Below are positions 1-64,000 of a stretch of 64,000 nt of DNA, piece by piece. Under the pieces are notes generated by a model. The model did no database searches. It saw nothing but the letters and a program-made list of their open reading frames with translations, and was not told the origin of the DNA. Each line of letters opens with the position of its first letter. Position 1 is the stretch's first letter. The stretch is taken from NCBI GenBank assembly GCA_937922675.1, contig CALAJN010000004.1, positions 186,001-250,000 of the forward strand. The letters run 5' to 3'. This DNA comes from an uncultured Granulosicoccaceae bacterium (GTDB lineage Bacteria; Pseudomonadota; Gammaproteobacteria; Granulosicoccales; Granulosicoccaceae). A program made the position numbers and the translations under genes.

Positions 1-186
1 CGTGGCAATCAGACCTTGTTCATGCGTCGTGATGAGGTCACTGAAGCCTGGCGCTGGATCGACCCCATTCACGCCGCTTGGGAACAATATGAATACTCGC
101 CCGTACCCTACGAAGCCGGTACCTGGGGGCCTGTCGAGGCCAACGCGCTGATGAGTCGAGACGGACTCAAGTGGCACGAGGACTGA
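1..186 (+). CDS. zwf: glucose-6-phosphate 1-dehydrogenase, C-terminal end (partial)
   Basis: The window opens inside this gene; only the last 61 codons are present. The reading frame starting at base 1 carries the conserved C-terminal G6PD block: FMRRDEV, then WRWIDPI, a Trp-rich stretch, YEAGTWGP and RDGLKWHED before a TGA. The enzyme oxidises glucose 6-phosphate to 6-phosphogluconolactone with NADP+ or NAD+, feeding the Entner-Doudoroff and pentose phosphate routes. The lactonase gene starts 4 bases after the stop, so the two are surely cotranscribed. The identification rests on the C-terminal motif and the neighbour; the N-terminal active site lies outside the window. Confidence 0.93.
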
Positions 187-190
187 AGCT

Positions 191-901
191 GTGACGGACA
201 TGACACCACCGATTGCGCGCAAGAGCAAGCCTGATGCCGGTAGCTTGGCTAAACAACTGGCTCAGGACGTTGCTGATGTTCTGAGTCGGGCAATAGAGCA
301 ACGGGGTACTGCAAGTCTGGTCGTTTCCGGGGGTAGTACGCCCAAGCCGATGTTCCAGCATCTGGCCACACACGAGGAGCTGGACTGGTCGAAGGTCACA
401 GTGACCTTGGCGGACGAGCGAGCCGTGCCGGTAGGACATGCGGATAGCAACGAGAGTTTTGTGCATGAGCACTTGTTGGTCGGTGCTGCGGCCAAGGCGC
501 GCTATGTATCGCTTTTGCCTCCGGATGTGACTGATCTTGATGATCTCTCTGTTGTGGCTGAGCGTGTGGATGCGATGGGTAGTTGCTTTGATATCGTGTT
601 GCTTGGTATGGGGGGAGATGGTCACACTGCCTCACTTTTCCCGGATGCGCCCGAGTTGGAAGCTGCCATGAGTTCGCCTGTCTCGGCGGTCGCTGTGCGT
701 CCGCCCTCGGTCGCGCAAGAGCGAATATCACTCAGTGCGGGGCGGCTGGTCGCGACCAGGCATCTGTGGTTGCACATCAGCGGTGATGGCAAGCGCGATG
801 TGCTCGAAGCTGCGTTTGCAGAGGGGAGCCTGCCGATTGCACGGGTATTTGAACTCGCCGCCTTATCCGATGTTGAGCGCGTCATCTATCTGACCAGCTA
901 A
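191..901 (+). CDS. pgl: 6-phosphogluconolactonase
   Basis: 236 residues, a usual size for the bacterial DevB/Pgl family. It hydrolyses 6-phosphogluconolactone, the product of Zwf encoded just upstream. Visible family motifs are LVVSGGSTPKP near residue 45, the TLADERAVP block near 75 that contributes to the sugar-phosphate site, DSNESFV shortly after, and the GMGGDGHTASLFP signature near 140. The start is a GTG four bases after the zwf stop; no better ATG lies upstream. Cytoplasmic. Gene order zwf-pgl-hexR resembles the pseudomonad hex locus, but no edd or eda gene is in view. Confidence 0.95.
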   Translation: MTDMTPPIARKSKPDAGSLAKQLAQDVADVLSRAIEQRGTASLVVSGGSTPKPMFQHLATHEELDWSKVTVTLADERAVPVGHADSNESFVHEHLLVGAAAKARYVSLLPPDVTDLDDLSVVAERVDAMGSCFDIVLLGMGGDGHTASLFPDAPELEAAMSSPVSAVAVRPPSVAQERISLSAGRLVATRHLWLHISGDGKRDVLEAAFAEGSLPIARVFELAALSDVERVIYLTS

Positions 902-924
902 GGCTGCCTGCTGGGCGAAAAAAC

Positions 925-1755
925 ATGCTCGACAAGATAAAGTCTGCGCGGGCAGGGCTGCGCAAATCCGAGCAAAAGGTTGCCGATGCGGTAATCGAAG
1001 ATCCGGATGCGTGCGTTCAGTCCTCGATTCAGTCGCTCGCACAACGTGCGCTGGTGTCCGAGCCGACCGTTATCAGGTTTTGTCGTGCGCTTGGTTGCGT
1101 AGGTTTTCAGCAGTTCAAGCTGCGTCTGGCTCAGGACCTTGCCAGTCGCGATGCGTTTTTCTATCAGGACGTTACGGCCGAGGATTCAAGTCGTGACCTT
1201 GCGGGAAAACTGCTCGACGGAGCGATAGCTTCGCTTGTGCAGATCCGTAATCAACTCAACCATGAGGCACTTGAATTAGCGATTGAGTTGTACGAAAACT
1301 GTGATCGAGTCGAATTGTATGGCTCGGGTGGTTCAGCTGTTGTGGCACAAGACGCACAGCTCAAGTTCTTCAGGCTGGGTAAACCTGCAATTGCCTACTC
1401 TGACCCCCATATTCAGCATGCAGCGGCCGCATTGCTTGATCGCTCGGCACTGATCATCGCCATATCACACTCGGGTCGCTCCAGAGATATTTTAAGGACC
1501 GTGGAAATCGCACGTGGGATGCGCGCTAAAGTGATTTCTGTCACCGCGACAAAATCACCTTTGGCTGAGCAGAGCGATGTCTGCCTGTCGGTGGATATTC
1601 TCGAAGACAGTGATGTTTTCAGCCCGGTCAAATCCCGGCTTGGGCAGATGGTGGTGCTCGATATTCTCGCTGTGGGAGTAGCAGTGCGTGGTGGTGAGCA
1701 AATGCTGGAGCAGTTGGCTCGAGCCCGACGTGCGATCGACTTCAAGTTCCTCTAA
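925..1755 (+). CDS. hexR: HexR-type RpiR family transcriptional regulator
   Basis: 276 residues with two domains: an N-terminal RpiR helix-turn-helix (about 1-77, with LVSEPTVIRFCRALGCVGFQQFK as the recognition region, quoted in part) and a C-terminal SIS sugar-phosphate-binding domain (about 120-255, with LYGSGGSA and ISHSGRSRDI). HexR proteins of gamma- and betaproteobacteria repress zwf, pgl, edd and gap genes and are released by 2-keto-3-deoxy-6-phosphogluconate. Position directly after zwf-pgl, 23 bases from pgl, supports HexR over other RpiR paralogues. I did not find a convincing HexR palindrome in the window; the zwf promoter lies outside it. Confidence 0.85.
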   Translation: MLDKIKSARAGLRKSEQKVADAVIEDPDACVQSSIQSLAQRALVSEPTVIRFCRALGCVGFQQFKLRLAQDLASRDAFFYQDVTAEDSSRDLAGKLLDGAIASLVQIRNQLNHEALELAIELYENCDRVELYGSGGSAVVAQDAQLKFFRLGKPAIAYSDPHIQHAAAALLDRSALIIAISHSGRSRDILRTVEIARGMRAKVISVTATKSPLAEQSDVCLSVDILEDSDVFSPVKSRLGQMVVLDILAVGVAVRGGEQMLEQLARARRAIDFKFL

Positions 1756-1808
1756 CCACGCAGTGTCAGTAAACGCCCCGCAGTCAGTAAACTCATGGTG
1801 GGCAGGTA

Positions 1809-3203
1809 TCAGTTGGTTTGGGCAATTGGTCCAAAGGCCGATACGGCGGTTGGACTGGCCAGGCGGCGTGCCCTGGCAAACAGTGCGTCATTGTCGATAC
1901 GAAAGACAGCGGTGCCGAGTCGACCGACATCGACAGTCAATGCGTCAGCGAAGTCTTCAGACTCGGAGAGCTGGATCTCAAAACCTTGTGCTCCAGCTGC
2001 GGGCTCGACGACGTTCACCAGGGTATCGTTGCCTTCCCGGGTTACCGTGATCGTTGGTGGCGTGAGGTCGGGCTCGATACCTGCGACCACAACGCGTGTG
2101 CTTGATTCAAAGCCGCGCAACTGATTATCGTCGATACCGCGAAGGCTTAAAAAGTATTCACCCGGTTCCACTCCGGCTATCGCGGCAACGTCGATCCTGT
2201 CGCCGCTGGCTACCACGTCTGCAAGCGTTTCAACACCTGCGCTATCGCGCGAAACACGGGCGGCGTAGGTGCCCACATCAGACAGCGGCCACCAAAGCAG
2301 CGTGTCGCCTGCAGCTACGCGACCTGGCACGTTACGAAAAGCCGGAGCGGGCAAGAGTTCGACGGGTTGGCCCGGCGCTTCTCCTGCGTTAGTGACCGAG
2401 CCAAAACCCTCATCAAGCGGAACGCTGGCACTGAGTGCCGCAACATCCACCAGTCCCTCGGTTACCGTGACCCGCAGTGATTCCGGGTCCGCACTCATGT
2501 CAAACACCGTACCTCTTACAGCAGCTGAGGCATAGGGTGTGGTGACGCGGAATTCGAGTGTTTGGCCGCTTCGTGGTTCAACATCAGAAGTCAGGTCGCC
2601 ATTGGTGGTCTGGATTTCGATAACACAACTGTCGTCCTCTTCAAGGCAGTTGAGTACTTGCAGGACCGCTGCTGACTCCGGTTGCAGATTGACAACAGAG
2701 CCGTTTGAGAACTCCATGCTGATGAAGCCATCGGTGCCTGTGCTGAGGCTGTCGCCGACGACAATGGCTGCGGAGTCTTCAAGAGGTGACCCGTTGAGCG
2801 ATGCCGCACCCTTGAAGTAGACAACCACAGCAGCTTCACCGCGTGCAGGCACGTTGATTGGGATACGAAGGGTGCTTCCGGCGATGAGAACGTCGTCGAG
2901 CTGCATGGAGTTGAATTCGGCGATAAAGCCCGCGTAGGCGCGTCGTCCGAGCTCCCGACGCGCAATGCTGCGCAGGGTATCGCCGTCGACCACGACAATA
3001 TCGCGGCCAATGTTGACTGACGCTGACGGCTCGCCTGCAGATGGAACTGATGGCTGGCTCTGGGCGAAGCTTGCAGGTGCACATAGAACCGCTGTGACCA
3101 GGCAGCCGAAAACGCTGCTACGAGCGGCACGCGGTACGGCTACTCGGGCAAGGCGCTTTGCTGTCGATTGTCGATGTGATTGCACTGCGCACGCGAATTT
3201 CAT
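1809..3203 (-). CDS. LysM and FecR domain envelope protein
   Basis: 464 residues. A basic N terminus and hydrophobic stretch ending in APASFAQS look like a Sec signal peptide. Residues about 68-113 form a LysM module (VDGDTLRSIARRELG and later LIAGSTLRIP), which binds peptidoglycan-like glycans. Residues about 125-250 form a FecR-type domain (AAIVVGDSLSTGTDGF, VNLQPESA, AAVRGTVFDM). The C-terminal third looks like beta-sandwich repeats of the fibronectin III kind. Proteins with this order sit in the periplasm or cell wall and often accompany CHASE2 adenylate cyclases or autotransporters, but no such partner is nearby. It lies 39 bases after pyk on the same strand and may be cotranscribed with it. 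Function unknown. Confidence 0.8.
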   Translation of the reverse strand: MKFACAVQSHRQSTAKRLARVAVPRAARSSVFGCLVTAVLCAPASFAQSQPSVPSAGEPSASVNIGRDIVVVDGDTLRSIARRELGRRAYAGFIAEFNSMQLDDVLIAGSTLRIPINVPARGEAAVVVYFKGAASLNGSPLEDSAAIVVGDSLSTGTDGFISMEFSNGSVVNLQPESAAVLQVLNCLEEDDSCVIEIQTTNGDLTSDVEPRSGQTLEFRVTTPYASAAVRGTVFDMSADPESLRVTVTEGLVDVAALSASVPLDEGFGSVTNAGEAPGQPVELLPAPAFRNVPGRVAAGDTLLWWPLSDVGTYAARVSRDSAGVETLADVVASGDRIDVAAIAGVEPGEYFLSLRGIDDNQLRGFESSTRVVVAGIEPDLTPPTITVTREGNDTLVNVVEPAAGAQGFEIQLSESEDFADALTVDVGRLGTAVFRIDNDALFARARRLASPTAVSAFGPIAQTN

Positions 3204-3242
3204 GTGTAGTCCCTGCAGAGGCTCTGATGATCTTAAGCCTGT

Positions 3243-4706
3243 TTAGCCACTCTGGCCGAGGTACAACTCCGCCGAACCCCCTGGCGGGAGCTCCTTGAGG
3301 CGCGTAACGCGCAGCAAATTGGTGGTCCCAGCTCGTCCAAATGGCATCCCGGCAGTGATCGCGATGATCATCCCCATCTCGCCAAAACCCTCGCGCAGCG
3401 TGATGTTGATGGCATCGTCGACCATCTGATCGATGCTTGTCATTGTTTCACTGATTACTGCATGCACACCCCAAACCAGTGCCAGTCGGCGAGCTGTAAA
3501 CATGTGTGGCGTACAGCCTATGACAGGGGCTTCAGGGCGTTCTCTGGCGGCACGAAACGCCGAAAAGCCGGATTCGGTGTAGGTGAAAGTGGCCGCCAGA
3601 GGTAGTACTGTCGCCACGTGACCGAGTGATGAGCTGATGGCATCTGCGGCCGAATTGCCGGGGGCAGGTGCTGATGCGCGCAGTGTTTCGCGGTAGTACG
3701 GATCGCGTTCGACCTCGGTGATGATGCGATTCATGGCGGTGGCGGCTTCTACCGGAAAGCTGCCGGCCGCAGTTTCGGCCGAAAGCATGACCGTATCGGC
3801 GCCGTCATAGACCGCGGTGGCCACGTCGGAGGATTCTGCTCGTGTTGGCACCGGTGAATGAATCATGGATTCGAGCATCTGCGTGGCTACCACCACGGGT
3901 TTGCCCTCCTGGCGCGCGGAGCGCACGATGCGTTTCTGCACCACAGGCACCTTTTCCTGCGGCATCTCCACGCCGAGGTCACCGCGGGCGACCATCACGC
4001 CGTCGGAGAGTTGCACGATATCGTCCAGGTGCTCGATCGCTGCCGGCTTTTCGAGTTTCGCCATGATCGCGGCGGAAGTGCCGACCAGATCGCGCAGCTC
4101 TGTCATGTCGCTGGGGCGCTGCACAAAGCTGATAGCCACCCAGTCGACACCGAGCGACAAGGCGTAGGTCAGGTCTCGTCGGTCCTTTTCTGTCAGCGGT
4201 GAGATGGGCAGATAAAGGTCAGGCACGTTGACGCCCTTGTGGCTGGAAATCGTGCCGCCGACCATGACCTCCGTGACAGCTGAGCGTTCATCGAACTCGA
4301 TGACCTTGAGTCTGATCTTGCCGTCGTTGACGAGCAATTGTGCGCCGTCGGTGAGCGCTGCAAAAATCTCCGGGTGCATCAGAGGAGCCCGGTTTGCATC
4401 ACCTGGAGTCTCGTCCATGTCAAGGACAAAGCGCTCTCCGGGCACCAGCTCGGCACTACCGTCGGCAAACAGGCCCACTCGCAATTTGGGACCTTGCAAG
4501 TCTGCAAGGATGCCGATAGGACGGCCGCACTCTTTTTCGACTTCACGGATGAACCCGTGCGTGCGCGCGTGGTCCTCGTGGGTTCCATGGCTGAAGTTCA
4601 GCCGGAATACATCAATGCCTGCTTTGTGCAGTTTTGCAATCGTCTCGCGGGAATTACTCGAGGGACCCAAAGTACCGATGATTTTCGCGTGACGTCGACG
4701 TCGCAT
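3243..4706 (-). CDS. pyk: pyruvate kinase
   Basis: 487 residues from the ATG at 4706; a TTG at 4742 would add 12 residues, but family members begin near MRRRRHAKIIGTLGP, so the ATG is preferred. Converts phosphoenolpyruvate and ADP to pyruvate and ATP. Seen: KIIGTLGPSS with the N-terminal metal region, VFRLNFSHG, the catalytic lysine and metal block IMAKLEKPAAIEHLDDI, MVARGDLGVEMP and the MLSAETAAGSFPVEA signature. The C-terminal allosteric domain is complete, ending near residue 487. Close to zwf-pgl-hexR, it completes the route to pyruvate after the Entner-Doudoroff pathway. The upstream 134 bases separate it from divergent glcF and must hold both promoters. Confidence 0.96.
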   Translation of the reverse strand: MRRRRHAKIIGTLGPSSNSRETIAKLHKAGIDVFRLNFSHGTHEDHARTHGFIREVEKECGRPIGILADLQGPKLRVGLFADGSAELVPGERFVLDMDETPGDANRAPLMHPEIFAALTDGAQLLVNDGKIRLKVIEFDERSAVTEVMVGGTISSHKGVNVPDLYLPISPLTEKDRRDLTYALSLGVDWVAISFVQRPSDMTELRDLVGTSAAIMAKLEKPAAIEHLDDIVQLSDGVMVARGDLGVEMPQEKVPVVQKRIVRSARQEGKPVVVATQMLESMIHSPVPTRAESSDVATAVYDGADTVMLSAETAAGSFPVEAATAMNRIITEVERDPYYRETLRASAPAPGNSAADAISSSLGHVATVLPLAATFTYTESGFSAFRAARERPEAPVIGCTPHMFTARRLALVWGVHAVISETMTSIDQMVDDAINITLREGFGEMGMIIAITAGMPFGRAGTTNLLRVTRLKELPPGGSAELYLGQSG

Positions 4707-4840
4707 GGGAAAGCGGCTTGCTAGCGTAGAAGGAAGCGACAAGTTTAGCCTGCGCCGGACCCTGGAACGGGATTACATGAAACATCAGGCCGTATTTTCT
4801 CGAATAGCAAGGATTCGAGCAGTTCGGTTACCCTTCAGCT
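4707..4840. promoter_or_regulatory. divergent promoter region of pyk and glcF
   Basis: This 134-base stretch separates the divergent starts of pyk and glcF, so both promoters should lie here. I see no strong sigma-70 hexamers and no HexR-type palindrome; a half-site-like TTACA occurs near 4773. Called only from position. Confidence 0.35.
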
Positions 4841-6109
4841 GTGCAAACTCAAATCAGTGCCGAGTACTCGGCCGACCCGCGGGTCACAGAAATTGAAGCA
4901 ATTCTGCGCAAGTGTGTGCACTGCGGAATGTGCCTTGCGACCTGTCCGACCTACCAGCTGCTTGGTGACGAGCTGGACAGTCCGCGCGGGCGCATTTACC
5001 AGATCAAACAAGTGGTCGAGGGTCACGCGCCAACCGTCGAGACCTTGCGGCATCTGGATCGCTGCTTGACGTGTCGCAACTGCGAAACAACCTGTCCCTC
5101 GGGTGTCGACTACGGTCACCTGATCGACAACGGCCGGGCTCTGGTTGAAGAACGCGTACCGCGAGGCATTTTGTTCCGCATCAAGCGCGGGTTCTTGCTG
5201 CAACTGCTACCGCACCGTGCTCGCGTGCAGCCACTGGTGCGCCTCGGTCAAGCGGTTCGTGGCCTGATGCCACACGTGATTGCACGCCGTATTCCTGGGC
5301 CAGTTGATCCAGGCCTGTGGCCGGAGACCAGGCACACAAGACGAATGCTAGTGCTGGAAGGGTGCGTTCAGCCGGCCCTTGCACCTGCTACCAACGTGGC
5401 CGCTGCCCGTGTTCTCGATGCCTGTGGGGTGTCGCTGATCACAGTTCGACAGGCCGGCTGCTGCGGCGCCGTGCAGTTTCATTTGAATCAGCAGGCTGAT
5501 GCCTTGAATCAGATGCGCAGAAACATCGATGCCTGGTGGCCGGAAATCGAAAGCGGCGTGATTGGCGTGCTGGCGACCGCCAGCGGATGTGGTGTCATGC
5601 TAAAGGACTACGGCCACGCTTTAGCCTCTGATCCCGAGTATGCCGAGAAGGCCGAGCGCGTATCGGCGCTCGCAGTGGATACAGTCGAAGCGGTGCGCTC
5701 TGCGCTCGACACCCTCGAGGAAAACCGTTTGACACAGGTCCGTGCTGCAGCCAGTGCCGCGGGCCCTATTGCGTTTCATCCCCCGTGTACCCTTCAGCAC
5801 GGCCAGAGACTGGCTGGCGTTACCGAGGGGCTGCTACGCAGGCTCGGCTTTACCTTGACCAAGGTTGAAAACAGTCATTTGTGCTGCGGTTCTGCAGGTA
5901 CCTATTCAATTTTTCAGCCGAAGATTGCCGGCCAACTGCAATTCAACAAGGTTTCAGCCCTGGAGGCAGGCCGACCCACCATCATTGCGACAGCAAACAT
6001 TGGCTGTCAGCTGCACATTGGACAAGGGGTATCAGAGAGCTCCGGTGTGCCTGTGGTGCACTGGATAGAACTGATTGATCAGGCCCTGGCCGGAGGAGCA
6101 AGGGCCTGA
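4841..6109 (+). CDS. glcF: glycolate oxidase iron-sulfur subunit
   Basis: 422 residues starting at a GTG whose product begins MQTQ, as in E. coli GlcF. Two ferredoxin-like 4Fe-4S motifs are present: CVHCGMCLATCP near residue 26 and CLTCRNCETTCP near 77. Two CCG domains follow, each with a Cys-Cys-Gly (GCCGAVQ near 205 and LCCGSAG near 350), which bind a further cofactor in this family. GlcF passes electrons from the FAD subunits GlcD/GlcE during oxidation of glycolate to glyoxylate at the inner membrane face. No glcD or glcE is in the window, so the partners are encoded elsewhere. Downstream is a perfect hairpin before the convergent hns-like gene. Confidence 0.92.
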   Translation: MQTQISAEYSADPRVTEIEAILRKCVHCGMCLATCPTYQLLGDELDSPRGRIYQIKQVVEGHAPTVETLRHLDRCLTCRNCETTCPSGVDYGHLIDNGRALVEERVPRGILFRIKRGFLLQLLPHRARVQPLVRLGQAVRGLMPHVIARRIPGPVDPGLWPETRHTRRMLVLEGCVQPALAPATNVAAARVLDACGVSLITVRQAGCCGAVQFHLNQQADALNQMRRNIDAWWPEIESGVIGVLATASGCGVMLKDYGHALASDPEYAEKAERVSALAVDTVEAVRSALDTLEENRLTQVRAAASAAGPIAFHPPCTLQHGQRLAGVTEGLLRRLGFTLTKVENSHLCCGSAGTYSIFQPKIAGQLQFNKVSALEAGRPTIIATANIGCQLHIGQGVSESSGVPVVHWIELIDQALAGGARA

Positions 6110-6166
6110 CGAGGATAAGGAAAGAGGCCGTGATGCATGCCCCATTTGCAGCCTGACTATCATTAA

Positions 6167-6192
6167 GCAGCGCAGCTTCAATGCTGCGCTGC
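6167..6192. terminator. perfect 10-bp hairpin between convergent genes
   Basis: GCAGCGCAGC and its exact complement GCTGCGCTGC flank a 6-base loop (TTCAAT). It sits 57 bases after the glcF stop and 39 bases after the H-NS-like stop. There is no run of T on the plus side and only a short TTAAT on the minus side, so it is a plausible but not classical bidirectional terminator. Confidence 0.5.
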
Positions 6193-6231
6193 GGCGACGG
6201 TATTTGAGTGATATCCGTCTGAGGCGCGCCT

Positions 6232-6606
6232 TTACTTCTTTTTAATCAGCAGATCGTCGCGGCTACCGCCACTCTTTTCATGTTCCTGTACCCACAGTGG
6301 GGTGCGCCCCCGCCCGGTCCAGGTAAGGCTCTTGTCGGTGCGTGAGCGATACTTTGGCGCGACCTTGGCACCCTTGAGAGCAGACGATTTTTTTCTTGTA
6401 CTGCGTCGCACAGGAGCGATAGCGCCTGTCGCAGCACCACCTTCGGTCAGTTCATTCAGGGAAAACCCGTGCTTGCGGGCCAGGGAGGTTACCTTGGCCA
6501 GTACGGTCTTCTTTTGCTTGCCTTCCTTGCTAGCTATTGCCTTTTCAATCCGTGTTTGTTCCTTTCGTAAATCAGCGAGGCTCCACTTGGCATAACTAGT
6601 TGGCAT
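6232..6606 (-). CDS. H-NS family histone-like nucleoid protein
   Basis: 124 residues from the ATG at 6606, which has a GGAA 9 bases upstream; a TTG at 6621 would add five residues. The N-terminal half is a helical oligomerisation region (SLADLRKEQTRIEKAIASK). The C-terminal half holds the H-NS/MvaT-like DNA-binding motif: YRSRTDKSLTWTGRGRTP followed by LWVQ, matching the family's TWtGrGR.P core. Such proteins bind AT-rich DNA and silence horizontally acquired genes. The linker is rich in Lys, Arg and Ser. It faces an AT-rich intergenic region shared with the aldehyde oxidoreductase gene, so autorepression there is likely but not shown. Confidence 0.88.
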   Translation of the reverse strand: MPTSYAKWSLADLRKEQTRIEKAIASKEGKQKKTVLAKVTSLARKHGFSLNELTEGGAATGAIAPVRRSTRKKSSALKGAKVAPKYRSRTDKSLTWTGRGRTPLWVQEHEKSGGSRDDLLIKKK

Positions 6607-6834
6607 TAAGTCGCGTTCCAATTGATGTTGAATAAGATGAGATAATACCTGAAAATAATATTCATTGATAATGCTTGTACAGGCACAGGTTGTTTGATTA
6701 AAGATTGATTTCAGAAGAGGGCTGATACGTTTGTCTGCCTGTCGGATTATTGATCGTCCTGTATGCCGCTGCTAGTGCGATTCGGTAGACTTGGGGCTCG
6801 TTTCCGCGCCTCTGTCCGCCGCCACCAAAGCCGT
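6607..6834. promoter_or_regulatory. AT-rich divergent promoter region
   Basis: The stretch from 6607 to about 6760 is clearly more AT-rich than its surroundings and separates the H-NS-like gene from the aldehyde oxidoreductase gene. On the minus strand TATTAT elements near 6640 and 6660 could serve as -10 boxes; none has a convincing partner -35. AT-richness would suit H-NS binding. Called from position and composition. Confidence 0.4.
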
Positions 6835-8544
6835 ATGCGTCTCTACCATCACATCGATTTGTCCCGTCGTCATATCTCGACCGAACAGTTTGAGGGAGAG
6901 GCCGTGGTGCGGGCAGGTCGTCACCTCATCGCTCATTCCTTGCTCGAAGCCAATGCGGCTGGTCTGGATCCTCTGGCGCCTGATGCTCCGCTGATCTTTT
7001 CAGCGGGTCCGTTCGCAGGTACCAACTTCTCCAATGCCAATCGCTTGAGTGTCGGTTGCAAGAGCCCGCTTACCGGTGGTGTCAAGGAATCCAATGCGGG
7101 CGGTACCTTTGCGTTTGCCATGGGACAACTTGGTATCTGCGGGCTCACTTTCACTGGTGTTGCTGACCAATGGACGCTGTTGCACATAAAAAAAGGTGGT
7201 GAGTTCGAATGGCACGATGCCGCTGATTTGATCGGACTCGGTAATTTTGAATGTGCAGAGCGATTGCATGAGCGCTTTGGCAAGAAAGTCAGTTTGTCAC
7301 TGCTCGGCCCGGTCGGAGAATACGGAGGCTTGATGGCAGGCATCTCGTTCAGCGATACCGACCTGCGGCCTAGTCGACTGGCCGCCCGGGGTGGTGTTGG
7401 TGCGGTGATGGGTGCAAAGCGTATCAAGGCAATCGTTTGCGATCTTGATCGAATGCCGCAACTCGCCGACCGCAAAAAAGTGATGGGTGCGGTCAAGTCC
7501 TATAGAAAGATGCTCGATGCCGAGCCTGCTATCCAGGCTTTTCAGTCGACCGGTACCGCCATGGTTGCGGACTACACCAACCAGGTCGGCGGTATACCGG
7601 TACGCAATTTTTCAGATGGACGAGCTCAAGACACTTCCAAGGCGCCGTTTAAACTAGGCGGTGATTTCCTGCGCGAGCAAAATCTTGCGCGTGGTGGTGA
7701 GCAGACTCACGCCTGTATGCCGGGCTGCATTATTCAGTGCAGTAACGTCTATGCGGATGCGGATGGTAATGAGGTGGTGTCGCCGGTCGAATATGAAACC
7801 ATCGGACTGCTGGGCACCAATTGCGGTATCGAGGAGCCGGATGAGCTGGCCGCCTTGAATTGGCAAGCCAATGATCTGGGTATAGACACTATTGAACTCG
7901 GTGCGACTCTTGGTGTGTTGATGGAGGCGGGACGCGGAGATTTTGGCGACGTGGATTTCATGCACGCCATGCTCGCCGAGCTTCGGGCAGGTACCGAGAC
8001 CGGGCGCTTGATTGCCTCGGGTACGGCGCGTGCTGGTGAGGCTCTTGGTGTAGCTCGCGTGCCGGTCATCAAGAAGCAGGCGATCAGCGCCTACGATCCA
8101 CGTGTTATCGAGGTGACCGGGTTGTCAATGATGATGACGGCGCAAGGGGCTGACCACACAACCGGGAACCTCCCTTCGTACGACTCGGTCGGCAAGGATG
8201 TGGATGAGCTTGTCAAGGTGAGCATCGGCATACAAGAGCTGTGCGCCGCGGCCGATTCCCTCGGTCTGTGTGTTTTTGGTCGCTCGGTCACCAATGAACA
8301 GCTCGACTTCATTGTCACTGCCATCAATGACGCTCATGGAACGTCTCTGGAGACCAGCTTCTACCGACAGCTGGGACGCGAGACACTGGCTGCAGAGGCA
8401 GAATTCAACCGTTTGGCAGGATTTGACGTAAACGATGACGAATTGCCGGAATTCTTCTATGACGAGGCGTTGCCGCCAAGCAAGCGAACTGCTCGCTTTC
8501 ATGCTGCGGAGGTTGCGCGCGCGGCGGAAAATCTGCTCGGCTGA
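6835..8544 (+). CDS. aldehyde ferredoxin oxidoreductase family protein (tungsten/molybdenum)
   Basis: 569 residues from the ATG at 6835, where the family N terminus begins (MRLYHHIDLSRR); an ATG at 6763 would add 24 residues. Members oxidise aldehydes to acids, or reduce acids, using a bis-pterin W or Mo centre and one 4Fe-4S cluster. Seen: SVGCKSPLTGGVKESNAGG (pterin site), GGVGAVMGAKRIKAI, and cluster cysteines at about 294, 298, 302 (C-x3-C-x3-C) and 479 (LGLCVFG). The Pyrococcus enzyme has C-x2-C-x3-C. No ferredoxin-like, flavin or small-subunit gene is adjacent, so the electron partner is unknown. An NtrC-like regulator gene follows 82 bases downstream. Confidence 0.88.
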   Translation: MRLYHHIDLSRRHISTEQFEGEAVVRAGRHLIAHSLLEANAAGLDPLAPDAPLIFSAGPFAGTNFSNANRLSVGCKSPLTGGVKESNAGGTFAFAMGQLGICGLTFTGVADQWTLLHIKKGGEFEWHDAADLIGLGNFECAERLHERFGKKVSLSLLGPVGEYGGLMAGISFSDTDLRPSRLAARGGVGAVMGAKRIKAIVCDLDRMPQLADRKKVMGAVKSYRKMLDAEPAIQAFQSTGTAMVADYTNQVGGIPVRNFSDGRAQDTSKAPFKLGGDFLREQNLARGGEQTHACMPGCIIQCSNVYADADGNEVVSPVEYETIGLLGTNCGIEEPDELAALNWQANDLGIDTIELGATLGVLMEAGRGDFGDVDFMHAMLAELRAGTETGRLIASGTARAGEALGVARVPVIKKQAISAYDPRVIEVTGLSMMMTAQGADHTTGNLPSYDSVGKDVDELVKVSIGIQELCAAADSLGLCVFGRSVTNEQLDFIVTAINDAHGTSLETSFYRQLGRETLAAEAEFNRLAGFDVNDDELPEFFYDEALPPSKRTARFHAAEVARAAENLLG

Positions 8545-8626
8545 CGGGTGAGATAGGTTCTCCTGTGTCAGGAAGGGGGTATTCCGGAACTTATTGATTT
8601 CCGTTCCAACTCTTACCTGACGGCCG

Positions 8627-10000
8627 ATGACAACGGGTACCCGAACCAAGGTCCGAAAAAACAGTAACGAGCCTGTCCCCTACGCCATTGTTCTGGACCG
8701 CGACGCGGATCACTCCGGCGCGGTCGCAGGTGTTGTTGGCGCGCTCGGCTGCGATGTCGGAGTGGCAGGCAGCATCGGTCAGGCTCGACGCTTGATTGCT
8801 CGACGTGAGCCGTCGCTGATCTTGCTCGACACGGCCTTGCCGGACGGTGACGGCCTTGAATTCATGGCGCAGATACAGGCCTCCGAGCGGCTCAATTTCG
8901 TCGTCATAGCCGAAGACCCTTCACAGCAACTCGCTATTCAGTGCTTGCGAGCGCGAGCCTTTGACCTGCTGCCAAAGTCCGCCAATGTCGATGACATCAG
9001 GCGCACCATCGTCAGAGCCTTTGCGGGGGTAAAGACTGCAGGGAGCCGTATTGAATCAGGGGGCAGTGGACCCTTGGCAAGAGTCGATCTATCGACAATA
9101 GGTGTCGGTGTTGGCGACGCCAGTCGCGCACTGCGAACGCGTATTCGTCAGGCTGCCAGTGCCGGCAACCATACCGTTGTAATCGAGGGGGACCCTGGCA
9201 CTGAAAAGACGGCCATTGCAGAAGCCATTCACGTGCAGGCACGGCGGTCAGGACGCCTGTTAATGGTCAATTGCCTGGCCGAATCCGATGCCGGAGCACA
9301 GCGCAGGTTCTTCGGGCAGGACTCCGATCGAACGCTCGTAGGATCGGCAGGCTACCTGCAACAGGCGGCCGGTGGCACTCTGGTGCTAGACGATGTCACG
9401 TCCTTGCCGCACGATATGCAGGCACGATTGACGCAGTTTCTGGATCGCGGACAACTGGATTCGGCTGGCGAAGCCAGTGCGCCCAACCTCTCTGTGATTG
9501 CCATTGTACGTGGCCAGTCGAAGAGCGCTCTGGAGTCAGGATCACTGCTGCGTGATCTGTACAGCAGGCTGGCCACCTTCACTGTCCAGGCGCCTACCCT
9601 GCAGCAGAGGTCGGAGGACGTGCTCGTCATCGCTGATCACCTGTTGCGAGAGATCAATGAGCGCAACGGTACGGCGAAATTCTTGTCGAACGCCGCCCGG
9701 GCCGAGATAACAGATTTTGGCTGGCCCGGCAACGTGCGAGAGCTCAAGAACGTCTTGTATCGGGCGGTGCTCGAGAGTGAGTCGTCTACACGTCTTGAAG
9801 TCCGAGGTCTGGACAACCACACACTTGACGGTAATCGTGAATCACGCATAGCCGGTTTCGTAGGCAATACCTTTTGGGAAATAGAGAAAGAGTTGCTGCT
9901 TGCCACACTTGAGCACAATGACGGCGACAAGGAGTCCACTGCCAAGATGCTGGGGATCAGCTTGAAGACGCTCTACAATCGATTGCACGCCTACAATTGA
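8627..10000 (+). CDS. NtrC-like response regulator with degenerate AAA+ domain
   Basis: 457 residues in three parts. Residues about 15-130 are a receiver domain with the phospho-acceptor Asp in LLDTALPDGDG and the Lys in LLPKSA; the usual Thr/Ser is Ala. Residues about 150-385 are an AAA+ core with Walker A changed to GDPGTEKT (Glu for the Gly before the Lys), Walker B LVLDDV, and FGWPGNVREL. The GAFTGA loop that contacts sigma-54 is missing between RRFFGQD and GGTLVLDD. The C terminus is a good Fis-type helix-turn-helix (STAKMLGISLKTLYNRL). It probably binds DNA but is unlikely to drive sigma-54 open-complex formation. No kinase gene is near. Confidence 0.85.
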   Translation: MTTGTRTKVRKNSNEPVPYAIVLDRDADHSGAVAGVVGALGCDVGVAGSIGQARRLIARREPSLILLDTALPDGDGLEFMAQIQASERLNFVVIAEDPSQQLAIQCLRARAFDLLPKSANVDDIRRTIVRAFAGVKTAGSRIESGGSGPLARVDLSTIGVGVGDASRALRTRIRQAASAGNHTVVIEGDPGTEKTAIAEAIHVQARRSGRLLMVNCLAESDAGAQRRFFGQDSDRTLVGSAGYLQQAAGGTLVLDDVTSLPHDMQARLTQFLDRGQLDSAGEASAPNLSVIAIVRGQSKSALESGSLLRDLYSRLATFTVQAPTLQQRSEDVLVIADHLLREINERNGTAKFLSNAARAEITDFGWPGNVRELKNVLYRAVLESESSTRLEVRGLDNHTLDGNRESRIAGFVGNTFWEIEKELLLATLEHNDGDKESTAKMLGISLKTLYNRLHAYN

Positions 10001-10196
10001 GCCGAGCGCAGGCCGGCCAGCGAAACGGGTGCGCATTCACAGAGCGGCATCAGCGATAGTCAAATAGCGAAACGGGACACACACAGCACCGTGACAACGA
10101 GAACAGGCGCAATCGGAGCCTTCAGATTGACGTGCTAATTTTCGTACCACTGTCGGGTAACCCCATCCGACCCTTTTTGTCCGGAGCTTTTTCCCA
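10001..10196. other. 196-base intergenic region
   Basis: No open reading frame here looks real. GGAG at 10181-10184 is the ribosome-binding site of the next small gene. A promoter for that gene is expected but I cannot point to it. Confidence 0.4.
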
Positions 10197-10415
10197 ATGA
10201 ACCGTACCTTCGATTTCGTCGGCCTGAACACCGTCATATCTGAAGCATTCCGTCCGCTGGATAATATCAACGGAACAGCCGCTCGAAAGGCGGGAATGGA
10301 CGCCGGTATGCATGGCACGACGCCGTCAAACTGCCATCACTCCTACTTCGCGAATGAAGACCTCGAAAAGGAGTGGTACCACGGCTATCGCCTCGCCAAG
10401 TCGAACCGCGACTAA
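10197..10415 (+). CDS. small protein resembling ribosome modulation factor
   Basis: 72 residues, GGAG about 11 bases before the ATG. The C-terminal half has the spacing of RMF: a Gly-x-x-Ala-Gly-x-x-Gly block (KAGMDAGMHG), a Cys six residues later, and W-x-x-G-Y-R-x-A near the end, against RMF's GYQAGIAG, CPY and WLGGWREA. The gap between Cys and Trp is three residues longer than in E. coli RMF and Pro-Tyr after the Cys is His-His. RMF dimerises 70S ribosomes in stationary phase. The likeness is by eye only, so an unrelated small protein remains possible. Confidence 0.6.
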   Translation: MNRTFDFVGLNTVISEAFRPLDNINGTAARKAGMDAGMHGTTPSNCHHSYFANEDLEKEWYHGYRLAKSNRD

Positions 10416-10574
10416 CATGCGGTACAGGTGCCGCCCGCAGTGGCGCCAGTCAGTGAACGATGACAGGTATCGCACCCCGACAAGTGACTCGTGTCTTCGG
10501 GGCCCCTGGATGGGCGCCCCGCGGACAACTCTGATTGGTGTGCCGATAGCCGATTGGCGGTGTAGACTTACGCC

Positions 10575-10925
10575 ATGAGCTGTATGGAACTCGACGACGA
10601 CGCGTGTCGCAAGATTGCTGAACCGATGATGGACGATGCCATCGAAGGGGCCGCCAGACGCGACTATAATCTCCATACCCGACATTTCTCGGTCGCCTTG
10701 AAAAGCAGCTTCGATGCCGAGCTTTTCATGGCCGCCTGCGACTCGCGGCAGGCCACGTGGGGCAACCCCACTCAACGAGAGTTGGTCTGCATATTCCGCA
10801 AGCCAAAATCATTTACCTTGGTGTGGAATCAGGGGTTTGAGCGAACTGACGGGCAGGTCATGGCAATGATGACCATCGCCCTCAAGGGTGGTCGTTACTT
10901 TGTTGACTACTTCCTCCTGCATTAA
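10575..10925 (+). CDS. hypothetical protein
   Basis: 116 residues, no signal peptide, no membrane segment. An internal ATG at 10584 is an equally possible start. The pattern (short N-terminal helix, then alternating strands with FTLVWNQGFERTDGQ and a final FVDYFLLH) suggests a small alpha-plus-beta fold of the NTF2/SnoaL kind, but no catalytic residues can be picked out and I recognise no family. It stands alone between the RMF-like gene and dsbB on the same strand. Confidence 0.6.
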   Translation: MSCMELDDDACRKIAEPMMDDAIEGAARRDYNLHTRHFSVALKSSFDAELFMAACDSRQATWGNPTQRELVCIFRKPKSFTLVWNQGFERTDGQVMAMMTIALKGGRYFVDYFLLH

Positions 10926-10950
10926 AACAAAGCAGCACGGCTCTTCACCC

Positions 10951-10970
10951 AAGGGTATCCAAGGGTATCC
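10951..10970 (+). repeat. two direct copies of a 10-bp unit
   Basis: AAGGGTATCC occurs twice in tandem, followed by a partial third copy (AAGG). It lies between the stop of the hypothetical gene and dsbB. Too short to mean much by itself. Confidence 0.6.
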
Positions 10971-11052
10971 AAGGTTGACCACAATCGAATGATTGGGAGT
11001 GACGAGGGCAGGATTTGCTACGCTTGGCAGGTTAATCTACCGTTGCTTCCCC

Positions 11053-11598
11053 ATGGCTTTGTTCTCCGCTCCTTCAGGTCGCCGCTTGGTCTGGCTGGCA
11101 GGTCTTGTGGCCACGGTCGCTTTACTGTCGTACGGATACTATCTGCAGTACGTCAAATACCTCGATCCCTGCCCGCTGTGCATCACTCAACGGATGTTCT
11201 ACATGGTGGTGGGCGTCGCGTCATTGGCCGGTCTGGTAGCAATTCGGCATCGCTTGTGGCAGAGGCTGGTAGCGGGAGTCGCCACACTGGGTGCGGCAGG
11301 CGGGGCAGCGGTTGCCGGTCGACAAGTATGGTTGCAACACCTGCCGCCCGATCAGGTGCCGGAGTGCGGCCTTGGGTTGCAATACTGGTTGCAGACCGAG
11401 AGTCCGTTCAGGGTCCTCACGCTGCTCTTCAAGGGTGACGGCAACTGTGCCGAGGTTCAGTGGACCTTTCTCGGTTTGAGTATCGGCGAGTGGTCGCTGA
11501 TATGGTTTTTGGGGTTCCTGGCGGTGTCCCTTGCGCTGTTTTTCTCGGCCCCGACCTCGCGGTCGAGCTCGTTGAAAGCGGCGGCATCCGATCGCTGA
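11053..11598 (+). CDS. dsbB: disulfide bond formation protein B
   Basis: 181 residues from the ATG at 11053; a GTG at 10993 would add 20 residues that do not fit the family. DsbB reoxidises periplasmic DsbA and passes electrons to quinone. Four membrane helices are evident (about 9-30, 42-60, 66-85, 143-165). The first periplasmic loop carries the CPLC redox pair after LDP, and the second loop carries the other two cysteines, in PECGLG and GNCAEV. Ends with a short Ser-rich tail. No dsbA is nearby. Confidence 0.93.
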   Translation: MALFSAPSGRRLVWLAGLVATVALLSYGYYLQYVKYLDPCPLCITQRMFYMVVGVASLAGLVAIRHRLWQRLVAGVATLGAAGGAAVAGRQVWLQHLPPDQVPECGLGLQYWLQTESPFRVLTLLFKGDGNCAEVQWTFLGLSIGEWSLIWFLGFLAVSLALFFSAPTSRSSSLKAAASDR

Positions 11599-11620
11599 GC
11601 GTACACGCCTCACCAGCCCT

Positions 11621-11809
11621 GTGGATTTGCTGCAATCTCACGTCGTGCACTGTCCCTACTGCGGAGAGTCGCTCGATGTTGAACTTGATTGCTCGGTGAC
11701 CGAGCAGTCCTATATCGAGGACTGTCAGGTGTGCTGTCGCCCTATGGCCATGCAGGTGGTTGTTGATGAGGAATCGGTGAGTGTTATTGCTCGCCACGAA
11801 AACGATTAG
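11621..11809 (+). CDS. CPXCG motif cysteine-rich small protein
   Basis: 62 residues from a GTG 22 bases after dsbB. It has two zinc-ribbon-like pairs, CPYCG at residues 11-15 and CQVCCRP near 35-41, with an acidic centre, which match the small CPXCG-motif family (PF14255) common in gammaproteobacteria. The function of that family is unknown; a bound metal is likely. The same strand and close spacing suggest cotranscription with dsbB. Confidence 0.8.
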   Translation: MDLLQSHVVHCPYCGESLDVELDCSVTEQSYIEDCQVCCRPMAMQVVVDEESVSVIARHEND

Positions 11810-12021
11810 TCAGCTGTCCCGGTCGGCTCGTCAATGCCCTTGTTCGGTGCCAGGCACGTCCTGTACGGTCAGATCGGGGCGTACCTGACCGATGTGGATC
11901 AGGGCACAGTTCGCGCGATTGAATCAGAACTTTTGCCGGGGCTGTGACAGTCATCATTGGTCGGGCAAAGCCCGCATGAGAGTGTCTGCCGGTCAAAAGC
12001 CAAAAGCTGTATCGGAGGACG

Positions 12022-12405
12022 ATGGGAGATATTCACCAGTTGCCCACTCGGCGCGACGCCGCAGCACGGCTGCTTGAGCGTATTGTGATCGAGACCATTG
12101 AGGCCTGCCCGGATCAACGAGTCGCCGAGCGGTGGGCGAAGTTGGCACGGGAGACTACCCATCGCTACGTGTCGCCACCCAATCCAACGCATCCGCGACT
12201 GGATATCAACGGAATCCCTGATCTTTCTGCAGAATCGCGTGAGCGGATACACGCTGCTGCTGCCGCCTGGCTGAATAGCTATTTCAATGATGTGCGAGGG
12301 CAGATGATGGCCATGCATCGTGACTTGCTCTCTGCCCAAAAGCGTATCGCCGAACTCGAGGTCCAGACAGAAGACCTTCAGTCGGCTGAATCCGAGCCCC
12401 ACTGA
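12022..12405 (+). CDS. hypothetical protein with C-terminal coiled coil
   Basis: 127 residues, soluble, no signal peptide. An ATG preceded by GGAGGACG gives a good start. The N-terminal part is helical with ARLLERIVIETIEACPDQRVAERW; the last 35 residues (AMHRDLLSAQKRIAELEVQTEDLQ) have a heptad pattern. I recognise no named family. Its 3' end overlaps the convergent DUF3750 gene by 28 bases, which shows that both stops are tightly packed. Confidence 0.68.
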   Translation: MGDIHQLPTRRDAAARLLERIVIETIEACPDQRVAERWAKLARETTHRYVSPPNPTHPRLDINGIPDLSAESRERIHAAAAAWLNSYFNDVRGQMMAMHRDLLSAQKRIAELEVQTEDLQSAESEPH

Positions 12406-13214
12406 TACCGGCGCAAGTCAGCAAAGCCGAATCGGCCCACGCCAGGCAGTTTCACTGCCGGCGGCCACAGATCCAGACCTGCGCTCAGGCCGAGCAGATT
12501 CAGCTCGATGCCCTCCTCAAGTCCGATCAACACCCCGAGCAATCCACCTAGCGACACTTGAACCCCTGTCCGGCTAGGTGTTAGCGCGATCAGTGATCCC
12601 CCCGGCAGGTAGTCCTTTCCGATCGCGTTGGGTGGTAGCTCCAGTCTGAGTTCTGGTGCTTCTCGGGCCAGCGAGGCAATGAAGGTATTGCTGTTGGGGC
12701 CAGGCCATACCTTGTAGTAGTGGCTATTTTTGTAACTCTCGGCTGCTTCGACGATACGGTAGATCAGCTCGTCCACCTCCGCGGCAGCATCACCTGATCC
12801 TGTAATTTCACGCAATAGAGTCGGGTCATTCCCAAACCATCGGCTGTCGGGCGTACCTGCGCGAATGCGTACGGCATTACGTCCCCAGTAAGCTCTGTAG
12901 CCAATGACTTCAATGCGCGTGTAGCGAGTGGCCGAGGCGGGTTTTACCGTAATCCAGGTATGAACGCCAAACGCCCCGCGCCAGCGCGCCGCTCGGGCTG
13001 CATACACCTGAATGACAGCTTGGCCCACTTGTGCCTGTGGAGCCTGTGCCGTGCTGGCGTGCCTGCCGCCTGGCGACGAAGCCCCACCATCGCTGCTGTA
13101 GTGCACGGCTACCATGCACCCGACTGGCATGAAAAAAAGCACGATTACCAGTCCAAACGATCGCACTGTCCAGCGCAGTAATGCGCGTTTCTGTTTCAGA
13201 ATTGGCAGCGACAA
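12378..13214 (-). CDS. DUF3750 domain membrane-anchored protein
   Basis: 278 residues. A basic start and one hydrophobic segment (about 15-35, LVIVLFFMPVGCMVAVH) anchor it to the inner membrane with the rest outside. From about residue 65 it carries the DUF3750 pattern: VYAARAARWRGAFGVHTWI, YTRIEVIGYR, SYKNSHYYKVWPGPNSNTF and the C-terminal LNLLGLSAGLDL. The family is of unknown function; the His-Thr-Trp and Asn-Ser-Asn-Thr-Phe blocks are its most conserved parts and could be an active site. It is divergent from the SDR gene, 15 bases away, so the two must have overlapping promoters. Confidence 0.82.
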   Translation of the reverse strand: MSLPILKQKRALLRWTVRSFGLVIVLFFMPVGCMVAVHYSSDGGASSPGGRHASTAQAPQAQVGQAVIQVYAARAARWRGAFGVHTWITVKPASATRYTRIEVIGYRAYWGRNAVRIRAGTPDSRWFGNDPTLLREITGSGDAAAEVDELIYRIVEAAESYKNSHYYKVWPGPNSNTFIASLAREAPELRLELPPNAIGKDYLPGGSLIALTPSRTGVQVSLGGLLGVLIGLEEGIELNLLGLSAGLDLWPPAVKLPGVGRFGFADLRRYQWGSDSAD

Positions 13215-13229
13215 CGGTATGCTATTCCC

Positions 13230-13964
13230 ATGGGTAGATTACAAGGCAAACGGGCGCTGGTCACGGCAGCGGCGCAGGGGATCGGTGAAAGCATAGCCAG
13301 AGCGTTTGCAGCCGAGGGTTGTGACACTCTGGCAACCGATATCAACACCGAAAAGCTGGCTCAGCTCGATGCCGCGGACGGTATTCGGACAGCCACGTTG
13401 GACGTGCTCGATTCAGCAGCCATCGAGTCATTGCTGACAGGCGAGCAAGCGTTCGACCTCCTTGTCAACTGCGCCGGTTTCGTGCACCACGGTTCAATTC
13501 TCGATTGCACTGACGATGAGTGGGACTTTGCCTTTGACCTGAACATCAAGTCAATGTTCAGAATGTGCAAGGCAGTCATACCGGGTATGCAGTCCCTGGG
13601 AGGCGGCTCGATAGTCAACATCTCCTCGATTTGCGCCCACAAGGGACTGCCCAATCGTTTCGCGTACAGTGCAAGTAAGGCGGCGGTAGATGGCTTCAGC
13701 AAGGCGATTGCGGCAGATTTTGTCACTGAGGGCATTCGGTGCAATACGATCCGGCCGGGCACAGTGCAAAGCCCTTCACTGGACGAACGCATCGCCAGGT
13801 TCGATGATCCGGTTGCCGCACGCCGCGACTTTATCGCGCGTCAGCCGATGGGTCGAGTGGGTTTTCCCGAAGAGATCGCAGCAGTGGCGGTCTATCTGGC
13901 CTCAGATGATGCAGCCTTTACCACCGGCACGTTGATCAATGTCGATGGCGGGATGAGTACCTGA
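13230..13964 (+). CDS. short-chain dehydrogenase, BDH2 / ketodeoxyfuconate dehydrogenase type
   Basis: 244 residues, classical SDR. NAD-binding TAAAQGIG is near residue 12, NCAG near 80, the catalytic Ser in NISSICA near 130, and Tyr-x3-Lys in YSASK near 145-150. The overall pattern, including the AxxQGIG start and QPMGRVGFPEEIA, resembles human BDH2 and bacterial 2-keto-3-deoxy-L-fuconate dehydrogenase more than FabG. The UxaA-type dehydratase gene starts 6 bases later, so a role in oxidising a sugar-acid derivative is likely. Substrate is inferred. Confidence 0.87.
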   Translation: MGRLQGKRALVTAAAQGIGESIARAFAAEGCDTLATDINTEKLAQLDAADGIRTATLDVLDSAAIESLLTGEQAFDLLVNCAGFVHHGSILDCTDDEWDFAFDLNIKSMFRMCKAVIPGMQSLGGGSIVNISSICAHKGLPNRFAYSASKAAVDGFSKAIAADFVTEGIRCNTIRPGTVQSPSLDERIARFDDPVAARRDFIARQPMGRVGFPEEIAAVAVYLASDDAAFTTGTLINVDGGMST

Positions 13965-13970
13965 GCTTGT

Positions 13971-15521
13971 ATGGCTGAGCACACTGTCAATTGGATTGAT
14001 CCGCGTGGCGAGGTAGACGGCGCTGCTGTACTGGTGCTGGCAGAAGGTGATGACGTCGGCGTGGCGTTACGCAATCTGGCCATTGGCGATGACTGCGAAC
14101 AGGGTTTTTGTGCAAGCACTGTCATACCCAAGGGACACAAGGTCGCGATGCGCGATCTTCAAGCGGGTCAACGCGTGGTCAAGTACGGACAGGTGATTGG
14201 CTGCGCAGCTGAGCAGATTGCGGTGGGTGCACATGTGCATGTGCACAACCTCGCCTTTCGTGACAGCGAGGCTCAGCACGCCTATGCCAGTCATGTACCA
14301 ACGACCCAGATACAGTCAACTGATCTGTTTCAAGGCTACCGACGGGCCGACGGACGCGTTGCGACGCGCAACTTTATCGCAGTCATCTCCAGCGTTAACT
14401 GTTCAGCCACGGTCGCGCACCGAATCGCTGATGCGTTTGATGATGAAAGCTTGAGTCGTTTTCCCGGGATCGATGGCGTGGCCGCGTTCACCCACAGTAC
14501 AGGCTGTGGTATCGCGACCAGTGGTGAAGGGTTTGACAATCTGCAGCGCGTGATCGGCGGCTATGCCAAGCACCCCAACGTGGTGGGTGTGTTGTTGGTC
14601 GGGCTGGGCTGCGAAGCCAGTCAGATCGGCACTACCGTCGCAAGCCAGGATCTGGGAGGGCCGCTGTTGCGCACGCTTAATATTCAAACTACGGGAGGTC
14701 ACCTGAAAACGATCGCCACAGCGACAGCCATGGTGAAAGAAATGCTGGAGCAACTGGGCGGACTACAGCGCGAAGCCTGCGATGTCGGCGGCCTTTCGCT
14801 GGCCTTGCAATGCGGGGGTTCTGATGCCTGGTCTGGAATAACGGCTAACCCGGCACTGGGTGTTGCAGCGGATCTTCTGGTCGCACAAGGCGGTCGAGCT
14901 GTGCTCGCCGAGACTCCCGAGATCTACGGGGCGGAGCACTTGCTGACCCGACGCGCCGCGACCCCTGCAGTTGCTGAGGCCTTGATGGAGCGCATTGTGT
15001 GGTGGCAGGATTATGTGACTCGCAATTCCGGGTCACTGGATAACAATCCATCGCCTGGTAACAAGCTGGGGGGGTTGACGACGATCCTGGAGAAATCCCT
15101 GGGCGCTGTCGCGAAGGGTGGCTCTACGGTATTGACCGGTGTCTACCGATATGCGGAACCCGTCTACAAACCCGGCTTTGCCTTCATGGACTCACCCGGT
15201 TACGACCCGGTCTCGGTTACCGGACAGATCGCCTCTGGCTGCACGCTGGTAGCCTTCACTACCGGCCGTGGGTCCACGTTTGGTTCCAAGCCCGCGCCAT
15301 GTATCAAGATTGCGACCAACACCGACATGTTTTCTCAGCTGGACAATGACATGGATATTGATGCGGGCGTTATCGTCAGTGCAGGTGAGTCCGTCGAGGC
15401 TGTCGGCAGAAAAATCTACGAGCGCCTGGTTGAGGTGGCCTCCGGTTTGCCATCGCTGTCAGAACAGCACGGGCTCGGTGACCATGAGTTTGTTCCATGG
15501 CAAATCGGCGCGACCATGTGA
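13971..15521 (+). CDS. UxaA family altronate/galactarate-type dehydratase
   Basis: 516 residues, the usual length for UxaA. An N-terminal SAF domain (about 10-100) is followed by the large catalytic domain with conserved cysteines in SSVNCSA, HSTGCG, LVGLGCE and CGGSDAWSG, plus NPSPGNKLGGLTT and DMDIDAG. Family members dehydrate altronate, galactarate or related sugar acids to 2-keto-3-deoxy acids using Fe2+. Paired with the SDR gene, 6 bases upstream. Which sugar acid is used cannot be read from the sequence; I therefore give no gene symbol. Confidence 0.88.
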   Translation: MAEHTVNWIDPRGEVDGAAVLVLAEGDDVGVALRNLAIGDDCEQGFCASTVIPKGHKVAMRDLQAGQRVVKYGQVIGCAAEQIAVGAHVHVHNLAFRDSEAQHAYASHVPTTQIQSTDLFQGYRRADGRVATRNFIAVISSVNCSATVAHRIADAFDDESLSRFPGIDGVAAFTHSTGCGIATSGEGFDNLQRVIGGYAKHPNVVGVLLVGLGCEASQIGTTVASQDLGGPLLRTLNIQTTGGHLKTIATATAMVKEMLEQLGGLQREACDVGGLSLALQCGGSDAWSGITANPALGVAADLLVAQGGRAVLAETPEIYGAEHLLTRRAATPAVAEALMERIVWWQDYVTRNSGSLDNNPSPGNKLGGLTTILEKSLGAVAKGGSTVLTGVYRYAEPVYKPGFAFMDSPGYDPVSVTGQIASGCTLVAFTTGRGSTFGSKPAPCIKIATNTDMFSQLDNDMDIDAGVIVSAGESVEAVGRKIYERLVEVASGLPSLSEQHGLGDHEFVPWQIGATM

Positions 15522-15567
15522 GCGCAGTTGCGCCGGCAGCGCTTGAACAAGCCCCTGTGCAACTGTC

Positions 15568-16485
15568 ATGACAACACTTACCGTACTCGGCTGTGGCTAC
15601 AGTGGGCAAGCTATCGCCCGTAGATGTTTGACCTCATCCAGCAAAGCTGATGTGCTCGGCACCCGTCGCGAGACGCAGGGACTCGAAGAACTCGAGCGCC
15701 ACGGTATCCGCGCACTCAAATTGAGTGGATCTCCCTCGCCGGAGTTGATCGCTCGTCTCGAACACACCACGCACCTGATTTCTTCGGTCGCGCCGGCGCG
15801 CTCCAAGCCGCTGGACGATCCGATGCTGCGATTGATTCAGTCACTCGCAGGATCAGGCAGATTACCGCGCCTGCGCTGGATAGGTTATCTATCCTCGATT
15901 GGCGTCTACGGGGATCACAATGGCGCACTAGTAGACGAGACAACTGCCTGCAATTCACAACAACTGCGCTCCATCATGCGACTGGAGGCTGAGTCGAGGT
16001 GGCTTTCGCTGGCCTTCGAGTTGGGTGTGCCTGTGTGTGTGATGAGACTGTCCGGCATTTATGGTCCTGGTCGCAATGTTTTGCTCGATGTTCTGTCAGG
16101 CAGGGCGCGACGGGTACAAAAACCCGGACATGTATTCAACCGAATTCATGTTGACGATATCGCAGCCTTTGCCGAGCTGGCCATGCAATCTGACACGGCG
16201 GGTGTATTCAATGTTTCTGACGATGAGCCTGCAGCTTCGGCTGATGTTGTCGCCTACGCCTGTACTTTGCTGGGTCGACCCGTGCCAGAAGTCATTGACT
16301 TTGATACTGCAAGTATGTCTCCTATGGCCTTGTCTTTCTGGGCTGAGTGCAAGCGTGTTGACAATAGCCTTGGCAAGGCCGATCTCGATTTTCAATACCG
16401 TTACCCCAGTTATCGTGAGGGTCTGTTGGCAGAGCACAAGAGACTCGACGGGGCTTTCGGCTTGACCAGGCTTGATAACGCGTAG
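15568..16485 (+). CDS. YeeZ-like NAD-dependent epimerase/dehydratase
   Basis: 305 residues, extended-SDR fold. It has a short glycine motif (LGCGYSGQAIARR), YLSSIGVYGD with the Ser and Tyr region near residue 110, and the RLSGIYGPGRN block near 160, followed by HVDDIA. The Lys of the canonical YxxxK is not seen at the expected place, as in other YeeZ-like proteins. The function of this group is unproven. It precedes rluA directly (4 bases), suggesting cotranscription. Confidence 0.82.
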   Translation: MTTLTVLGCGYSGQAIARRCLTSSSKADVLGTRRETQGLEELERHGIRALKLSGSPSPELIARLEHTTHLISSVAPARSKPLDDPMLRLIQSLAGSGRLPRLRWIGYLSSIGVYGDHNGALVDETTACNSQQLRSIMRLEAESRWLSLAFELGVPVCVMRLSGIYGPGRNVLLDVLSGRARRVQKPGHVFNRIHVDDIAAFAELAMQSDTAGVFNVSDDEPAASADVVAYACTLLGRPVPEVIDFDTASMSPMALSFWAECKRVDNSLGKADLDFQYRYPSYREGLLAEHKRLDGAFGLTRLDNA

Positions 16486-16488
16486 GTG

Positions 16489-17190
16489 ATGTCGATGAGT
16501 GACACGCGGCCAGGTTCGCCTCTTGGGCTGGCGTCCGGGCTACCGGCGCCAGTTGGCCTTTCGGTTCTCTACGAAGATGATGAGCTGATAGCTATTGATA
16601 AGCCCTCAGGCCTATTGTCACAACCGGGGCGTCAAGTCGAAGACTCGGTTCTGGTTCGCGTACGTGCGGCGCGCCCCGAGGCGACAGGCTCCCTGTTGGT
16701 ACATCGTCTTGATATGGATACCTCAGGTGTGTTGTTACTTGCCAAGACTCCGCAAGCGCATGCAGCTCTGCAACAGCAGTTTGAGAAGCGTCGTGTGAAA
16801 AAGCGCTATCGCGCGCTGATCGATGGAGACGTTGCGGGTACCGGCGGCCTGATCAATTTGCCACTCAGACTGGACGTGGATCGGCGCCCTTTTCAAATCG
16901 TCTGCCATGATCATGGCAGAGCTGCGGTAACTGCCTGGAAGTTGATCAGGCGTGCCGCGGGGCAATCGCTGGTGTTGATGTACCCGCAGACGGGCCGAAC
17001 ACATCAACTGCGTGTGCATGCCTCGGATGGTTGCGGGCTTGGCTTCCCGGTGCTCGGCGACCGACTCTATGGCGAGTCAGGCGACAGGCTTTGCCTGCAT
17101 GCAGAACAACTGGTGGTCGAACACCCGAGTCGCGGTGAACCTGTGTTTCTGAGATCCGAGTGCCCGTTCACGCTTAGAGAACAGCGTTGA
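16489..17190 (+). CDS. rluA: RluA family 23S/tRNA pseudouridine synthase
   Basis: 233 residues from the first ATG; a GTG at 16486 and an ATG at 16495 are alternatives. Short form without an S4 domain, as in RluA. The catalytic motif HRLDMDTSG, with its nucleophilic Asp, is near residue 70; KRYRALI and the TGRTHQLRVH block near 165 are also present. RluA modifies U746 of 23S rRNA and U32 of several tRNAs in E. coli. RluA is the best fit by length and motif, but RluC/D-like specificity cannot be excluded. Confidence 0.87.
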   Translation: MSMSDTRPGSPLGLASGLPAPVGLSVLYEDDELIAIDKPSGLLSQPGRQVEDSVLVRVRAARPEATGSLLVHRLDMDTSGVLLLAKTPQAHAALQQQFEKRRVKKRYRALIDGDVAGTGGLINLPLRLDVDRRPFQIVCHDHGRAAVTAWKLIRRAAGQSLVLMYPQTGRTHQLRVHASDGCGLGFPVLGDRLYGESGDRLCLHAEQLVVEHPSRGEPVFLRSECPFTLREQR

Positions 17191-17193
17191 CGG

Positions 17194-17559
17194 CTAGGGT
17201 GAGGGCAGCTTTTCGGGGGGTATCAAGGTGTCTGGCGCAATGCGTTCGTGCGCTTCTCCGAGGTCAGGGATGCCAGGCCTGTAGCGCTCGGCTGGCCCGG
17301 TGCGCTCTGCGCGACGCTCTTTGCGACGCTCTGTCTGACGCTGGGGTTGGTGTTCGGAGTTTCGCGGTAGCTCACCAACAACGTCAGTGAGTTGCTGCTC
17401 CGAGCATGGCTCGCTGGTATAGGTAGTCGCACCGTCGGGGTCCGTGCATTTGTAGATGGAGCCCGCGAGTGAATAGCCCGGCAAGCATAGCAAGGTAGCC
17501 GGCACGGCAAGTGGGAGTAGTCCGCGTGCAACGGCGCTTAACTTGAGAGTGAATTCCAT
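17194..17559 (-). CDS. DUF4124 domain exported protein
   Basis: 121 residues from the ATG at 17559, followed by a hydrophobic export signal (LSAVARGLLPLAVPATLLC...); an upstream start at 17613 would add 18 residues. After the signal comes the DUF4124 core, IYKCTDPDGATTYTSEPC, with its Cys pair, and then a highly charged Arg/Glu/Gln tail. Many gammaproteobacteria carry several DUF4124 proteins of unknown periplasmic role. Its stop is 3 bases from the convergent rluA stop. Confidence 0.72.
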   Translation of the reverse strand: MEFTLKLSAVARGLLPLAVPATLLCLPGYSLAGSIYKCTDPDGATTYTSEPCSEQQLTDVVGELPRNSEHQPQRQTERRKERRAERTGPAERYRPGIPDLGEAHERIAPDTLIPPEKLPSP

Positions 17560-17862
17560 GACAAGAGTGGCGACAGTGCCCCTGTTCATCTTTACCGTCA
17601 GCACCCGCGCCAAGGCTGTTTAGTGACCGATGTCCGGGAGGCTCCGGATAGACACCTCAAAACAGGAGGACTTTGCCGGCAGTGGCGTCGCTCTCGGTCA
17701 AGCGGGGCACCCGGATTGATACAGCCGTGCTTGACCGCACCATCAGTGGAGTCAAGCAGAATGAGTGAAGCACTTCACAGCCGGCCACTACACACTGGCT
17801 TCGTAGCGACTTGAATTGCGTTCAGGCAGGTTGTCAGAGCAGAGATCCGATAAGCTTGCGGC
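17560..17862. other. 303-base divergent intergenic region
   Basis: This separates the DUF4124 gene from the metallopeptidase-like gene. It contains a 14-base palindrome (GTGAAG CA CTTCAC, 17765-17778) that could be an operator. The only open frame, 17623-17814 plus, has no codon or family support. No clear promoter is visible. Confidence 0.4.
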
Positions 17863-18756
17863 ATGCAAGATGGAAATACAGAGTTCAGCGGCCTTGGTGG
17901 CGCATTGGGCGACAATCTCATGGCTCTTATGTGTCAGGCACGACGAGGCGTAGTACGCTGCGCTGCGCTGCTGCTGTTGTACGTGTCGGCTGCGGCGGCA
18001 CCGCAGGCAGCTTTCGCTGAGGTTGAGCTGCGTCTGATGCCGGGCGACTCTGCGCTCGATCAACAGCTGAGTAGTTATCTGGCCGATAGCCAGATGGTGA
18101 CCGACCTTGTCTCCTTGCTCAGTGAGAACTTCACCTTCGAGCAACCACTCGGCATCATCGTCGGAAGCCGCTCGGACACACTGGGCCAGCCTTCCTATTC
18201 GCGTAGCGACCGGAGTATCCGACTACCTTACGCTTATCTGGAACGGGCGATCAGGGCGCAGGCCGAGCTGGTTGCAGGCAGTTCGCCTGATCAGACTGTT
18301 GAGCAAGGTGAGTCGGTGAAGCGTGCGATGGACATGGTCGAGTACACGCTATACCACCTGCTGGGTCATGCCTTGATTGATGATGACAGTGTTGATGCAG
18401 ATGAGCATGCGGAAGCGATTTCGACCTGGCTCATGCTACGCGCCTGGTCGAATGGAGCTGCACAATGGGTTGAGGATGTGCAGGCCTTCGCGGATGCCTC
18501 ACAACGTCTCGATGGACCGCTCGAAGACTATTGGCACGCGCATGCCTTGTACCGGCTGCGTGAGCAGACCTTGTTGTGCTGGGCGCTCGGCGCAGGTGGC
18601 AATTCCATTGAGCCAGCCCTGCGTGCTGTGCTTGACCCTGCTGAGCGGCGGGCGCGATGCCGCAAGAGTTGGGCGATGCTCGACCAACAGATGCGTTCGC
18701 TGCTTGATCCTGTGTTGAAGCCGGATGCACAGCTCAGAGCGGCGGGTCACGATTGA
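17863..18756 (+). CDS. DUF4344-like exported protein with altered zinc motif
   Basis: 297 residues. The hydrophobic stretch [22 protein letters not shown] (about 33-54, quoted in part by position) is probably the signal peptide, so a start at 17920 is also possible. The body resembles the DUF4344 putative metallopeptidases: FEQPLGI, then a helix where HELGH is expected. Here it reads [12 protein letters not shown], so the catalytic Glu of HExxH is Leu. The following acidic motif is [10 protein letters not shown] rather than EEDAAD. It looks like a catalytically dead relative acting as a binding protein, or a divergent enzyme. It overlaps the longest aroQ frame but not its likely start. Confidence 0.65.
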
Positions 18757-18796
18757 CACTGGCCTCGCATCGTATTCGCAAATTCAAGAACCTGTG

Positions 18797-19246
18797 ATGC
18801 CTATGTCAAAGCACATTGTTGTTCTCAATGGACCCAATCTAAATCTGCTTGGGCAGCGCGAGCCGCAGATCTATGGCTACGATACGCTTGACGATGTGGC
18901 AGTGATTTGTACTTCAGTCGCCTCGGAGCTTGGGCTGCAATCCTCGCTCAAACAGTCCAACCACGAGGGTGAGCTGATCGACTGGATACATGAGGCGCGT
19001 ACCCACTCAGCAGGCATCATCATCAATCCGGCTGCGTTTACCCACACCTCGATCGCTCTGCTAGATGCATTGCACACGTTCGAAGGGCCCGTTCTTGAAG
19101 TGCATTTGTCCAACGTGCACAAACGCGAAGAATTTCGTGCGCGCTCTTTTGTGTCGCTACGAGCAGACGGGGTCATTGCCGGGTTTGGTATCAACGGGTA
19201 TGCCTTGGCGATGCGACACATGGGTACGCTTGTCTCCAGTAGCTGA
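18797..19246 (+). CDS. aroQ: type II 3-dehydroquinate dehydratase
   Basis: 149 residues from the ATG at 18797 (147 from 18803); family members start just before [14 protein letters not shown]. Interconverts 3-dehydroquinate and 3-dehydroshikimate. Active-site features seen: NGPNLNLLG with the lid Arg in QREPQIYG and Tyr just after, [18 protein letters not shown] and [14 protein letters not shown]. Dodecameric cytoplasmic enzyme. It is followed 5 bases later by a Gfo/Idh/MocA gene, so it may serve catabolism of quinate-like compounds rather than only aromatic amino acid synthesis. Confidence 0.95.
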
Positions 19247-19251
19247 AAAAG

Positions 19252-20292
19252 ATGCCTGATCTGGTGCGTCTAGCCCTGCTGGGTGCAGGCCTGATCGGGC
19301 ATCGGCACGCTCAGGCTATCTCTGCCGCGGACGGTGTCGAGTTGGTCGCGGTTGTAGATCCGGATCCTGTTGGTGGGTGCGTTGCACAGCAACATGGTAT
19401 CGCTTCCTACCGGTCCTTACCCACGCTATTGGGGTCTGGTACGAAGATTGATGGGGTCATAGTAGCGACGCCCAACCAAACTCATGAGCAGCTGACCCTT
19501 GCTTGTATCGACGCAAGGCTTGCTGTGCTAGTTGAAAAACCACTGGCTGACACGCTCAGTGCTGCCGAGAACATACGTCAGGCAAGTGAGTCGAGCGGTA
19601 TTCCTGTTCTGGTCGGACATCATCGCCGTTATAACGGGGTGCTTGAAAAAGCACGTGAGCTGGTTGATTCCGGATCGCTTGGGCGCATCACCAGCGTGCA
19701 GTCGGTCACCTGGTTGTTCAAACCGGAGGAGTATTTTCAGGCCGAGTGGCGCAGGCGCAGCGGAGCAGGTCCTGTGTCCATCAATCTCATCCATGATATC
19801 GATGCACTGAGATATTTATGTGGCGAGGTGGCAAGCGTGCAGGCAATGACTTCCAATGCCGTTCGGGGTTTTGAGGTTGAGGACAGCGCTGCAATACTCT
19901 TGCGCTTTGTCAGTGGTGCGCTCGGCACCATGAGTGTTTCCGATACGATTGTGGCACCTCACAGTTGGGAGTTGACCGCAGGTGAAAACCCGATGTATCC
20001 GGCCACTGACGAGAGTTGTTATCAGATTGGAGGCACTCACGGGAGTCTTTCGTTGCCCAACTTGACGCTGTGGACGCAGTCGGGAGAGCGCAGTTGGTCG
20101 CACCCGATTAGCGGTACTCGTGTGCCACTCACTAATGAAGACCCCTTGATTCGTCAGGTCACGCATTTCGCAGATGTTATTCGTGCTCGGGTTACACCTC
20201 GTGTGACAGCCGCCGACGGCGTTGCCAATCAGCGGATCCTTCAAGCGATTGCGGATTCATCAAAGAACCAGATGACGGTAGAGCTCACATGA
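19252..20292 (+). CDS. Gfo/Idh/MocA family oxidoreductase
   Basis: 346 residues. N-terminal Rossmann fold with LLGAGLIGHRHAQAI at residues 6-20, ATPNQTHEQ near 70 and the family hallmark EKPLADT near 96, where the Lys is catalytic. The C-terminal alpha/beta domain has GPVSINLIHDIDALRYLCG near 175-195, with the His/Asp pair used for substrate. The substrate is probably a polyol, sugar or cyclitol. It sits between aroQ and a binding-protein-fold gene with which it overlaps by 4 bases (ATGA), so the three work together; a quinate- or shikimate-like substrate is my inference. Confidence 0.87.
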   Translation: MPDLVRLALLGAGLIGHRHAQAISAADGVELVAVVDPDPVGGCVAQQHGIASYRSLPTLLGSGTKIDGVIVATPNQTHEQLTLACIDARLAVLVEKPLADTLSAAENIRQASESSGIPVLVGHHRRYNGVLEKARELVDSGSLGRITSVQSVTWLFKPEEYFQAEWRRRSGAGPVSINLIHDIDALRYLCGEVASVQAMTSNAVRGFEVEDSAAILLRFVSGALGTMSVSDTIVAPHSWELTAGENPMYPATDESCYQIGGTHGSLSLPNLTLWTQSGERSWSHPISGTRVPLTNEDPLIRQVTHFADVIRARVTPRVTAADGVANQRILQAIADSSKNQMTVELT

Positions 20293-21035
20293 AACCCGAT
20301 GTGGGCATTCGAGAAGCGCTGGCGCCACAAGGTCGCCTGCGTGTCGGCTTGAATATGGCCAATTTTCTGTTGATAACAGGCACCGCGGCCTCGGGCGAGC
20401 CAGACGGTGTTTCACCGGACATGGGCAAAAAGCTTGCTGAGGCACTTGGTGTCCCGGTCGAGTTTGTATTGTTTGATGGACCGGGGCAGGTTGCGGACGC
20501 GGCAAGCGCAGATGTTGCGAGCCCACAGGCCTGGGATGTTGCCAATATCGCCAATGAGCCCAAGCGCGCTGCCACCATTGACTTCAGCCCCGCTTATTGT
20601 GAAATCCAGGCGAGCTTTCTTGTCAGGCAACAATCTGACCTGCATAGTCTTGCCGACGTGGATCAGCCGGGACGCACCATCGCTGTCAAGGCACGCAGTG
20701 CTTATGAGCTTTGGCTAAGTGATCACATCAAGCATGCCAGCCTGATCCGTGTGGATTCGATGGAAGAATCTTACAAGGCGTTTGTAGAGCAGGGCCTGGA
20801 CGCGCTGGCGGGACTCAGGCCCAAGCTATTGGATTATCAACTAGAGACTCAAGGCACGCTGGTCACGGAAGTTCCTTTCACCGCGGTCAAGCAAAGTATG
20901 GGCATTCATCGTGGCATGCCACACGCGGCCGAGTGGCTGGCATTTTTTGTCAATCAAAGTGTGGCGAGTGGCCAGGTACAAGAATTGATCGACAGTCATG
21001 GAGTAACCGGGCGGCTCTCCGTTCCGCGCTACTAG
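20289..21035 (+). CDS. SBP_bac_3-fold protein without signal peptide
   Basis: 248 residues with the fold of solute-binding family 3: LRVGLNMANF near residue 17, PDGVSPDMGKKLAEALG, TIDFSPAYCEI near 95, and DVDQPGRTIAVKARSAYELWL near 125, quoted by parts. The start is fixed by a 4-base overlap with the preceding gene, and no hydrophobic leader is present, so it should stay in the cytoplasm. No permease or ATPase gene is adjacent on this strand. Cyclohexadienyl dehydratases evolved from this fold, so an enzyme role in an aroQ operon is as likely as ligand sensing. Confidence 0.75.
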   Translation: MKPDVGIREALAPQGRLRVGLNMANFLLITGTAASGEPDGVSPDMGKKLAEALGVPVEFVLFDGPGQVADAASADVASPQAWDVANIANEPKRAATIDFSPAYCEIQASFLVRQQSDLHSLADVDQPGRTIAVKARSAYELWLSDHIKHASLIRVDSMEESYKAFVEQGLDALAGLRPKLLDYQLETQGTLVTEVPFTAVKQSMGIHRGMPHAAEWLAFFVNQSVASGQVQELIDSHGVTGRLSVPRY

Positions 21036-21889
21036 CGCTTGACCCGCTGGGCTCCAGCAACGGCAACAATCACGATCAGCACGCCTGCAAACTGCATGAG
21101 GGTCAGCGAGTCGCTGAGCAGCGTGACTGCAAACAGGGCTGTTGCCGGTGGTTCAAGATTCATGAGCAAGCCTGTGCTTGTGGCTCCGATGCGCGACACA
21201 GCCATGAACATGGCAGCCGAGGCCATACCAAACGTGGCTGTTGCTATTAGTAGCGTGGACCAGCCACCAGGTTGTGGCAGCGGCCAGACCACATCCCCTG
21301 TGGACACAGCGAGTATGGCCGAGCCAAAGAGGCCTGCCACACTGATTCCGTAGAGGCGCATGGCATCACCTATGTGAGCAAGACGCCGTTCGATGTACAC
21401 AAATGAGCTGGAGATGCCAACAGCTGCGAGCACCGCAAAGACAATGCCGATTGCGTCCGAGTGAGCACCTGTGCCGATATCCAACACCATGACAAGGCCT
21501 GCAAAAGCAACGCAAAGGCCTGCCAAAGTGCGCCAATGAGGCGGACGACGATCAAGTATTGCTCCGATGAACAGCGCAAAAAATGGAAACAGATAGAGCA
21601 CGGCTACTGCCACGCTGACCTGCAGTCGTTGAATTGCAAATGCCAAGCAGGCGGCACCGAGGAAATTGAGGCTACCCGCCAATGACAGCTCGATGGCATC
21701 TCTTGGTGATAGCAGGCGCAACCGACCCGTGATCATGAACAAAAGGGTCAGTAGTGCGACAAAAATCACGTAGCGTCCGACCAGAAAGGTTGTTGGCGTT
21801 GAGCCAACTTGAAAATGTGCTTGCGAGAACACGTTGGTCAGGCTTATCGCAAGCGCTGCGGCAACACCCAGCGCTATACCGGCATTCAT
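21032..21889 (-). CDS. DMT superfamily (EamA) permease
   Basis: 285 residues from the ATG at 21889; a TTG at 21937 would overlap livF by 11 bases. Ten hydrophobic segments in two EamA repeats, with the first helix (GIALGVAAALAISLTNVF) right after the start and a basic end (AQRVKR). Such carriers export or import amino acids, nucleosides or drugs. It lies directly after livF on the same strand and may belong to that operon. Its stop overlaps the convergent binding-fold gene by 4 bases. Substrate unknown. Confidence 0.85.
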   Translation of the reverse strand: MNAGIALGVAAALAISLTNVFSQAHFQVGSTPTTFLVGRYVIFVALLTLLFMITGRLRLLSPRDAIELSLAGSLNFLGAACLAFAIQRLQVSVAVAVLYLFPFFALFIGAILDRRPPHWRTLAGLCVAFAGLVMVLDIGTGAHSDAIGIVFAVLAAVGISSSFVYIERRLAHIGDAMRLYGISVAGLFGSAILAVSTGDVVWPLPQPGGWSTLLIATATFGMASAAMFMAVSRIGATSTGLLMNLEPPATALFAVTLLSDSLTLMQFAGVLIVIVAVAGAQRVKR

Positions 21890-21926
21890 AACGATGTTTG
21901 GCAAAGGCAATGACGACGTACAGTCT

Positions 21927-22640
21927 TCATATACCAAGATGCCGTGTTACCAATGATGGGTTGTTCTTCAGTTGCTCGGCAGACAAGGTGCGCACGAGGC
22001 GTCCGCTTTCGATGAGCACGGCGCTGTCTGCCAGCTCCAATACAGTGTCGAGGTGCTGTTCAACCAGAACAACGGCAACGCCTTGCCGTGCAAGCTCACG
22101 CGATACATCGCGCAATTGTTGTGCGATAGAAGGCTGCAGACCCTCAGTGGGCTCATCGAGTAGCAAGACCTGTGGCTCTACACAGAGGGCCCTGGCTGTC
22201 GCCAGCATCTGTTGCTCGCCCCCGGACAGGGTTGATGCCTGCTGTCCCAACCGTTCCTTCAAGCGTGGAAACAGTTCTAGAACGCGTGAGCGATTCCGAC
22301 GGTGTTCGGTCTTCCCTTGCTTGGGGGAGGCCATGAGTCCGATCTCGATATTTTCTGCCACTGACAAGGCGCCAAACAGTCTGCGCCCTTGTGGAACCAA
22401 CGCGATGCCCTGTTTGACAACATCGGGTGCAGCGAGCCCGCTGATAGTCGTGCTACCCAGCCGAATCTCACCGGCCATTAACGGCAGCAGGCCCATAAGC
22501 GCGTGTAGTGTTGTCGTCTTGCCTGCGCCGTTGCGTCCAAGCAGGCAGGTGATCTGACCAGGCTGAGCACTAAAGCTCAACCCGTACAGCACTTGTGCGG
22601 TGCCATAACCTACGTCAATCGACTCAACGCGTAGCATCAT
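21927..22640 (-). CDS. livF: branched-chain amino acid-type ABC transporter ATPase LivF
   Basis: 237 residues. Walker A GRNGAGKTT near residue 35, ABC signature LSGGEQQ near 138, Walker B LLLDEPTEGL near 160 and the H-loop in VVLVEQH. The short size and the GKTTTLHALMG context match LivF. With LivG it powers the importer built by LivH and LivM. Its start overlaps the livG stop by 4 bases. The importer could carry branched-chain amino acids, amides or other small organic acids; the sequence does not say which. Confidence 0.92.
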   Translation of the reverse strand: MMLRVESIDVGYGTAQVLYGLSFSAQPGQITCLLGRNGAGKTTTLHALMGLLPLMAGEIRLGSTTISGLAAPDVVKQGIALVPQGRRLFGALSVAENIEIGLMASPKQGKTEHRRNRSRVLELFPRLKERLGQQASTLSGGEQQMLATARALCVEPQVLLLDEPTEGLQPSIAQQLRDVSRELARQGVAVVLVEQHLDTVLELADSAVLIESGRLVRTLSAEQLKNNPSLVTRHLGI

Positions 22641-23410
22641 TTGAGCACTTGTTCCGTGCTCGTGCCAAGGTAGGCCGCTTGTACTCGCCTATCTGCGCGC
22701 ACTTCCTCTGGTGTTCCTTGAGCAATGAGGCTTCCTGCGTCCAGAACCGCTACACGATGAGCTGTGCCCATCACGACGTCCATGTTGTGCTCGATCAACA
22801 GAATCGTTGTTGATCCCGCGAGTTCGGCCAGCAGGGTCTTGAAGTTTTCGATCTCCTGCAGAGCGAGTCCCTGGGTCGGCTCGTCCATGATGAACAGTCG
22901 CGGCGCCTGTGCCAGTCCCATGGCTACCTCAAGCAAACGTTGATGCCCATAGGCAAGATCCCCCGCGCGGTGCGCGCCGAGATCGCTGAGCCCCACCTGC
23001 TCAAGAGAGGCCGCAACACGATGCCTCACAGCACGTGCGCGGGTATACGTACGTCGTGGTAACCCTGTGGTTGCAAGCGCACGGCGAGCGGCCAGGGCGA
23101 CGTTCTCGCAGACGGGTAGATCTGCGAAGATCGATGTGATTTGAAACGTGTAGGCAATCCCGAGTCTGATGCGCGCATGAGCGGGCAGCGTCGTGATGTC
23201 CTGACCGTCAAATACGATACGGCCCGCATCGGGTTCGAAGCGACCACAGACAAGGCCCACAAGAGTGGATTTGCCAGCCCCATTGGGACCGATCAAGGCA
23301 CATACCTGATTTTCCTGAATCTTCAGGTTGACATCGCCAACGGCTTGTACGCCACCGAAGGACTTGTGCAGTCGCTCGCACTCAAGCACATCGCGCGTCA
23401 TGGTAGCCAC
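22637..23410 (-). CDS. livG: branched-chain amino acid-type ABC transporter ATPase LivG
   Basis: 257 residues. Walker A GPNGAGKST near residue 38, the family-typical YTFQI (Q-loop) near 88, AYGHQRLLEVAMGLA where the ABC signature sits (YG instead of LSGG, common in LivG), Walker B IMDEPTQGL near 165 and H-loop LIEHNMDVVM. Starts inside the last 13 bases of livM. Partner ATPase of LivF. Confidence 0.92.
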   Translation of the reverse strand: MATMTRDVLECERLHKSFGGVQAVGDVNLKIQENQVCALIGPNGAGKSTLVGLVCGRFEPDAGRIVFDGQDITTLPAHARIRLGIAYTFQITSIFADLPVCENVALAARRALATTGLPRRTYTRARAVRHRVAASLEQVGLSDLGAHRAGDLAYGHQRLLEVAMGLAQAPRLFIMDEPTQGLALQEIENFKTLLAELAGSTTILLIEHNMDVVMGTAHRVAVLDAGSLIAQGTPEEVRADRRVQAAYLGTSTEQVLK

Positions 23411-24345
23411 CGCATCAGCCGCTTTCTGGCTGTGCCGACAATGCCGTGTGGCAAGAAGAGCGTTGCGATGATCAGCGATATACCCACAAGCAATAAATAG
23501 GCATCAGTCAGCTCACTGGCATAGTCGATCAGATAGAACATCACCAGTGTGCCGACGAAGGGGCCAAGAGTCGTCCCGGCGCCTCCTAGCAATGTCCACA
23601 AAAGTGGAAGAATAGAGTACTGAACCGAGGCGAAGCTTGCACCGGCATAGCCAAACAACAATGCATAGCTGGCACCAGCGGCACCTGATACTGCGCCTGA
23701 GATGATCACAGCGATCCACTTGATGCGTTGCACGTTGTAACCGAGCATCAGCGCGCGTTGTTCGTTCTCGCGGATGGCTACAAGACTCCTGCCAAACCCG
23801 GTACGTACAATCCAACCGACAAGCAACAAAGTGAAGGCAAACAGAGCAAGAGCTGCGAAATAGCGAACGCGCTCGTCGGCAAGATCGAACCCAAAGGCCG
23901 TCCGTGCTGCTGGTGTGATGACAAAGCCCTCGTCGCCACGCGTCCACTGACCGAAGTAGAGCACAGTCAAAAAACCTGCTTGAGCGAACATCAGAGTCAC
24001 AATCATGAAGGCAACCCCGGTTGTTCTCAGTGCCAAGGCGCCGGTTGTTGCGGCGACCAAGGCGGCCGCTGCTACTCCGATCCCCCATGCCGGTAGCGCC
24101 GCGACCTCTGCATGGTGCATCGACAGGCCAAGTCCGTAGAGGCCTGCAGCGAAGAACAGCGCATGACCGAGGCTTAACAGCCCGGTGTAGCCGAACACCA
24201 GATTGAAGCCAGAGGCATAGGCTGCAAGCACTAGAATACGCGCAAGATTTCCGCTGTGGTAGGCAGGCAGCAAGAACCAGCATGCGATCAACACGCCGAT
24301 CACCGACAGATGCAAGGCCAGCGGGCGCCAATCAGTTGAGCTCAT
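23398..24345 (-). CDS. livM: ABC transporter permease LivM
   Basis: 315 residues with about nine hydrophobic helices. LivM features: ASGFNLVFGYTGLLSLGHA near 43-62, ALRTTGVAFMIVTL near 105, and GRSLVAIRENEQRALMLGYN near 185-205, the EAA-like loop contacting the ATPase, each quoted within limits. Start overlaps the livH stop by 4 bases. Inner membrane. Confidence 0.92.
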   Translation of the reverse strand: MSSTDWRPLALHLSVIGVLIACWFLLPAYHSGNLARILVLAAYASGFNLVFGYTGLLSLGHALFFAAGLYGLGLSMHHAEVAALPAWGIGVAAAALVAATTGALALRTTGVAFMIVTLMFAQAGFLTVLYFGQWTRGDEGFVITPAARTAFGFDLADERVRYFAALALFAFTLLLVGWIVRTGFGRSLVAIRENEQRALMLGYNVQRIKWIAVIISGAVSGAAGASYALLFGYAGASFASVQYSILPLLWTLLGGAGTTLGPFVGTLVMFYLIDYASELTDAYLLLVGISLIIATLFLPHGIVGTARKRLMRWLP

Positions 24346-25280
24346 GCAGAGCGCCGACCGAACAGGCCATGTGGCCGGAATACGAGCACCAGCGCTACCG
24401 CTATGGTTGCGATGATCTTGGCAAGCGTGGCCGAAAAAAAGACCGATACCACCCCGTCAGCAAGCCCGATCATGATCGCAGCGACTACGGTACCAGCCAC
24501 ACTGCCAAGTCCGCCGATGATCACCACGATGAATGACATCAGGAGGGGATCTCCTCCCATAAGGTAGTGCGCCTGCTGGATCGGCACAACCAGCACTGCC
24601 CCCAGGGCAGCGAGCGCTGCGCCCAGCCCAAATACCATTGCGTACACGCGGTTTACGCGAATTCCAAAAGCGCTTGCCATGTCTCTGTCCTGTTGCGTTG
24701 CGCGCATGACAAGACCCAGGCGTGTATGGCGCAGCAGCAGCCACAGGATGATCAACAGTCCAGCGGCGGCTCCTATGACGAATAACTTGTAGCTTGTTGT
24801 GCCAAACCCCCAGGGCCAATACAGCGCCCACCCATCGCTACCTTGCTCGAACCACGGCAGTGCAATACGGGTATTGAATGGAGCCTCAACCGGGCGCGCC
24901 TCTGGACCGTAGGTCATCAGGGTGAGCTGTTGCAGGACGTAGAGCAGCCCGATAGTTGCGACGATGGTTCGCTCCGGATCGTAGCCGATGCGGGAGAGCA
25001 CCAACCTGTCAGCCAGTGCTGCGACGGCACCGGTTGCGATAGGAGCAACAATCAAGGCGCAGAGGAATGCCGGTGCTGGTGGAACATTGGCAAGCTCTGA
25101 CAAACCGCTTGTCACAAACCACGCGAACACCGCACCGAGCATGAAGAATTCGCCGTGTGCAACGTTTACCACGCGTAGCATACCGAACACTATCGCAAGC
25201 CCCGCAGCCGTCAGCGCCAGCACGGCCGCGGTGACTGATCCTTCAAGTAGCGCCAGTATCAGATGCGGACCAAACTCCAA
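24342..25280 (-). CDS. livH: ABC transporter permease LivH
   Basis: 312 residues, about eight hydrophobic helices. LivH features: LTAAGLAIVFGMLRVVNVAHGE near 22-44 (the GL.vvfG...lNfAhG block), the cytoplasmic loop MRATQQDRDMASAFGI near 192-207, and GGLGSVAGTVVAA near 255. It starts 3 bases after the binding-protein gene. Inner membrane partner of LivM. Confidence 0.92.
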   Translation of the reverse strand: MEFGPHLILALLEGSVTAAVLALTAAGLAIVFGMLRVVNVAHGEFFMLGAVFAWFVTSGLSELANVPPAPAFLCALIVAPIATGAVAALADRLVLSRIGYDPERTIVATIGLLYVLQQLTLMTYGPEARPVEAPFNTRIALPWFEQGSDGWALYWPWGFGTTSYKLFVIGAAAGLLIILWLLLRHTRLGLVMRATQQDRDMASAFGIRVNRVYAMVFGLGAALAALGAVLVVPIQQAHYLMGGDPLLMSFIVVIIGGLGSVAGTVVAAIMIGLADGVVSVFFSATLAKIIATIAVALVLVFRPHGLFGRRSA

Positions 25281-25283
25281 GGC

Positions 25284-26639
25284 TCAGAGTGTCCGGGTGG
25301 TGTAATCAACCTCGTCCGGATAGAAGGTATCTTCGATCGAGGTGGTGTGAACGAGGTTCAATCGACTCTGCTCGACTTTGGAGATGTACTGGTGACCGAA
25401 TACCTGATGCGTCTTGCCGTTGAAGATCTTGGCCCCTTGCGGATGCTCCATTGAGTGCGGCATCTTGTCGATCGACTCGACAGCCTCGACGAGTTTTGCG
25501 CGGTCGGCAGGGCCCTGATAGTCGCAGGCCTGCATCCCGGCCTTGATCACGTGAAGCGTTTCCCAGCAACCAAACATGTGTGCGTAGGTGGATACGTCAC
25601 GTGAGTCGGACACCGAGGCGCCGTTTTCGTCCACACCAACGGCCTTGCGATAGGCCTTGTCGTACTCGCTCTGGTCCGCCTGAGCGTAGCGTGGATGCCC
25701 CTCCCAGAAGTGGCTGCCCTCCAGAAACTCAAGGCCCGGGCTGGCGATATCAACCGCTTCCAGACTGTCGATGAAGCCAAAAATGGCAGGTGAGCTCGGA
25801 CCAAAGAACTCACCCATTTCCTTGACGAAGGTTAGAACAGCCGGGCCGACGAGGACGTGATAGATCACTTCGGTACTGCGCGGAATTTTAGGGAAATACT
25901 TGGTAAACGCTGTTTCTGTCGGAGGTATCGGTATTGTGGCGATGACTTCGCCGCCTTGAGCTGCAATAGCGTCTGTGAAAAAGTCGCGGTGATCGTGGCC
26001 AAAGGCGAAATCGGAATAGAGCATCGTGACTTTTTTGCCAAGCGTGCTCGAGACGAAGGGCGCCATTGCCTGCACCTGACTGCGTACGTCAGTGATTCCC
26101 GGCTGCAACGTGTAGCGATTGAGCTTTCCGCTCGCCACATGGTGGCCCTCGGAGACGACGAAGTAGGGCAGTTTGAGCTCACCAGCACGCGGTGAGGAGC
26201 CGATAACCACATGGCTGAACAAGGTGCCGAAGCCAACATCGCAGTGGTGGCGGTTTACAAATTTCTCTACCACCTCGGCGCCACGCTTCGGATCGGTCCC
26301 GTCATCCTCTGCGATGAGCTCGACGGGGCGTCCGTTGATGCCCCCCTCTGCATTGATCTTTGCCACAGCAGCCCGCGATGTACGGTCATACCAACGACCG
26401 TAGGCTGCGCCTATGCCGGTGCGATGCACCTGAAAGCCAATCCGAATTGGCGCCGCAGACTGAGCTTGTACATAACCGCCGAGACCGGGCAGTGTTCCTG
26501 TTGCTGCCAGACTGCTGGCTCCGAGCACTAGCGTTTTGAGTGCGCCGCGGCGGGACACAGATCCAGGTGTCGTGGCTTGCGTGTCGGCGGTCGCTGGACC
26601 CTGGCTGGAGTCGCTGGACTTGGATGTGGGTTGGACCAT
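25284..26639 (-). CDS. ABC transporter substrate-binding protein, Leu/amide type, Tat signal
   Basis: 451 residues from the ATG at 26639; a GTG at 26681 would add 14. The N terminus is Ser/Thr/Gln-rich and then reads SRRGALKTLVLGASSLAATG, a twin-arginine export signal, cut near YVQAQSA. The mature part is a periplasmic-binding type 1 fold with HRTGIGAAYGRWYDRT, INAEGGINGRPVELI and the DDGTDPKRGAE block. Sequence pattern is nearer to amide/urea-type LivK relatives than to the leucine-specific one. First gene of the liv operon here. A Tat signal means that it folds before export, unusual but known for this family. Confidence 0.88.
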   Translation of the reverse strand: MVQPTSKSSDSSQGPATADTQATTPGSVSRRGALKTLVLGASSLAATGTLPGLGGYVQAQSAAPIRIGFQVHRTGIGAAYGRWYDRTSRAAVAKINAEGGINGRPVELIAEDDGTDPKRGAEVVEKFVNRHHCDVGFGTLFSHVVIGSSPRAGELKLPYFVVSEGHHVASGKLNRYTLQPGITDVRSQVQAMAPFVSSTLGKKVTMLYSDFAFGHDHRDFFTDAIAAQGGEVIATIPIPPTETAFTKYFPKIPRSTEVIYHVLVGPAVLTFVKEMGEFFGPSSPAIFGFIDSLEAVDIASPGLEFLEGSHFWEGHPRYAQADQSEYDKAYRKAVGVDENGASVSDSRDVSTYAHMFGCWETLHVIKAGMQACDYQGPADRAKLVEAVESIDKMPHSMEHPQGAKIFNGKTHQVFGHQYISKVEQSRLNLVHTTSIEDTFYPDEVDYTTRTL

Positions 26640-26961
26640 GGGCTCATCCGTTTCGGAAATACCGTAAGTGTAAGCCCACACGTGTCCGGCTTGGGTGCCC
26701 TGGGTGCGGATAGTGCGGTCCTGGACCTACTTCACATCCTGGTGAAAGTGGGGCTAGTACGCAGTATCGGCAAATTCACAGGGGCATCCCTGCATGGTGG
26801 TCGCTAACTGTCTGACATGAAATCGTCCGGCAACCTTTGGTGTCGGCACATTGGTTTTTTGAGCATGGAGCTCTTGGTTTTGGTGCCGGATCACTTCGCC
26901 GGCGCGGCTGAATTCGATGTTCCAATGTGAATTGGACACACTTTTGCAAGGCTGACCCGGT
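26640..26961. other. 322-base divergent intergenic region
   Basis: This holds the promoters of the liv operon (minus) and of the polysaccharide locus (plus). An imperfect inverted repeat (ACTTCAC / GTGAAAGT) lies near 26730-26750, and a GAGC-5-GCTC hairpin near 26861-26873 follows a run of six T. No JUMPstart/ops-like element was seen. No credible gene. Confidence 0.4.
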
Positions 26962-27657
26962 ATGTTGCGCAGAGACAGGATCTGTACAGACGAACAAGAG
27001 TTCGGCGAGGCGAGGGTCGTCACCTTCGTCAATCCCTACAGTTGGCTGAAGATTGTTCAGGCAGGCTTGTCACTCGACGGTTTCGACAAGATTTGCGTTG
27101 ATGGCATTGCTCTGAGACATTTCTTGAGTCTCGTTCACCGGGATGCCAGTATTCAAAGGCTCAGCTTTGACTTCACCTCAGTCGCCCGGCTGGTGTTCAA
27201 GCGAGCTGCTGTCAAGCAGCAACGCGGGTTCATTCTCGGCTCCGACGGTGCGTCAAACGCCAAGTTTTTGACTGAAGTGGTCGGCATGTATCCGGGTCTG
27301 GAGTTGGAAGGGCGATCTGGCTATTTTGCAGATGCACAGGAGCGCACGTCAGTTCTTGCCAGCCTGGCGCAGTCCCGTTTTGACTTCATCGTGGTGGGCA
27401 TGGGTGCGGTCATGCAAGAGGAGGCGGCTATGACTCTTGTTCATCTTGGCTATACTGGACGGATATATACCTGTGGCGGCTTTATCCACCAGACAGCCAT
27501 GTCTGAAGGGGAATACTACCCGGCGTGGGTCGATCGGTTCAATGTGAGATTTGCGTACCGTATGTTCAAGGAACCGTCGACGATCCGCAGATATTTGCTC
27601 GACTACCCAGTTGCATTTTTCCATCTGGCGCTGAACGTCAAAAACTTTCGACATTAA
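26962..27657 (+). CDS. WecG/TagA/CpsF family glycosyltransferase
   Basis: 231 residues. The family pattern is clear: VNPYSW near residue 22, a DGIAL block near 46, FILGSDGASNAKFL near 88, GMGAVMQEE near 142 and the terminal CGGFIHQTA...YYPAW...YRMFKEPS block. WecG/TagA enzymes transfer N-acetylmannosaminuronic acid or N-acetylmannosamine to a lipid-linked sugar, the second step of many surface glycans. First gene of the locus; the flippase gene follows after one base. The donor sugar cannot be told from sequence. Confidence 0.9.
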   Translation: MLRRDRICTDEQEFGEARVVTFVNPYSWLKIVQAGLSLDGFDKICVDGIALRHFLSLVHRDASIQRLSFDFTSVARLVFKRAAVKQQRGFILGSDGASNAKFLTEVVGMYPGLELEGRSGYFADAQERTSVLASLAQSRFDFIVVGMGAVMQEEAAMTLVHLGYTGRIYTCGGFIHQTAMSEGEYYPAWVDRFNVRFAYRMFKEPSTIRRYLLDYPVAFFHLALNVKNFRH

Positions 27658-27658
27658 G

Positions 27659-28957
27659 ATGCAGGGTTTTCTTGGAGCATCTTTCCGGAGCTTCACCGGT
27701 CGGATCGTCGGAGCCTTCAGCGCGCTTGTCGCCTCGTTTGCAATCGCATCGAGCTTGACAATCGAGGAGAGCGGACTTTTTTTTCTGGGCCTGGGTTTTT
27801 CGATTTTCTTCGCACAGATCCTGAAGTTCGGCCTTGACACCTATGCGCTGAAGAAGTGTTCGATATTTCTGGCGGAGTCACGACCGAGCGACTTCGTCTC
27901 AATGGTGTTGGCCAGCTGCCTCCTGTGCATCACTGGCAGCTTGTTGGCCTACCTGTTGTCCTACCTTGTGCAACTGGCTGATGTGTACCAATACGCACGT
28001 TTGTTGGTTCTCGGGTTTCCCGCAGCGATCGCTATGGCATTGATGGGCATCATTGCTCACTCGCTGCATGCCATGGGCTACCTCTTTATCGGCACAGTGA
28101 CCAACATAGCGCTCAACTATGTTCTGTTCTCACTCTGCGTATGGTTGTTTGAACCTGCAGATGCCATTGGCTCGCTCTGGTATTTCACCGCATGTTGCTT
28201 TGTCGCGCTGTTTGTACAGATCGTCGCTACTGCAGTGCTGTACAAGAGAAGTGGTGTAGGGCTTGTGCAGTGGCAACAGTCGAGACTGTCGCACTTTGAT
28301 CACCGTGACGCGTTTACCACGACCATACCACTGTGGATTGTCGTTATATCGCAGCAATTGAACCTCTGGGGGGCACAGTTCATCTCATCTGTGCACGTTA
28401 CGGAAAGTGATATCGCCTTGCTGGCCATAGCCATGCGTGTGGCTCTGGTCGTGCCCATGCTACTCACCTCAGTGAATCTTGTGGTATCGCCAAAGTTTGC
28501 TGCCTACTATCACGCGGGCGAAATAGACAAGGTCGAAGAGGTACTTCAGAAGTCTGTCAAATTACTCGCCATTGTCTCCACCGCCGTCTTCTGCGTCGTG
28601 ATTTTCTTCGGTGACAATTTGCTCGGTATCTTCGGTCCTCAGTATGTCGAGGCCAGAGTCTTGTTATCCATTCTGGTTTGCGGGCAGCTCGTGAACGCAT
28701 TGACCGGACCCAGCGGTCGCCTTTTACTCATGAGTGGTTTTGAAAAGGACTTTCGTAATACCTCACTGGTTGTTACTGCCGCCGGACTTGCGCTGGCCTA
28801 CATACTGGCGCGCACATACGGAGTGTATGGAGCAGCAGTAGCCACCGCCGTGACTATCGGAGCCCAGAATATTTTCCTTGCCTATCTGGTCAAGAAGCGA
28901 GTCAATATCAGCATTCTCAAGGTCTATGCGAACATCTTTCGTCGCGTGCCTCGCTGA
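27659..28957 (+). CDS. oligosaccharide flippase (Wzx-like, MATE/MOP superfamily)
   Basis: 432 residues with about 12 hydrophobic helices and few conserved polar residues, as in Wzx proteins. It starts MQGFLGASFRSFTGRIVGAFSAL and has the LVVSPKFAAYYHAGEIDKVEEVLQKS segment near 280-305 typical of polysaccharide biosynthesis proteins, cited by position. It would flip undecaprenyl-linked repeat units across the inner membrane. One base separates it from the WecG-type gene. A hairpin follows before the convergent sulfotransferase gene. Confidence 0.87.
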   Translation: MQGFLGASFRSFTGRIVGAFSALVASFAIASSLTIEESGLFFLGLGFSIFFAQILKFGLDTYALKKCSIFLAESRPSDFVSMVLASCLLCITGSLLAYLLSYLVQLADVYQYARLLVLGFPAAIAMALMGIIAHSLHAMGYLFIGTVTNIALNYVLFSLCVWLFEPADAIGSLWYFTACCFVALFVQIVATAVLYKRSGVGLVQWQQSRLSHFDHRDAFTTTIPLWIVVISQQLNLWGAQFISSVHVTESDIALLAIAMRVALVVPMLLTSVNLVVSPKFAAYYHAGEIDKVEEVLQKSVKLLAIVSTAVFCVVIFFGDNLLGIFGPQYVEARVLLSILVCGQLVNALTGPSGRLLLMSGFEKDFRNTSLVVTAAGLALAYILARTYGVYGAAVATAVTIGAQNIFLAYLVKKRVNISILKVYANIFRRVPR

Positions 28958-28965
28958 CTATAAAT

Positions 28966-28997
28966 CCAGCGCCGAACTGTTGAGAGCAGGGCGCTGG
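28966..28997. terminator. 8-bp perfect hairpin between convergent genes
   Basis: CCAGCGCC and GGCGCTGG flank a 16-base loop, which itself has a CTG/CAG pair. It lies 9 bases after the flippase stop and 15 bases after the convergent sulfotransferase stop. No T run follows, so it is a possible bidirectional or Rho-assisted terminator. Confidence 0.45.
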
Positions 28998-29012
28998 CGT
29001 AGCCGAGTTGCC

Positions 29013-29996
29013 CTACCAGGATGCGCCGATATCGTAGCCGTATTGCTTCATCAGGGGTAGCGTCAGCGCAGTCACAATTCGCTGCTGGTGCTTGGGCATT
29101 TTCTTGCGCCAGCCATCGTCATGACGCAAGGCTACCCAACCGGATTCGTGTCTCATCGGATTGCCAGCGATAGTGTGTGTAACGCCAAGCTTGACTCCCT
29201 CGGAGCTGATGAAACGACTGAAGTCAAAATCGTCGCCACTAGCACCGATCACTTCAAGTGCTTCACGCAAGCGAGCCTCAGGGTCAGCAACCAGATCCTC
29301 GTACTTCATGCGCATATGCGAGGATTTAGCCGCGACTGCCTGCATCTCGAGGTTGTAGCCGACGTACTGCGCTGACCCCGACATGAGGTTGTAGCGCGGC
29401 ATATAACGGGTGTTATCGAGGTCATCTTCCATTCGCACCTGCTTTGACCACGAGTTCAAGGTACCTCTCGGGTCTCGCACCAAATGAATGAAACGAGGTG
29501 AAAGTCCTTCGGTACGATTCAGGATAGCTCCGAACGAGGCGATCTTTGATGCGTCGACAATGACACGAGCGCCGCTGATCTTGCGAATGGATCGGTACAG
29601 CGGAAGTAGCAATTCACCGTACTCCGCGACGGCCTTATCGGTGCGTTTTCGCAGCCCGGGTTTCAACAGAGCAGGCACATGCCATGGTTTGTCGGTCCGG
29701 AGTCGCAATTCTTCTAGCTCAGGCACCGATAATGTGTCCCAGCCACCGTAGGCGTCCTCGCCAACAGCTTGCCAGAAGTCGCAAGCGCTGAAGCGGCTAC
29801 CGCATCCGCAGACGCGATCTTGAATGATGCCACGAAGGTAGACATCCCTGAGTTCGCCTACAGCTGTAAAACCCTTCACTTCAGCCAACATGCGGGTAAG
29901 CAGCGTGCTGCCGCTTCGCCCCCAACCACCCACATAGGCGATGTTGACATCAGTGTTATCGGAGCCGTTGGCGTCCAAGGTGTTCTCAGTGCTCAT
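29013..29996 (-). CDS. sulfotransferase family protein
   Basis: 327 residues from the ATG at 29996, which lies just past the previous gene's stop; a start at 30068 would overlap that gene. 5'-phosphosulfate loop: GGWGRSGSTLLTRML near residue 20. 3'-phosphate motif: LVRDPRGTLNSWSKQ near 160-175. These enzymes transfer sulfate from PAPS to hydroxyl or amino groups of sugars. Second of two sulfotransferase genes in a row, and one of three in the locus, so a sulfated polysaccharide is likely. Confidence 0.85.
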   Translation of the reverse strand: MSTENTLDANGSDNTDVNIAYVGGWGRSGSTLLTRMLAEVKGFTAVGELRDVYLRGIIQDRVCGCGSRFSACDFWQAVGEDAYGGWDTLSVPELEELRLRTDKPWHVPALLKPGLRKRTDKAVAEYGELLLPLYRSIRKISGARVIVDASKIASFGAILNRTEGLSPRFIHLVRDPRGTLNSWSKQVRMEDDLDNTRYMPRYNLMSGSAQYVGYNLEMQAVAAKSSHMRMKYEDLVADPEARLREALEVIGASGDDFDFSRFISSEGVKLGVTHTIAGNPMRHESGWVALRHDDGWRKKMPKHQQRIVTALTLPLMKQYGYDIGASW

Positions 29997-30030
29997 GATC
30001 GCTTGGGATTGATCGCTAGTTGAAAGTGCG

Positions 30031-30930
30031 TCACCGCCACGGCAGTTCAACATCCAGAAGATCGCCAAGTCGCCTGTTTGACTCTACGAATACTTCGGAG
30101 AGCCGTTCAACAGTGTCTTGTCGCGGATGAAATCGGTCGCTGGCGTTGCGCTTTTCCAGGTGTATCTCTGGATCAACTTTGATGCCAAGAAACTCCTGGA
30201 TTTTAGCCAGATTTGATTCAGGGTTTTCAGTCAAGGTTTCGGTCGCCATCACGAGCACCTGGCTGCGATCGAAGTGCTCAAACAGCCGTTCCAACTGTCC
30301 AGCGTAGTGTCCCCTGGCCATGTACGAGAAGTGCTGATGCGTCCGGGAAATCAGTGTCGGATCAGCAAGAAGCGCGGCGTCCAGACCTTGCAGGCGTGTC
30401 GATTCCAGATCAAGCGCCTCATCCAGATCTTCCACTTTCTCGTGACCTTCCCAAACCATGTGCAAATGGTGTGAAATGGCCCGCTTCACCGGGTCACGAA
30501 GAAGCACGATAAGTTTGGTATCGGGTATCGCCTTGTGCATGCGACTGGCACCTGCGGGATGAAACATATAGTACGGGCTGGCCTCTCCGGCTATTGGCGT
30601 TTGACCTACGCTCGCCGCGTGGGCATCGCGATCAGACTTGCTTGGGAAATGCGAAAGGTACCAAGACAGTTTTTTGTCGTAGCCCGTGTCAAAGTAGTGA
30701 ACGCCCTTGGCGTCCAGCACATTCGACATCATAGCGGGGTGTTTTGCCAGAGCGCGAAACAGCGATGTGGTCCCGCACCGTTGCGCCCCGACAATCACAA
30801 AGTCTGGCGCAGGCCTATCTGCGGCGGCTCCCTTGCGGGTGGTCAGGGCGGCTTCAAGAACCATGCGACGCCCGGTTCGGCGTACAGACTGGCGTAGCGC
30901 CGAAGGAATTTGGTTGATTATTGCGTTCAT
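30031..30930 (-). CDS. heparan-type sulfotransferase domain protein
   Basis: 299 residues. 5'-phosphosulfate loop VGAQRCGTTSLFRAL near residue 47; 3'-phosphate motif LLRDPVKRAISHHLH near 145-160; a putative catalytic Glu/His region in between. This layout matches the Sulfotransfer_1 family related to heparan N- and O-sulfotransferases. No membrane anchor. Lies between a phosphotransferase gene and the other sulfotransferase gene on one strand. Confidence 0.88.
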   Translation of the reverse strand: MNAIINQIPSALRQSVRRTGRRMVLEAALTTRKGAAADRPAPDFVIVGAQRCGTTSLFRALAKHPAMMSNVLDAKGVHYFDTGYDKKLSWYLSHFPSKSDRDAHAASVGQTPIAGEASPYYMFHPAGASRMHKAIPDTKLIVLLRDPVKRAISHHLHMVWEGHEKVEDLDEALDLESTRLQGLDAALLADPTLISRTHQHFSYMARGHYAGQLERLFEHFDRSQVLVMATETLTENPESNLAKIQEFLGIKVDPEIHLEKRNASDRFHPRQDTVERLSEVFVESNRRLGDLLDVELPWR

Positions 30931-30943
30931 TTTTGTTCTCTAC

Positions 30944-32128
30944 TCACGCACACCCGTCACGCAGACTGGCGCGCAGTGCGTCCTCGAATATCGAACCCTT
31001 GGTTTTTACGCCAGCTTGTCTGGCCTTTTTAAAACGCAGAACCAGATCAAGTAGCGCCAAGGCGACCAGCGGCTTGGCATCATTGGTATCGCGACCGGCA
31101 GAATGTATATGCCGTTGTGTATCTGCGATCACCTGTCGGATATTCAGACGCTTTCCGCTGGAACCCATCGACGCGTCTATGATGGCGAAGTGAGCTGTAT
31201 CAATGCCCCGTGGTGCTGACTCGCAGAAACGTTCCCAATCGAGAGCTGCAATGCGATCGCCGGAGAGTCCCACGTTTGCTCGTGACCAGTCGCCATGGCT
31301 GACACCGAACTCAAAGTTGTGTTCACCCCAGATCCGTTCAATTTCGGCAACCAACTGCAGGTCGTCAGTTGAACAGACGTGGTGAAATTCGCTCCTCATG
31401 TTCGTCCAGAACACGCTTTCACGAAGGCTCGATTGAACCAGCTGGTGGGCTGCGGTAAAGGTATCTATAGCGCGATGTGCTTGTTCTGCAGCTTTGGAAA
31501 GTCCACTGAGATGCAGAGGCTGCGTAATCAACACCGAACAGTTGCCGCTCCATGTGCCGGAGTAAAGTATACGCGGCAACACAAGCGGCGAGTCAGGGCC
31601 CGCAAATCTCTCGATGACTCTGCTTTCGTGCGTGATCAGATCATCGGTCAGCGCTTCTGAGCCGAACTTGGCAAAACAGAGCACTTCTCCTGCATGGGAG
31701 ATTGCAGCTGCAACCGTCTTGGCATTGGGCCGGCCAAAGCTCAGCCGCAGCGCCAGCGAGTAGTCGTCTCTTTGGATAACAGAGGAGACCAGGTCGCGCA
31801 TCGGGGATCGTGTACTGGTCGCTGACTGCAATGAGAGTTGCCGGAGCGGGGCTACGTCATTGCGACTCAGCTTAGCGGCCTGCGGCATGATGATTGACCC
31901 GGCACCTATCCAGAAACGCTCACCAAGAAAGGCGGTGAGCGCTGCCCGCATTGCTGGCCTGGCAGGCGGTAACATCAGCCGAGGTATACCTCGGACAGAC
32001 ACGACGACGAACGTCTCCAGCGCACTGTCAGATAGGCCGTCGGCGAGAGCGAAACCGTCAGGCTGTCGCCCACTCAGAACTGTTACGACTGAATTCAGAG
32101 CGATAGCCCCTGCCGTCATTTCCGCCAC
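30944..32128 (-). CDS. aminoglycoside phosphotransferase-fold protein
   Basis: 394 residues from a GTG with GGGAAGG upstream; ATG at 32119 is an alternative. The C-terminal half carries the APH catalytic loop VSHGDWSRANVG (HGDxxxxN) and the metal-binding DWERF near 320. The N-terminal lobe is divergent, with no clear ATP-binding Lys by eye. In polysaccharide loci such proteins may phosphorylate a sugar or regulate assembly. The function here is unknown; resistance is unlikely. Confidence 0.75.
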   Translation of the reverse strand: MAEMTAGAIALNSVVTVLSGRQPDGFALADGLSDSALETFVVVSVRGIPRLMLPPARPAMRAALTAFLGERFWIGAGSIIMPQAAKLSRNDVAPLRQLSLQSATSTRSPMRDLVSSVIQRDDYSLALRLSFGRPNAKTVAAAISHAGEVLCFAKFGSEALTDDLITHESRVIERFAGPDSPLVLPRILYSGTWSGNCSVLITQPLHLSGLSKAAEQAHRAIDTFTAAHQLVQSSLRESVFWTNMRSEFHHVCSTDDLQLVAEIERIWGEHNFEFGVSHGDWSRANVGLSGDRIAALDWERFCESAPRGIDTAHFAIIDASMGSSGKRLNIRQVIADTQRHIHSAGRDTNDAKPLVALALLDLVLRFKKARQAGVKTKGSIFEDALRASLRDGCA

Positions 32129-32315
32129 GTGAGCCTTCCCGGGAGCATGGTGAGGTACAGAGCTTGGCTTCGGGGCGCTCTGACGGCCTCGCTGATCAAG
32201 TGTTGCGCTACCACACTGGCGTGCGGCAACTGCCTTGGTCTAGACCCTTTGCAGGCGATGTATCCGTAGGATACAAGCGCCTGCGCTAGAGCGTTTATTG
32301 CCACTGTTGTCCAAG
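32129..32315. other. 187-base intergenic region
   Basis: Between the stop of the Wzc-like gene and the start of the phosphotransferase gene, both minus. A 62-codon open frame across it has no support. No hairpin terminator or promoter stands out. Confidence 0.35.
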
Positions 32316-34733
32316 CTAACTGGCTTTTGCGAAAGTCTCGCTGCGGTCTCTTGCACTGGCGTGGCGTTGCACACGCGACTCTCTCGTAGACTGATCCGAG
32401 TCATCGTTCCCATTGGCCATCGTCGGATGAATGCTGAGATTGTCGGTGCTGTCGTCATCACGGATTGCGATAAGCTCCTTGAGCGAGAGAGAGAATCGCG
32501 AGCTTCGCTTTTCCCCTTCCTCGGAGTACTCGTACAGGTCGTAGGCATCGTGATAGCCCTCGATACTGTAGTTGCCACAATAATCTGCCATCTTGTCGAT
32601 ATCGACCTGAGTCATCAAGATGCCCTCGACAGCACCGCCCGCCCTCTGAAGGCGTGTGATACCCCGACGCACCAGATTGATAGAGGTTTCGTGAGACTTC
32701 ACAACATAAACCACCGAATCTGCCAGTTTGGCAAGTACAAGCGCATCGGATACCGCTTGTGTCGGAGCGCTATCAATGATCACCCGATCGTAGTACCTGG
32801 CGGCCTCCTCGACGATGCGTGCAAACCGTCCAGATGACAGCAACTCCAGTGGCTTGTCCGGGATTGGTCCGGAGGGGAGGATGTCGACATGGCCACCAAA
32901 CTGCTCCAGTTTGAAGCACTCTTCTGCACTAGCCTTGTTGGTAATCAGGTCACTCAAACCTTTGGTGCTGACCGGCAGGCCCGCGGACTTCGCGATACTC
33001 GGACGGCGCATATCGCAATCGATCAGCAACACACGCTCAAGCTGGCCCAGCGCATGAGCGATGTTGATTGCCGATGTGGATTTGCCTTCTCCGCGGACCG
33101 ACGAGGTGACCACGATGACTTTGCTGTCCACGTTCTGTTCGTTAAGGGTGAGTGCGGTACGCACCGTATTGACCGCCTCCGAGAAAGAATCCTGTACTCC
33201 TGAGAACGAGTCGGGATTCATTGGCAAGGCATTGGTACGTACACCCGTTCCAGGCTTGACCATCGGCAGGATACCGAGAAGGCGCAAACCAAGCTTGCCC
33301 TCGACGTCACCCGTGCCCTTGATTGTATCGTCCAGTGCTTCTCTCAAAAAGGCCAAAAGCAGTCCGAAGAACACCGAGCCGAGCAGGGCGGCTGCAATGA
33401 TAAGTGCCTTTTTGGGTTTGACCGGTTTGACCGAGATGCGCGCTCGATCACTGATACGTGCGTTAACCGGCTGCAGGCCGTCTTTGGATGCAAACTCAGC
33501 TCGACGATTGAAGTACTCATCGTAAATCGTTCGCTTGGTGTCTACCTCGAACTGCAGCGCTTCGTATTCGAAACGCTTGTCCCCGATCAATTGGATCTCC
33601 GAACGGCCACCGGAGAGCTTCGCATTGATGGCGTTAACTCGCTGTTGCGCGAGCTGGTAGTCCTTGGCAATCGTTGCCGCTACCCGGTTGATGTTGCTAT
33701 CAAGTGCAGTTGAAAGTGACACTAACTCAGACTTTGCATCAATCACTCGCGGGTGACGTTCTCCGTAGCGGTTCAAAAGCTCGTCAAGTGCACGCTGTGC
33801 GTTGGCCTGATCAATCTTTATACGTTGCACTAAAGGATCTGCGAGCACATCGGGCACCGTCTCCAGCAGTTCTGAGTTGCCTCTGAGCGCTCGTACGTCA
33901 TTGAGCAAACCCCGCGCGTTCGCAAGTTCGCTGCGCGCCTCGGCAAGCTCTGCTGTGTTCAAAAGAAGTTGCTGCTCGCTGAGTCTGCCTACATTGCCCT
34001 GAATGGCAACGAGGTCGTTGTCGCGTCGAAACGCAGTCAAGCGAGCTTCTGCTTCGTCGACGTCCGATTTGAGCGCACCCAGGCGTTTATCCAGCCACCG
34101 TGAAGCGTTGGTGGTCAACTCAAGTCTTGAGTCAAGTGAGTCCTGTATGTAGACCTCGCCGACCGTGTTAGCCACCTCTGTGGCAACCGCTGGCTTGGCA
34201 GATTCGTAGCTGATGTTGACGAATTTGGTCTTGTTGACAGGATTGATACGCAACCGCTTCAAAAAGGCCGAGATCACTTCCTCCTGCTGCGTGGATACTG
34301 CGATGCTTTGAGCAGAGGTCAGGGCATTGCCACTGTCCTCTATCACGTTGCTGCCATTCGAGAGTTCACTGTCCTGCCACATGCCAAGGCGCTCGATGAC
34401 TTTATAAGCCAGTGCTCTGGATCTGAGGGTCTGGAACTGGGTCTCGAAGTAGTCCTCGTTACCGGCGTCGACTCCATAGATCTCATCGATCGCGACAAGG
34501 TTTGCTGTTTGCTCCTCGAGCAACAGGGTGGCTGTCGCACGGTAGATGGGGGTCGCAGTCATGGCGTACACCGCTGCGATGCTGGTCGCGACAAAGGCGA
34601 GCAGTGCGATAGGTCGCAGGTACTTACGTACGATCAGCAGGTAATGCTGCATTGCAATCTGTTCGTTTGCAGGCTCTCCCAGCCCCCTTCGTACCGGTGC
34701 ATCGTCTGCCATGTCCTGAGCTGAATTATTCAT
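32316..34733 (-). CDS. wzc: Wzc-like polysaccharide co-polymerase and BY-kinase
   Basis: 805 residues from the ATG at 34733, preceded by AGGG; the open frame extends to 34970 but without family support. Order: Wzz domain with first membrane helix (about 38-56), long coiled-coil periplasmic region, second helix (about 440-460), then a bacterial tyrosine kinase. Kinase motifs: Walker A SSVRGEGKST near 545, Walker A' LLIDCDMRRP near 575, Walker B RVIIDSAP near 655. The Tyr cluster (YCGNYSIEGYHDAYDLYEY, about 715-737) is the autophosphorylation site. Controls chain length and export of the surface polysaccharide. No wza export gene is in the window. Confidence 0.92.
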   Translation of the reverse strand: MNNSAQDMADDAPVRRGLGEPANEQIAMQHYLLIVRKYLRPIALLAFVATSIAAVYAMTATPIYRATATLLLEEQTANLVAIDEIYGVDAGNEDYFETQFQTLRSRALAYKVIERLGMWQDSELSNGSNVIEDSGNALTSAQSIAVSTQQEEVISAFLKRLRINPVNKTKFVNISYESAKPAVATEVANTVGEVYIQDSLDSRLELTTNASRWLDKRLGALKSDVDEAEARLTAFRRDNDLVAIQGNVGRLSEQQLLLNTAELAEARSELANARGLLNDVRALRGNSELLETVPDVLADPLVQRIKIDQANAQRALDELLNRYGERHPRVIDAKSELVSLSTALDSNINRVAATIAKDYQLAQQRVNAINAKLSGGRSEIQLIGDKRFEYEALQFEVDTKRTIYDEYFNRRAEFASKDGLQPVNARISDRARISVKPVKPKKALIIAAALLGSVFFGLLLAFLREALDDTIKGTGDVEGKLGLRLLGILPMVKPGTGVRTNALPMNPDSFSGVQDSFSEAVNTVRTALTLNEQNVDSKVIVVTSSVRGEGKSTSAINIAHALGQLERVLLIDCDMRRPSIAKSAGLPVSTKGLSDLITNKASAEECFKLEQFGGHVDILPSGPIPDKPLELLSSGRFARIVEEAARYYDRVIIDSAPTQAVSDALVLAKLADSVVYVVKSHETSINLVRRGITRLQRAGGAVEGILMTQVDIDKMADYCGNYSIEGYHDAYDLYEYSEEGEKRSSRFSLSLKELIAIRDDDSTDNLSIHPTMANGNDDSDQSTRESRVQRHASARDRSETFAKAS

Positions 34734-35089
34734 ATATCGTGAACCCTGTTTGACGGAAACAGTGTTTCCATACCGGGATTGTGGTGCGTCTGAGTCTGCA
34801 AAGATCAAGCAGCAATGATTACTAGCGGCGCAAAATCGATAGTCACGCGAGACGCGTTCACAGAATGGGTGTGACTCAGTTTGCGGGATGTGCGAAGTGT
34901 TTGAATCAGTGGATCTGGTCACACAAATTGAATGGACTGGCTTCGCGGCTGTACATGCGGTTTGCGGCAAAACTCACCGCACCACATTCACCCTTGCGCA
35001 CAAGAGTGCCAGACATACAAGTACCTGCAGCGATATGCCACAGCTATGTGGCGCATTCAATAGGGATCGCGTTTGTCCGGTGAGTTACG
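34734..35089. other. 356-base intergenic region upstream of wzc
   Basis: Leader and promoter region of the Wzc-like gene. Two overlapping inverted repeats lie 13-36 bases before its start (see the separate entry). The remaining sequence has open frames without codon or family support. No promoter hexamers can be named with confidence. Confidence 0.5.
34746..34769 (-). promoter_or_regulatory. two mutually exclusive hairpins in the wzc leader
   Basis: Read on the minus strand, GGAAAC-ACT-GTTTCC (34769-34755) and CTGTTT-CCGTC-AAACAG (34762-34746) share the middle segment, so only one can form at a time. The second ends against the probable ribosome-binding site CAGGG, 11-13 bases before the ATG. 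This arrangement could act as a translational switch. Seen directly as inverted repeats; function is inferred. Confidence 0.4.
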
Positions 35090-36397
35090 TCAGGTCCGAG
35101 CGGCAAGCAGGCCGTTTTCAGCCTGTTTGCTCATGACCTTGAGGTTCTCACTTTCCTGTATCACCAGGTACATCAGCACCGCCACAAACAGTGCATAGGC
35201 GGCATCGACATCCACTTCAATAAACGTCATTTGTACGAGTAAAACAACGAGCCCAAAGCACACGAAATAGGGTCGAGTGATGTTGTGCCCCTGCTGATTC
35301 AGAGCATAGACCTGTTTTGTCAGCCTCAACATCCGCCGATACAAGGCCAGCAAAAACAGCATGAAAGACAGCATGCCCAAGGTGCCGAATTTGAAGAACA
35401 TACCCATGTACGTACTGTGAGAGCCGACGGGTATCGACAATTCAGGATGATCCAGTTGCGTTCCGTGCCCGATCAGGACCTTGTCCAACGATGAGGTGGT
35501 CATCTCCCAGATCAAAAGATAGTTGAGGCCGCGGCCTTCATTTGAGTGGCCTTTGTCGGTCAACCTGGACTTGATGCCCTCGTCGAGACCGGTAGCAAAG
35601 ATCATGGTGACCGCCAACAAAGCCACAAGACCTGGGAGAAATTTTGCCGGAAGGCTCGTCTTGAAGATAAACGGGAACACCAGAAGAGCAAATGCAAACC
35701 CCAGCCATGTACTTCGACTGAGTGCCGAATAGACACTGAAAAAGTCCATCAGAATGGCGCCGACGCACACCAGTGCGAGCAACGGTCGTTTCTCGGACCA
35801 GAACTTGATGCCAAAGAACGCTTTGATTGCCATGGTAGCGCACAGCACTCCTGCCATTGTATTTGCATACAGCATGAGCCCTCGTGGCCTTGCAAATCCC
35901 TCCGAGAACCATGCCGCTTCGCTCTGGACGATGCTCTTGTTCAGCATGCCATGTATGTACTTTGAGCCCATGTCCGGTATTACGTAGGCGCCAAGCGTTT
36001 TCAACGCGACATTGAATCCGCTACTGGCGAGAAACGCGAAAACCGAACATTGGATTGAAAACACCAACAAGGCAAGATACAAGCGATCTGTTGTACGAGT
36101 TTCGCGACTGGCAGCGAAGCTTGTGGACAGCAGGATGAAGAACATGGCCATGTACACGCCCTCGTTCCTTAAATAGGTCACAAACCGGAAGCCAGATACG
36201 ATTTGAACTGCTGAGAGGAATGTTGCGACCACGAACAAGCCAAACAGGATGACCTCGATTGAATGCGATGTTCGTGGGCTGGTCAAATGGGTCATCAGAC
36301 CTACCAGACAAAAAACAACGAAGAAAAACTGATCGATACCTAACAACCAGAAAACGAGGAACAGTCCGAAGTAGGCTGTGAGGAGCTTATTGAACAT
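35090..36397 (-). CDS. O-antigen polymerase/ligase family protein (Wzy/WaaL-like)
   Basis: 435 residues from the ATG at 36397 (MFNKLLTAYFG); a further start at 36430 would overlap the upstream gene more. About 11-12 hydrophobic helices with one large periplasmic loop near 255-320 containing SRLTDKGHSNEGRGLNY and HGTQLDHPE, as in the O-antigen ligase family (PF04932), where loop Arg/His residues act. Inner membrane; it would polymerise repeat units flipped by the Wzx-like protein. Overlaps the sulfotransferase stop by 11 bases. Confidence 0.85.
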   Translation of the reverse strand: MFNKLLTAYFGLFLVFWLLGIDQFFFVVFCLVGLMTHLTSPRTSHSIEVILFGLFVVATFLSAVQIVSGFRFVTYLRNEGVYMAMFFILLSTSFAASRETRTTDRLYLALLVFSIQCSVFAFLASSGFNVALKTLGAYVIPDMGSKYIHGMLNKSIVQSEAAWFSEGFARPRGLMLYANTMAGVLCATMAIKAFFGIKFWSEKRPLLALVCVGAILMDFFSVYSALSRSTWLGFAFALLVFPFIFKTSLPAKFLPGLVALLAVTMIFATGLDEGIKSRLTDKGHSNEGRGLNYLLIWEMTTSSLDKVLIGHGTQLDHPELSIPVGSHSTYMGMFFKFGTLGMLSFMLFLLALYRRMLRLTKQVYALNQQGHNITRPYFVCFGLVVLLVQMTFIEVDVDAAYALFVAVLMYLVIQESENLKVMSKQAENGLLAART

Positions 36398-37316
36398 GTC
36401 GGACTCCCAACCACGGATCGATCCTGTCACCGACGATGCTACGGAGTTTGATCAGATCGCTCTCAAATTCCTCATGGAGCGCTTTACGAGTGTCATCCGA
36501 AAACTCACCCCTGGCAGTTGACAAGGATTTGAATAACTCACCGAGCCTTTTGCGCAAGACAGGGGGGAGAAGTGTCCTCAGTATTGAATTTAGCGGACCC
36601 TCAGACAGCAGTAGTCGGTGTATCGTCTTCCAGCGTTGTGAGACCACCCCGGACTTGTTTGAATCGAACTGCTCATATCGAATGGATTCAGGCTCCAGGC
36701 CAACAAACTCCATCACACTCTTGAGTTGCTCCCGCTGATTGTTGATAAAGTCTTCAAAAAACAGAATCTTGACCTTGTCCGGGCCAAAAAGATCGATATA
36801 AGCCTTGACCGTGTCGAAATAATAGCTGTTCCGTTTCAGGCCCCAGAACCACTCCCAGCCTTGAGCGAGGCGGTCATCCTCTGCGGCGAGAGCCTCGTCG
36901 AATTCAAGCGGCTCGCGTCCATCTCGCACGTTGTGTTGATAGTTGCTTATACACCGGCTCACTGGCTCTCTGAGCAAGATGATGATCTTGGCCTCGGGAT
37001 TGTGATGGTGAATATTTTGTGCACTACCGGGTAGTGAATACGAAGGGCATATTTCACCCAGCACATCACCGGGATTGTTCTCGAAGTCGGCGATGTAGTC
37101 TTCCAGTGACGTTATGGTTGTCGCGTTCACACTGGATTCGTCCAGAGGCCCCGAGAACTCGGGGCGTCCAGTCAGGCCAAAACTGAAGTAATTGGTTTCT
37201 TTGCGCTTGGGCAGGGAAATCTTGTCTTGCAGATCAAGCAGATCATGCAAGGAGGTAGTCCCCGCTTTTGCAACACCCACGCAAAAGAAATCTACCTTGA
37301 ACACTGAGTCATTCAT
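36387..37316 (-). CDS. sulfotransferase domain protein
   Basis: 309 residues. 5'-phosphosulfate loop VGVAKAGTTSLHDLL near residue 13; 3'-phosphate motif LLREPVSRCISNYQH near 132-146; a Tyr/Phe-rich segment WFWGLKRNSYYFD near 175 follows, as in Sulfotransfer_1 enzymes. The polymerase gene starts within its last codons, which implies translational coupling. Third PAPS-dependent enzyme of the locus; sulfation probably goes together with chain polymerisation. Confidence 0.88.
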   Translation of the reverse strand: MNDSVFKVDFFCVGVAKAGTTSLHDLLDLQDKISLPKRKETNYFSFGLTGRPEFSGPLDESSVNATTITSLEDYIADFENNPGDVLGEICPSYSLPGSAQNIHHHNPEAKIIILLREPVSRCISNYQHNVRDGREPLEFDEALAAEDDRLAQGWEWFWGLKRNSYYFDTVKAYIDLFGPDKVKILFFEDFINNQREQLKSVMEFVGLEPESIRYEQFDSNKSGVVSQRWKTIHRLLLSEGPLNSILRTLLPPVLRKRLGELFKSLSTARGEFSDDTRKALHEEFESDLIKLRSIVGDRIDPWLGVRHVQ

Positions 37317-37605
37317 GGTGTGGCACTGGCGCTTTGGCAGGTGGGTTTAAGGTGTTGGAGGCGCACAAGTGGGCGACGGGCCCCGCGCACAAGTACTTGG
37401 CCGGATACAATGGGTGTTGTGCCGGGAAGAGTGTGAAATATGATTTACCCAGCATTATTGGTGCCGAGATCTGAGTCGGTCCAACAAATTGTTGCGCGTT
37501 TCTACAGACCAGTGCCGTCCATTGGGCACGCAGGCTTCTTGTCATGGGTTTGACAGGGTCTGTCGGCACGCCATGTTGCGGCCATCAACAGACGACAGTC
37601 GAAGG
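37317..37605. other. 289-base intergenic region
   Basis: Promoter region for the minus-strand polysaccharide genes. GCGCACAAGT occurs twice (37361-37370 and 37385-37394), which may be a binding site for a regulator. No supported gene. Confidence 0.4.
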
Positions 37606-39048
37606 TCACGCGCCCTTTGGGGCTGCCAGCAGCCACAAGCCGAAGCCTGTGTACAGACACATGAAAATCACCATCGGAAGCTGGCTCAATACGATGCTGC
37701 GGCGACCGCGGTAGAGTTCCTCGGCAACCCGATGAGCCAACAACAGGGACAAGATATGGCCAATCGTGACAGCTGACGCCTGTGCAAGCCAGATGGCCTT
37801 GACCGTCGCTGTCGTATTGAAAAAGCCGGTGCTGACAAAATGTGGGCTCAAACCGAGTAGGTTGTGTCCGTGGCCCGTGGGATCACTCAAGGCTTCGATA
37901 GCATACTGCCCGTTGACCAGGAAGCTCGTCAGATAGTGGGCGATGTGATAGCCAAATGCGATCGGTACCAAGGTGGGAGCCATTCGATTGAATACGGTCC
38001 CAAGCCGCGGTTGCCTCTGATGCTCCAGGACGTCGGCTGATCGCCGGGACAGATATACCCCGATCGCCGCGACTCCGGTGAATACGATCAGCAACACCGC
38101 GTTGGCGGCAAGGAGACCGATGACCGTGGTGCCCATCAAGGCTGAGCGCCCCGGAAATTCAAGCGGGTTGATGCCGAGGTGGCTCAGCCACCAGAAGGTC
38201 TCATTCAGACCGTCATAACTTCCGATTCCGAGAAGCAGGATGCAGAACACGGCACTACTTCTGGCATGGGAGAGGGGTGCTACGAGGCTGCGACCGGGTA
38301 AACCGAGTCTTATGCCGCCTTTGGACCTTGGCGTCAATGGTGACAAGCTTGCAAAAAGGTTCATCAGAATGGATAGCCCATCCACCCGGGTAAACCATGC
38401 GGCCTCACCAAACAGACGAGCACCCACGAATCCGACAAATAACGCAAGTAACAGTACGACTGCCAACCTTTGTGGATCATCGGGTGCCGGGTCAGCCAAT
38501 ACAAAACTCGCAAATCCCAGCAAGGAAAGGCATCCGAACCAGCGGCCGGTCCAGTCGGGCAGTCGTATTCTGTGATCCTCTGTGGCGTGGCTGCCACGGC
38601 GCATCAGGTGCATTGCACCACTCCAAGGGTTCAGAGCTCGCCAAAGATTACCCATGATGCCGTGCAGGCTTACGATACCCACCCACCAGACCGTCCATAC
38701 GGCCAATGGCAGGGGATTGCGCAGAGGATCTCGGGATCCTAGAAATCCACCGATGATCAGCGCCAGCAGCGTAGCGAGTACCACGAGGCTACTCAGGCGT
38801 GAGCCTGTTGTGGGTTTGCCCCAAGGCAAGTTCCTTGTTGGAGTGGGTGGCCGGGCTCGCTGAGGCATAAGGGCGAGAAAGATTGCGCTTATGATCACGA
38901 TGAATGTGCCAACCGTCGCGTAGACATCGGTAGGCAGCAGCATGACCAGCTGTTGTTCAGAAGCATGGGCCTGCGCTGCACGTGGCCAGAACGCGGCGAT
39001 CGCAATAGCTACACAAACAGCTATTGCAGTATGTTGATTGCTCCTCAC
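37606..39048 (-). CDS. polytopic membrane protein, possibly FedA-like
   Basis: 480 residues. A signal-like start (CVAIAIAAFWPRAAQAHASE) is followed by about ten hydrophobic helices. The pattern NPWSGAMHLM, then LPDWTGRWFG, LARRLFGEAAWFTRVDGLS-like spacing (ARLFGEAAWF, VDGLSILMNLFA) and FGYHIAHY near the end resembles membrane proteins annotated after fenitrothion hydrolase FedA. That name is doubtful as a function. Conserved His and Trp in the helices could bind a metal or heme. It stands alone with its own upstream region. Confidence 0.65.
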   Translation of the reverse strand: MRSNQHTAIAVCVAIAIAAFWPRAAQAHASEQQLVMLLPTDVYATVGTFIVIISAIFLALMPQRARPPTPTRNLPWGKPTTGSRLSSLVVLATLLALIIGGFLGSRDPLRNPLPLAVWTVWWVGIVSLHGIMGNLWRALNPWSGAMHLMRRGSHATEDHRIRLPDWTGRWFGCLSLLGFASFVLADPAPDDPQRLAVVLLLALFVGFVGARLFGEAAWFTRVDGLSILMNLFASLSPLTPRSKGGIRLGLPGRSLVAPLSHARSSAVFCILLLGIGSYDGLNETFWWLSHLGINPLEFPGRSALMGTTVIGLLAANAVLLIVFTGVAAIGVYLSRRSADVLEHQRQPRLGTVFNRMAPTLVPIAFGYHIAHYLTSFLVNGQYAIEALSDPTGHGHNLLGLSPHFVSTGFFNTTATVKAIWLAQASAVTIGHILSLLLAHRVAEELYRGRRSIVLSQLPMVIFMCLYTGFGLWLLAAPKGA

Positions 39049-39153
39049 GACTGCCGAACGCTTGATGCTCTTGTCAATTTCCGGTGTGTGCCTGCTGTGC
39101 CAATGCGCTCTACTCAGCTAGGGCGCAAAAGGAAAGCATTTTTTTGGGTGTCG

Positions 39154-39855
39154 TCAAAAGCGATAGCCGTAGCTAATGAAGGTCTCGCTGATACGAGCTG
39201 TGTCACCACTGTCCAGGTTCAACCAGCGCGTTTGCAGCGCATAGCGAAGGGAGCCTCCAGGAATCAGCACCGAAATGCCCGCTTCGGTAATGCCATCGAC
39301 CCCTTCGCTTGATCCTGCGATATCGGCGGAGGCATCTGCTTTAAAGGCACCAAGAAACTGGATGGCTGTGCTGGCTCGAAGTACCCCGAGCGCCTCTGTC
39401 GTGATCTCGGTGTCTGTGAAGAGGTTATTGAGTTCAAGGCGCCTGCCGCCAACTCCGGCCTCGGCAGACACATAGGCATTCTCGGCAGGTGTCCAGAGAA
39501 GACCGGCACCGGTCAATACACGAGCCTCACTTTCGACACCTATCGGCTCATCGACTCGAAACCGCCCCTCCGCGAAGCCGTAGAGCGTGTCGTTAAACCA
39601 GTATCGCGGCACATAGCCGAGGCGATAGCCGTTGCCCCCGCTGGCGTCTCGTATCCAGTCCGCGTTGATGTATTGACTCAGGGGGCGTGAGTCGTTGGAG
39701 AGTGTCAGCGTCAAGCGAGTTGCTGCGCCAGATTTACGAATTTCCGTGCCGCCCTCGACCCCGCCCCGCCAGTTGGCCTCAAGCGGTGCAGTGAGGCAGA
39801 TCAGAAGAGCAGTGGTGAACCACGGCAAGCTGCGAGCAAAGATCTTCGGTTGCAT
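39154..39855 (-). CDS. DUF481-type outer membrane beta-barrel protein
   Basis: 233 residues from the ATG at 39855 (MQPKIFARSLPW); the open frame reaches 40095 without family support. A signal peptide ends near APLEANWRGG. The rest alternates polar and apolar residues with many Gly and aromatic residues and ends in YGYRF, a typical C-terminal outer-membrane barrel signal with terminal Phe. The pattern fits the YdiY/DUF481 group. Role unknown. It is divergent from the aldolase gene. Confidence 0.75.
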   Translation of the reverse strand: MQPKIFARSLPWFTTALLICLTAPLEANWRGGVEGGTEIRKSGAATRLTLTLSNDSRPLSQYINADWIRDASGGNGYRLGYVPRYWFNDTLYGFAEGRFRVDEPIGVESEARVLTGAGLLWTPAENAYVSAEAGVGGRRLELNNLFTDTEITTEALGVLRASTAIQFLGAFKADASADIAGSSEGVDGITEAGISVLIPGGSLRYALQTRWLNLDSGDTARISETFISYGYRF

Positions 39856-40023
39856 TCTCACGTCGGCTGGGGGGTTGACTCGGTGTGAACGCTCATCGTG
39901 CAGGATTTTTGTGTGACTTTGGTGTGCCGGCGCTCCGCTTTCACCATTCATTACTCGCTTCGACGGCTGCCGGAGGCCTTGCATTGGTGTGCACGGTTGC
40001 CGCGGACCCGGTACGCTCTGGGG

Positions 40024-40785
40024 ATGCAGCCATTCAAAGATGCCATGCTCTCGGGTCGAGTGCTCGCCGGGACCTTTCAAAAGACCGCATCGCATGATGT
40101 GGTCGAAATATTGTCGCTGTCAGGTCTGGACTTCGCCTGCCTTGATGCTGAGCATGCCCCGTTCGGTCGTGAGCAGCTCGATGCCTGTCTTGCCGTCGCG
40201 CGTGCGCGCGGCTTTCCCACACTGGTCCGAACACCCGATGCTCAATCTGCGGCGGTATTGCAGGCTCTGGACGCCGGAGCAACTGGCATCGTTGTGCCGC
40301 ACGTAGCGAGCGCCGAGCAAGCTGAAGCGGTTGCCAAGGCAGCCCGCTTTGGACATGGCGGCCGAGGGTTTGCGGGGTCTACGCGATGGGCCGGTTTTGC
40401 CACACGGCCAATGACTGAGGTTCTGGCCCAGAGCCTTGATGAGACAGTGGTGATCGTGCAAATCGAGGAGCCGGAGGCGGTCGAAGCGGCAGAGGCTATC
40501 GCGGCGGTAGACGGTATTGATGGACTGTTTGTCGGGCCGGCCGATCTTGCAGTGTGTCTCGGTACCAACGACCCGACATCACCGCCGGTCAGAACTGCCA
40601 TGAAGCATGTCGGAAAAGCCTGCAAGCAACACGGCAAGGCCTTCATGACGTTTGCGCCAGACACTGCATCGGCCGCTGAGCTTCAAGCGCTTGGAGTCAC
40701 GATGTTCTTCATCGGCTCCGATCACGGTTTCATGATGAGCTCGGCGCGCTCTGCCGCCGCGTCTCTACACGCACTTGACCGTTGA
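40024..40785 (+). CDS. HpcH/HpaI-type 2-keto-3-deoxy acid aldolase
   Basis: 253 residues from the ATG at 40024, where family members start; an upstream start at 39898 has no support. Class II aldolase with DAEHAPFGREQL (catalytic His) near residue 42, LVRTPD (Arg) near 70, metal-binding Glu in VQIEEPEAV near 148 and Asp in FVGPADLA near 175, and GSTRWAGF near 120. Cleaves 2-keto-3-deoxy acids to pyruvate and an aldehyde with Mg2+ or Mn2+. The aldo-keto reductase gene follows after 33 bases and could reduce the aldehyde product. Confidence 0.88.
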   Translation: MQPFKDAMLSGRVLAGTFQKTASHDVVEILSLSGLDFACLDAEHAPFGREQLDACLAVARARGFPTLVRTPDAQSAAVLQALDAGATGIVVPHVASAEQAEAVAKAARFGHGGRGFAGSTRWAGFATRPMTEVLAQSLDETVVIVQIEEPEAVEAAEAIAAVDGIDGLFVGPADLAVCLGTNDPTSPPVRTAMKHVGKACKQHGKAFMTFAPDTASAAELQALGVTMFFIGSDHGFMMSSARSAAASLHALDR

Positions 40786-40818
40786 GCACACTACCCGCAT
40801 ACCAAGGATTAATGATTC

Positions 40819-41823
40819 ATGCACACGCGTCAGCTCGCCTCACTTCAGGTCTCATCCATTGGCTTGGGGTGTATGAACTTGTCGATGGGCTATGGGCCGG
40901 CAGAAGACGATGAATCGATCGCACTGATCCAATCAGCTCCGGATCTTGGTGTGAATTTCCTGGATACCGCAACGATGTACGGGAGCGGTCACAACGAGAC
41001 CCTGGTTGGAAAGGCTATTGCCAATCGTCGCCATGAGTTTGTGCTTGCCTCCAAATGCGGTCTTTCCCGCGCTGGCATCGATGGGCGACCGGAGACACTG
41101 TATGCACAAGCAGATGCCAGTCTGGCAAAACTCGGCGTTGACGAGATCGACCTCTACTATCTCCATCGTGTCGACCCAGATGTGCCGATCGAGGAAAGTG
41201 TTGGAGCATTGGCGCGGCTCGTAGAGATGGGCAAGGTGCGTGAAATTGGCCTGTCCGAGGTGTCGACTCTGACGCTTCACAAGGCCGTAAAGGAAGCGCG
41301 AATAGCAGCGCTGCAAAGTGAATACTCCTTGTGGTCGCGGACACCCGAGTCAGGCATTCTTGAGGCGTGCCGCGAACTGGACGTAGCGTTTGTGCCGTTT
41401 TCGCCCTTGGGGCGACAGTTTCTGACCGGTATGGCACGTCCGGTTGACCAACTTGATCCGGAAGACCTTCGCACGACGATTGCTCGGCCACGCTTCGAGC
41501 CTGCCGCTTTCCTTGCTAATAGTGCGTTGCTCAAGCCGTTTGGCGCAATCGCCGAGAAGCTTGGGTGCAACATGGCTCAATTGGCCTTGGCCTGGTTGCT
41601 TGTGCAAGAGAACCCTCGGTTGGTCCCCATCCCAGGTACGCGCAGGGTTGAACATCTGCGTGAGAATGTTGCCGCTACCGGCGTGCATCTCGATAAACAA
41701 ACCGTTGCAGAACTTGACACACTGATCAACGATGACACGGTTACCGGCACACGTTACACAGCGGAACGTATGGCCGAAGCAGACAGTGAAAGGGATCGCG
41801 ATGAGCCCGTGTTACCTGAATAG
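40819..41823 (+). CDS. aldo/keto reductase
   Basis: 334 residues, TIM-barrel AKR. Catalytic tetrad visible: Asp in NFLDTATMYG (about 50), Tyr in the same motif (about 55), Lys in ASKCGLSR (about 80) and His in YYLHRVD (about 115). NADPH-binding end IPGTRRVEHLREN near 275. The group resembles YakC/Tas-like AKR13 enzymes reducing aldehydes. It probably belongs with the aldolase upstream, but the substrate is not defined. Confidence 0.9.
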   Translation: MHTRQLASLQVSSIGLGCMNLSMGYGPAEDDESIALIQSAPDLGVNFLDTATMYGSGHNETLVGKAIANRRHEFVLASKCGLSRAGIDGRPETLYAQADASLAKLGVDEIDLYYLHRVDPDVPIEESVGALARLVEMGKVREIGLSEVSTLTLHKAVKEARIAALQSEYSLWSRTPESGILEACRELDVAFVPFSPLGRQFLTGMARPVDQLDPEDLRTTIARPRFEPAAFLANSALLKPFGAIAEKLGCNMAQLALAWLLVQENPRLVPIPGTRRVEHLRENVAATGVHLDKQTVAELDTLINDDTVTGTRYTAERMAEADSERDRDEPVLPE

Positions 41824-41906
41824 GTTCCAATAATACTGTGAGCTAATCTTTAGTCTTGTGAGCTACTGCCGCTCCACTTGCAACAAGGCAGAAACTATCC
41901 GAAGTC

Positions 41907-44411
41907 ATGCGGCTGCAAAGTCGATTCTTGATCACAGTCATTCCAGCGATCGCTGCTACAGTGCTCGGTCTGGGAGCGATCGTGTACGCGCAGCTGATCA
42001 GCAGCTCTGTACAAAGCGTACAGCGTGAAATTCAAATGGCACAGGAGCGCACGGCGTTGCGCACGGCTGCTGTTGTGGAGACCGCAGAAACCAACGCAGT
42101 TCTGCTTTCCGATTCGGCTCAGATCGCTAACTGGTTTACCTCAACTCCTGATCTGCGCGATGCTGATGCAGTGAGTTCCTTGTTCCGAACCTTGCGAAGA
42201 TCTCAGCCTTTATATCGTGAGGTGCGTTTGCTTGATCGTGACGGCGAGCAGGAGATACGCGTCGCGGATGAAGATTTGTCTAGTGCATCGAACTCAGTGC
42301 GCGGTACCGGTTGGTTTTCACGCGTGGCATTGAACTGGGGGAGCTCTGTTCATACCGAAGTCGTTGAACATTCGGAAGAGGGCAAGCCCTCGTTGACCAT
42401 TGCTCGTCCTGTTCGCATACGAAGCGATGATGGCCGTGAAACACTACAGGGTTACGTCGTACTGAGTGCCGCCATGGAAGCGATCGGGCATGAGGTGGCG
42501 AGTCATGCGATCAATCATCAGGGGTACATTGCGATGATAGATGCTACCGGCTCCGTGGTTTATGCTTCTGACGACAGGCGTGCACAAGCGGTGGCTGTGG
42601 TTGACGCCTTGGCTGAAGCGTCGGGCACGACTGAGAGCCGGGGTGGCATAGACTATGTCGACGTCGATGGAACGCGTTTCAAGGTGTCCCGCGAAGCACT
42701 CGTCGATGGAGTGACAACCCTGGTCGTCATTCCAGGCACAGCGCTTGACGCGCTTGCCGATCGAATTGGTCTGACTGTGGGTCTGGGCACTGCTGCTGCT
42801 ATCGGACTGATCAGTTTGCTGTTTGTCTATCTTGTACGGTCTGTTGTCGTGTGTCCAATACAGCGTCTGCAGAAAGCGATTACAGCTCTTGGCGAAGGGA
42901 GTACTGAACCCATAATTCAAAATGCTCGAAACGACGAGATTGGTGATCTCTTGCGTTCGTTTGCGAGCATGACCGAAAAACTGTCCGGGTCGATGGAAGA
43001 GTTGCAGCGGTCAAATGTCCGAATCGAGTCGCTTGCCTACCACGACGTGCTCACGAGCATTCCCAATCGACGATGTTTTCTTGAGCTTTTGTCAAGTACT
43101 GTTCAACATGCGAAAGAGACATCTACCAATGTGGCCTTGCTCTTTTTCGACTTGGACGAGTTTAAGCGACTGAATGATAGTGAGGGCCATCGCGCAGGCG
43201 ATCGATTATTGCAGGAAGTCGCTCATCGTCTGACGCGGTGTGCCTCGCAGCATGGTGCTACCTCTGACAAAGAGGGTGATCAAAACAGGAATGTGGTCGC
43301 CCGAACGGGTGGGGATGAATTCGTTGTGCTGCTCAACACTATATCGAATGCGAAGGAGGTCGCTGAGTTTGCGGAGAACGCACTGGAGCGACTCAGTCAA
43401 CCGATCAGTATTGGCGAGAACGCACGTGTCATAAACGCTAGTGTCGGGTTTGCATTATGCCCAGAGCATTCAAGTGATGCCGATGAACTGATAGCGTGTG
43501 CCGATATTGCCATGTTTGATGCCAAGCGCCGACGAACACATTCCTGGTGCATGTATGACGTGTCCATGCGCCAACGTATCGACTCCCGATTGGCGATGGA
43601 AAAGGATTTGGAGGAAGCTGTTGAGGGGCAGCTGTGCCTGCAATATCAGCCACAGTATCGTGTATCAAACCGCTCGAGCGGAGAGGTTTCTGATCTATGG
43701 GGCATGGAGGCTTTGCTTCGCTGGGAGCATCCGATACATGGCATGGTCTCTCCGGCAGAGTTCATTCCGGTAGCTGAGGAAACAGGTCTGATATCCGCGA
43801 TTGGAGACTGGGTCATCAACGAAGCCTGTCGTCAGTGGACTGAATGGAATGAACTGGGTATTGCGCCAGATCGCATTGCGGTCAACGTGTCGCAGCGACA
43901 GTTCTCGTTGAGCGATGTGGCGATAACCATAGAAGATACCCTGAAAAAGTACGTGATGCCTCCATCCGCGCTCGAGGTAGAGATCACCGAGAGCTGCATC
44001 ATGGATGCTTCATCAAATGTGATCGAGTCACTCAAGTACATTCGCCAGCTGGGCGTGCATGTCGCCATGGATGACTTCGGAACAGGTCACTCATCCTTGG
44101 GCGCGTTGACGCACCTTCCCATCGATACATTGAAGGTAGATCGCTGTTTTGTCTCCGGGATAGAGGAGGGCACTGCGAACGACGCGATAATTGCTGCTGT
44201 GCTGATGCTCGCGGCAAGTCTGGATCTGACGGTAGTGGCAGAAGGCGTTGAAACCGTTGAAGAGCTTCAACGTCTGCAATGGCATCGCTGTGATGTCGGC
44301 CAAGGCTATTTGCTTGCGCGCCCATTGTGGGCACAAGACGCTACCCAGTTGCTCGAGAGTCGAGCTGAGGCACCCTGTGTTGAGGCCGAACAACAAGCCA
44401 ACGCCGCCTGA
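41907..44411 (+). CDS. membrane GGDEF-EAL protein (c-di-GMP cyclase/phosphodiesterase)
   Basis: 834 residues. Helix 1 at about 7-29, a periplasmic sensor region, helix 2 at about 288-310, HAMP to about 365, GGDEF domain with the intact motif at 468-472, and EAL domain with EAL at 601-603. The product-inhibition site RxxD is absent where expected (QNRN). EAL catalytic residues look complete: MDDFGTGHSS, NVSQRQF, EITES, KVDR, VAEGVET and GQGYLLARPL. So phosphodiesterase activity is likely, and cyclase activity is possible. It probably adjusts c-di-GMP in response to a periplasmic signal. Confidence 0.93.
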   Translation: MRLQSRFLITVIPAIAATVLGLGAIVYAQLISSSVQSVQREIQMAQERTALRTAAVVETAETNAVLLSDSAQIANWFTSTPDLRDADAVSSLFRTLRRSQPLYREVRLLDRDGEQEIRVADEDLSSASNSVRGTGWFSRVALNWGSSVHTEVVEHSEEGKPSLTIARPVRIRSDDGRETLQGYVVLSAAMEAIGHEVASHAINHQGYIAMIDATGSVVYASDDRRAQAVAVVDALAEASGTTESRGGIDYVDVDGTRFKVSREALVDGVTTLVVIPGTALDALADRIGLTVGLGTAAAIGLISLLFVYLVRSVVVCPIQRLQKAITALGEGSTEPIIQNARNDEIGDLLRSFASMTEKLSGSMEELQRSNVRIESLAYHDVLTSIPNRRCFLELLSSTVQHAKETSTNVALLFFDLDEFKRLNDSEGHRAGDRLLQEVAHRLTRCASQHGATSDKEGDQNRNVVARTGGDEFVVLLNTISNAKEVAEFAENALERLSQPISIGENARVINASVGFALCPEHSSDADELIACADIAMFDAKRRRTHSWCMYDVSMRQRIDSRLAMEKDLEEAVEGQLCLQYQPQYRVSNRSSGEVSDLWGMEALLRWEHPIHGMVSPAEFIPVAEETGLISAIGDWVINEACRQWTEWNELGIAPDRIAVNVSQRQFSLSDVAITIEDTLKKYVMPPSALEVEITESCIMDASSNVIESLKYIRQLGVHVAMDDFGTGHSSLGALTHLPIDTLKVDRCFVSGIEEGTANDAIIAAVLMLAASLDLTVVAEGVETVEELQRLQWHRCDVGQGYLLARPLWAQDATQLLESRAEAPCVEAEQQANAA

Positions 44412-44438
44412 CGCACATTTACAGGTCCTGCCGGATGA

Positions 44439-45281
44439 CTACTCGTCAAGGCGGCTCAATGCGCTAGCGTGATGCGCTAGATGATCGCCAATAAAGCTTG
44501 CGACAAACCAATACGAGTGATCGTAGCCAGTCTGCATGCGGTACTCGAGTTTCTGGTTGGCCGCGGAGCACGCGTCGATAAATTTTTGTGGTGTCAGCTG
44601 TTCATCAAGGAAGTTATCGGCGCTTCCCGTATCGACCAGTATGCGTGCACTGCTCGGATGTGAGGCGACCAGTTTGCAGGCGTCGTATCGTTCCCAGCGT
44701 GTTTCGTCGTTGCCCAGATAATGACTAAACGCCTTTCGACCCCATGGTACTTGTGTGGGAGCAACGATGGGGGAGAAGGCTGACACCGAGCGATAGCGAT
44801 CTGGGTGCTTCAAATGCAATGTCAGGGCACCGTGGCCTCCCATCGAATGACCGCTAATGCCTTGACGGTCAGCATCGATGTGAAAGTGCGATTGGACCAG
44901 CGCTGCCAGCTCGTCGGTCAGGTACGTGTCCATACGAAAGTTTGCACTCCAGGGGGCCTCGGTCGCTGTGAGATAAAAACCTGCCCCTTGACCCAGGTCA
45001 TAGGACTCGTCATCCGGTACCTCATCACCACGTGGGCTTGTGTCCGGTGCGATGACTACAAGACCCTGCTCAGCGGCATAGCGCTGCAGGCCGGACTTCT
45101 CCATCACGTTGGCCCATGTGCATGTCAACCCGGAGAGGTACCACAGGGTTGGGCAGGGGCCGGATGTGGCTTGAGGGGGGGTATAAACGGCGAAGCGCGC
45201 AGGGCACTGTAGTACGTCGCTCGAGTGTTCGTGAACAGAAAGGCGACCACCGAAGCTGGCCCATTCGGAGAGGGTTTTCAT
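44439..45281 (-). CDS. fghA: S-formylglutathione hydrolase
   Basis: 280 residues from the ATG at 45281 (a TTG at 45287 is alternative). Serine esterase of the FghA/esterase D family: GLTCTWANVMEKSG near 53-66, nucleophile in GHSMGGHGA near 147, Asp in VDTGSADNFLD near 220 and His in GYDHSYWF near 255. Releases formate and glutathione from S-formylglutathione in formaldehyde detoxification. The usual partner, glutathione-dependent alcohol dehydrogenase (adhC), is not in the window. Confidence 0.93.
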   Translation of the reverse strand: MKTLSEWASFGGRLSVHEHSSDVLQCPARFAVYTPPQATSGPCPTLWYLSGLTCTWANVMEKSGLQRYAAEQGLVVIAPDTSPRGDEVPDDESYDLGQGAGFYLTATEAPWSANFRMDTYLTDELAALVQSHFHIDADRQGISGHSMGGHGALTLHLKHPDRYRSVSAFSPIVAPTQVPWGRKAFSHYLGNDETRWERYDACKLVASHPSSARILVDTGSADNFLDEQLTPQKFIDACSAANQKLEYRMQTGYDHSYWFVASFIGDHLAHHASALSRLDE

Positions 45282-45498
45282 ATCCAAAAGTGTTTGTTTG
45301 GTACTGCGTTGGAAAAAACACCTGACTTGATAAACGGTAAAGTCTACCGCGGTGGTCGCTACCGGGGACTGTACGCCTTGTACTTGTAAAAGTTATGCCT
45401 TTGGTCACTTTGATACGTGTGGCGTCAGAAGGCGCAACCGTTATGATTACGCGGTAGTCTTGCAAGCTCACCTGTTCATTTGCAACGGAGCCAGTGCC
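45282..45498. promoter_or_regulatory. divergent promoter region, fghA and dienelactone hydrolase
   Basis: 217 bases between divergent starts. A GGAG at 45487-45490 serves the plus-strand gene. Promoter hexamers are not clear. Called from position. Confidence 0.35.
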
Positions 45499-46404
45499 AT
45501 GCCAGAGACCCGCAACGATGAAAGTGACATTGTCATTGATGAATCGGTTTACGAACTGTACGACGAGTACTGCCATGGCCGCATGGAAAGACGAGAGTTT
45601 TTGCAACGCTGTGGTGCGATCACTATAGCGGGCGTTTCCGGCTTGGCGATGGCGCAAGCGCTTTTGCCTAGATATGCAGAGGCCCAGACAATATCCTTTA
45701 CCGATGAGCGCATTAAGCCTGCGTACGTGACGTATCCATCTCCGGGCGGCACTTCAGGGGAGATGAGGGGCTATCTGGTGGTCCCCGAGACACCAGGACC
45801 CCACCCCGCAGTTATTGTAATTCACGAAAATCGTGGCTTGAATCCCTATATCGAGGATGTCGCCAGGCGTCTAGGCACCATGGGTTTTGTCGCGCTGGCG
45901 CCGGACGGTTTATACCCGGTTGGCGGTTACCCAGGCAATGACGACGACGGCCGAGAGCTGCAGCGCAGCCTCGATCAGGCTCAGTTGCGCACCGACATGC
46001 TCAACAGCGCACGCCACCTGAAGGACCACGAATCATCGACTGGCAAGCTCGGTGCCATCGGGTTTTGCTGGGGCGGGGCGGCAGTTAACTATCTAGCCGT
46101 TCAAATGGGTGCAGACCTGGCAGCTGGTGTTCCGTTCTATGGAGGTGCTCCGGCGGCTGATGAAGTGCGTTCGATAGAAGCTCCACTGATGGTTCAGTCG
46201 GCTGAGGATGATGAGCGTGTCAATGCTCAGTGGCCAGGCTTTGAGCAGGCACTCACAGCGGCTGACAAGACTTTTACAAGGTATGTATATCCTGGCACTC
46301 GACACGGGTTCCACAATAATTCGACACCGCGATTCAATGCGGAACAAGCGGCGATCGCTGAAGATCGCACGGTCGCATTCTTCGTTGAGCATTTAACCGC
46401 TTGA
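45499..46404 (+). CDS. dienelactone hydrolase family protein with Tat-like leader
   Basis: 301 residues from the ATG at 45499, which has GGAG 8 bases upstream; the frame opens earlier at 45352 without support. The leader contains MERREFLQRCGAITIAGVSG, a twin-arginine-like signal, ending near YAEAQ. The hydrolase fold follows with Glu in IHENRGL, nucleophile Cys in GFCWGG near 192, Asp in SAEDDER near 240 and His in TRHGFH near 275, the Cys-Asp-His triad of dienelactone hydrolases. Probably periplasmic. Substrate is unknown; this family acts on lactones and esters. Confidence 0.9.
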   Translation: MPETRNDESDIVIDESVYELYDEYCHGRMERREFLQRCGAITIAGVSGLAMAQALLPRYAEAQTISFTDERIKPAYVTYPSPGGTSGEMRGYLVVPETPGPHPAVIVIHENRGLNPYIEDVARRLGTMGFVALAPDGLYPVGGYPGNDDDGRELQRSLDQAQLRTDMLNSARHLKDHESSTGKLGAIGFCWGGAAVNYLAVQMGADLAAGVPFYGGAPAADEVRSIEAPLMVQSAEDDERVNAQWPGFEQALTAADKTFTRYVYPGTRHGFHNNSTPRFNAEQAAIAEDRTVAFFVEHLTA

Positions 46405-46416
46405 GCGACTCGCTCG

Positions 46417-46446
46417 GTGGGCAACCAGTATGACAAGGTTGCCCAC
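46417..46446 (+). terminator. 10-bp perfect hairpin after the dienelactone hydrolase gene
   Basis: GTGGGCAACC and GGTTGCCCAC flank a 10-base loop, starting 13 bases after the stop. There is no T tract (GGGCATTCTCTTG follows), so termination may be weak or Rho-assisted. Confidence 0.55.
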
Positions 46447-46531
46447 GGGCATTCTCTTGATCAGACCCGGAGTAGCCAGGGTTCGACCGAGCAGCAGGTT
46501 AGTCCCAGTTGCGCTGGCATAGTCTATTTAA

Positions 46532-46547
46532 CATAATATGTATTATG
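46532..46547. repeat. 16-bp palindrome at the edge of the IS remnant
   Basis: CATAATA TG TATTATG is a perfect palindrome with a 2-base centre, in an AT-rich patch unlike its surroundings. It lies about 50 bases before the transposase remnant, where a left end of an element would be; an operator is the alternative. Confidence 0.5.
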
Positions 46548-46593
46548 CGCAATAGTGATGCAGGCGCACAGAGTCAGCGTCCGCTTTCTGCGC

Positions 46594-46770
46594 ATGGGAA
46601 ACAACCGCGAGCTCGGCCGCTTGAGCGTAGTTCAAAGAGTTCTGGACAAGCGCGTGGCCCAGAGGCAAGCCAGCGAACAATTAGGTATCAGCGAGCCAAT
46701 GGCGCGTTCGGCCTGGTATCGAGAAAGCGTGGCGCTGATCAGACTCGACAACAAGGCGGCTGCGCAGGTT
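46594..46770 (+). pseudogene. IS transposase remnant (ISNCY/IS1202-like, N-terminal piece)
   Basis: From the ATG at 46594 the frame reads MGNNRELGRLSVVQRVLDKR and VAQRQASEQLGIS, which matches the N-terminal helix-turn-helix of ISNCY-type transposases (ELRRLxVLxRV..R..Q..AAExLGLS). Then the frame breaks: the matching GAFGLVSRKRG block is found in another frame right after (from 46701), implying loss of about 10 codons. Nothing of the catalytic DDE domain remains. The remnant ends close to the 3' end of the csrA-like gene on the opposite strand. Confidence 0.68.
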
Positions 46771-46837
46771 TTGTATAGCGTCTGTAACGCACCCGTGACT
46801 GATATCTTCTCGATGTGCGAGTTGTCCATGTACAAGT

Positions 46838-47223
46838 CTATACGTAGTTGTTGCTAGTGATCTGACGGCTTTCGAGCAATTCGGAGCGATTGATATCGAT
46901 GTGTTCGGGGGCACTGACCTCAACTCGCGCCTTGCTCGATTTTAAACGCATAAGAATCACCTCGATATCGTCACCAATCAGGATTGATTCGCTCTCGCGA
47001 CGGCCAAGCACCAGAGTGCCTTTTCCGTCTGAGTTGGCACGAGCCACTGATGAAGACGATTTCAGACGCAGCTGCTTACGGATCTGCACTTCTGCACGGT
47101 CTACTGGTAAGTGACGTGGTGCGGTGACGCTGATTCGCGCCTGCCATTCAAGGATTCAAGGGTGACTCTGACATCGTCACCAATAGTTATCGATTCGCCT
47201 TCGTAGCGATTGAGTTCAAGCAT
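46838..47223 (-). pseudogene. tandem double-domain CsrA with one-base frameshift
   Basis: The ATG at 47223 (GGAG 7 bases upstream) opens [18 protein letters not shown], a CsrA start, through TLESLNG at 47143; this frame then ends at 47101. One base out of step, the rest of the same domain goes on: [19 protein letters not shown], then a short linker and a complete second CsrA domain (GTLVLGRRESESILIGDDIEV ... APEHIDINRSELLE) to the stop at 46838. Restoring one base near 47143 gives 128 residues with both RNA-contact sets (Leu4/Arg6-like and VxR-type Arg). The second domain alone could be made from a GTG at 47089. CsrA normally acts as a homodimer; this would be a single-chain dimer. Decay, sequence error or frameshifting are possible. 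Confidence 0.8.
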
Positions 47224-47463
47224 GTCCCTGCTCCATTCGTTCCGAGGTCAGCTTACCGAAAACTCGCAGCACTGAATACGATCGACTCGGCAGTGCCACG
47301 ACTCTGTTCGGTCAGCCATGTCGAGATACACCGCGAGTTGCTCGTGTCCAAAACTCACTACTTTCGGACAGCGCTGAGCCTGGCCAACAGATCAATGACT
47401 TACGGCCCATGTCCATCTGCCGCTACTGCTAGCTGCGCTATATTAGGCGGCAGCACCATCCGC
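47224..47463. other. 240-base divergent region
   Basis: Between the double-CsrA gene (minus) and the enolase-superfamily gene (plus). The plus frame is open from 47293 but this part has no family match. Promoters are expected here but not identified. Confidence 0.35.
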
Positions 47464-48612
47464 ATGGCGCCTTCGTCAGTGCGCCAGCCACCCGTACAGG
47501 ATGTCAGTGACGTGAAATGCACAATTTGCTCGGTCGAGGTCACGCACTACCGAGTTCCCCTGGATGAGGTGCTCAACGACGCCATGCATGGCGATCACAC
47601 GCACTTCGAGCTTGTCCTCGTAACGATCAGACTTGACGATGGCAGTGTCGGCACCGGCTATACCTATACCGGAGGCTTGGGTGGTCATGCGATAGTAGCG
47701 ATGATCGAGCACGACCTGGCCCCTTGGCTGCTTGGACGCGATGCGCAGGATGTTGAGTCATTGAACCGGGCGATGCAGTTTCACGTCCACTATGTTGCGC
47801 GTGGAGGTATAGCGAGTTTTGCGATCTCCGCCATAGACATAGCCTTGTGGGACCTTCGTGGCAAGCAACGTGGTGAGCCGCTCTGGAAGATGGCTGGCGG
47901 TGCTGCTGACCGTTGCCGAGCCTATTGCGGCGGAATTGATCTGAATCTGTCACTGCCACGATTGCTGGACAACGTTCGTGGCTATCTTGCAGCAGGGTTC
48001 AATGGCGTCAAGATAAAGATCGGTCAACCCTCTCTTGCAGTTGACATGGAGCGCATTCAGGCCGTGCGCGAGCTCATTGGTAGTGATGTCGCGTTTATGG
48101 TGGATGCCAACTACTCCATGCACGTCGAGCAGGCCATCGAGGCCTGTCGTGCTTTTGAGGCGTTTGATCTTGTGTGGTTTGAAGAACCCATCGAACCTGA
48201 TAACTACGACGGCTATGCGCGCATTGCCGCCGAGACCGGCATGCCATTGGCCATGGGTGAAAACCTGCACACACACCATGAATTCAGACATGCCTTTGAG
48301 CGTGCATCGCTGAGCTACATTCAGCCTGATGCATCAAACTGCTGTGGCATTACCGGGTGGCTTGCTGTGGCTGAACAGTCCAGAGCGTTCGGGCTACCGG
48401 TATGCAGCCACGGCATGCAGGAGTTGCATGTGAGCCTGGTTGCCGGGCAGACAAACGCAGGGCTCATCGAAGTACATTCGTTTCCAATAGACCGCTATAC
48501 CCATCGGCCGTTGGTTGTCGAGGACGGGCTGGCGGTTGCGCCGAGCCTGCCGGGTACGGGGGTGGTGTTTGATCGCGAGAAGCTTGACGAGATGTGCACT
48601 TCCCGGATGTAA
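47464..48612 (+). CDS. mandelate racemase/muconate lactonizing enzyme family, acid-sugar dehydratase type
   Basis: 382 residues from the ATG at 47464; starts from 47293 on would add up to 57 residues without match. Enolase superfamily: capping domain to about 125, then a barrel with catalytic Lys in VKIKIG near 180, metal ligands Asp in VDANYS near 212, Glu in WFEEPI near 240 and Glu in GENLHT near 265, and catalytic His in CSHGMQE near 317. The Lys/His pair fits dehydratases or racemases of sugar acids such as talarate/galactarate. No transporter or partner gene is next to it. Confidence 0.87.
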
Positions 48613-48681
48613 ACAGGTCTCTTTTATCGCTGGATCAGCAAACGAGACAGGTGCGAGCAAGTCTCTGTTGCCAGCGCCAAT

Positions 48682-49662
48682 TCAGCCGAGATGCTCACGC
48701 TGATGCGCCGATGTAAAGTCGATGCTCGGTCCGATCGGCACGACACGGGAAGGATTCAGGGATTCATGGCTGGCGTAATAGTGCTGTTTGATGTGGTGCA
48801 TGTTCACGGTATCTTCGATGCCGGGTTGCTGATACAGATCACGCAAGTAGCCGGATAGATTGGGGTAGTCGACGATACGCCGCACGTTGCATTTGAAGTG
48901 CCCGACGTAGACCGGATCAAAGCGCACCAGCGTAGTAAACAAGCGCCAGTCTGCCTCGGTGATCTCATGTCCGGTCAGATAGCGTTGGTTGGCCAGTCGC
49001 TCATCAAGCCAGTCCAGTGTTGCAAACAAGGGCTCAAGCGCTTCCTCATAGGCCTCTTGTGAGGTTGCAAAGCCGCACTTGTATACGCCGTTGTTTACAG
49101 ACTCATAGATGCGGTCATTGAGTGCATCGATCTCCGGTCTTGTAGCCTCGGGGTAGTAGTCCCCCGATGTGGCGCCGATCGTGTCGAAGGCTGAGTTGAA
49201 CATCCTGATGATCTCGGGCGATTCATTCGATACGATCGTGCTGGTTTTCTTGTCCCACAGCACCGGTACGGTCACGCGACCCGAATAGTCAGGCATTGCC
49301 GCGGTGTAGACCTGGTGCATGTATTTGGCCCCGTTCACACTGTCAGGCACTACGCCCTCGCCTTGCTCGAAGGTCCAGCCGTTCTCTGCCATGTACCAAT
49401 GAACGGCAGATACCGAGATCATGTCCTGCAGCCCTTTCAGCGCTCTGAAAATCAAGGTGCGATGGGCCCAGGGACATGCCAGTGACACGTATAGATGATA
49501 TCGACCGGCTTCAGCCTTGAAGCCAGCATCGCCACTCGGACCAGCTGTGCCGTCTGCTGTTATCCAGCTACGAAACTGTGGCGACTTGCGCACAAAGCGC
49601 CCGCCAGTGGACGATGTGTCGTACCACTGGTCGACCCACTTGCCGTTTTGAAGAAGTCCCAT
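48682..49662 (-). CDS. yqjG: glutathionyl-hydroquinone reductase
   Basis: 326 residues, the usual size of the Xi-class GST / GS-HQR family. Catalytic Cys in SLACPWAHR near residue 63; the family blocks GRYHLYVSLA, WDKKTSTIVSNESPEIIRM near 133-152 and the C-terminal helical domain with YLTGHEITEADWRLFTTLVRFDPVY near 225-250 are visible (cited by position). Reduces glutathionyl-hydroquinones with GSH to release the hydroquinone. The glutaredoxin-MauE gene lies 15 bases upstream on the same strand, so the two probably form one thiol-redox operon. Confidence 0.93.
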   Translation of the reverse strand: MGLLQNGKWVDQWYDTSSTGGRFVRKSPQFRSWITADGTAGPSGDAGFKAEAGRYHLYVSLACPWAHRTLIFRALKGLQDMISVSAVHWYMAENGWTFEQGEGVVPDSVNGAKYMHQVYTAAMPDYSGRVTVPVLWDKKTSTIVSNESPEIIRMFNSAFDTIGATSGDYYPEATRPEIDALNDRIYESVNNGVYKCGFATSQEAYEEALEPLFATLDWLDERLANQRYLTGHEITEADWRLFTTLVRFDPVYVGHFKCNVRRIVDYPNLSGYLRDLYQQPGIEDTVNMHHIKQHYYASHESLNPSRVVPIGPSIDFTSAHQREHLG

Positions 49663-49677
49663 ATCGCAATAGTGTCC

Positions 49678-50499
49678 TTACAGAATTGAACGCAACATCC
49701 ATAGCGCCATGAGCACCATACCGACGTTTTCGATTAGTGAAACAAACCCCAGGGGAACATTATTGCTGCCACCGACACAGGCACACTTGAGCTCACGCCT
49801 GTCGATATAGACAGCCTTGAAAACCGATGCAGCGCCGATTCCGCCGATAGCCAGTGCCACCGGCGCTGCTAACCAGACAAGTGTTTCAGCCAGCATCAAC
49901 ACGCCAGCACCGCCCTCGAGAAATGGGTAGAGATAGCTGTAGGGCACCCATCGACGTGCCAACAAATCGTAGCCGAGAAACATGCTTGAGAAACTTTCAA
50001 CATCCTGCAGCTTTTGCAGCGCAAGCAAGCACATGCTTATGGCGACAAACAGCCCGACAGTACGCTCTGAAAAGGCGCTGCCCACGCTGATCGAGCTGAC
50101 CGCCAAGGCCATCAACAAGGCCATGCTGAACAGTGCGATGATGGGCCGGTAGCTGACAGCGTTTTTTGGTCTCGTGCTCAGTTTGAAGTGTTTACGTAAG
50201 TCGTCATAGCCGCCGATACGCTCGTTGTCGATAAACACCTGCGGTGTGGTCTTGACATCGTGCTCTGTCTTGAATGCATCGGTCTGCTCGCGCGATAGCA
50301 ATGGATGATCCTCGACGACAAAGCCTTTTGACTCCAACAAGTGCTTTGCTTTCAATCCAAACGGGCATATGTGGGTGCCGATTGTCATCCGATACAGACG
50401 AGCCGTTGGCGCCTGAGACCGCCGGGAAGCAGTTCCAGCCGAGCTCTCGCTTACAGGCTCAAGCGTTGATACCTGCTGTTTGTCCGGTTGTGCGCTCAT
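49678..50499 (-). CDS. glutaredoxin-MauE/DoxX membrane fusion protein
   Basis: 273 residues. Ser/Gln-rich start, then a glutaredoxin domain (about 35-108) with single-Cys active site ICPFGLKAK (CPFG, second Cys lost) and the TTPQVFIDNERIGGYDDL glutathione-binding part near 84-101. The second half has four hydrophobic helices (about 115-270) with YLYPFLEGGAGVLML and ECACVGGSNNVPLG-like CACVGG near 240, the MauE pattern. MauE-type proteins work with thiol oxidoreductases in the membrane. The fusion would place a monothiol glutaredoxin at the cytoplasmic face beside a Cys pair. Precise function unknown. Confidence 0.85.
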   Translation of the reverse strand: MSAQPDKQQVSTLEPVSESSAGTASRRSQAPTARLYRMTIGTHICPFGLKAKHLLESKGFVVEDHPLLSREQTDAFKTEHDVKTTPQVFIDNERIGGYDDLRKHFKLSTRPKNAVSYRPIIALFSMALLMALAVSSISVGSAFSERTVGLFVAISMCLLALQKLQDVESFSSMFLGYDLLARRWVPYSYLYPFLEGGAGVLMLAETLVWLAAPVALAIGGIGAASVFKAVYIDRRELKCACVGGSNNVPLGFVSLIENVGMVLMALWMLRSIL

Positions 50500-50552
50500 G
50501 ATTCAGTGGCCAAGGTAAGTAGGCATGTCTGCGATGATGATTCCAATGCTCG

Positions 50553-52028
50553 TCAGAAACACTCCGCCTGCGTCAATAACGTTCCGACAGTTTCGGTTAG
50601 TGTCTCCGGCTCTTCTTCACGTGTTTGATCAATCGATAGCGGCGCGTCATCATCGCTGAGCCCATCGAGTTCAAAGCAGGAGCCGACATCGATCCGGTTT
50701 TCCTGTTGCAGGCTGTCAGTGGTGTCAGAGGCGATCAGACTTGATGTGACCGGCCCACCTTCAACGACCTCCAGGACACCAACGTCTCTCTCGATGATGC
50801 TTGTGCCAGCGGGAATGGCCAGTTGCAGATCAGCCATGAACTCAGGCTCAAACGCATCATCCAGTACGCCCATCAAATTGTTGACCGCAAGGTTGACTCC
50901 AAGCGCGCCGGTCATGTCCAACTGACCGGACTCGCTGTCAAGATCAAAGCCAAAGGTGTCAATTCCGAGGCTTGCAGACTCAACAGAGTCAATTGTGATC
51001 GTGACCGGGACGCCGCCTGGACCCACATTGCGTACCTGGAGACCCGTACCCGCTTCACTGACAGTCGCCGATCCGGTCAAGCCCGCCAAAGCGATCGTGG
51101 ACACGCTTGAATTACCGTCGCTGTCCCCGGATGATGAAGTGATGGTTAGTGCACCCCAATCCACACTGAGGGTAGCGGAGTCGTTACCCCTGTCCACGGC
51201 TACTGCTACCACGGTCGATGGCCCCAGCGTAAGGCTGTTTGGCCCATCAATCTCTGCTATTTCAACTGGATCCACGATTTCAACAGTGACCTCCCCTGCC
51301 TCAGCGCCCGGTTGATCATCAGTGATCACACTACCTACCCTGATAGAACCTGCAAAGCGGGTGGTGTCCTCCCGATCTGCATTGCTCAACGCTTCAGACC
51401 TCTCGACTACGCGCTGCACGCCTGGGAACTTGATTTCATAGTTCGCTGCGTTGGGTGCATAGCCGATCAGCAACACGGGTTCGTTTTGGAAGAGATAGGT
51501 CACAAGGCCAGAGTCCTCAGTCTCTGCAGTGACCGTCACAAGTAGGTCAGCGACCAACTCCTCGCACAGGGATGAGTTCTGCTCACTATCGAGGCTGGTA
51601 AGTGGCACTTCTTCTTCGCACACACTTGCATCATCCGGATCGACCGTAATGATGTTGCCCTCACGTGTTGTCCGGGCGCCCGGCTGACCCAAGCCGAAAG
51701 TGCTGCGCAAAAAACCATCGACGCGATTACCTGCTGCATCAAACGCTTCTTCCTCATCAGTGAACTCCGGCATCGCATCAGAGTCATCGTCCGACATGCG
51801 TTGCAGGATATCGAGGTTTTTCGACAGCGTGATAGAGGAGTCGGCCGCATTCTCGAGCAGCACCTCGACGGTGGCATCGTCAGCAGCACCCGCTCCTGCT
51901 CCACCGGGAGTCAGGTTGGCATCGGTGGTGGCACTACCATCGCCGGAGCCACCACAGGACTGCAGCGCAGCTGTTGCCAGGAAGATCGCCGTTGCCGTGT
52001 TTCTCTTTCGTACGCGGTCAAAAAACAT
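50553..52028 (-). CDS. acidic hypothetical lipoprotein
   Basis: 491 residues. A short basic start and hydrophobic stretch end in a lipobox-like AALQSCGGSG, so Cys at about 25 should be lipidated. The mature part is strongly acidic (many Asp/Glu), has Cys in EDDSVCEEE-like segments and a long beta-rich section of Val/Thr/Ile repeats (about 210-390), and ends in a Cys near the C terminus. No recognised domain. It is a candidate for an outer-membrane or surface-exposed protein. Confidence 0.72.
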   Translation of the reverse strand: MFFDRVRKRNTATAIFLATAALQSCGGSGDGSATTDANLTPGGAGAGAADDATVEVLLENAADSSITLSKNLDILQRMSDDDSDAMPEFTDEEEAFDAAGNRVDGFLRSTFGLGQPGARTTREGNIITVDPDDASVCEEEVPLTSLDSEQNSSLCEELVADLLVTVTAETEDSGLVTYLFQNEPVLLIGYAPNAANYEIKFPGVQRVVERSEALSNADREDTTRFAGSIRVGSVITDDQPGAEAGEVTVEIVDPVEIAEIDGPNSLTLGPSTVVAVAVDRGNDSATLSVDWGALTITSSSGDSDGNSSVSTIALAGLTGSATVSEAGTGLQVRNVGPGGVPVTITIDSVESASLGIDTFGFDLDSESGQLDMTGALGVNLAVNNLMGVLDDAFEPEFMADLQLAIPAGTSIIERDVGVLEVVEGGPVTSSLIASDTTDSLQQENRIDVGSCFELDGLSDDDAPLSIDQTREEEPETLTETVGTLLTQAECF

Positions 52029-52289
52029 GTTGTCCGCTTGCTCCTGTTTTGCTACCGGTGAGACTAAAGCAAGTTCCTGTCACGTGCAGGTTGATGGTGG
52101 GGAAATCGTACCACTCGTTGCCCGAACGCTCGGTGCAGACCCGCAATCGGCCAAGGCCAGGCGTGTGAGTCCCTACAGGAGACTCGCACCGGCTGACCAG
52201 ACCAGATGGAGCGGGTTGCTACGCGATGTCGGATTCGGATCTGCCGCAGGTCTTGTCGCCACGATCACCACGCAGCCTGTCGGGCCTTG
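52029..52289. other. 261-base intergenic region
   Basis: Between the sulfatase-fold gene stop and the lipoprotein start, both minus. Several open plus-strand frames cross it but are antisense shadows. Promoter of the lipoprotein gene expected; nothing clear seen. Confidence 0.35.
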
Positions 52290-53858
52290 CTACTCGAAGG
52301 TTGTTGCAAACCACTCCCGCAAGGATTCCATCGGAAACAGCGGCGCTTGTTCTGCCGGCAACATGCCTGCTGTGAAGACCTCGTTATCGAGCCTGTCTAT
52401 CAACGCCTCATCCTTGCTGATGACATGCAGCGGTACAGCGGCATCCGGTGCCCAGCCGGCAATCACACTGGCCGGCTGGTGGTCGCCAATGATCAGGATC
52501 AGTGCGTCGTCGGCGAAGCGTTCCACGTACTCGCCATAGACCGGCAATGCCAGTTCGAAAGAACGGCTGTACATCTCGCGCACAGGTTCCGGGACAGCCC
52601 AACTGTTCGGCTTTCCAAAACGGTGTGAGCCATCAAAGATGGAGCCATCGCCAACCAGATCCCAATCGACGGGCAGCACAAGTGGTCCCCATGGTGCATG
52701 TGTTCCGAGTAGGCCAATGGTTGCGAACAAGGGTTTGTCTGCTGTGCCCCGAACCTTGTTCTCAAAGGCTGTCAGGATGAACTGGTCTGGCATGGTCACA
52801 TAGCCTTGCGGCACGCCCTTGAACTCCAGTGAAGGGCCATCAAAAAAACGATCAACGTCGTACCAGATGCCTTCTACCCACTCCTTGTCTGCCACTACCG
52901 GCAGTAGTACGGTGCTGGTCCAGCCTGCATCGCGGAACATGCTATGCAATGACTTGCGATCCGTGCTGATCAACCGATCAAAGCGGGCCTGATTGGTCAA
53001 GGCCAGGCCGGAGGCCATGGTCGCTTGTGCAAGCCAGCTCCGCCCACCGCGTATGGGGGCCTCGATCCAAGCGCTGGCAATCGAGAAACCTGCTTCGGCA
53101 AGGCTTGTGCCTACGTCGCGAAGTATCGGTCGCGATATGTCTCGAAAGCGCTCGGCATCAACCCAGGAACGCCCGTAGGACTCGACGATCAGCACGATGA
53201 CATCGCGACCGCGCAATGCCGCAAACTCAGGAGCAGGCCCGGCTGCGACAGGGTCGACAGCCAGCTCCTCATTGAACGCTTTCTGATCGGCCACCGCTCG
53301 TACGGCTGCGGTGTAGCGTTTCGTCAATTCGGCGAGCGCCTCTACCCGTGGCGTGGTGTTCGAATCTGCATCCATGACCTGAGAGGCTGCAAGCCCACAG
53401 AGCAGCGTCAGGGCCGCAGCGATTGCTGTGCGCCGGCGAGATATCCTTGTCAGCCGCCTGAAATGACTGAGCCCGTAGGACAACAGCAGCAGTACGAGCG
53501 CCAGTGCCAGAAGCGTACCCACTACGACTAACAACGCTTCATTGCGCCCGATGGTCCGAGATGCCAATGTCCACCCCTGCCCGACCAGATGCCATTCGGC
53601 CACCGGGCTGAACGCACGCCCAAAGGCTGCGCGAGAGCCAGCGTCTGCCAGACGCAGCAGCGTAAGTCCTGCAAGGCACAAAATGATCAGGCGTCGCCAC
53701 CAACTGGACAGGCCCCTTGTCAACAACACAAGGCCGAGTACCGCGATCGGGATCTCGAGCGGCAGTAGCGACGGTGCGGCACCCGAGAAGTGGGCCGGAA
53801 TTATCAACACCGCCCACAACAACAGCAGTGAGAGTAAAGCGACAATCCAGGTGCGCAA
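52290..53858 (-). CDS. LTA synthase/sulfatase-superfamily membrane protein
   Basis: 522 residues. Five hydrophobic helices in the first 160 residues, then an extracytoplasmic alkaline-phosphatase-fold domain. Seen: VIVLIVESYGRSW (metal-binding Glu) near 220, RGGRSWLAQATMASG near 275 with the nucleophile Ser/Thr, LLGTHAPW near 393 and IIGDHQPAS near 470 (metal His). This layout is that of phosphoglycerol/phosphoethanolamine transferases, but the exact substrate is open. The only start is TTG at 53858. It lies 68 bases after the CBS gene. Confidence 0.8.
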   Translation of the reverse strand: MRTWIVALLSLLLLWAVLIIPAHFSGAAPSLLPLEIPIAVLGLVLLTRGLSSWWRRLIILCLAGLTLLRLADAGSRAAFGRAFSPVAEWHLVGQGWTLASRTIGRNEALLVVVGTLLALALVLLLLSYGLSHFRRLTRISRRRTAIAAALTLLCGLAASQVMDADSNTTPRVEALAELTKRYTAAVRAVADQKAFNEELAVDPVAAGPAPEFAALRGRDVIVLIVESYGRSWVDAERFRDISRPILRDVGTSLAEAGFSIASAWIEAPIRGGRSWLAQATMASGLALTNQARFDRLISTDRKSLHSMFRDAGWTSTVLLPVVADKEWVEGIWYDVDRFFDGPSLEFKGVPQGYVTMPDQFILTAFENKVRGTADKPLFATIGLLGTHAPWGPLVLPVDWDLVGDGSIFDGSHRFGKPNSWAVPEPVREMYSRSFELALPVYGEYVERFADDALILIIGDHQPASVIAGWAPDAAVPLHVISKDEALIDRLDNEVFTAGMLPAEQAPLFPMESLREWFATTFE

Positions 53859-53926
53859 GATGGATGAAAAGCCTGTTCGGGACCGGGTATAGACTTGTTT
53901 GATCGTAGAAAGTTGCTTGGCGGGTG

Positions 53927-54325
53927 CTACGTGAGTTTTTCCAGCGCCCGCAGTACATCTCGCCGACTCACCTGCCCGACCAGCCGACTATTGCGCATGA
54001 CGGGGTAGCGTCTGTAGGGCGAATCGATAAAGCGCTGCGCCAGCTCGAGAATGCTGGTATCCGCATCGATTGTGGCGACGTTCTCACTCATGTAGTCCTT
54101 GACGCGACCACCGAAGTCGTTGTGATACCCGGCGCTGAGGGCAACCTTCATGCAGTCCTGCTCCGACAGCAAGCCAACCAGATTCCCGTGATCGTCAACA
54201 ACCGGGGCCCCCGAGATGCGCATCTCTATGAGCTGGTTGATCGCCAGACGCATTTCGGTCTCGGGATTGAAGGTGACCAGGCTCGCAGCCATGTAATCAC
54301 TGACCTTGATCGACTTGAGCATCAC
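53927..54325 (-). CDS. two-CBS-domain protein at the end of the nqr operon
   Basis: 132 residues forming one Bateman module: CBS1 about 5-65 (VSDYMAASLVTF ... GAPVVDDHGNLVGLLS), CBS2 about 75-130 (VKDYMSENVATIDAD ... YPVMRNSRLVGQVSRRDVL). CBS pairs bind adenosyl nucleotides such as AMP or ATP. Its start overlaps nqrM by 4 bases, so it is translated with the nqr genes and may sense energy state for the NQR complex. That role is inference. Confidence 0.88.
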   Translation of the reverse strand: MMLKSIKVSDYMAASLVTFNPETEMRLAINQLIEMRISGAPVVDDHGNLVGLLSEQDCMKVALSAGYHNDFGGRVKDYMSENVATIDADTSILELAQRFIDSPYRRYPVMRNSRLVGQVSRRDVLRALEKLT

Positions 54326-54573
54326 TTCTTCTCCTGTTGGCGCCAGTCGCGTATCTCGACTGTCTCACTCTTTGCTATCCCGTGTGAAGCCTGGGCTCGT
54401 CGCCGTGAGGTCTTGCACGGGCGGCTACAGGATTGGCACTGCCCGGACCCGTCCACCGCGTTCAGGCCACCGCAACTGCCGGCAATGGGCGCACGGCCAA
54501 AGACAACACCAATGGCCATGCCCAACACCGCCAGTGCCATCGCAGCGAAGGTCACCAGAAAAAGGCCCATCAC
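54322..54573 (-). CDS. nqrM: Na+-NQR maturation protein NqrM
   Basis: 83 residues. One N-terminal membrane helix (about 3-25), then GSCGGLN near residue 32 and CQSCSRPC near 46-53, the cysteine pattern of NqrM (DUF539). NqrM is needed to deliver iron for the Fe site between NqrD and NqrE. It is 11 bases from apbE and overlaps the CBS gene by 4 bases, within the operon as in Vibrio. Confidence 0.93.
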   Translation of the reverse strand: MMGLFLVTFAAMALAVLGMAIGVVFGRAPIAGSCGGLNAVDGSGQCQSCSRPCKTSRRRAQASHGIAKSETVEIRDWRQQEKK

Positions 54574-54584
54574 AACAGGCGCGC

Positions 54585-55655
54585 TTAGCTTGACAGTGCC
54601 GCGAAGGCAGCGCTCTGACGCTCGGCCAGAGCTGAACCCTCCTTCACGATCATGTGGGCTGCGATCTGATGCTGCTCAGCAAATTCAAGACCGTCATCCG
54701 GCCCCATGATCATCAGCGCGGTAGACAGCGCGTCAGCTTGCATGGTTGTGTCGGCGAGTACACTGACCGAGGCCATGTCGTGCGTAACCGGTTGGCCGTT
54801 GCGCGGATCAATTGAATGAGAGTAGCGGGTGCCTTGATGATCAAAGAAATTACGATAATCGCCTGAGGTCGCAATCGCGCGATTCTCAAGCTCTACCACC
54901 TTGTACACCCCGCGACGACCCACCTGAGGCTGCTCGATCGCTACGCGCCAGGCCGAGCCGTCGGGCTTGCGCCCGCGCGAGCGAAGCTCGCCACCGACTT
55001 CAACCAGATAACTTTGGTGCCCTTCGGCGTCGAGTAGCGCTGCGAGTCGATCAACCGCGTGGCCCTTGGCAATGCCGGAGAGGTCCAGTTGAGACGATGC
55101 CTTTGCCTTGCGTACCGCGCCGGTCGCAACATCGATATCGATGCTGTCAAAGCCGATGTTTCCAAGCGTCTGGCTGATGGCTGACTGCTGCGGGCGACCA
55201 CCGCCTGTGCTGATGCCTGCGGCACCAAAACCCCACAAGGACACCAGAGGCTCAACGGTTGCATCAAAAGCGCCTTGGCTGATTTCGCTGGTGTGCATGG
55301 CGTGGGCGATGACCGCGCTCGTATGCGCAGAGACGGGCTGCCAGTCACCATTTTCACTGGCATTGAAGCGCGAGAGCTCGGAATCGCTACGCCAGGTAGA
55401 CATGTGGCGATCCACATCCTGTAACACGGCGTGTATTCGCTCACCGAGAGCGGGGTCGACGTGAACGCCTGCTTGCTTGCCGATGCGCACACTGTAGCCC
55501 GTGCCCATGATACGGCCATCATGGTTCACCAGCTCGTCTTCGCGAGATGTACCGCTGCAACCGGCCAGCGCGAGTACGCCTGCCGGCAGCATGAGGCCGC
55601 CACCCATAGTCAGTGCGGTCTTCAGGTAGTTGCGTCTGTTCATAGTGGGGTTCAT
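54585..55655 (-). CDS. apbE: FAD:protein FMN transferase ApbE
   Basis: 356 residues from the ATG at 55655, with a strong GGAGG 8 bases upstream. A lipobox ALAGCSG at about 30-36 after a hydrophobic leader makes it a periplasm-facing lipoprotein. ApbE features: GTGYSVRI near 53, DRHMSTWRSDSELSRFN near 85-101, LDLSGIAKGHAVDRL near 190 and HSIDPRNGQP near 270. It attaches FMN covalently to Thr of NqrB and NqrC, whose genes lie upstream in the same operon. Confidence 0.94.
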   Translation of the reverse strand: MNPTMNRRNYLKTALTMGGGLMLPAGVLALAGCSGTSREDELVNHDGRIMGTGYSVRIGKQAGVHVDPALGERIHAVLQDVDRHMSTWRSDSELSRFNASENGDWQPVSAHTSAVIAHAMHTSEISQGAFDATVEPLVSLWGFGAAGISTGGGRPQQSAISQTLGNIGFDSIDIDVATGAVRKAKASSQLDLSGIAKGHAVDRLAALLDAEGHQSYLVEVGGELRSRGRKPDGSAWRVAIEQPQVGRRGVYKVVELENRAIATSGDYRNFFDHQGTRYSHSIDPRNGQPVTHDMASVSVLADTTMQADALSTALMIMGPDDGLEFAEQHQIAAHMIVKEGSALAERQSAAFAALSS

Positions 55656-55659
55656 CGGA

Positions 55660-56883
55660 TCAACCTCCGAAATCATCGAGCATGATGTGATCATCTTCCA
55701 CGCCAAGTTCCTGCAGCATGTTCACCACCGCTGCATTCATCATGGGTGGTCCGCACATGTAGTACTCACAGTCTTCGGGTGTGCGGTGATCCTTGAGATA
55801 GTTTTCGAGCAGCACATTGTGTATGAAACCGGTCGGCCCCTCCCAGTTGTCTTCCGGCAACGGGTCGGACAGCGCGAGATGCCATTCAAAGTTATCGTGT
55901 TCTTGCGCCAGGCGATCAAAGTGATCAGCATAGAAGGTCTCGCGCAGGCTGCGTGCGCCGTACCAGAAACTGATCTTGCGTGAGCTGTTGAGTCGCATCA
56001 ACTGATCAAAGATATGTGAGCGCATGGGTGCCATGCCCGCACCGCCCCCGATAAAGATCATCTCATTGGCTGTGTCCTTGGCGTAGAACTCGCCGTAGGG
56101 GCCAGAAATGGTGGCCTTGTCGCCCTCCTTGAGATTGAAGATCCAGGAGGACATCTCGCCTGCCGGCACTTCACCGATCTGGGCAGGAGGCGGTGATGCG
56201 ATACGCACATTCAACATCACGATGCCCTCTTCCTCCGGGTAGTTGGCCATCGAGTAGGCACGCATGACAGGCTCTGTCACGCGCGATTCAATCTGCCAGA
56301 GATTGAATCGATCCCAGTCCTCGCGAAAGCGATCTTCAACCGCGAATTCGCTGTACTTGAGTTGATGCGGTGGGCACTCGATCTGGATGTAGCCTCCCGC
56401 ACGGAACGGTACTGATTCGCCCTCAGGCAACTCGAGCACCAACTCCTTGATGAAGGTGGCCACATTGTTGTTGGAGCGAACCGTACAGTCCCACTTGCGC
56501 ACGCCAAACACTTCATCCGGCACCTGGATGCGCATGTTCTGCTTGACGGTCAGCTGGCAGGAGAGCCTTTCACCGGCAGCGGCTTCGCGCTTGTTGATCA
56601 AGCTCGTCTCGGTCGGCAGAATCGAGCCACCGCCTTCGAGTACCTGCACACGGCATTGCCCGCAGGTCCCACCGCCGCCGCAGGCAGAGGCCACAAACAG
56701 ATCAGACTCAGCCAGTGCTCCGAGCAACTTTGAGCCCACCGGCGTCTGGATAGTCTTTTCGCCGTTGATGAGTACGTCAACACTGCCGCTGGCAACGAGC
56801 ATCGATTTGGCGCCGAGGATGATAAACACCAGTGCCAGCAGAATGACCGAGAACAGGACGACTCCGAGGAGTATCTCAAGCAT
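55660..56883 (-). CDS. nqrF: Na+-NQR subunit F (NADH dehydrogenase flavoprotein)
   Basis: 407 residues. One N-terminal membrane helix (about 4-26), a 2Fe-2S ferredoxin domain with [10 protein letters not shown] near 69-78 and a fourth Cys near 110 (RLSCQLTV), then FAD-binding RAYSMANYP near 210 and NADH-binding [11 protein letters not shown] near 275. NADH oxidation takes place here, and electrons pass on to FMN of NqrC and NqrB. Ends with DDFGG. Confidence 0.96.
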
Positions 56884-56919
56884 GGGGCTGTCCCTCGTTG
56901 TGTCTGGTTGAAGTGTGCA

Positions 56920-57531
56920 TCAGAGTTGAATGCCCGAGAACGCCATGAAACCAAGAGACATCAGGCCGGCGGTGATGAAAGTGATCCCAAGGCCCTGCAG
57001 GCCCTCTGGTACATCACTGTATTTGAGTTTTTCACGAATACCTGCAAGGGCTGTGATGGCTAGCGCCCAACCGAGGCCGCCACCAATGCCGTACACAACG
57101 CTCTCACCAAAGTCGTAGTCACGCTCAACCATGAACAGCGACCCGCCGAGAATGGCGCAATTGACGGTAATCAAAGGCAGGAATACCCCGAGCGCGTTGT
57201 AGAGAGCCGGGAAATACTTGTCCAGAGCCATTTCGAGGATCTGTACCAGGGCTGCGATCACGCCGATGTAGCAGATCAGACCGAGAAAGCTCAAGTCCAC
57301 ATCAGGTAGTCCCATCCATGCCAGTGCCCCATCGCGCAGCAGGTATTGATAGATCAGGTTGTTGGCAGGCACGGTGATGGCCTGCACCAGTACCACCGCG
57401 GCACCCAGACCCATTGCCGTACCGATCTGCTTGGAGACCGCGAGAAAGGTGCACATGCCGAGGAAAAACGACAGGGCCAGATTCTCGACAAAGATCGATT
57501 TGACCAGAAGACTGAGATACACCTCCATCAC
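56920..57531 (-). CDS. nqrE: Na+-NQR subunit E
   Basis: 203 residues, six hydrophobic helices. Pattern [20 protein letters not shown] near 14-33 with the Cys that binds the intramembrane Fe with NqrD (quoted within limit), and VNCAILGG near 118 for the second Cys. Integral membrane half of the NqrD/E pair. Overlaps nqrD by 4 bases. Confidence 0.96.
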
Positions 57532-58190
57532 GCTGACTCCGTGTTGTGAGCTGCGCTGATCTGATAATCAGGCTTTTCTACCTGAGCGGGCTTCCAGCTG
57601 CGGATGCCCCAGATCATCAAGCCAATGATGAAGAATGCGCTCGGTGGCAGCAGCATCATGCCGTTGGTGTAGTACCAACCGCCTTCGGTTACCGATGGCA
57701 GGATGGTGTAACCAAGCAAAGAGCCTGAGCCAAAGAGTTCGCGTGTTGCACCGACCACGATCAGCACGATGCTGTAACCCAGGCCATTGCCAAGGCCATC
57801 GAGAAAACTGATGCCTGGTGGATTCTTCATTGCAAAGGCTTCGGCTCGCCCGAGCACAATGCAGTTGGTGATGATCAAGCCGACAAAAACCGACAGTGTC
57901 TTGGCTATGTCATAGGCAAAGGCCTTGAGCAGCTGATCAACGACGATGACCAGGGATGCAATGATGGTCATCTGCACGATGATGCGGATGCTCGAAGGCA
58001 CGTGATTGCGGATCATCGAGATCGAGGCATTCGAGAATGCCACGACGGTGGTCAAGGCAACACACATCAACAGCGAGGCAGCGAGTGTGGTGGTCACCGC
58101 AAGCGCTGAGCAGATACCCAGAATCTGCAAGGTGATCGGATTGTTGTCGACCAGGGGGTCGAACACCACCTTCTTTGTATCGGCGTCCAT
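57528..58190 (-). CDS. nqrD: Na+-NQR subunit D
   Basis: 220 residues from the ATG at 58190 ([13 protein letters not shown]); a start at 58250 would overlap nqrC by 56 bases. Six hydrophobic helices; Cys in [11 protein letters not shown] near 29 and [12 protein letters not shown] near 110 are the iron ligands shared with NqrE. Inner membrane. Confidence 0.95.
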
Positions 58191-58194
58191 CGGA

Positions 58195-58998
58195 TTAGGT
58201 CTCCTGCTGTCGAAGCTTGCTGAGAAAGGCACCGAAGCCCTGCTCATCAAGCCAGTAGCGCAATAATTGGCTGACGCCCCGGCTGGTCAAGGTGGCACCT
58301 GCCAGTCCGTCAACGGCATAGGCTGCATCACTGGCGTTGTTATCAACCACACCCTTGACCACTTCAATTTTCACCTCGCCCGATTCATCGTAGGCAAGTT
58401 TGCCTGGCCACTTTGCTTGCCAGGCCGGGTTGTCTACCTCACCACCGAGACCGGGGGTCTCCGCATGGTCGTAGAACTTCAAGCCCGCGATGGTCGTCAG
58501 ATCACTTTCCAATGAGACAAAACCGTAAAGCGTTGACCACAGCCCGAGGCCATGGATGGGCAGAATGATCTGGTCAAACTCATTGGCATCGCCCACCAGA
58601 TATACCTCGGCGTAACGGGCACGCCGGCCAATGCCTGCGATGTCCTCATCAGCAGGGATCGCCATACTCAAAGCAGGATCACGAGCGGCGACATACTGGT
58701 CATAGCCCGTGTCCATGAACTCATCGGTAAACTCTCCGGTCTCAAGGTCCACCATGCGTCGTTCGACGTTGGCAAAGGCTGCCTCAACATCGCCTCCTTC
58801 ATCGAGTAGGCCTGCTACCGTCACTATGTTGCGCTTTCGGTCGAGCTCGGCATTGACAGCCTGTACCGGTCGCAGCAGCACCGCTGCTGCCGACACGATG
58901 ATTGAACAGGCAAGGCACAGGATGACAGTGACCGCCAGCGTCTTCTCGGTGCTGTCGTTGGGCTGACCGAGAAGGCCCTTGAGGCGCTCGACAATCAT
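58195..58998 (-). CDS. nqrC: Na+-NQR subunit C
   Basis: 267 residues. One N-terminal membrane helix (about 20-42) and a periplasmic flavin domain. The flavinylation site is [12 protein letters not shown] near 230, with the Thr that ApbE modifies; the residue two before Ala-Thr is Gly preceded by Ala where Ser/Thr is more common. Overlaps nqrB by 4 bases. Confidence 0.95.
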
Positions 58999-60215
58999 TG
59001 GGTCACCTCGCTGCGGTGCAGCCGCCTTCGGATATTGGCTTGAACCACCCCGTAGTCAATCAATGGCGCGATCAAGTTGGCAAACAGGATGGCGAGCATG
59101 ATGCCTTCGGGATAAGCCGGATTCACGACACGAATCATCACGGTCATAAAGCCAATCAAGCCACCGTAGATCCAACGCCCGGTATCGGTCATCGCAGCAC
59201 TGACAGGGTCTGTGGCCATGTACACCATGCCAAAGGCAAAGCCACCGAGCACGAGGTGCCAGTGCCAGGGCATGTCAAACATCGGATTGGTGTCACTGCC
59301 GACACCGTTTAACAGCAAGCTGGTCGCTAGCATGCCGATGAACACGCCTGCAATGATTCGCCAGGAGGCCACGCGTGTGTAGATGAGAAATGCTGCGCCC
59401 AGGAGACAAGCAAGTGTCGAAGTCGAACCCAGGGAGCCCTGAATGGAGCCGAGGAAAGCATCCACCCACTGGATGCCGCCTTGCGCGATCGAATCAAGGC
59501 CGCCAGCGGCGCCAAGGCTCAGCGCGGTAGCGCCACTGAAACCATCGACCGCCGTCCAGACAGAATCACCGGAGAGCTGTGCGGGATACGCAAAGAACAA
59601 AAAGGCACGCCCGGTCAGAGCCGGGTTGAGAAAGTTCTTGCCGGTGCCTCCAAACACCTCCTTGCCGATAACCACGCCAAAGGAAATACCGAGTGCCGCC
59701 TGCCACAGTGGAATCGTCGGTGGAAGGATCAGGGCGTACAGCATCGAGGTCACAAGGAATCCCTCGTTGACTTCGTGATTACGAACCCCTGCAAACAGCA
59801 CTTCCCAGAAGCCGCCTGCCATCAGCGTGACGATGTAGATCGGCAGGAAGTAGGATAAGCCGTGCAGAAATGAGTCGTACACACTGGACGCTTCATAGTC
59901 CACACCAAACAAGCCGAGAACGGCGCCGCGCCATCCATCAGCGGACGCGATACCCAGATCTGCCATGGCCATGTTTGCCTGAAATCCGGTATTCCAGAGC
60001 CCTGCCAGAATGCAGGGTATGGTGGCGATCACGACGTAGCTCATGACCCGCTTCAAGTCGAGCGCGTCGCGCACGTGCGGTGAGGTACGGGTGACATCAG
60101 GGGGCGTGTAGAGAAAGGTATCCACCATCTCGTACAGCGCGTAGTATTTCTCGTAGCGCCCACCCTTGGCAAATTGCGGATGGAGGCGATCAAGCCAGCG
60201 TCGCGTTGCAGACAT
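58995..60215 (-). CDS. nqrB: Na+-NQR subunit B
   Basis: 406 residues, about ten hydrophobic helices. Flavinylation motif [10 protein letters not shown] near 225, the Thr being the covalent FMN site. NqrB also holds riboflavin and the quinone site and is central to sodium pumping. Lies 2 bases after nqrA. Confidence 0.96.
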
Positions 60216-60217
60216 TG

Positions 60218-61807
<1,590 letters not shown>

Positions 61808-61823
61808 CTGTAAATAAATACAG
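61808..61823 (+). promoter_or_regulatory. LexA (SOS) box upstream of imuB
   Basis: CTGTAAATAAATACAG fits the gammaproteobacterial LexA consensus CTGT-N8-ACAG exactly. It lies about 20 bases before the first ATG of the leader and 40 bases before imuB, so the translesion gene should be induced by DNA damage. Confidence 0.85.
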
Positions 61824-61843
61824 TTATTTGAGGTGATAGCACA

Positions 61844-61867
61844 ATGCGTGCAGATGAAGGCCCGTGA
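61844..61867 (+). other. seven-codon leader frame overlapping the imuB start
   Basis: ATG at 61844, with GAGG about 10 bases upstream, opens MRADEGP and stops at TGA 61865-61867, which overlaps the GTG at 61864 (GTGA). This would allow translational coupling into imuB, since imuB has no good ribosome-binding site of its own. Existence of the peptide is inference. Confidence 0.45.
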
Positions 61868-61923
61868 CAGAGCCCGTGACAGAGCCCGTGACAGAGCCTG
61901 TGACAGGGCCTGTGACCGAGCCC
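61864..61923 (+). repeat. five 12-bp tandem repeats at the imuB 5' end
   Basis: GTGACAGAGCCC is present five times with small changes. Each unit encodes Thr-Glu-Pro-Val (one Thr-Gly-Pro-Val) and begins with an in-frame GTG, so loss or gain of a unit keeps the frame but moves or removes potential starts. Confidence 0.9.
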
Positions 61924-63462
61924 GCGTCACATACAGGCACTGGCAGTCACTCCGACAGCCACCCTCGCAGCATGGGAACGAGGCCATTGCCGCGCGAGCT
62001 CTGGCTGGCGCTCGACTTCCCTGCCCTGCCACTGGATCGCCAAGCGGTATCCCGTGATGCAGCGGGTATGTCATCGCAGGCAGCACCGGGCGCGGTGGAG
62101 GGCGCTCCAGTGGATGAGGACACAGGCCGTGCGGTCATTGTGCAAACCGGGTCGTCCCGCCAGATCCTCGCCTGTAACGATGCCGCTCGTGATGCCGGTG
62201 TGCGAGCAGGCCTTGCCCTGAATACGGCCTGGGCCTTGATGCCAAGTCTTGTTGTGAGCGAATTCGATGAGACAGCTCAGGCAGAGCATCTGGAGCAACT
62301 GACTCTGCTGGCGCTCACCTGGTCATCGCGCATAACCCCCAAACCGCCATCATCGATTGTTCTCGAGATTGGTGCGAGCTTGAGACTCTTTGGCGGCCTG
62401 GATGCATTGATGGCAAGGATTCGCGCAGAGCTTGCAGCGCAAGGCGTGTCGGTTGTATGCGCCGTAGCGCCTCTACCCTCAGCCGCCTTGTTGTTTGCAC
62501 GTGGTGGTATCAACGCGATCGTGCGTGAGCCTGCTCAACTCGAGGCTGCCTTCGCACCTGTTGCATTGTCCTGTTTGAGGCTCGATGAGCAAGTCACCAA
62601 GGGTTTACAGCGTTCCGGGGTTCGTACGCTGGGCGCTCTGCGCGCACTGCCTGTCAAGCCACTGGCACGTCGGTTTGGCCGTGCATTGACAGACTGGCTA
62701 TATCGACTGGACGGGCGCCTGCCTGATCCGCAGTCTGCCTGGCATCGGCCAGAAACATTCCGCCAGGGACTGGACCTTCCATTGGAAGCGCCGGATACAG
62801 CGGCACTGTTATTCCCCTTGAACCGGTTGTTTGCGGCGCTGGGCGGCTTTCTGGTGGCAGGAGATCTCGGGGTGCGCTCGCTCGATGTGTGCTTGTATCA
62901 CCACCGCCTGAAGCCCACTGTGCTGACGCTGCGCTTCATCGATCCGACAGCCGATACGGCGCACCTTGTGAAGGTGGCCCGCGAGAAGCTCGATGGCACG
63001 CGTTTGCCGAGGCCTGTCATCAGGGTTGTGCTCGCAGCAATGGAGCTTGCCGAGGTGGAGCGTGCCGGTAGTGATCTGTTTGATCGCGGGCGCGCCCGTG
63101 ACGGGGGTATCGAGCAGGTGCTTGATCGTCTGCGCGCGCGGCTTGGCAGAGAAGCCTTGTACACCGCACAGACAGGCGATGACCATCGACCGGAAAAGGC
63201 CTGGCTGTGCACGCTGCTTGGCAAGTCAGCTCAGCTGGACGCATGGCCTGCCCGCCCGCTTTGGCTATACCGTGAGCCGGTTCTCGCAACAGAGGCCCTG
63301 CAATTGATGACACCCCCTGAGCGCATCGAGAACGGTTGGTGGGACGAAGTGGATGTGCGACGTGACTATTACATCGCACGTGATTCACAAGGCAGTCATT
63401 TCTGGGTGTATCGCAATCGACAAAGATCGGAGCACTTGTGGGTGCACGGAGTGTTTGCCTGA
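61864..63462 (+). CDS. imuB: ImuB-like DNA polymerase Y-family protein
   Basis: 532 residues from the GTG at 61864; starting at the ATG 61972 (MGTRPLPRELWLALDFP) would give 496 and fits the family start. ImuB is a Y-family polymerase relative that lacks catalytic acidic residues and bridges ImuA, DnaE2 and the beta clamp in SOS mutagenesis. Seen: ELWLALDFPALPL, the palm-like part LEIGASLRLFGG, the little-finger helix-hairpin region SGVRTLGALRALPVKPLARRFG near 255, and the C-terminal YIARDSQGSHFWVYR. No imuA lies upstream; the divergent nqrA begins there. A LexA box precedes it. Confidence 0.88.
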   Translation: MTEPVTEPVTEPVTGPVTEPASHTGTGSHSDSHPRSMGTRPLPRELWLALDFPALPLDRQAVSRDAAGMSSQAAPGAVEGAPVDEDTGRAVIVQTGSSRQILACNDAARDAGVRAGLALNTAWALMPSLVVSEFDETAQAEHLEQLTLLALTWSSRITPKPPSSIVLEIGASLRLFGGLDALMARIRAELAAQGVSVVCAVAPLPSAALLFARGGINAIVREPAQLEAAFAPVALSCLRLDEQVTKGLQRSGVRTLGALRALPVKPLARRFGRALTDWLYRLDGRLPDPQSAWHRPETFRQGLDLPLEAPDTAALLFPLNRLFAALGGFLVAGDLGVRSLDVCLYHHRLKPTVLTLRFIDPTADTAHLVKVAREKLDGTRLPRPVIRVVLAAMELAEVERAGSDLFDRGRARDGGIEQVLDRLRARLGREALYTAQTGDDHRPEKAWLCTLLGKSAQLDAWPARPLWLYREPVLATEALQLMTPPERIENGWWDEVDVRRDYYIARDSQGSHFWVYRNRQRSEHLWVHGVFA

Positions 63463-63555
63463 ACTCATTTTCGAGCCTGCTTTCAGGCCGCTACAAATGA
63501 TCACTTTGAGAATCAGGTCGCGTGTCATTGAACTACGTGCGCATAGGCTTGACGA

Positions 63556-64000
63556 ATGAACATACTTCTCGGTGGTATCGCAGACGACATCGCTGGCGCG
63601 ACTGAGCTTGCAAGCGTGCTGGCGCGCTCCGGTATGCCGGTACGCCTGCACCTTGGGGTGCCACAGAATATCGAGCTACACGCTACAGATCTCTCCGATG
63701 AGAGTCGCCCAGCACCGTTTGAGATCATTGCGCTGAGCTGCAGGACGTCCTGTGCCACCACGGCCGTTAGCGAGGCTACTCAGGCATGGCACTGGCTGCT
63801 TGGCCGAGGCGTACGACGCCTGTATTGGAAGTACGCTTTATCAAGCGAGGCATCAGCAAACACTGCCATTGGCCCGGTTACAGATGCTTTACTTGACGCC
63901 ATAGCGGATGCGCGAGCCGATGATGCTGTGGTGATGAGTGTGCATTACCTGGGCTCTGCTGTATCAGCGTGTGAGCAGTCGCCGCCGGCGAGCAAGCTCC
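63556..64000 (+). CDS. four-carbon acid sugar kinase family protein, OtnK-like (partial)
   Basis: Only the first 148 codons are in the window; ATG at 63556, AGG 8 bases upstream. MNILLGGIADDIAGATELAS matches the DUF1537/OtnK N terminus (IADDxTGATDLA). The later block LYWKYALSSEASANTAIGPV aligns with KYCSTFDSTxxGNIGPV, but Cys, Phe and Asp-Ser-Thr differ. OtnK phosphorylates 3-oxo-tetronates in sugar-acid use. The C-terminal nucleotide-binding half is missing, so activity cannot be judged. It follows imuB by 93 bases. Confidence 0.8.
   Translation, partial: MNILLGGIADDIAGATELASVLARSGMPVRLHLGVPQNIELHATDLSDESRPAPFEIIALSCRTSCATTAVSEATQAWHWLLGRGVRRLYWKYALSSEASANTAIGPVTDALLDAIADARADDAVVMSVHYLGSAVSACEQSPPASKL

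Follow-up and report, generated by a model that had tools for sequence, protein, structure and literature searches.

On the minus strand of the window (the whole 64-kb stretch of DNA that was analysed), positions 47223 to 46838 hold two CsrA domains, D1 and D2, with a reading frame that is broken within D1. We consider this locus to be probably a lineage-specific, chromosomal two-domain csrA paralogue, which probably arose by internal tandem duplication, lost its frame by a small deletion and is now likely a pseudogene. CsrA functions as a symmetric homodimer, and the intact chain would probably have adopted the fold of a covalent CsrA pseudo-dimer, its two RNA sites for GGA-type loops being non-identical. 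The genome that carries the locus was assembled in 20 contigs with a total of 3.63 Mb (100% complete, 0.2% contaminated), and the parts of the locus are collected in Table 1.

Table 1. Parts of the two-domain csrA locus and the adjoining transposase remnant, in window positions
Feature	Position	Strand	Description
D1 front half, CsrA columns 1-27	47143..47223	-	Pfam CsrA 1-26, E 7e-5
ORF1 as it stands	47101..47223	-	40 aa: half CsrA domain and out-of-frame tail
Frame-break site, beta3-beta4 loop of D1	47141..47142	-	two bases, against two codons elsewhere
D1 back half	47084..47140	-	in frame with D2
Linker, 22 residues	47018..47083	-	free of stop codons
D2, complete CsrA domain	46865..47017	-	Pfam CsrA E 4e-13; AlphaFold model of ORF2
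ORF2 from first possible start (GTG)	46838..47089	-	83 aa, D2 included
ISNCY-type transposase remnant, N-terminal part, two frames	46585..46770 or, more widely drawn, 46555-46857	+	adjoins csrA gene end

D1 starts with the ATG at 47223, which is preceded by GGAG at a spacing of 7 nt. The frame is lost near 47143, just as the sequence-only reading had described and placed it, and ORF1 then reaches, off frame, the TAG at 47103-47101. The frame that runs from 47140 comprises the back half of D1, the linker and D2, and is open for 105 codons up to the TAG at 46840-46838. The GTG of ORF2 at 47089 lies 11 nt past the ORF1 stop and has a weak ribosome-binding site (3-nt match). No intact open reading frame covers both domains, D1 being split over two frames.

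The matches of D1 and D2 to CsrA are well beyond chance. Against the Pfam CsrA family (PF02599, cut-off 27 bits), D2 scored 51.4 bits, above the cut-off, and the front half of D1 alone scored 25 bits, below it (E-values in Table 1); when the two frames were joined via an unknown residue, D1 and D2 reached 46 and 58 bits, respectively, with a CsrA profile built in this analysis. The seven columns that are invariant in a 17-sequence CsrA alignment (L2, R6, G15, A36, P37, R44 and E46) are all present in D1 and in D2, which bears out the earlier claim that each domain keeps the core RNA-contact residues. The AlphaFold model of ORF2 had a mean pLDDT of 74, with a core of about 90 and a low-confidence leader of 24 residues. 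When the D2 model was compared with the PDB by Foldseek, the top matches were all CsrA, RsmA or RsmE chains (probability 1.00, with E-values of only 0.002; TM-score by target up to 0.82-0.84), and the model, which covers D2 only, accordingly predicts the five-strand plus helix CsrA fold for this domain. In RsmN, Leu4 of the first strand and the arginine equivalent to Arg44 touch the GGA loop, and this arginine is essential for binding (PMC3791407). Leu4, Arg6 and Arg44 are retained by both D1 and D2, and since Leu4 and Arg44 are kept in each of them, both sites could have been capable of binding RNA when intact.

That the two domains once shared one frame, as the sequence-only reading had proposed, is supported. 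Position 1 of D2 is Thr, not a start codon; across 49 CsrA domains (D2 included) this position is Met in 44, and in nearly all of the others an alternative start provides Leu or Val. The beginning of D2 offers no start codon that is served by a good ribosome-binding site, and judging from these features D2 was most likely translated within a longer chain. Because D2 lacks a start codon and a good ribosome-binding site of its own, and because the back half of D1, the linker and D2 form one open frame, a real fusion is probable. The two domains are identical at 22 of 49 positions, against 25/49 for D1 with its closest single domain and 25/51 for D2 with its closest. Five residues (E8, L22, L25, A30 and H39) are common to D1 and D2, while no more than 4% of the other domains have any given one of them, and these shared rare residues suggest an origin by internal duplication. 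In a tree built from 51 columns D1 and D2 were not grouped together, and their grouping was not rejected (p-AU 0.30; long branches).

As for the lesion in D1, the other CsrA domains that were compared, 48 from within and outside the family, all have a length of 51 residues with zero indels. Between Gly27 and Ala30, D1 has 2 nt (AG) where 48 of 48 others have two codons, giving a net shortfall of 4 nt. Since the domain length is invariant in these 48 domains, a loss of four bases is preferred and would be the simplest lesion. The single missing base of the sequence-only reading is not established; its loss would imply that the ancestral loop had one residue fewer than the loop of any other domain. 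The loss of one tandem tetranucleotide unit fits the shortfall, although this fit was made post hoc, and the ancestor restored by this tetranucleotide would have at column 29 a Gln, the commonest residue there in the family (39/48). The local sequence points to an ordinary slippage deletion over a single-base reading error, the latter being less likely than real decay because the shortfall is four bases.

The preferred reading would comprise an ancestral in-frame fusion that placed two CsrA domains on a single chain, a slippage event that deleted bases for the beta3-beta4 loop of D1 and so destroyed the frame, and a loss of function that left a recent pseudogene. As it stands, ORF1 is a half domain unable to fold as CsrA, and D2 would be obtainable only by reinitiation at the weak GTG. 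Such a loss would be tolerable, since three other csrA genes of the genome are intact and single-domain. As the frame of ORF2 bears no second lesion over its 105 codons, either the decay is recent or D2 is still used.

No orthologue of the broken gene is present in any relative, and no second copy of its region was found elsewhere in its own genome. The joined protein gave no match better than ordinary CsrA in 48 family genomes, no match in plasmids, phages and viral contigs, and only single-domain Sedimentibacter CsrA among genome contigs. When an artificial tandem query was searched against plasmids and phages, the listed matches spanned 160-235 bases, that is, one domain matched twice. A tandem-CsrA profile, calibrated to give about 90 bits or less for a single domain and about 140-156 for a true tandem, revealed no unbroken two-domain CsrA among 48 genomes of the family (the order-level search comprised these same 48), 369 drawn from the class and 398 from the phylum, a search within one phylum that had no positive control. 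An unbroken fused protein, which the sequence-only reading had suggested looking for in relatives, was thus seen in none of the collections searched. That reading had also named the lack of any fused version as evidence against itself; such a lack is formally what was observed, but it weighs little since no relative has an orthologue. No paper on fused or tandem CsrA domains was found in the literature searched, and we know of no named family of single-chain tandem CsrA.

Several side observations were made on other csrA genes. A further csrA gene of the genome (L003, 1453-1650 on the minus strand of contig C14; MLILTRKADEHIRIG...) encodes a divergent paralogue in which Leu43 replaces His43, and 'ILR' CsrA types like this paralogue recur in several family genomes. 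The family protein closest to D2 (25/51 identical) is a single-domain CsrA extended at its C-terminus by a long tail, whose gene (L063, 562-912, minus strand) adjoins a RadC/JAB-like ORF; the Sedimentibacter CsrA proteins (L036-L038), from another phylum, tie with it in likeness to D2. In PLSDB, resistance labels give csrA as 'rsmA: RND antibiotic efflux pump', a carry-over of naming that could mislead.

The csrA gene is flanked on its 5' side by a divergent gene of the mandelate-racemase type (MR_MLE) and on its 3' side by a convergent gene of the dienelactone-hydrolase type (DLH). Both are common across the 48 family genomes, mostly at 60-79% identity, and they are not adjacent there: they mostly occupy separate contigs, in one genome (G021) 14 kb lies between them, and in the sole single-contig family genome the distance is megabases; the junction of the flanks is therefore private to the present genome. 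The gap between them holds just the broken csrA gene and the ISNCY transposase remnant. The latter consists of two frame pieces in its own genome, shows 44% identity to annotated ISNCY transposases with 93% of the query covered, and is distantly matched by copies in two genomes of the family (G065 and G003). The rest of the 64-kb window is dense with long intact frames, and the csrA gap is the largest between long reading frames. Rfam and tRNA scans around the locus gave no matches. The MR_MLE ORF (window 47293-48612, plus strand) is over-long, since alignments with relatives do not begin before about residue 69-84; its true start is probably near 47500-47540, in which case about 290 bp separates MR_MLE from the csrA start.

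Other explanations of the locus were weighed against this evidence. The break could be an assembly or base-calling error, with an unbroken two-domain CsrA being made in the organism; many of the frameshift pseudogenes recorded in bacteria are technical and assembly errors are possible (PMC11017572), and the gene is otherwise well kept, with a good ribosome-binding site, complete domains and no further stop. We nevertheless regard an error as unlikely, since the break site is devoid of a homopolymer (none of at least 5 A/T or at least 4 G/C occurs in ORF1), the invariant domain length fits a four-base shortfall better than a one-base one, and the assembly shows no sign of being rich in indels, the remainder of the 64 kb being intact. 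D2 might alternatively survive as an 83-residue stand-alone CsrA, translated by reinitiation at the GTG with ORF1 as a leader. ORF2 is uninterrupted, its D2 is complete with a CsrA fold in the model, and the GTG lies close behind the ORF1 stop, but the ribosome-binding match there is of 3 nt only, the 24-residue leader was predicted at low confidence and position 1 of D2 is without Met, which leaves this explanation quite improbable.

It is very unlikely that the locus represents two adjacent csrA genes whose products were always separate chains. Tandem genes might drift into one frame, and chance would leave the linker by itself open in about 4 out of 10 cases; however, D2 has neither a start codon nor a ribosome-binding site that would serve a separate gene, and the back half of D1 continues into it in frame and stop-free. 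Programmed -1 frameshifting, finally, would connect the two frames, but no slippery heptamer of the X-XXY-YYZ type is present in ORF1, the product would have a loop one residue shorter than that of every other CsrA domain, and no homologue is conserved; the mechanism, which the sequence-only reading had likewise doubted, was rejected for want of a slippery site and has hardly any probability.

The frame-broken paralogue therefore remains the preferred reading, and the gene is of modest interest, being known from one broken copy without relatives. A single-chain CsrA pseudo-dimer would be new among CsrA proteins, but the sole copy seen is broken. We consider it possible, if only tentatively, that a natural pseudo-dimer of this kind with two diverged RNA sites exists, either live here, should the break be an artefact, or unbroken in close relatives outside the genomes sampled. 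Its two RNA sites may then form a fixed pair with differing specificity. If this is true, a naturally fused pair would amount to a fixed heterodimer in which each site is open to separate study; with the present copy broken, it is chiefly valuable for directing attention to close relatives, where intact fused CsrA genes might be sought. The relevance of mixed CsrA dimers in nature has been little explored, the evidence coming from two-hybrid experiments only (PMC9928087).

Among the known systems, CsrA, RsmA and RsmE are homodimers, each chain of which is a single domain with a length of about 65-75 residues (PMC7366521). These proteins (PF02599; PDB 1vpz, 2bti, 2jpp and 5z38) resemble each half of the present gene in sequence and the modelled D2 in fold; unlike them, the present gene joins two domains in a single chain and is broken, His43 is missing in both halves (Asp in D1, Asn in D2), and D1 has Tyr at Arg7. 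RsmN/RsmF of Pseudomonas aeruginosa is a divergent CsrA paralogue with an altered dimer build, in which Arg62 corresponds to Arg44 (PMC3791407). The present gene is like it in being a divergent paralogue whose dimer would be built differently, but the RsmN chain is a single CsrA unit into which a helix is inserted, whereas here there are two units per chain. Rsm heterodimers, among them those of the plasmid-borne RsmQ, have been detected by bacterial two-hybrid assay (PMC9928087) and likewise pair two different CsrA units; theirs are separate chains, whereas those of the present gene would be covalently joined.
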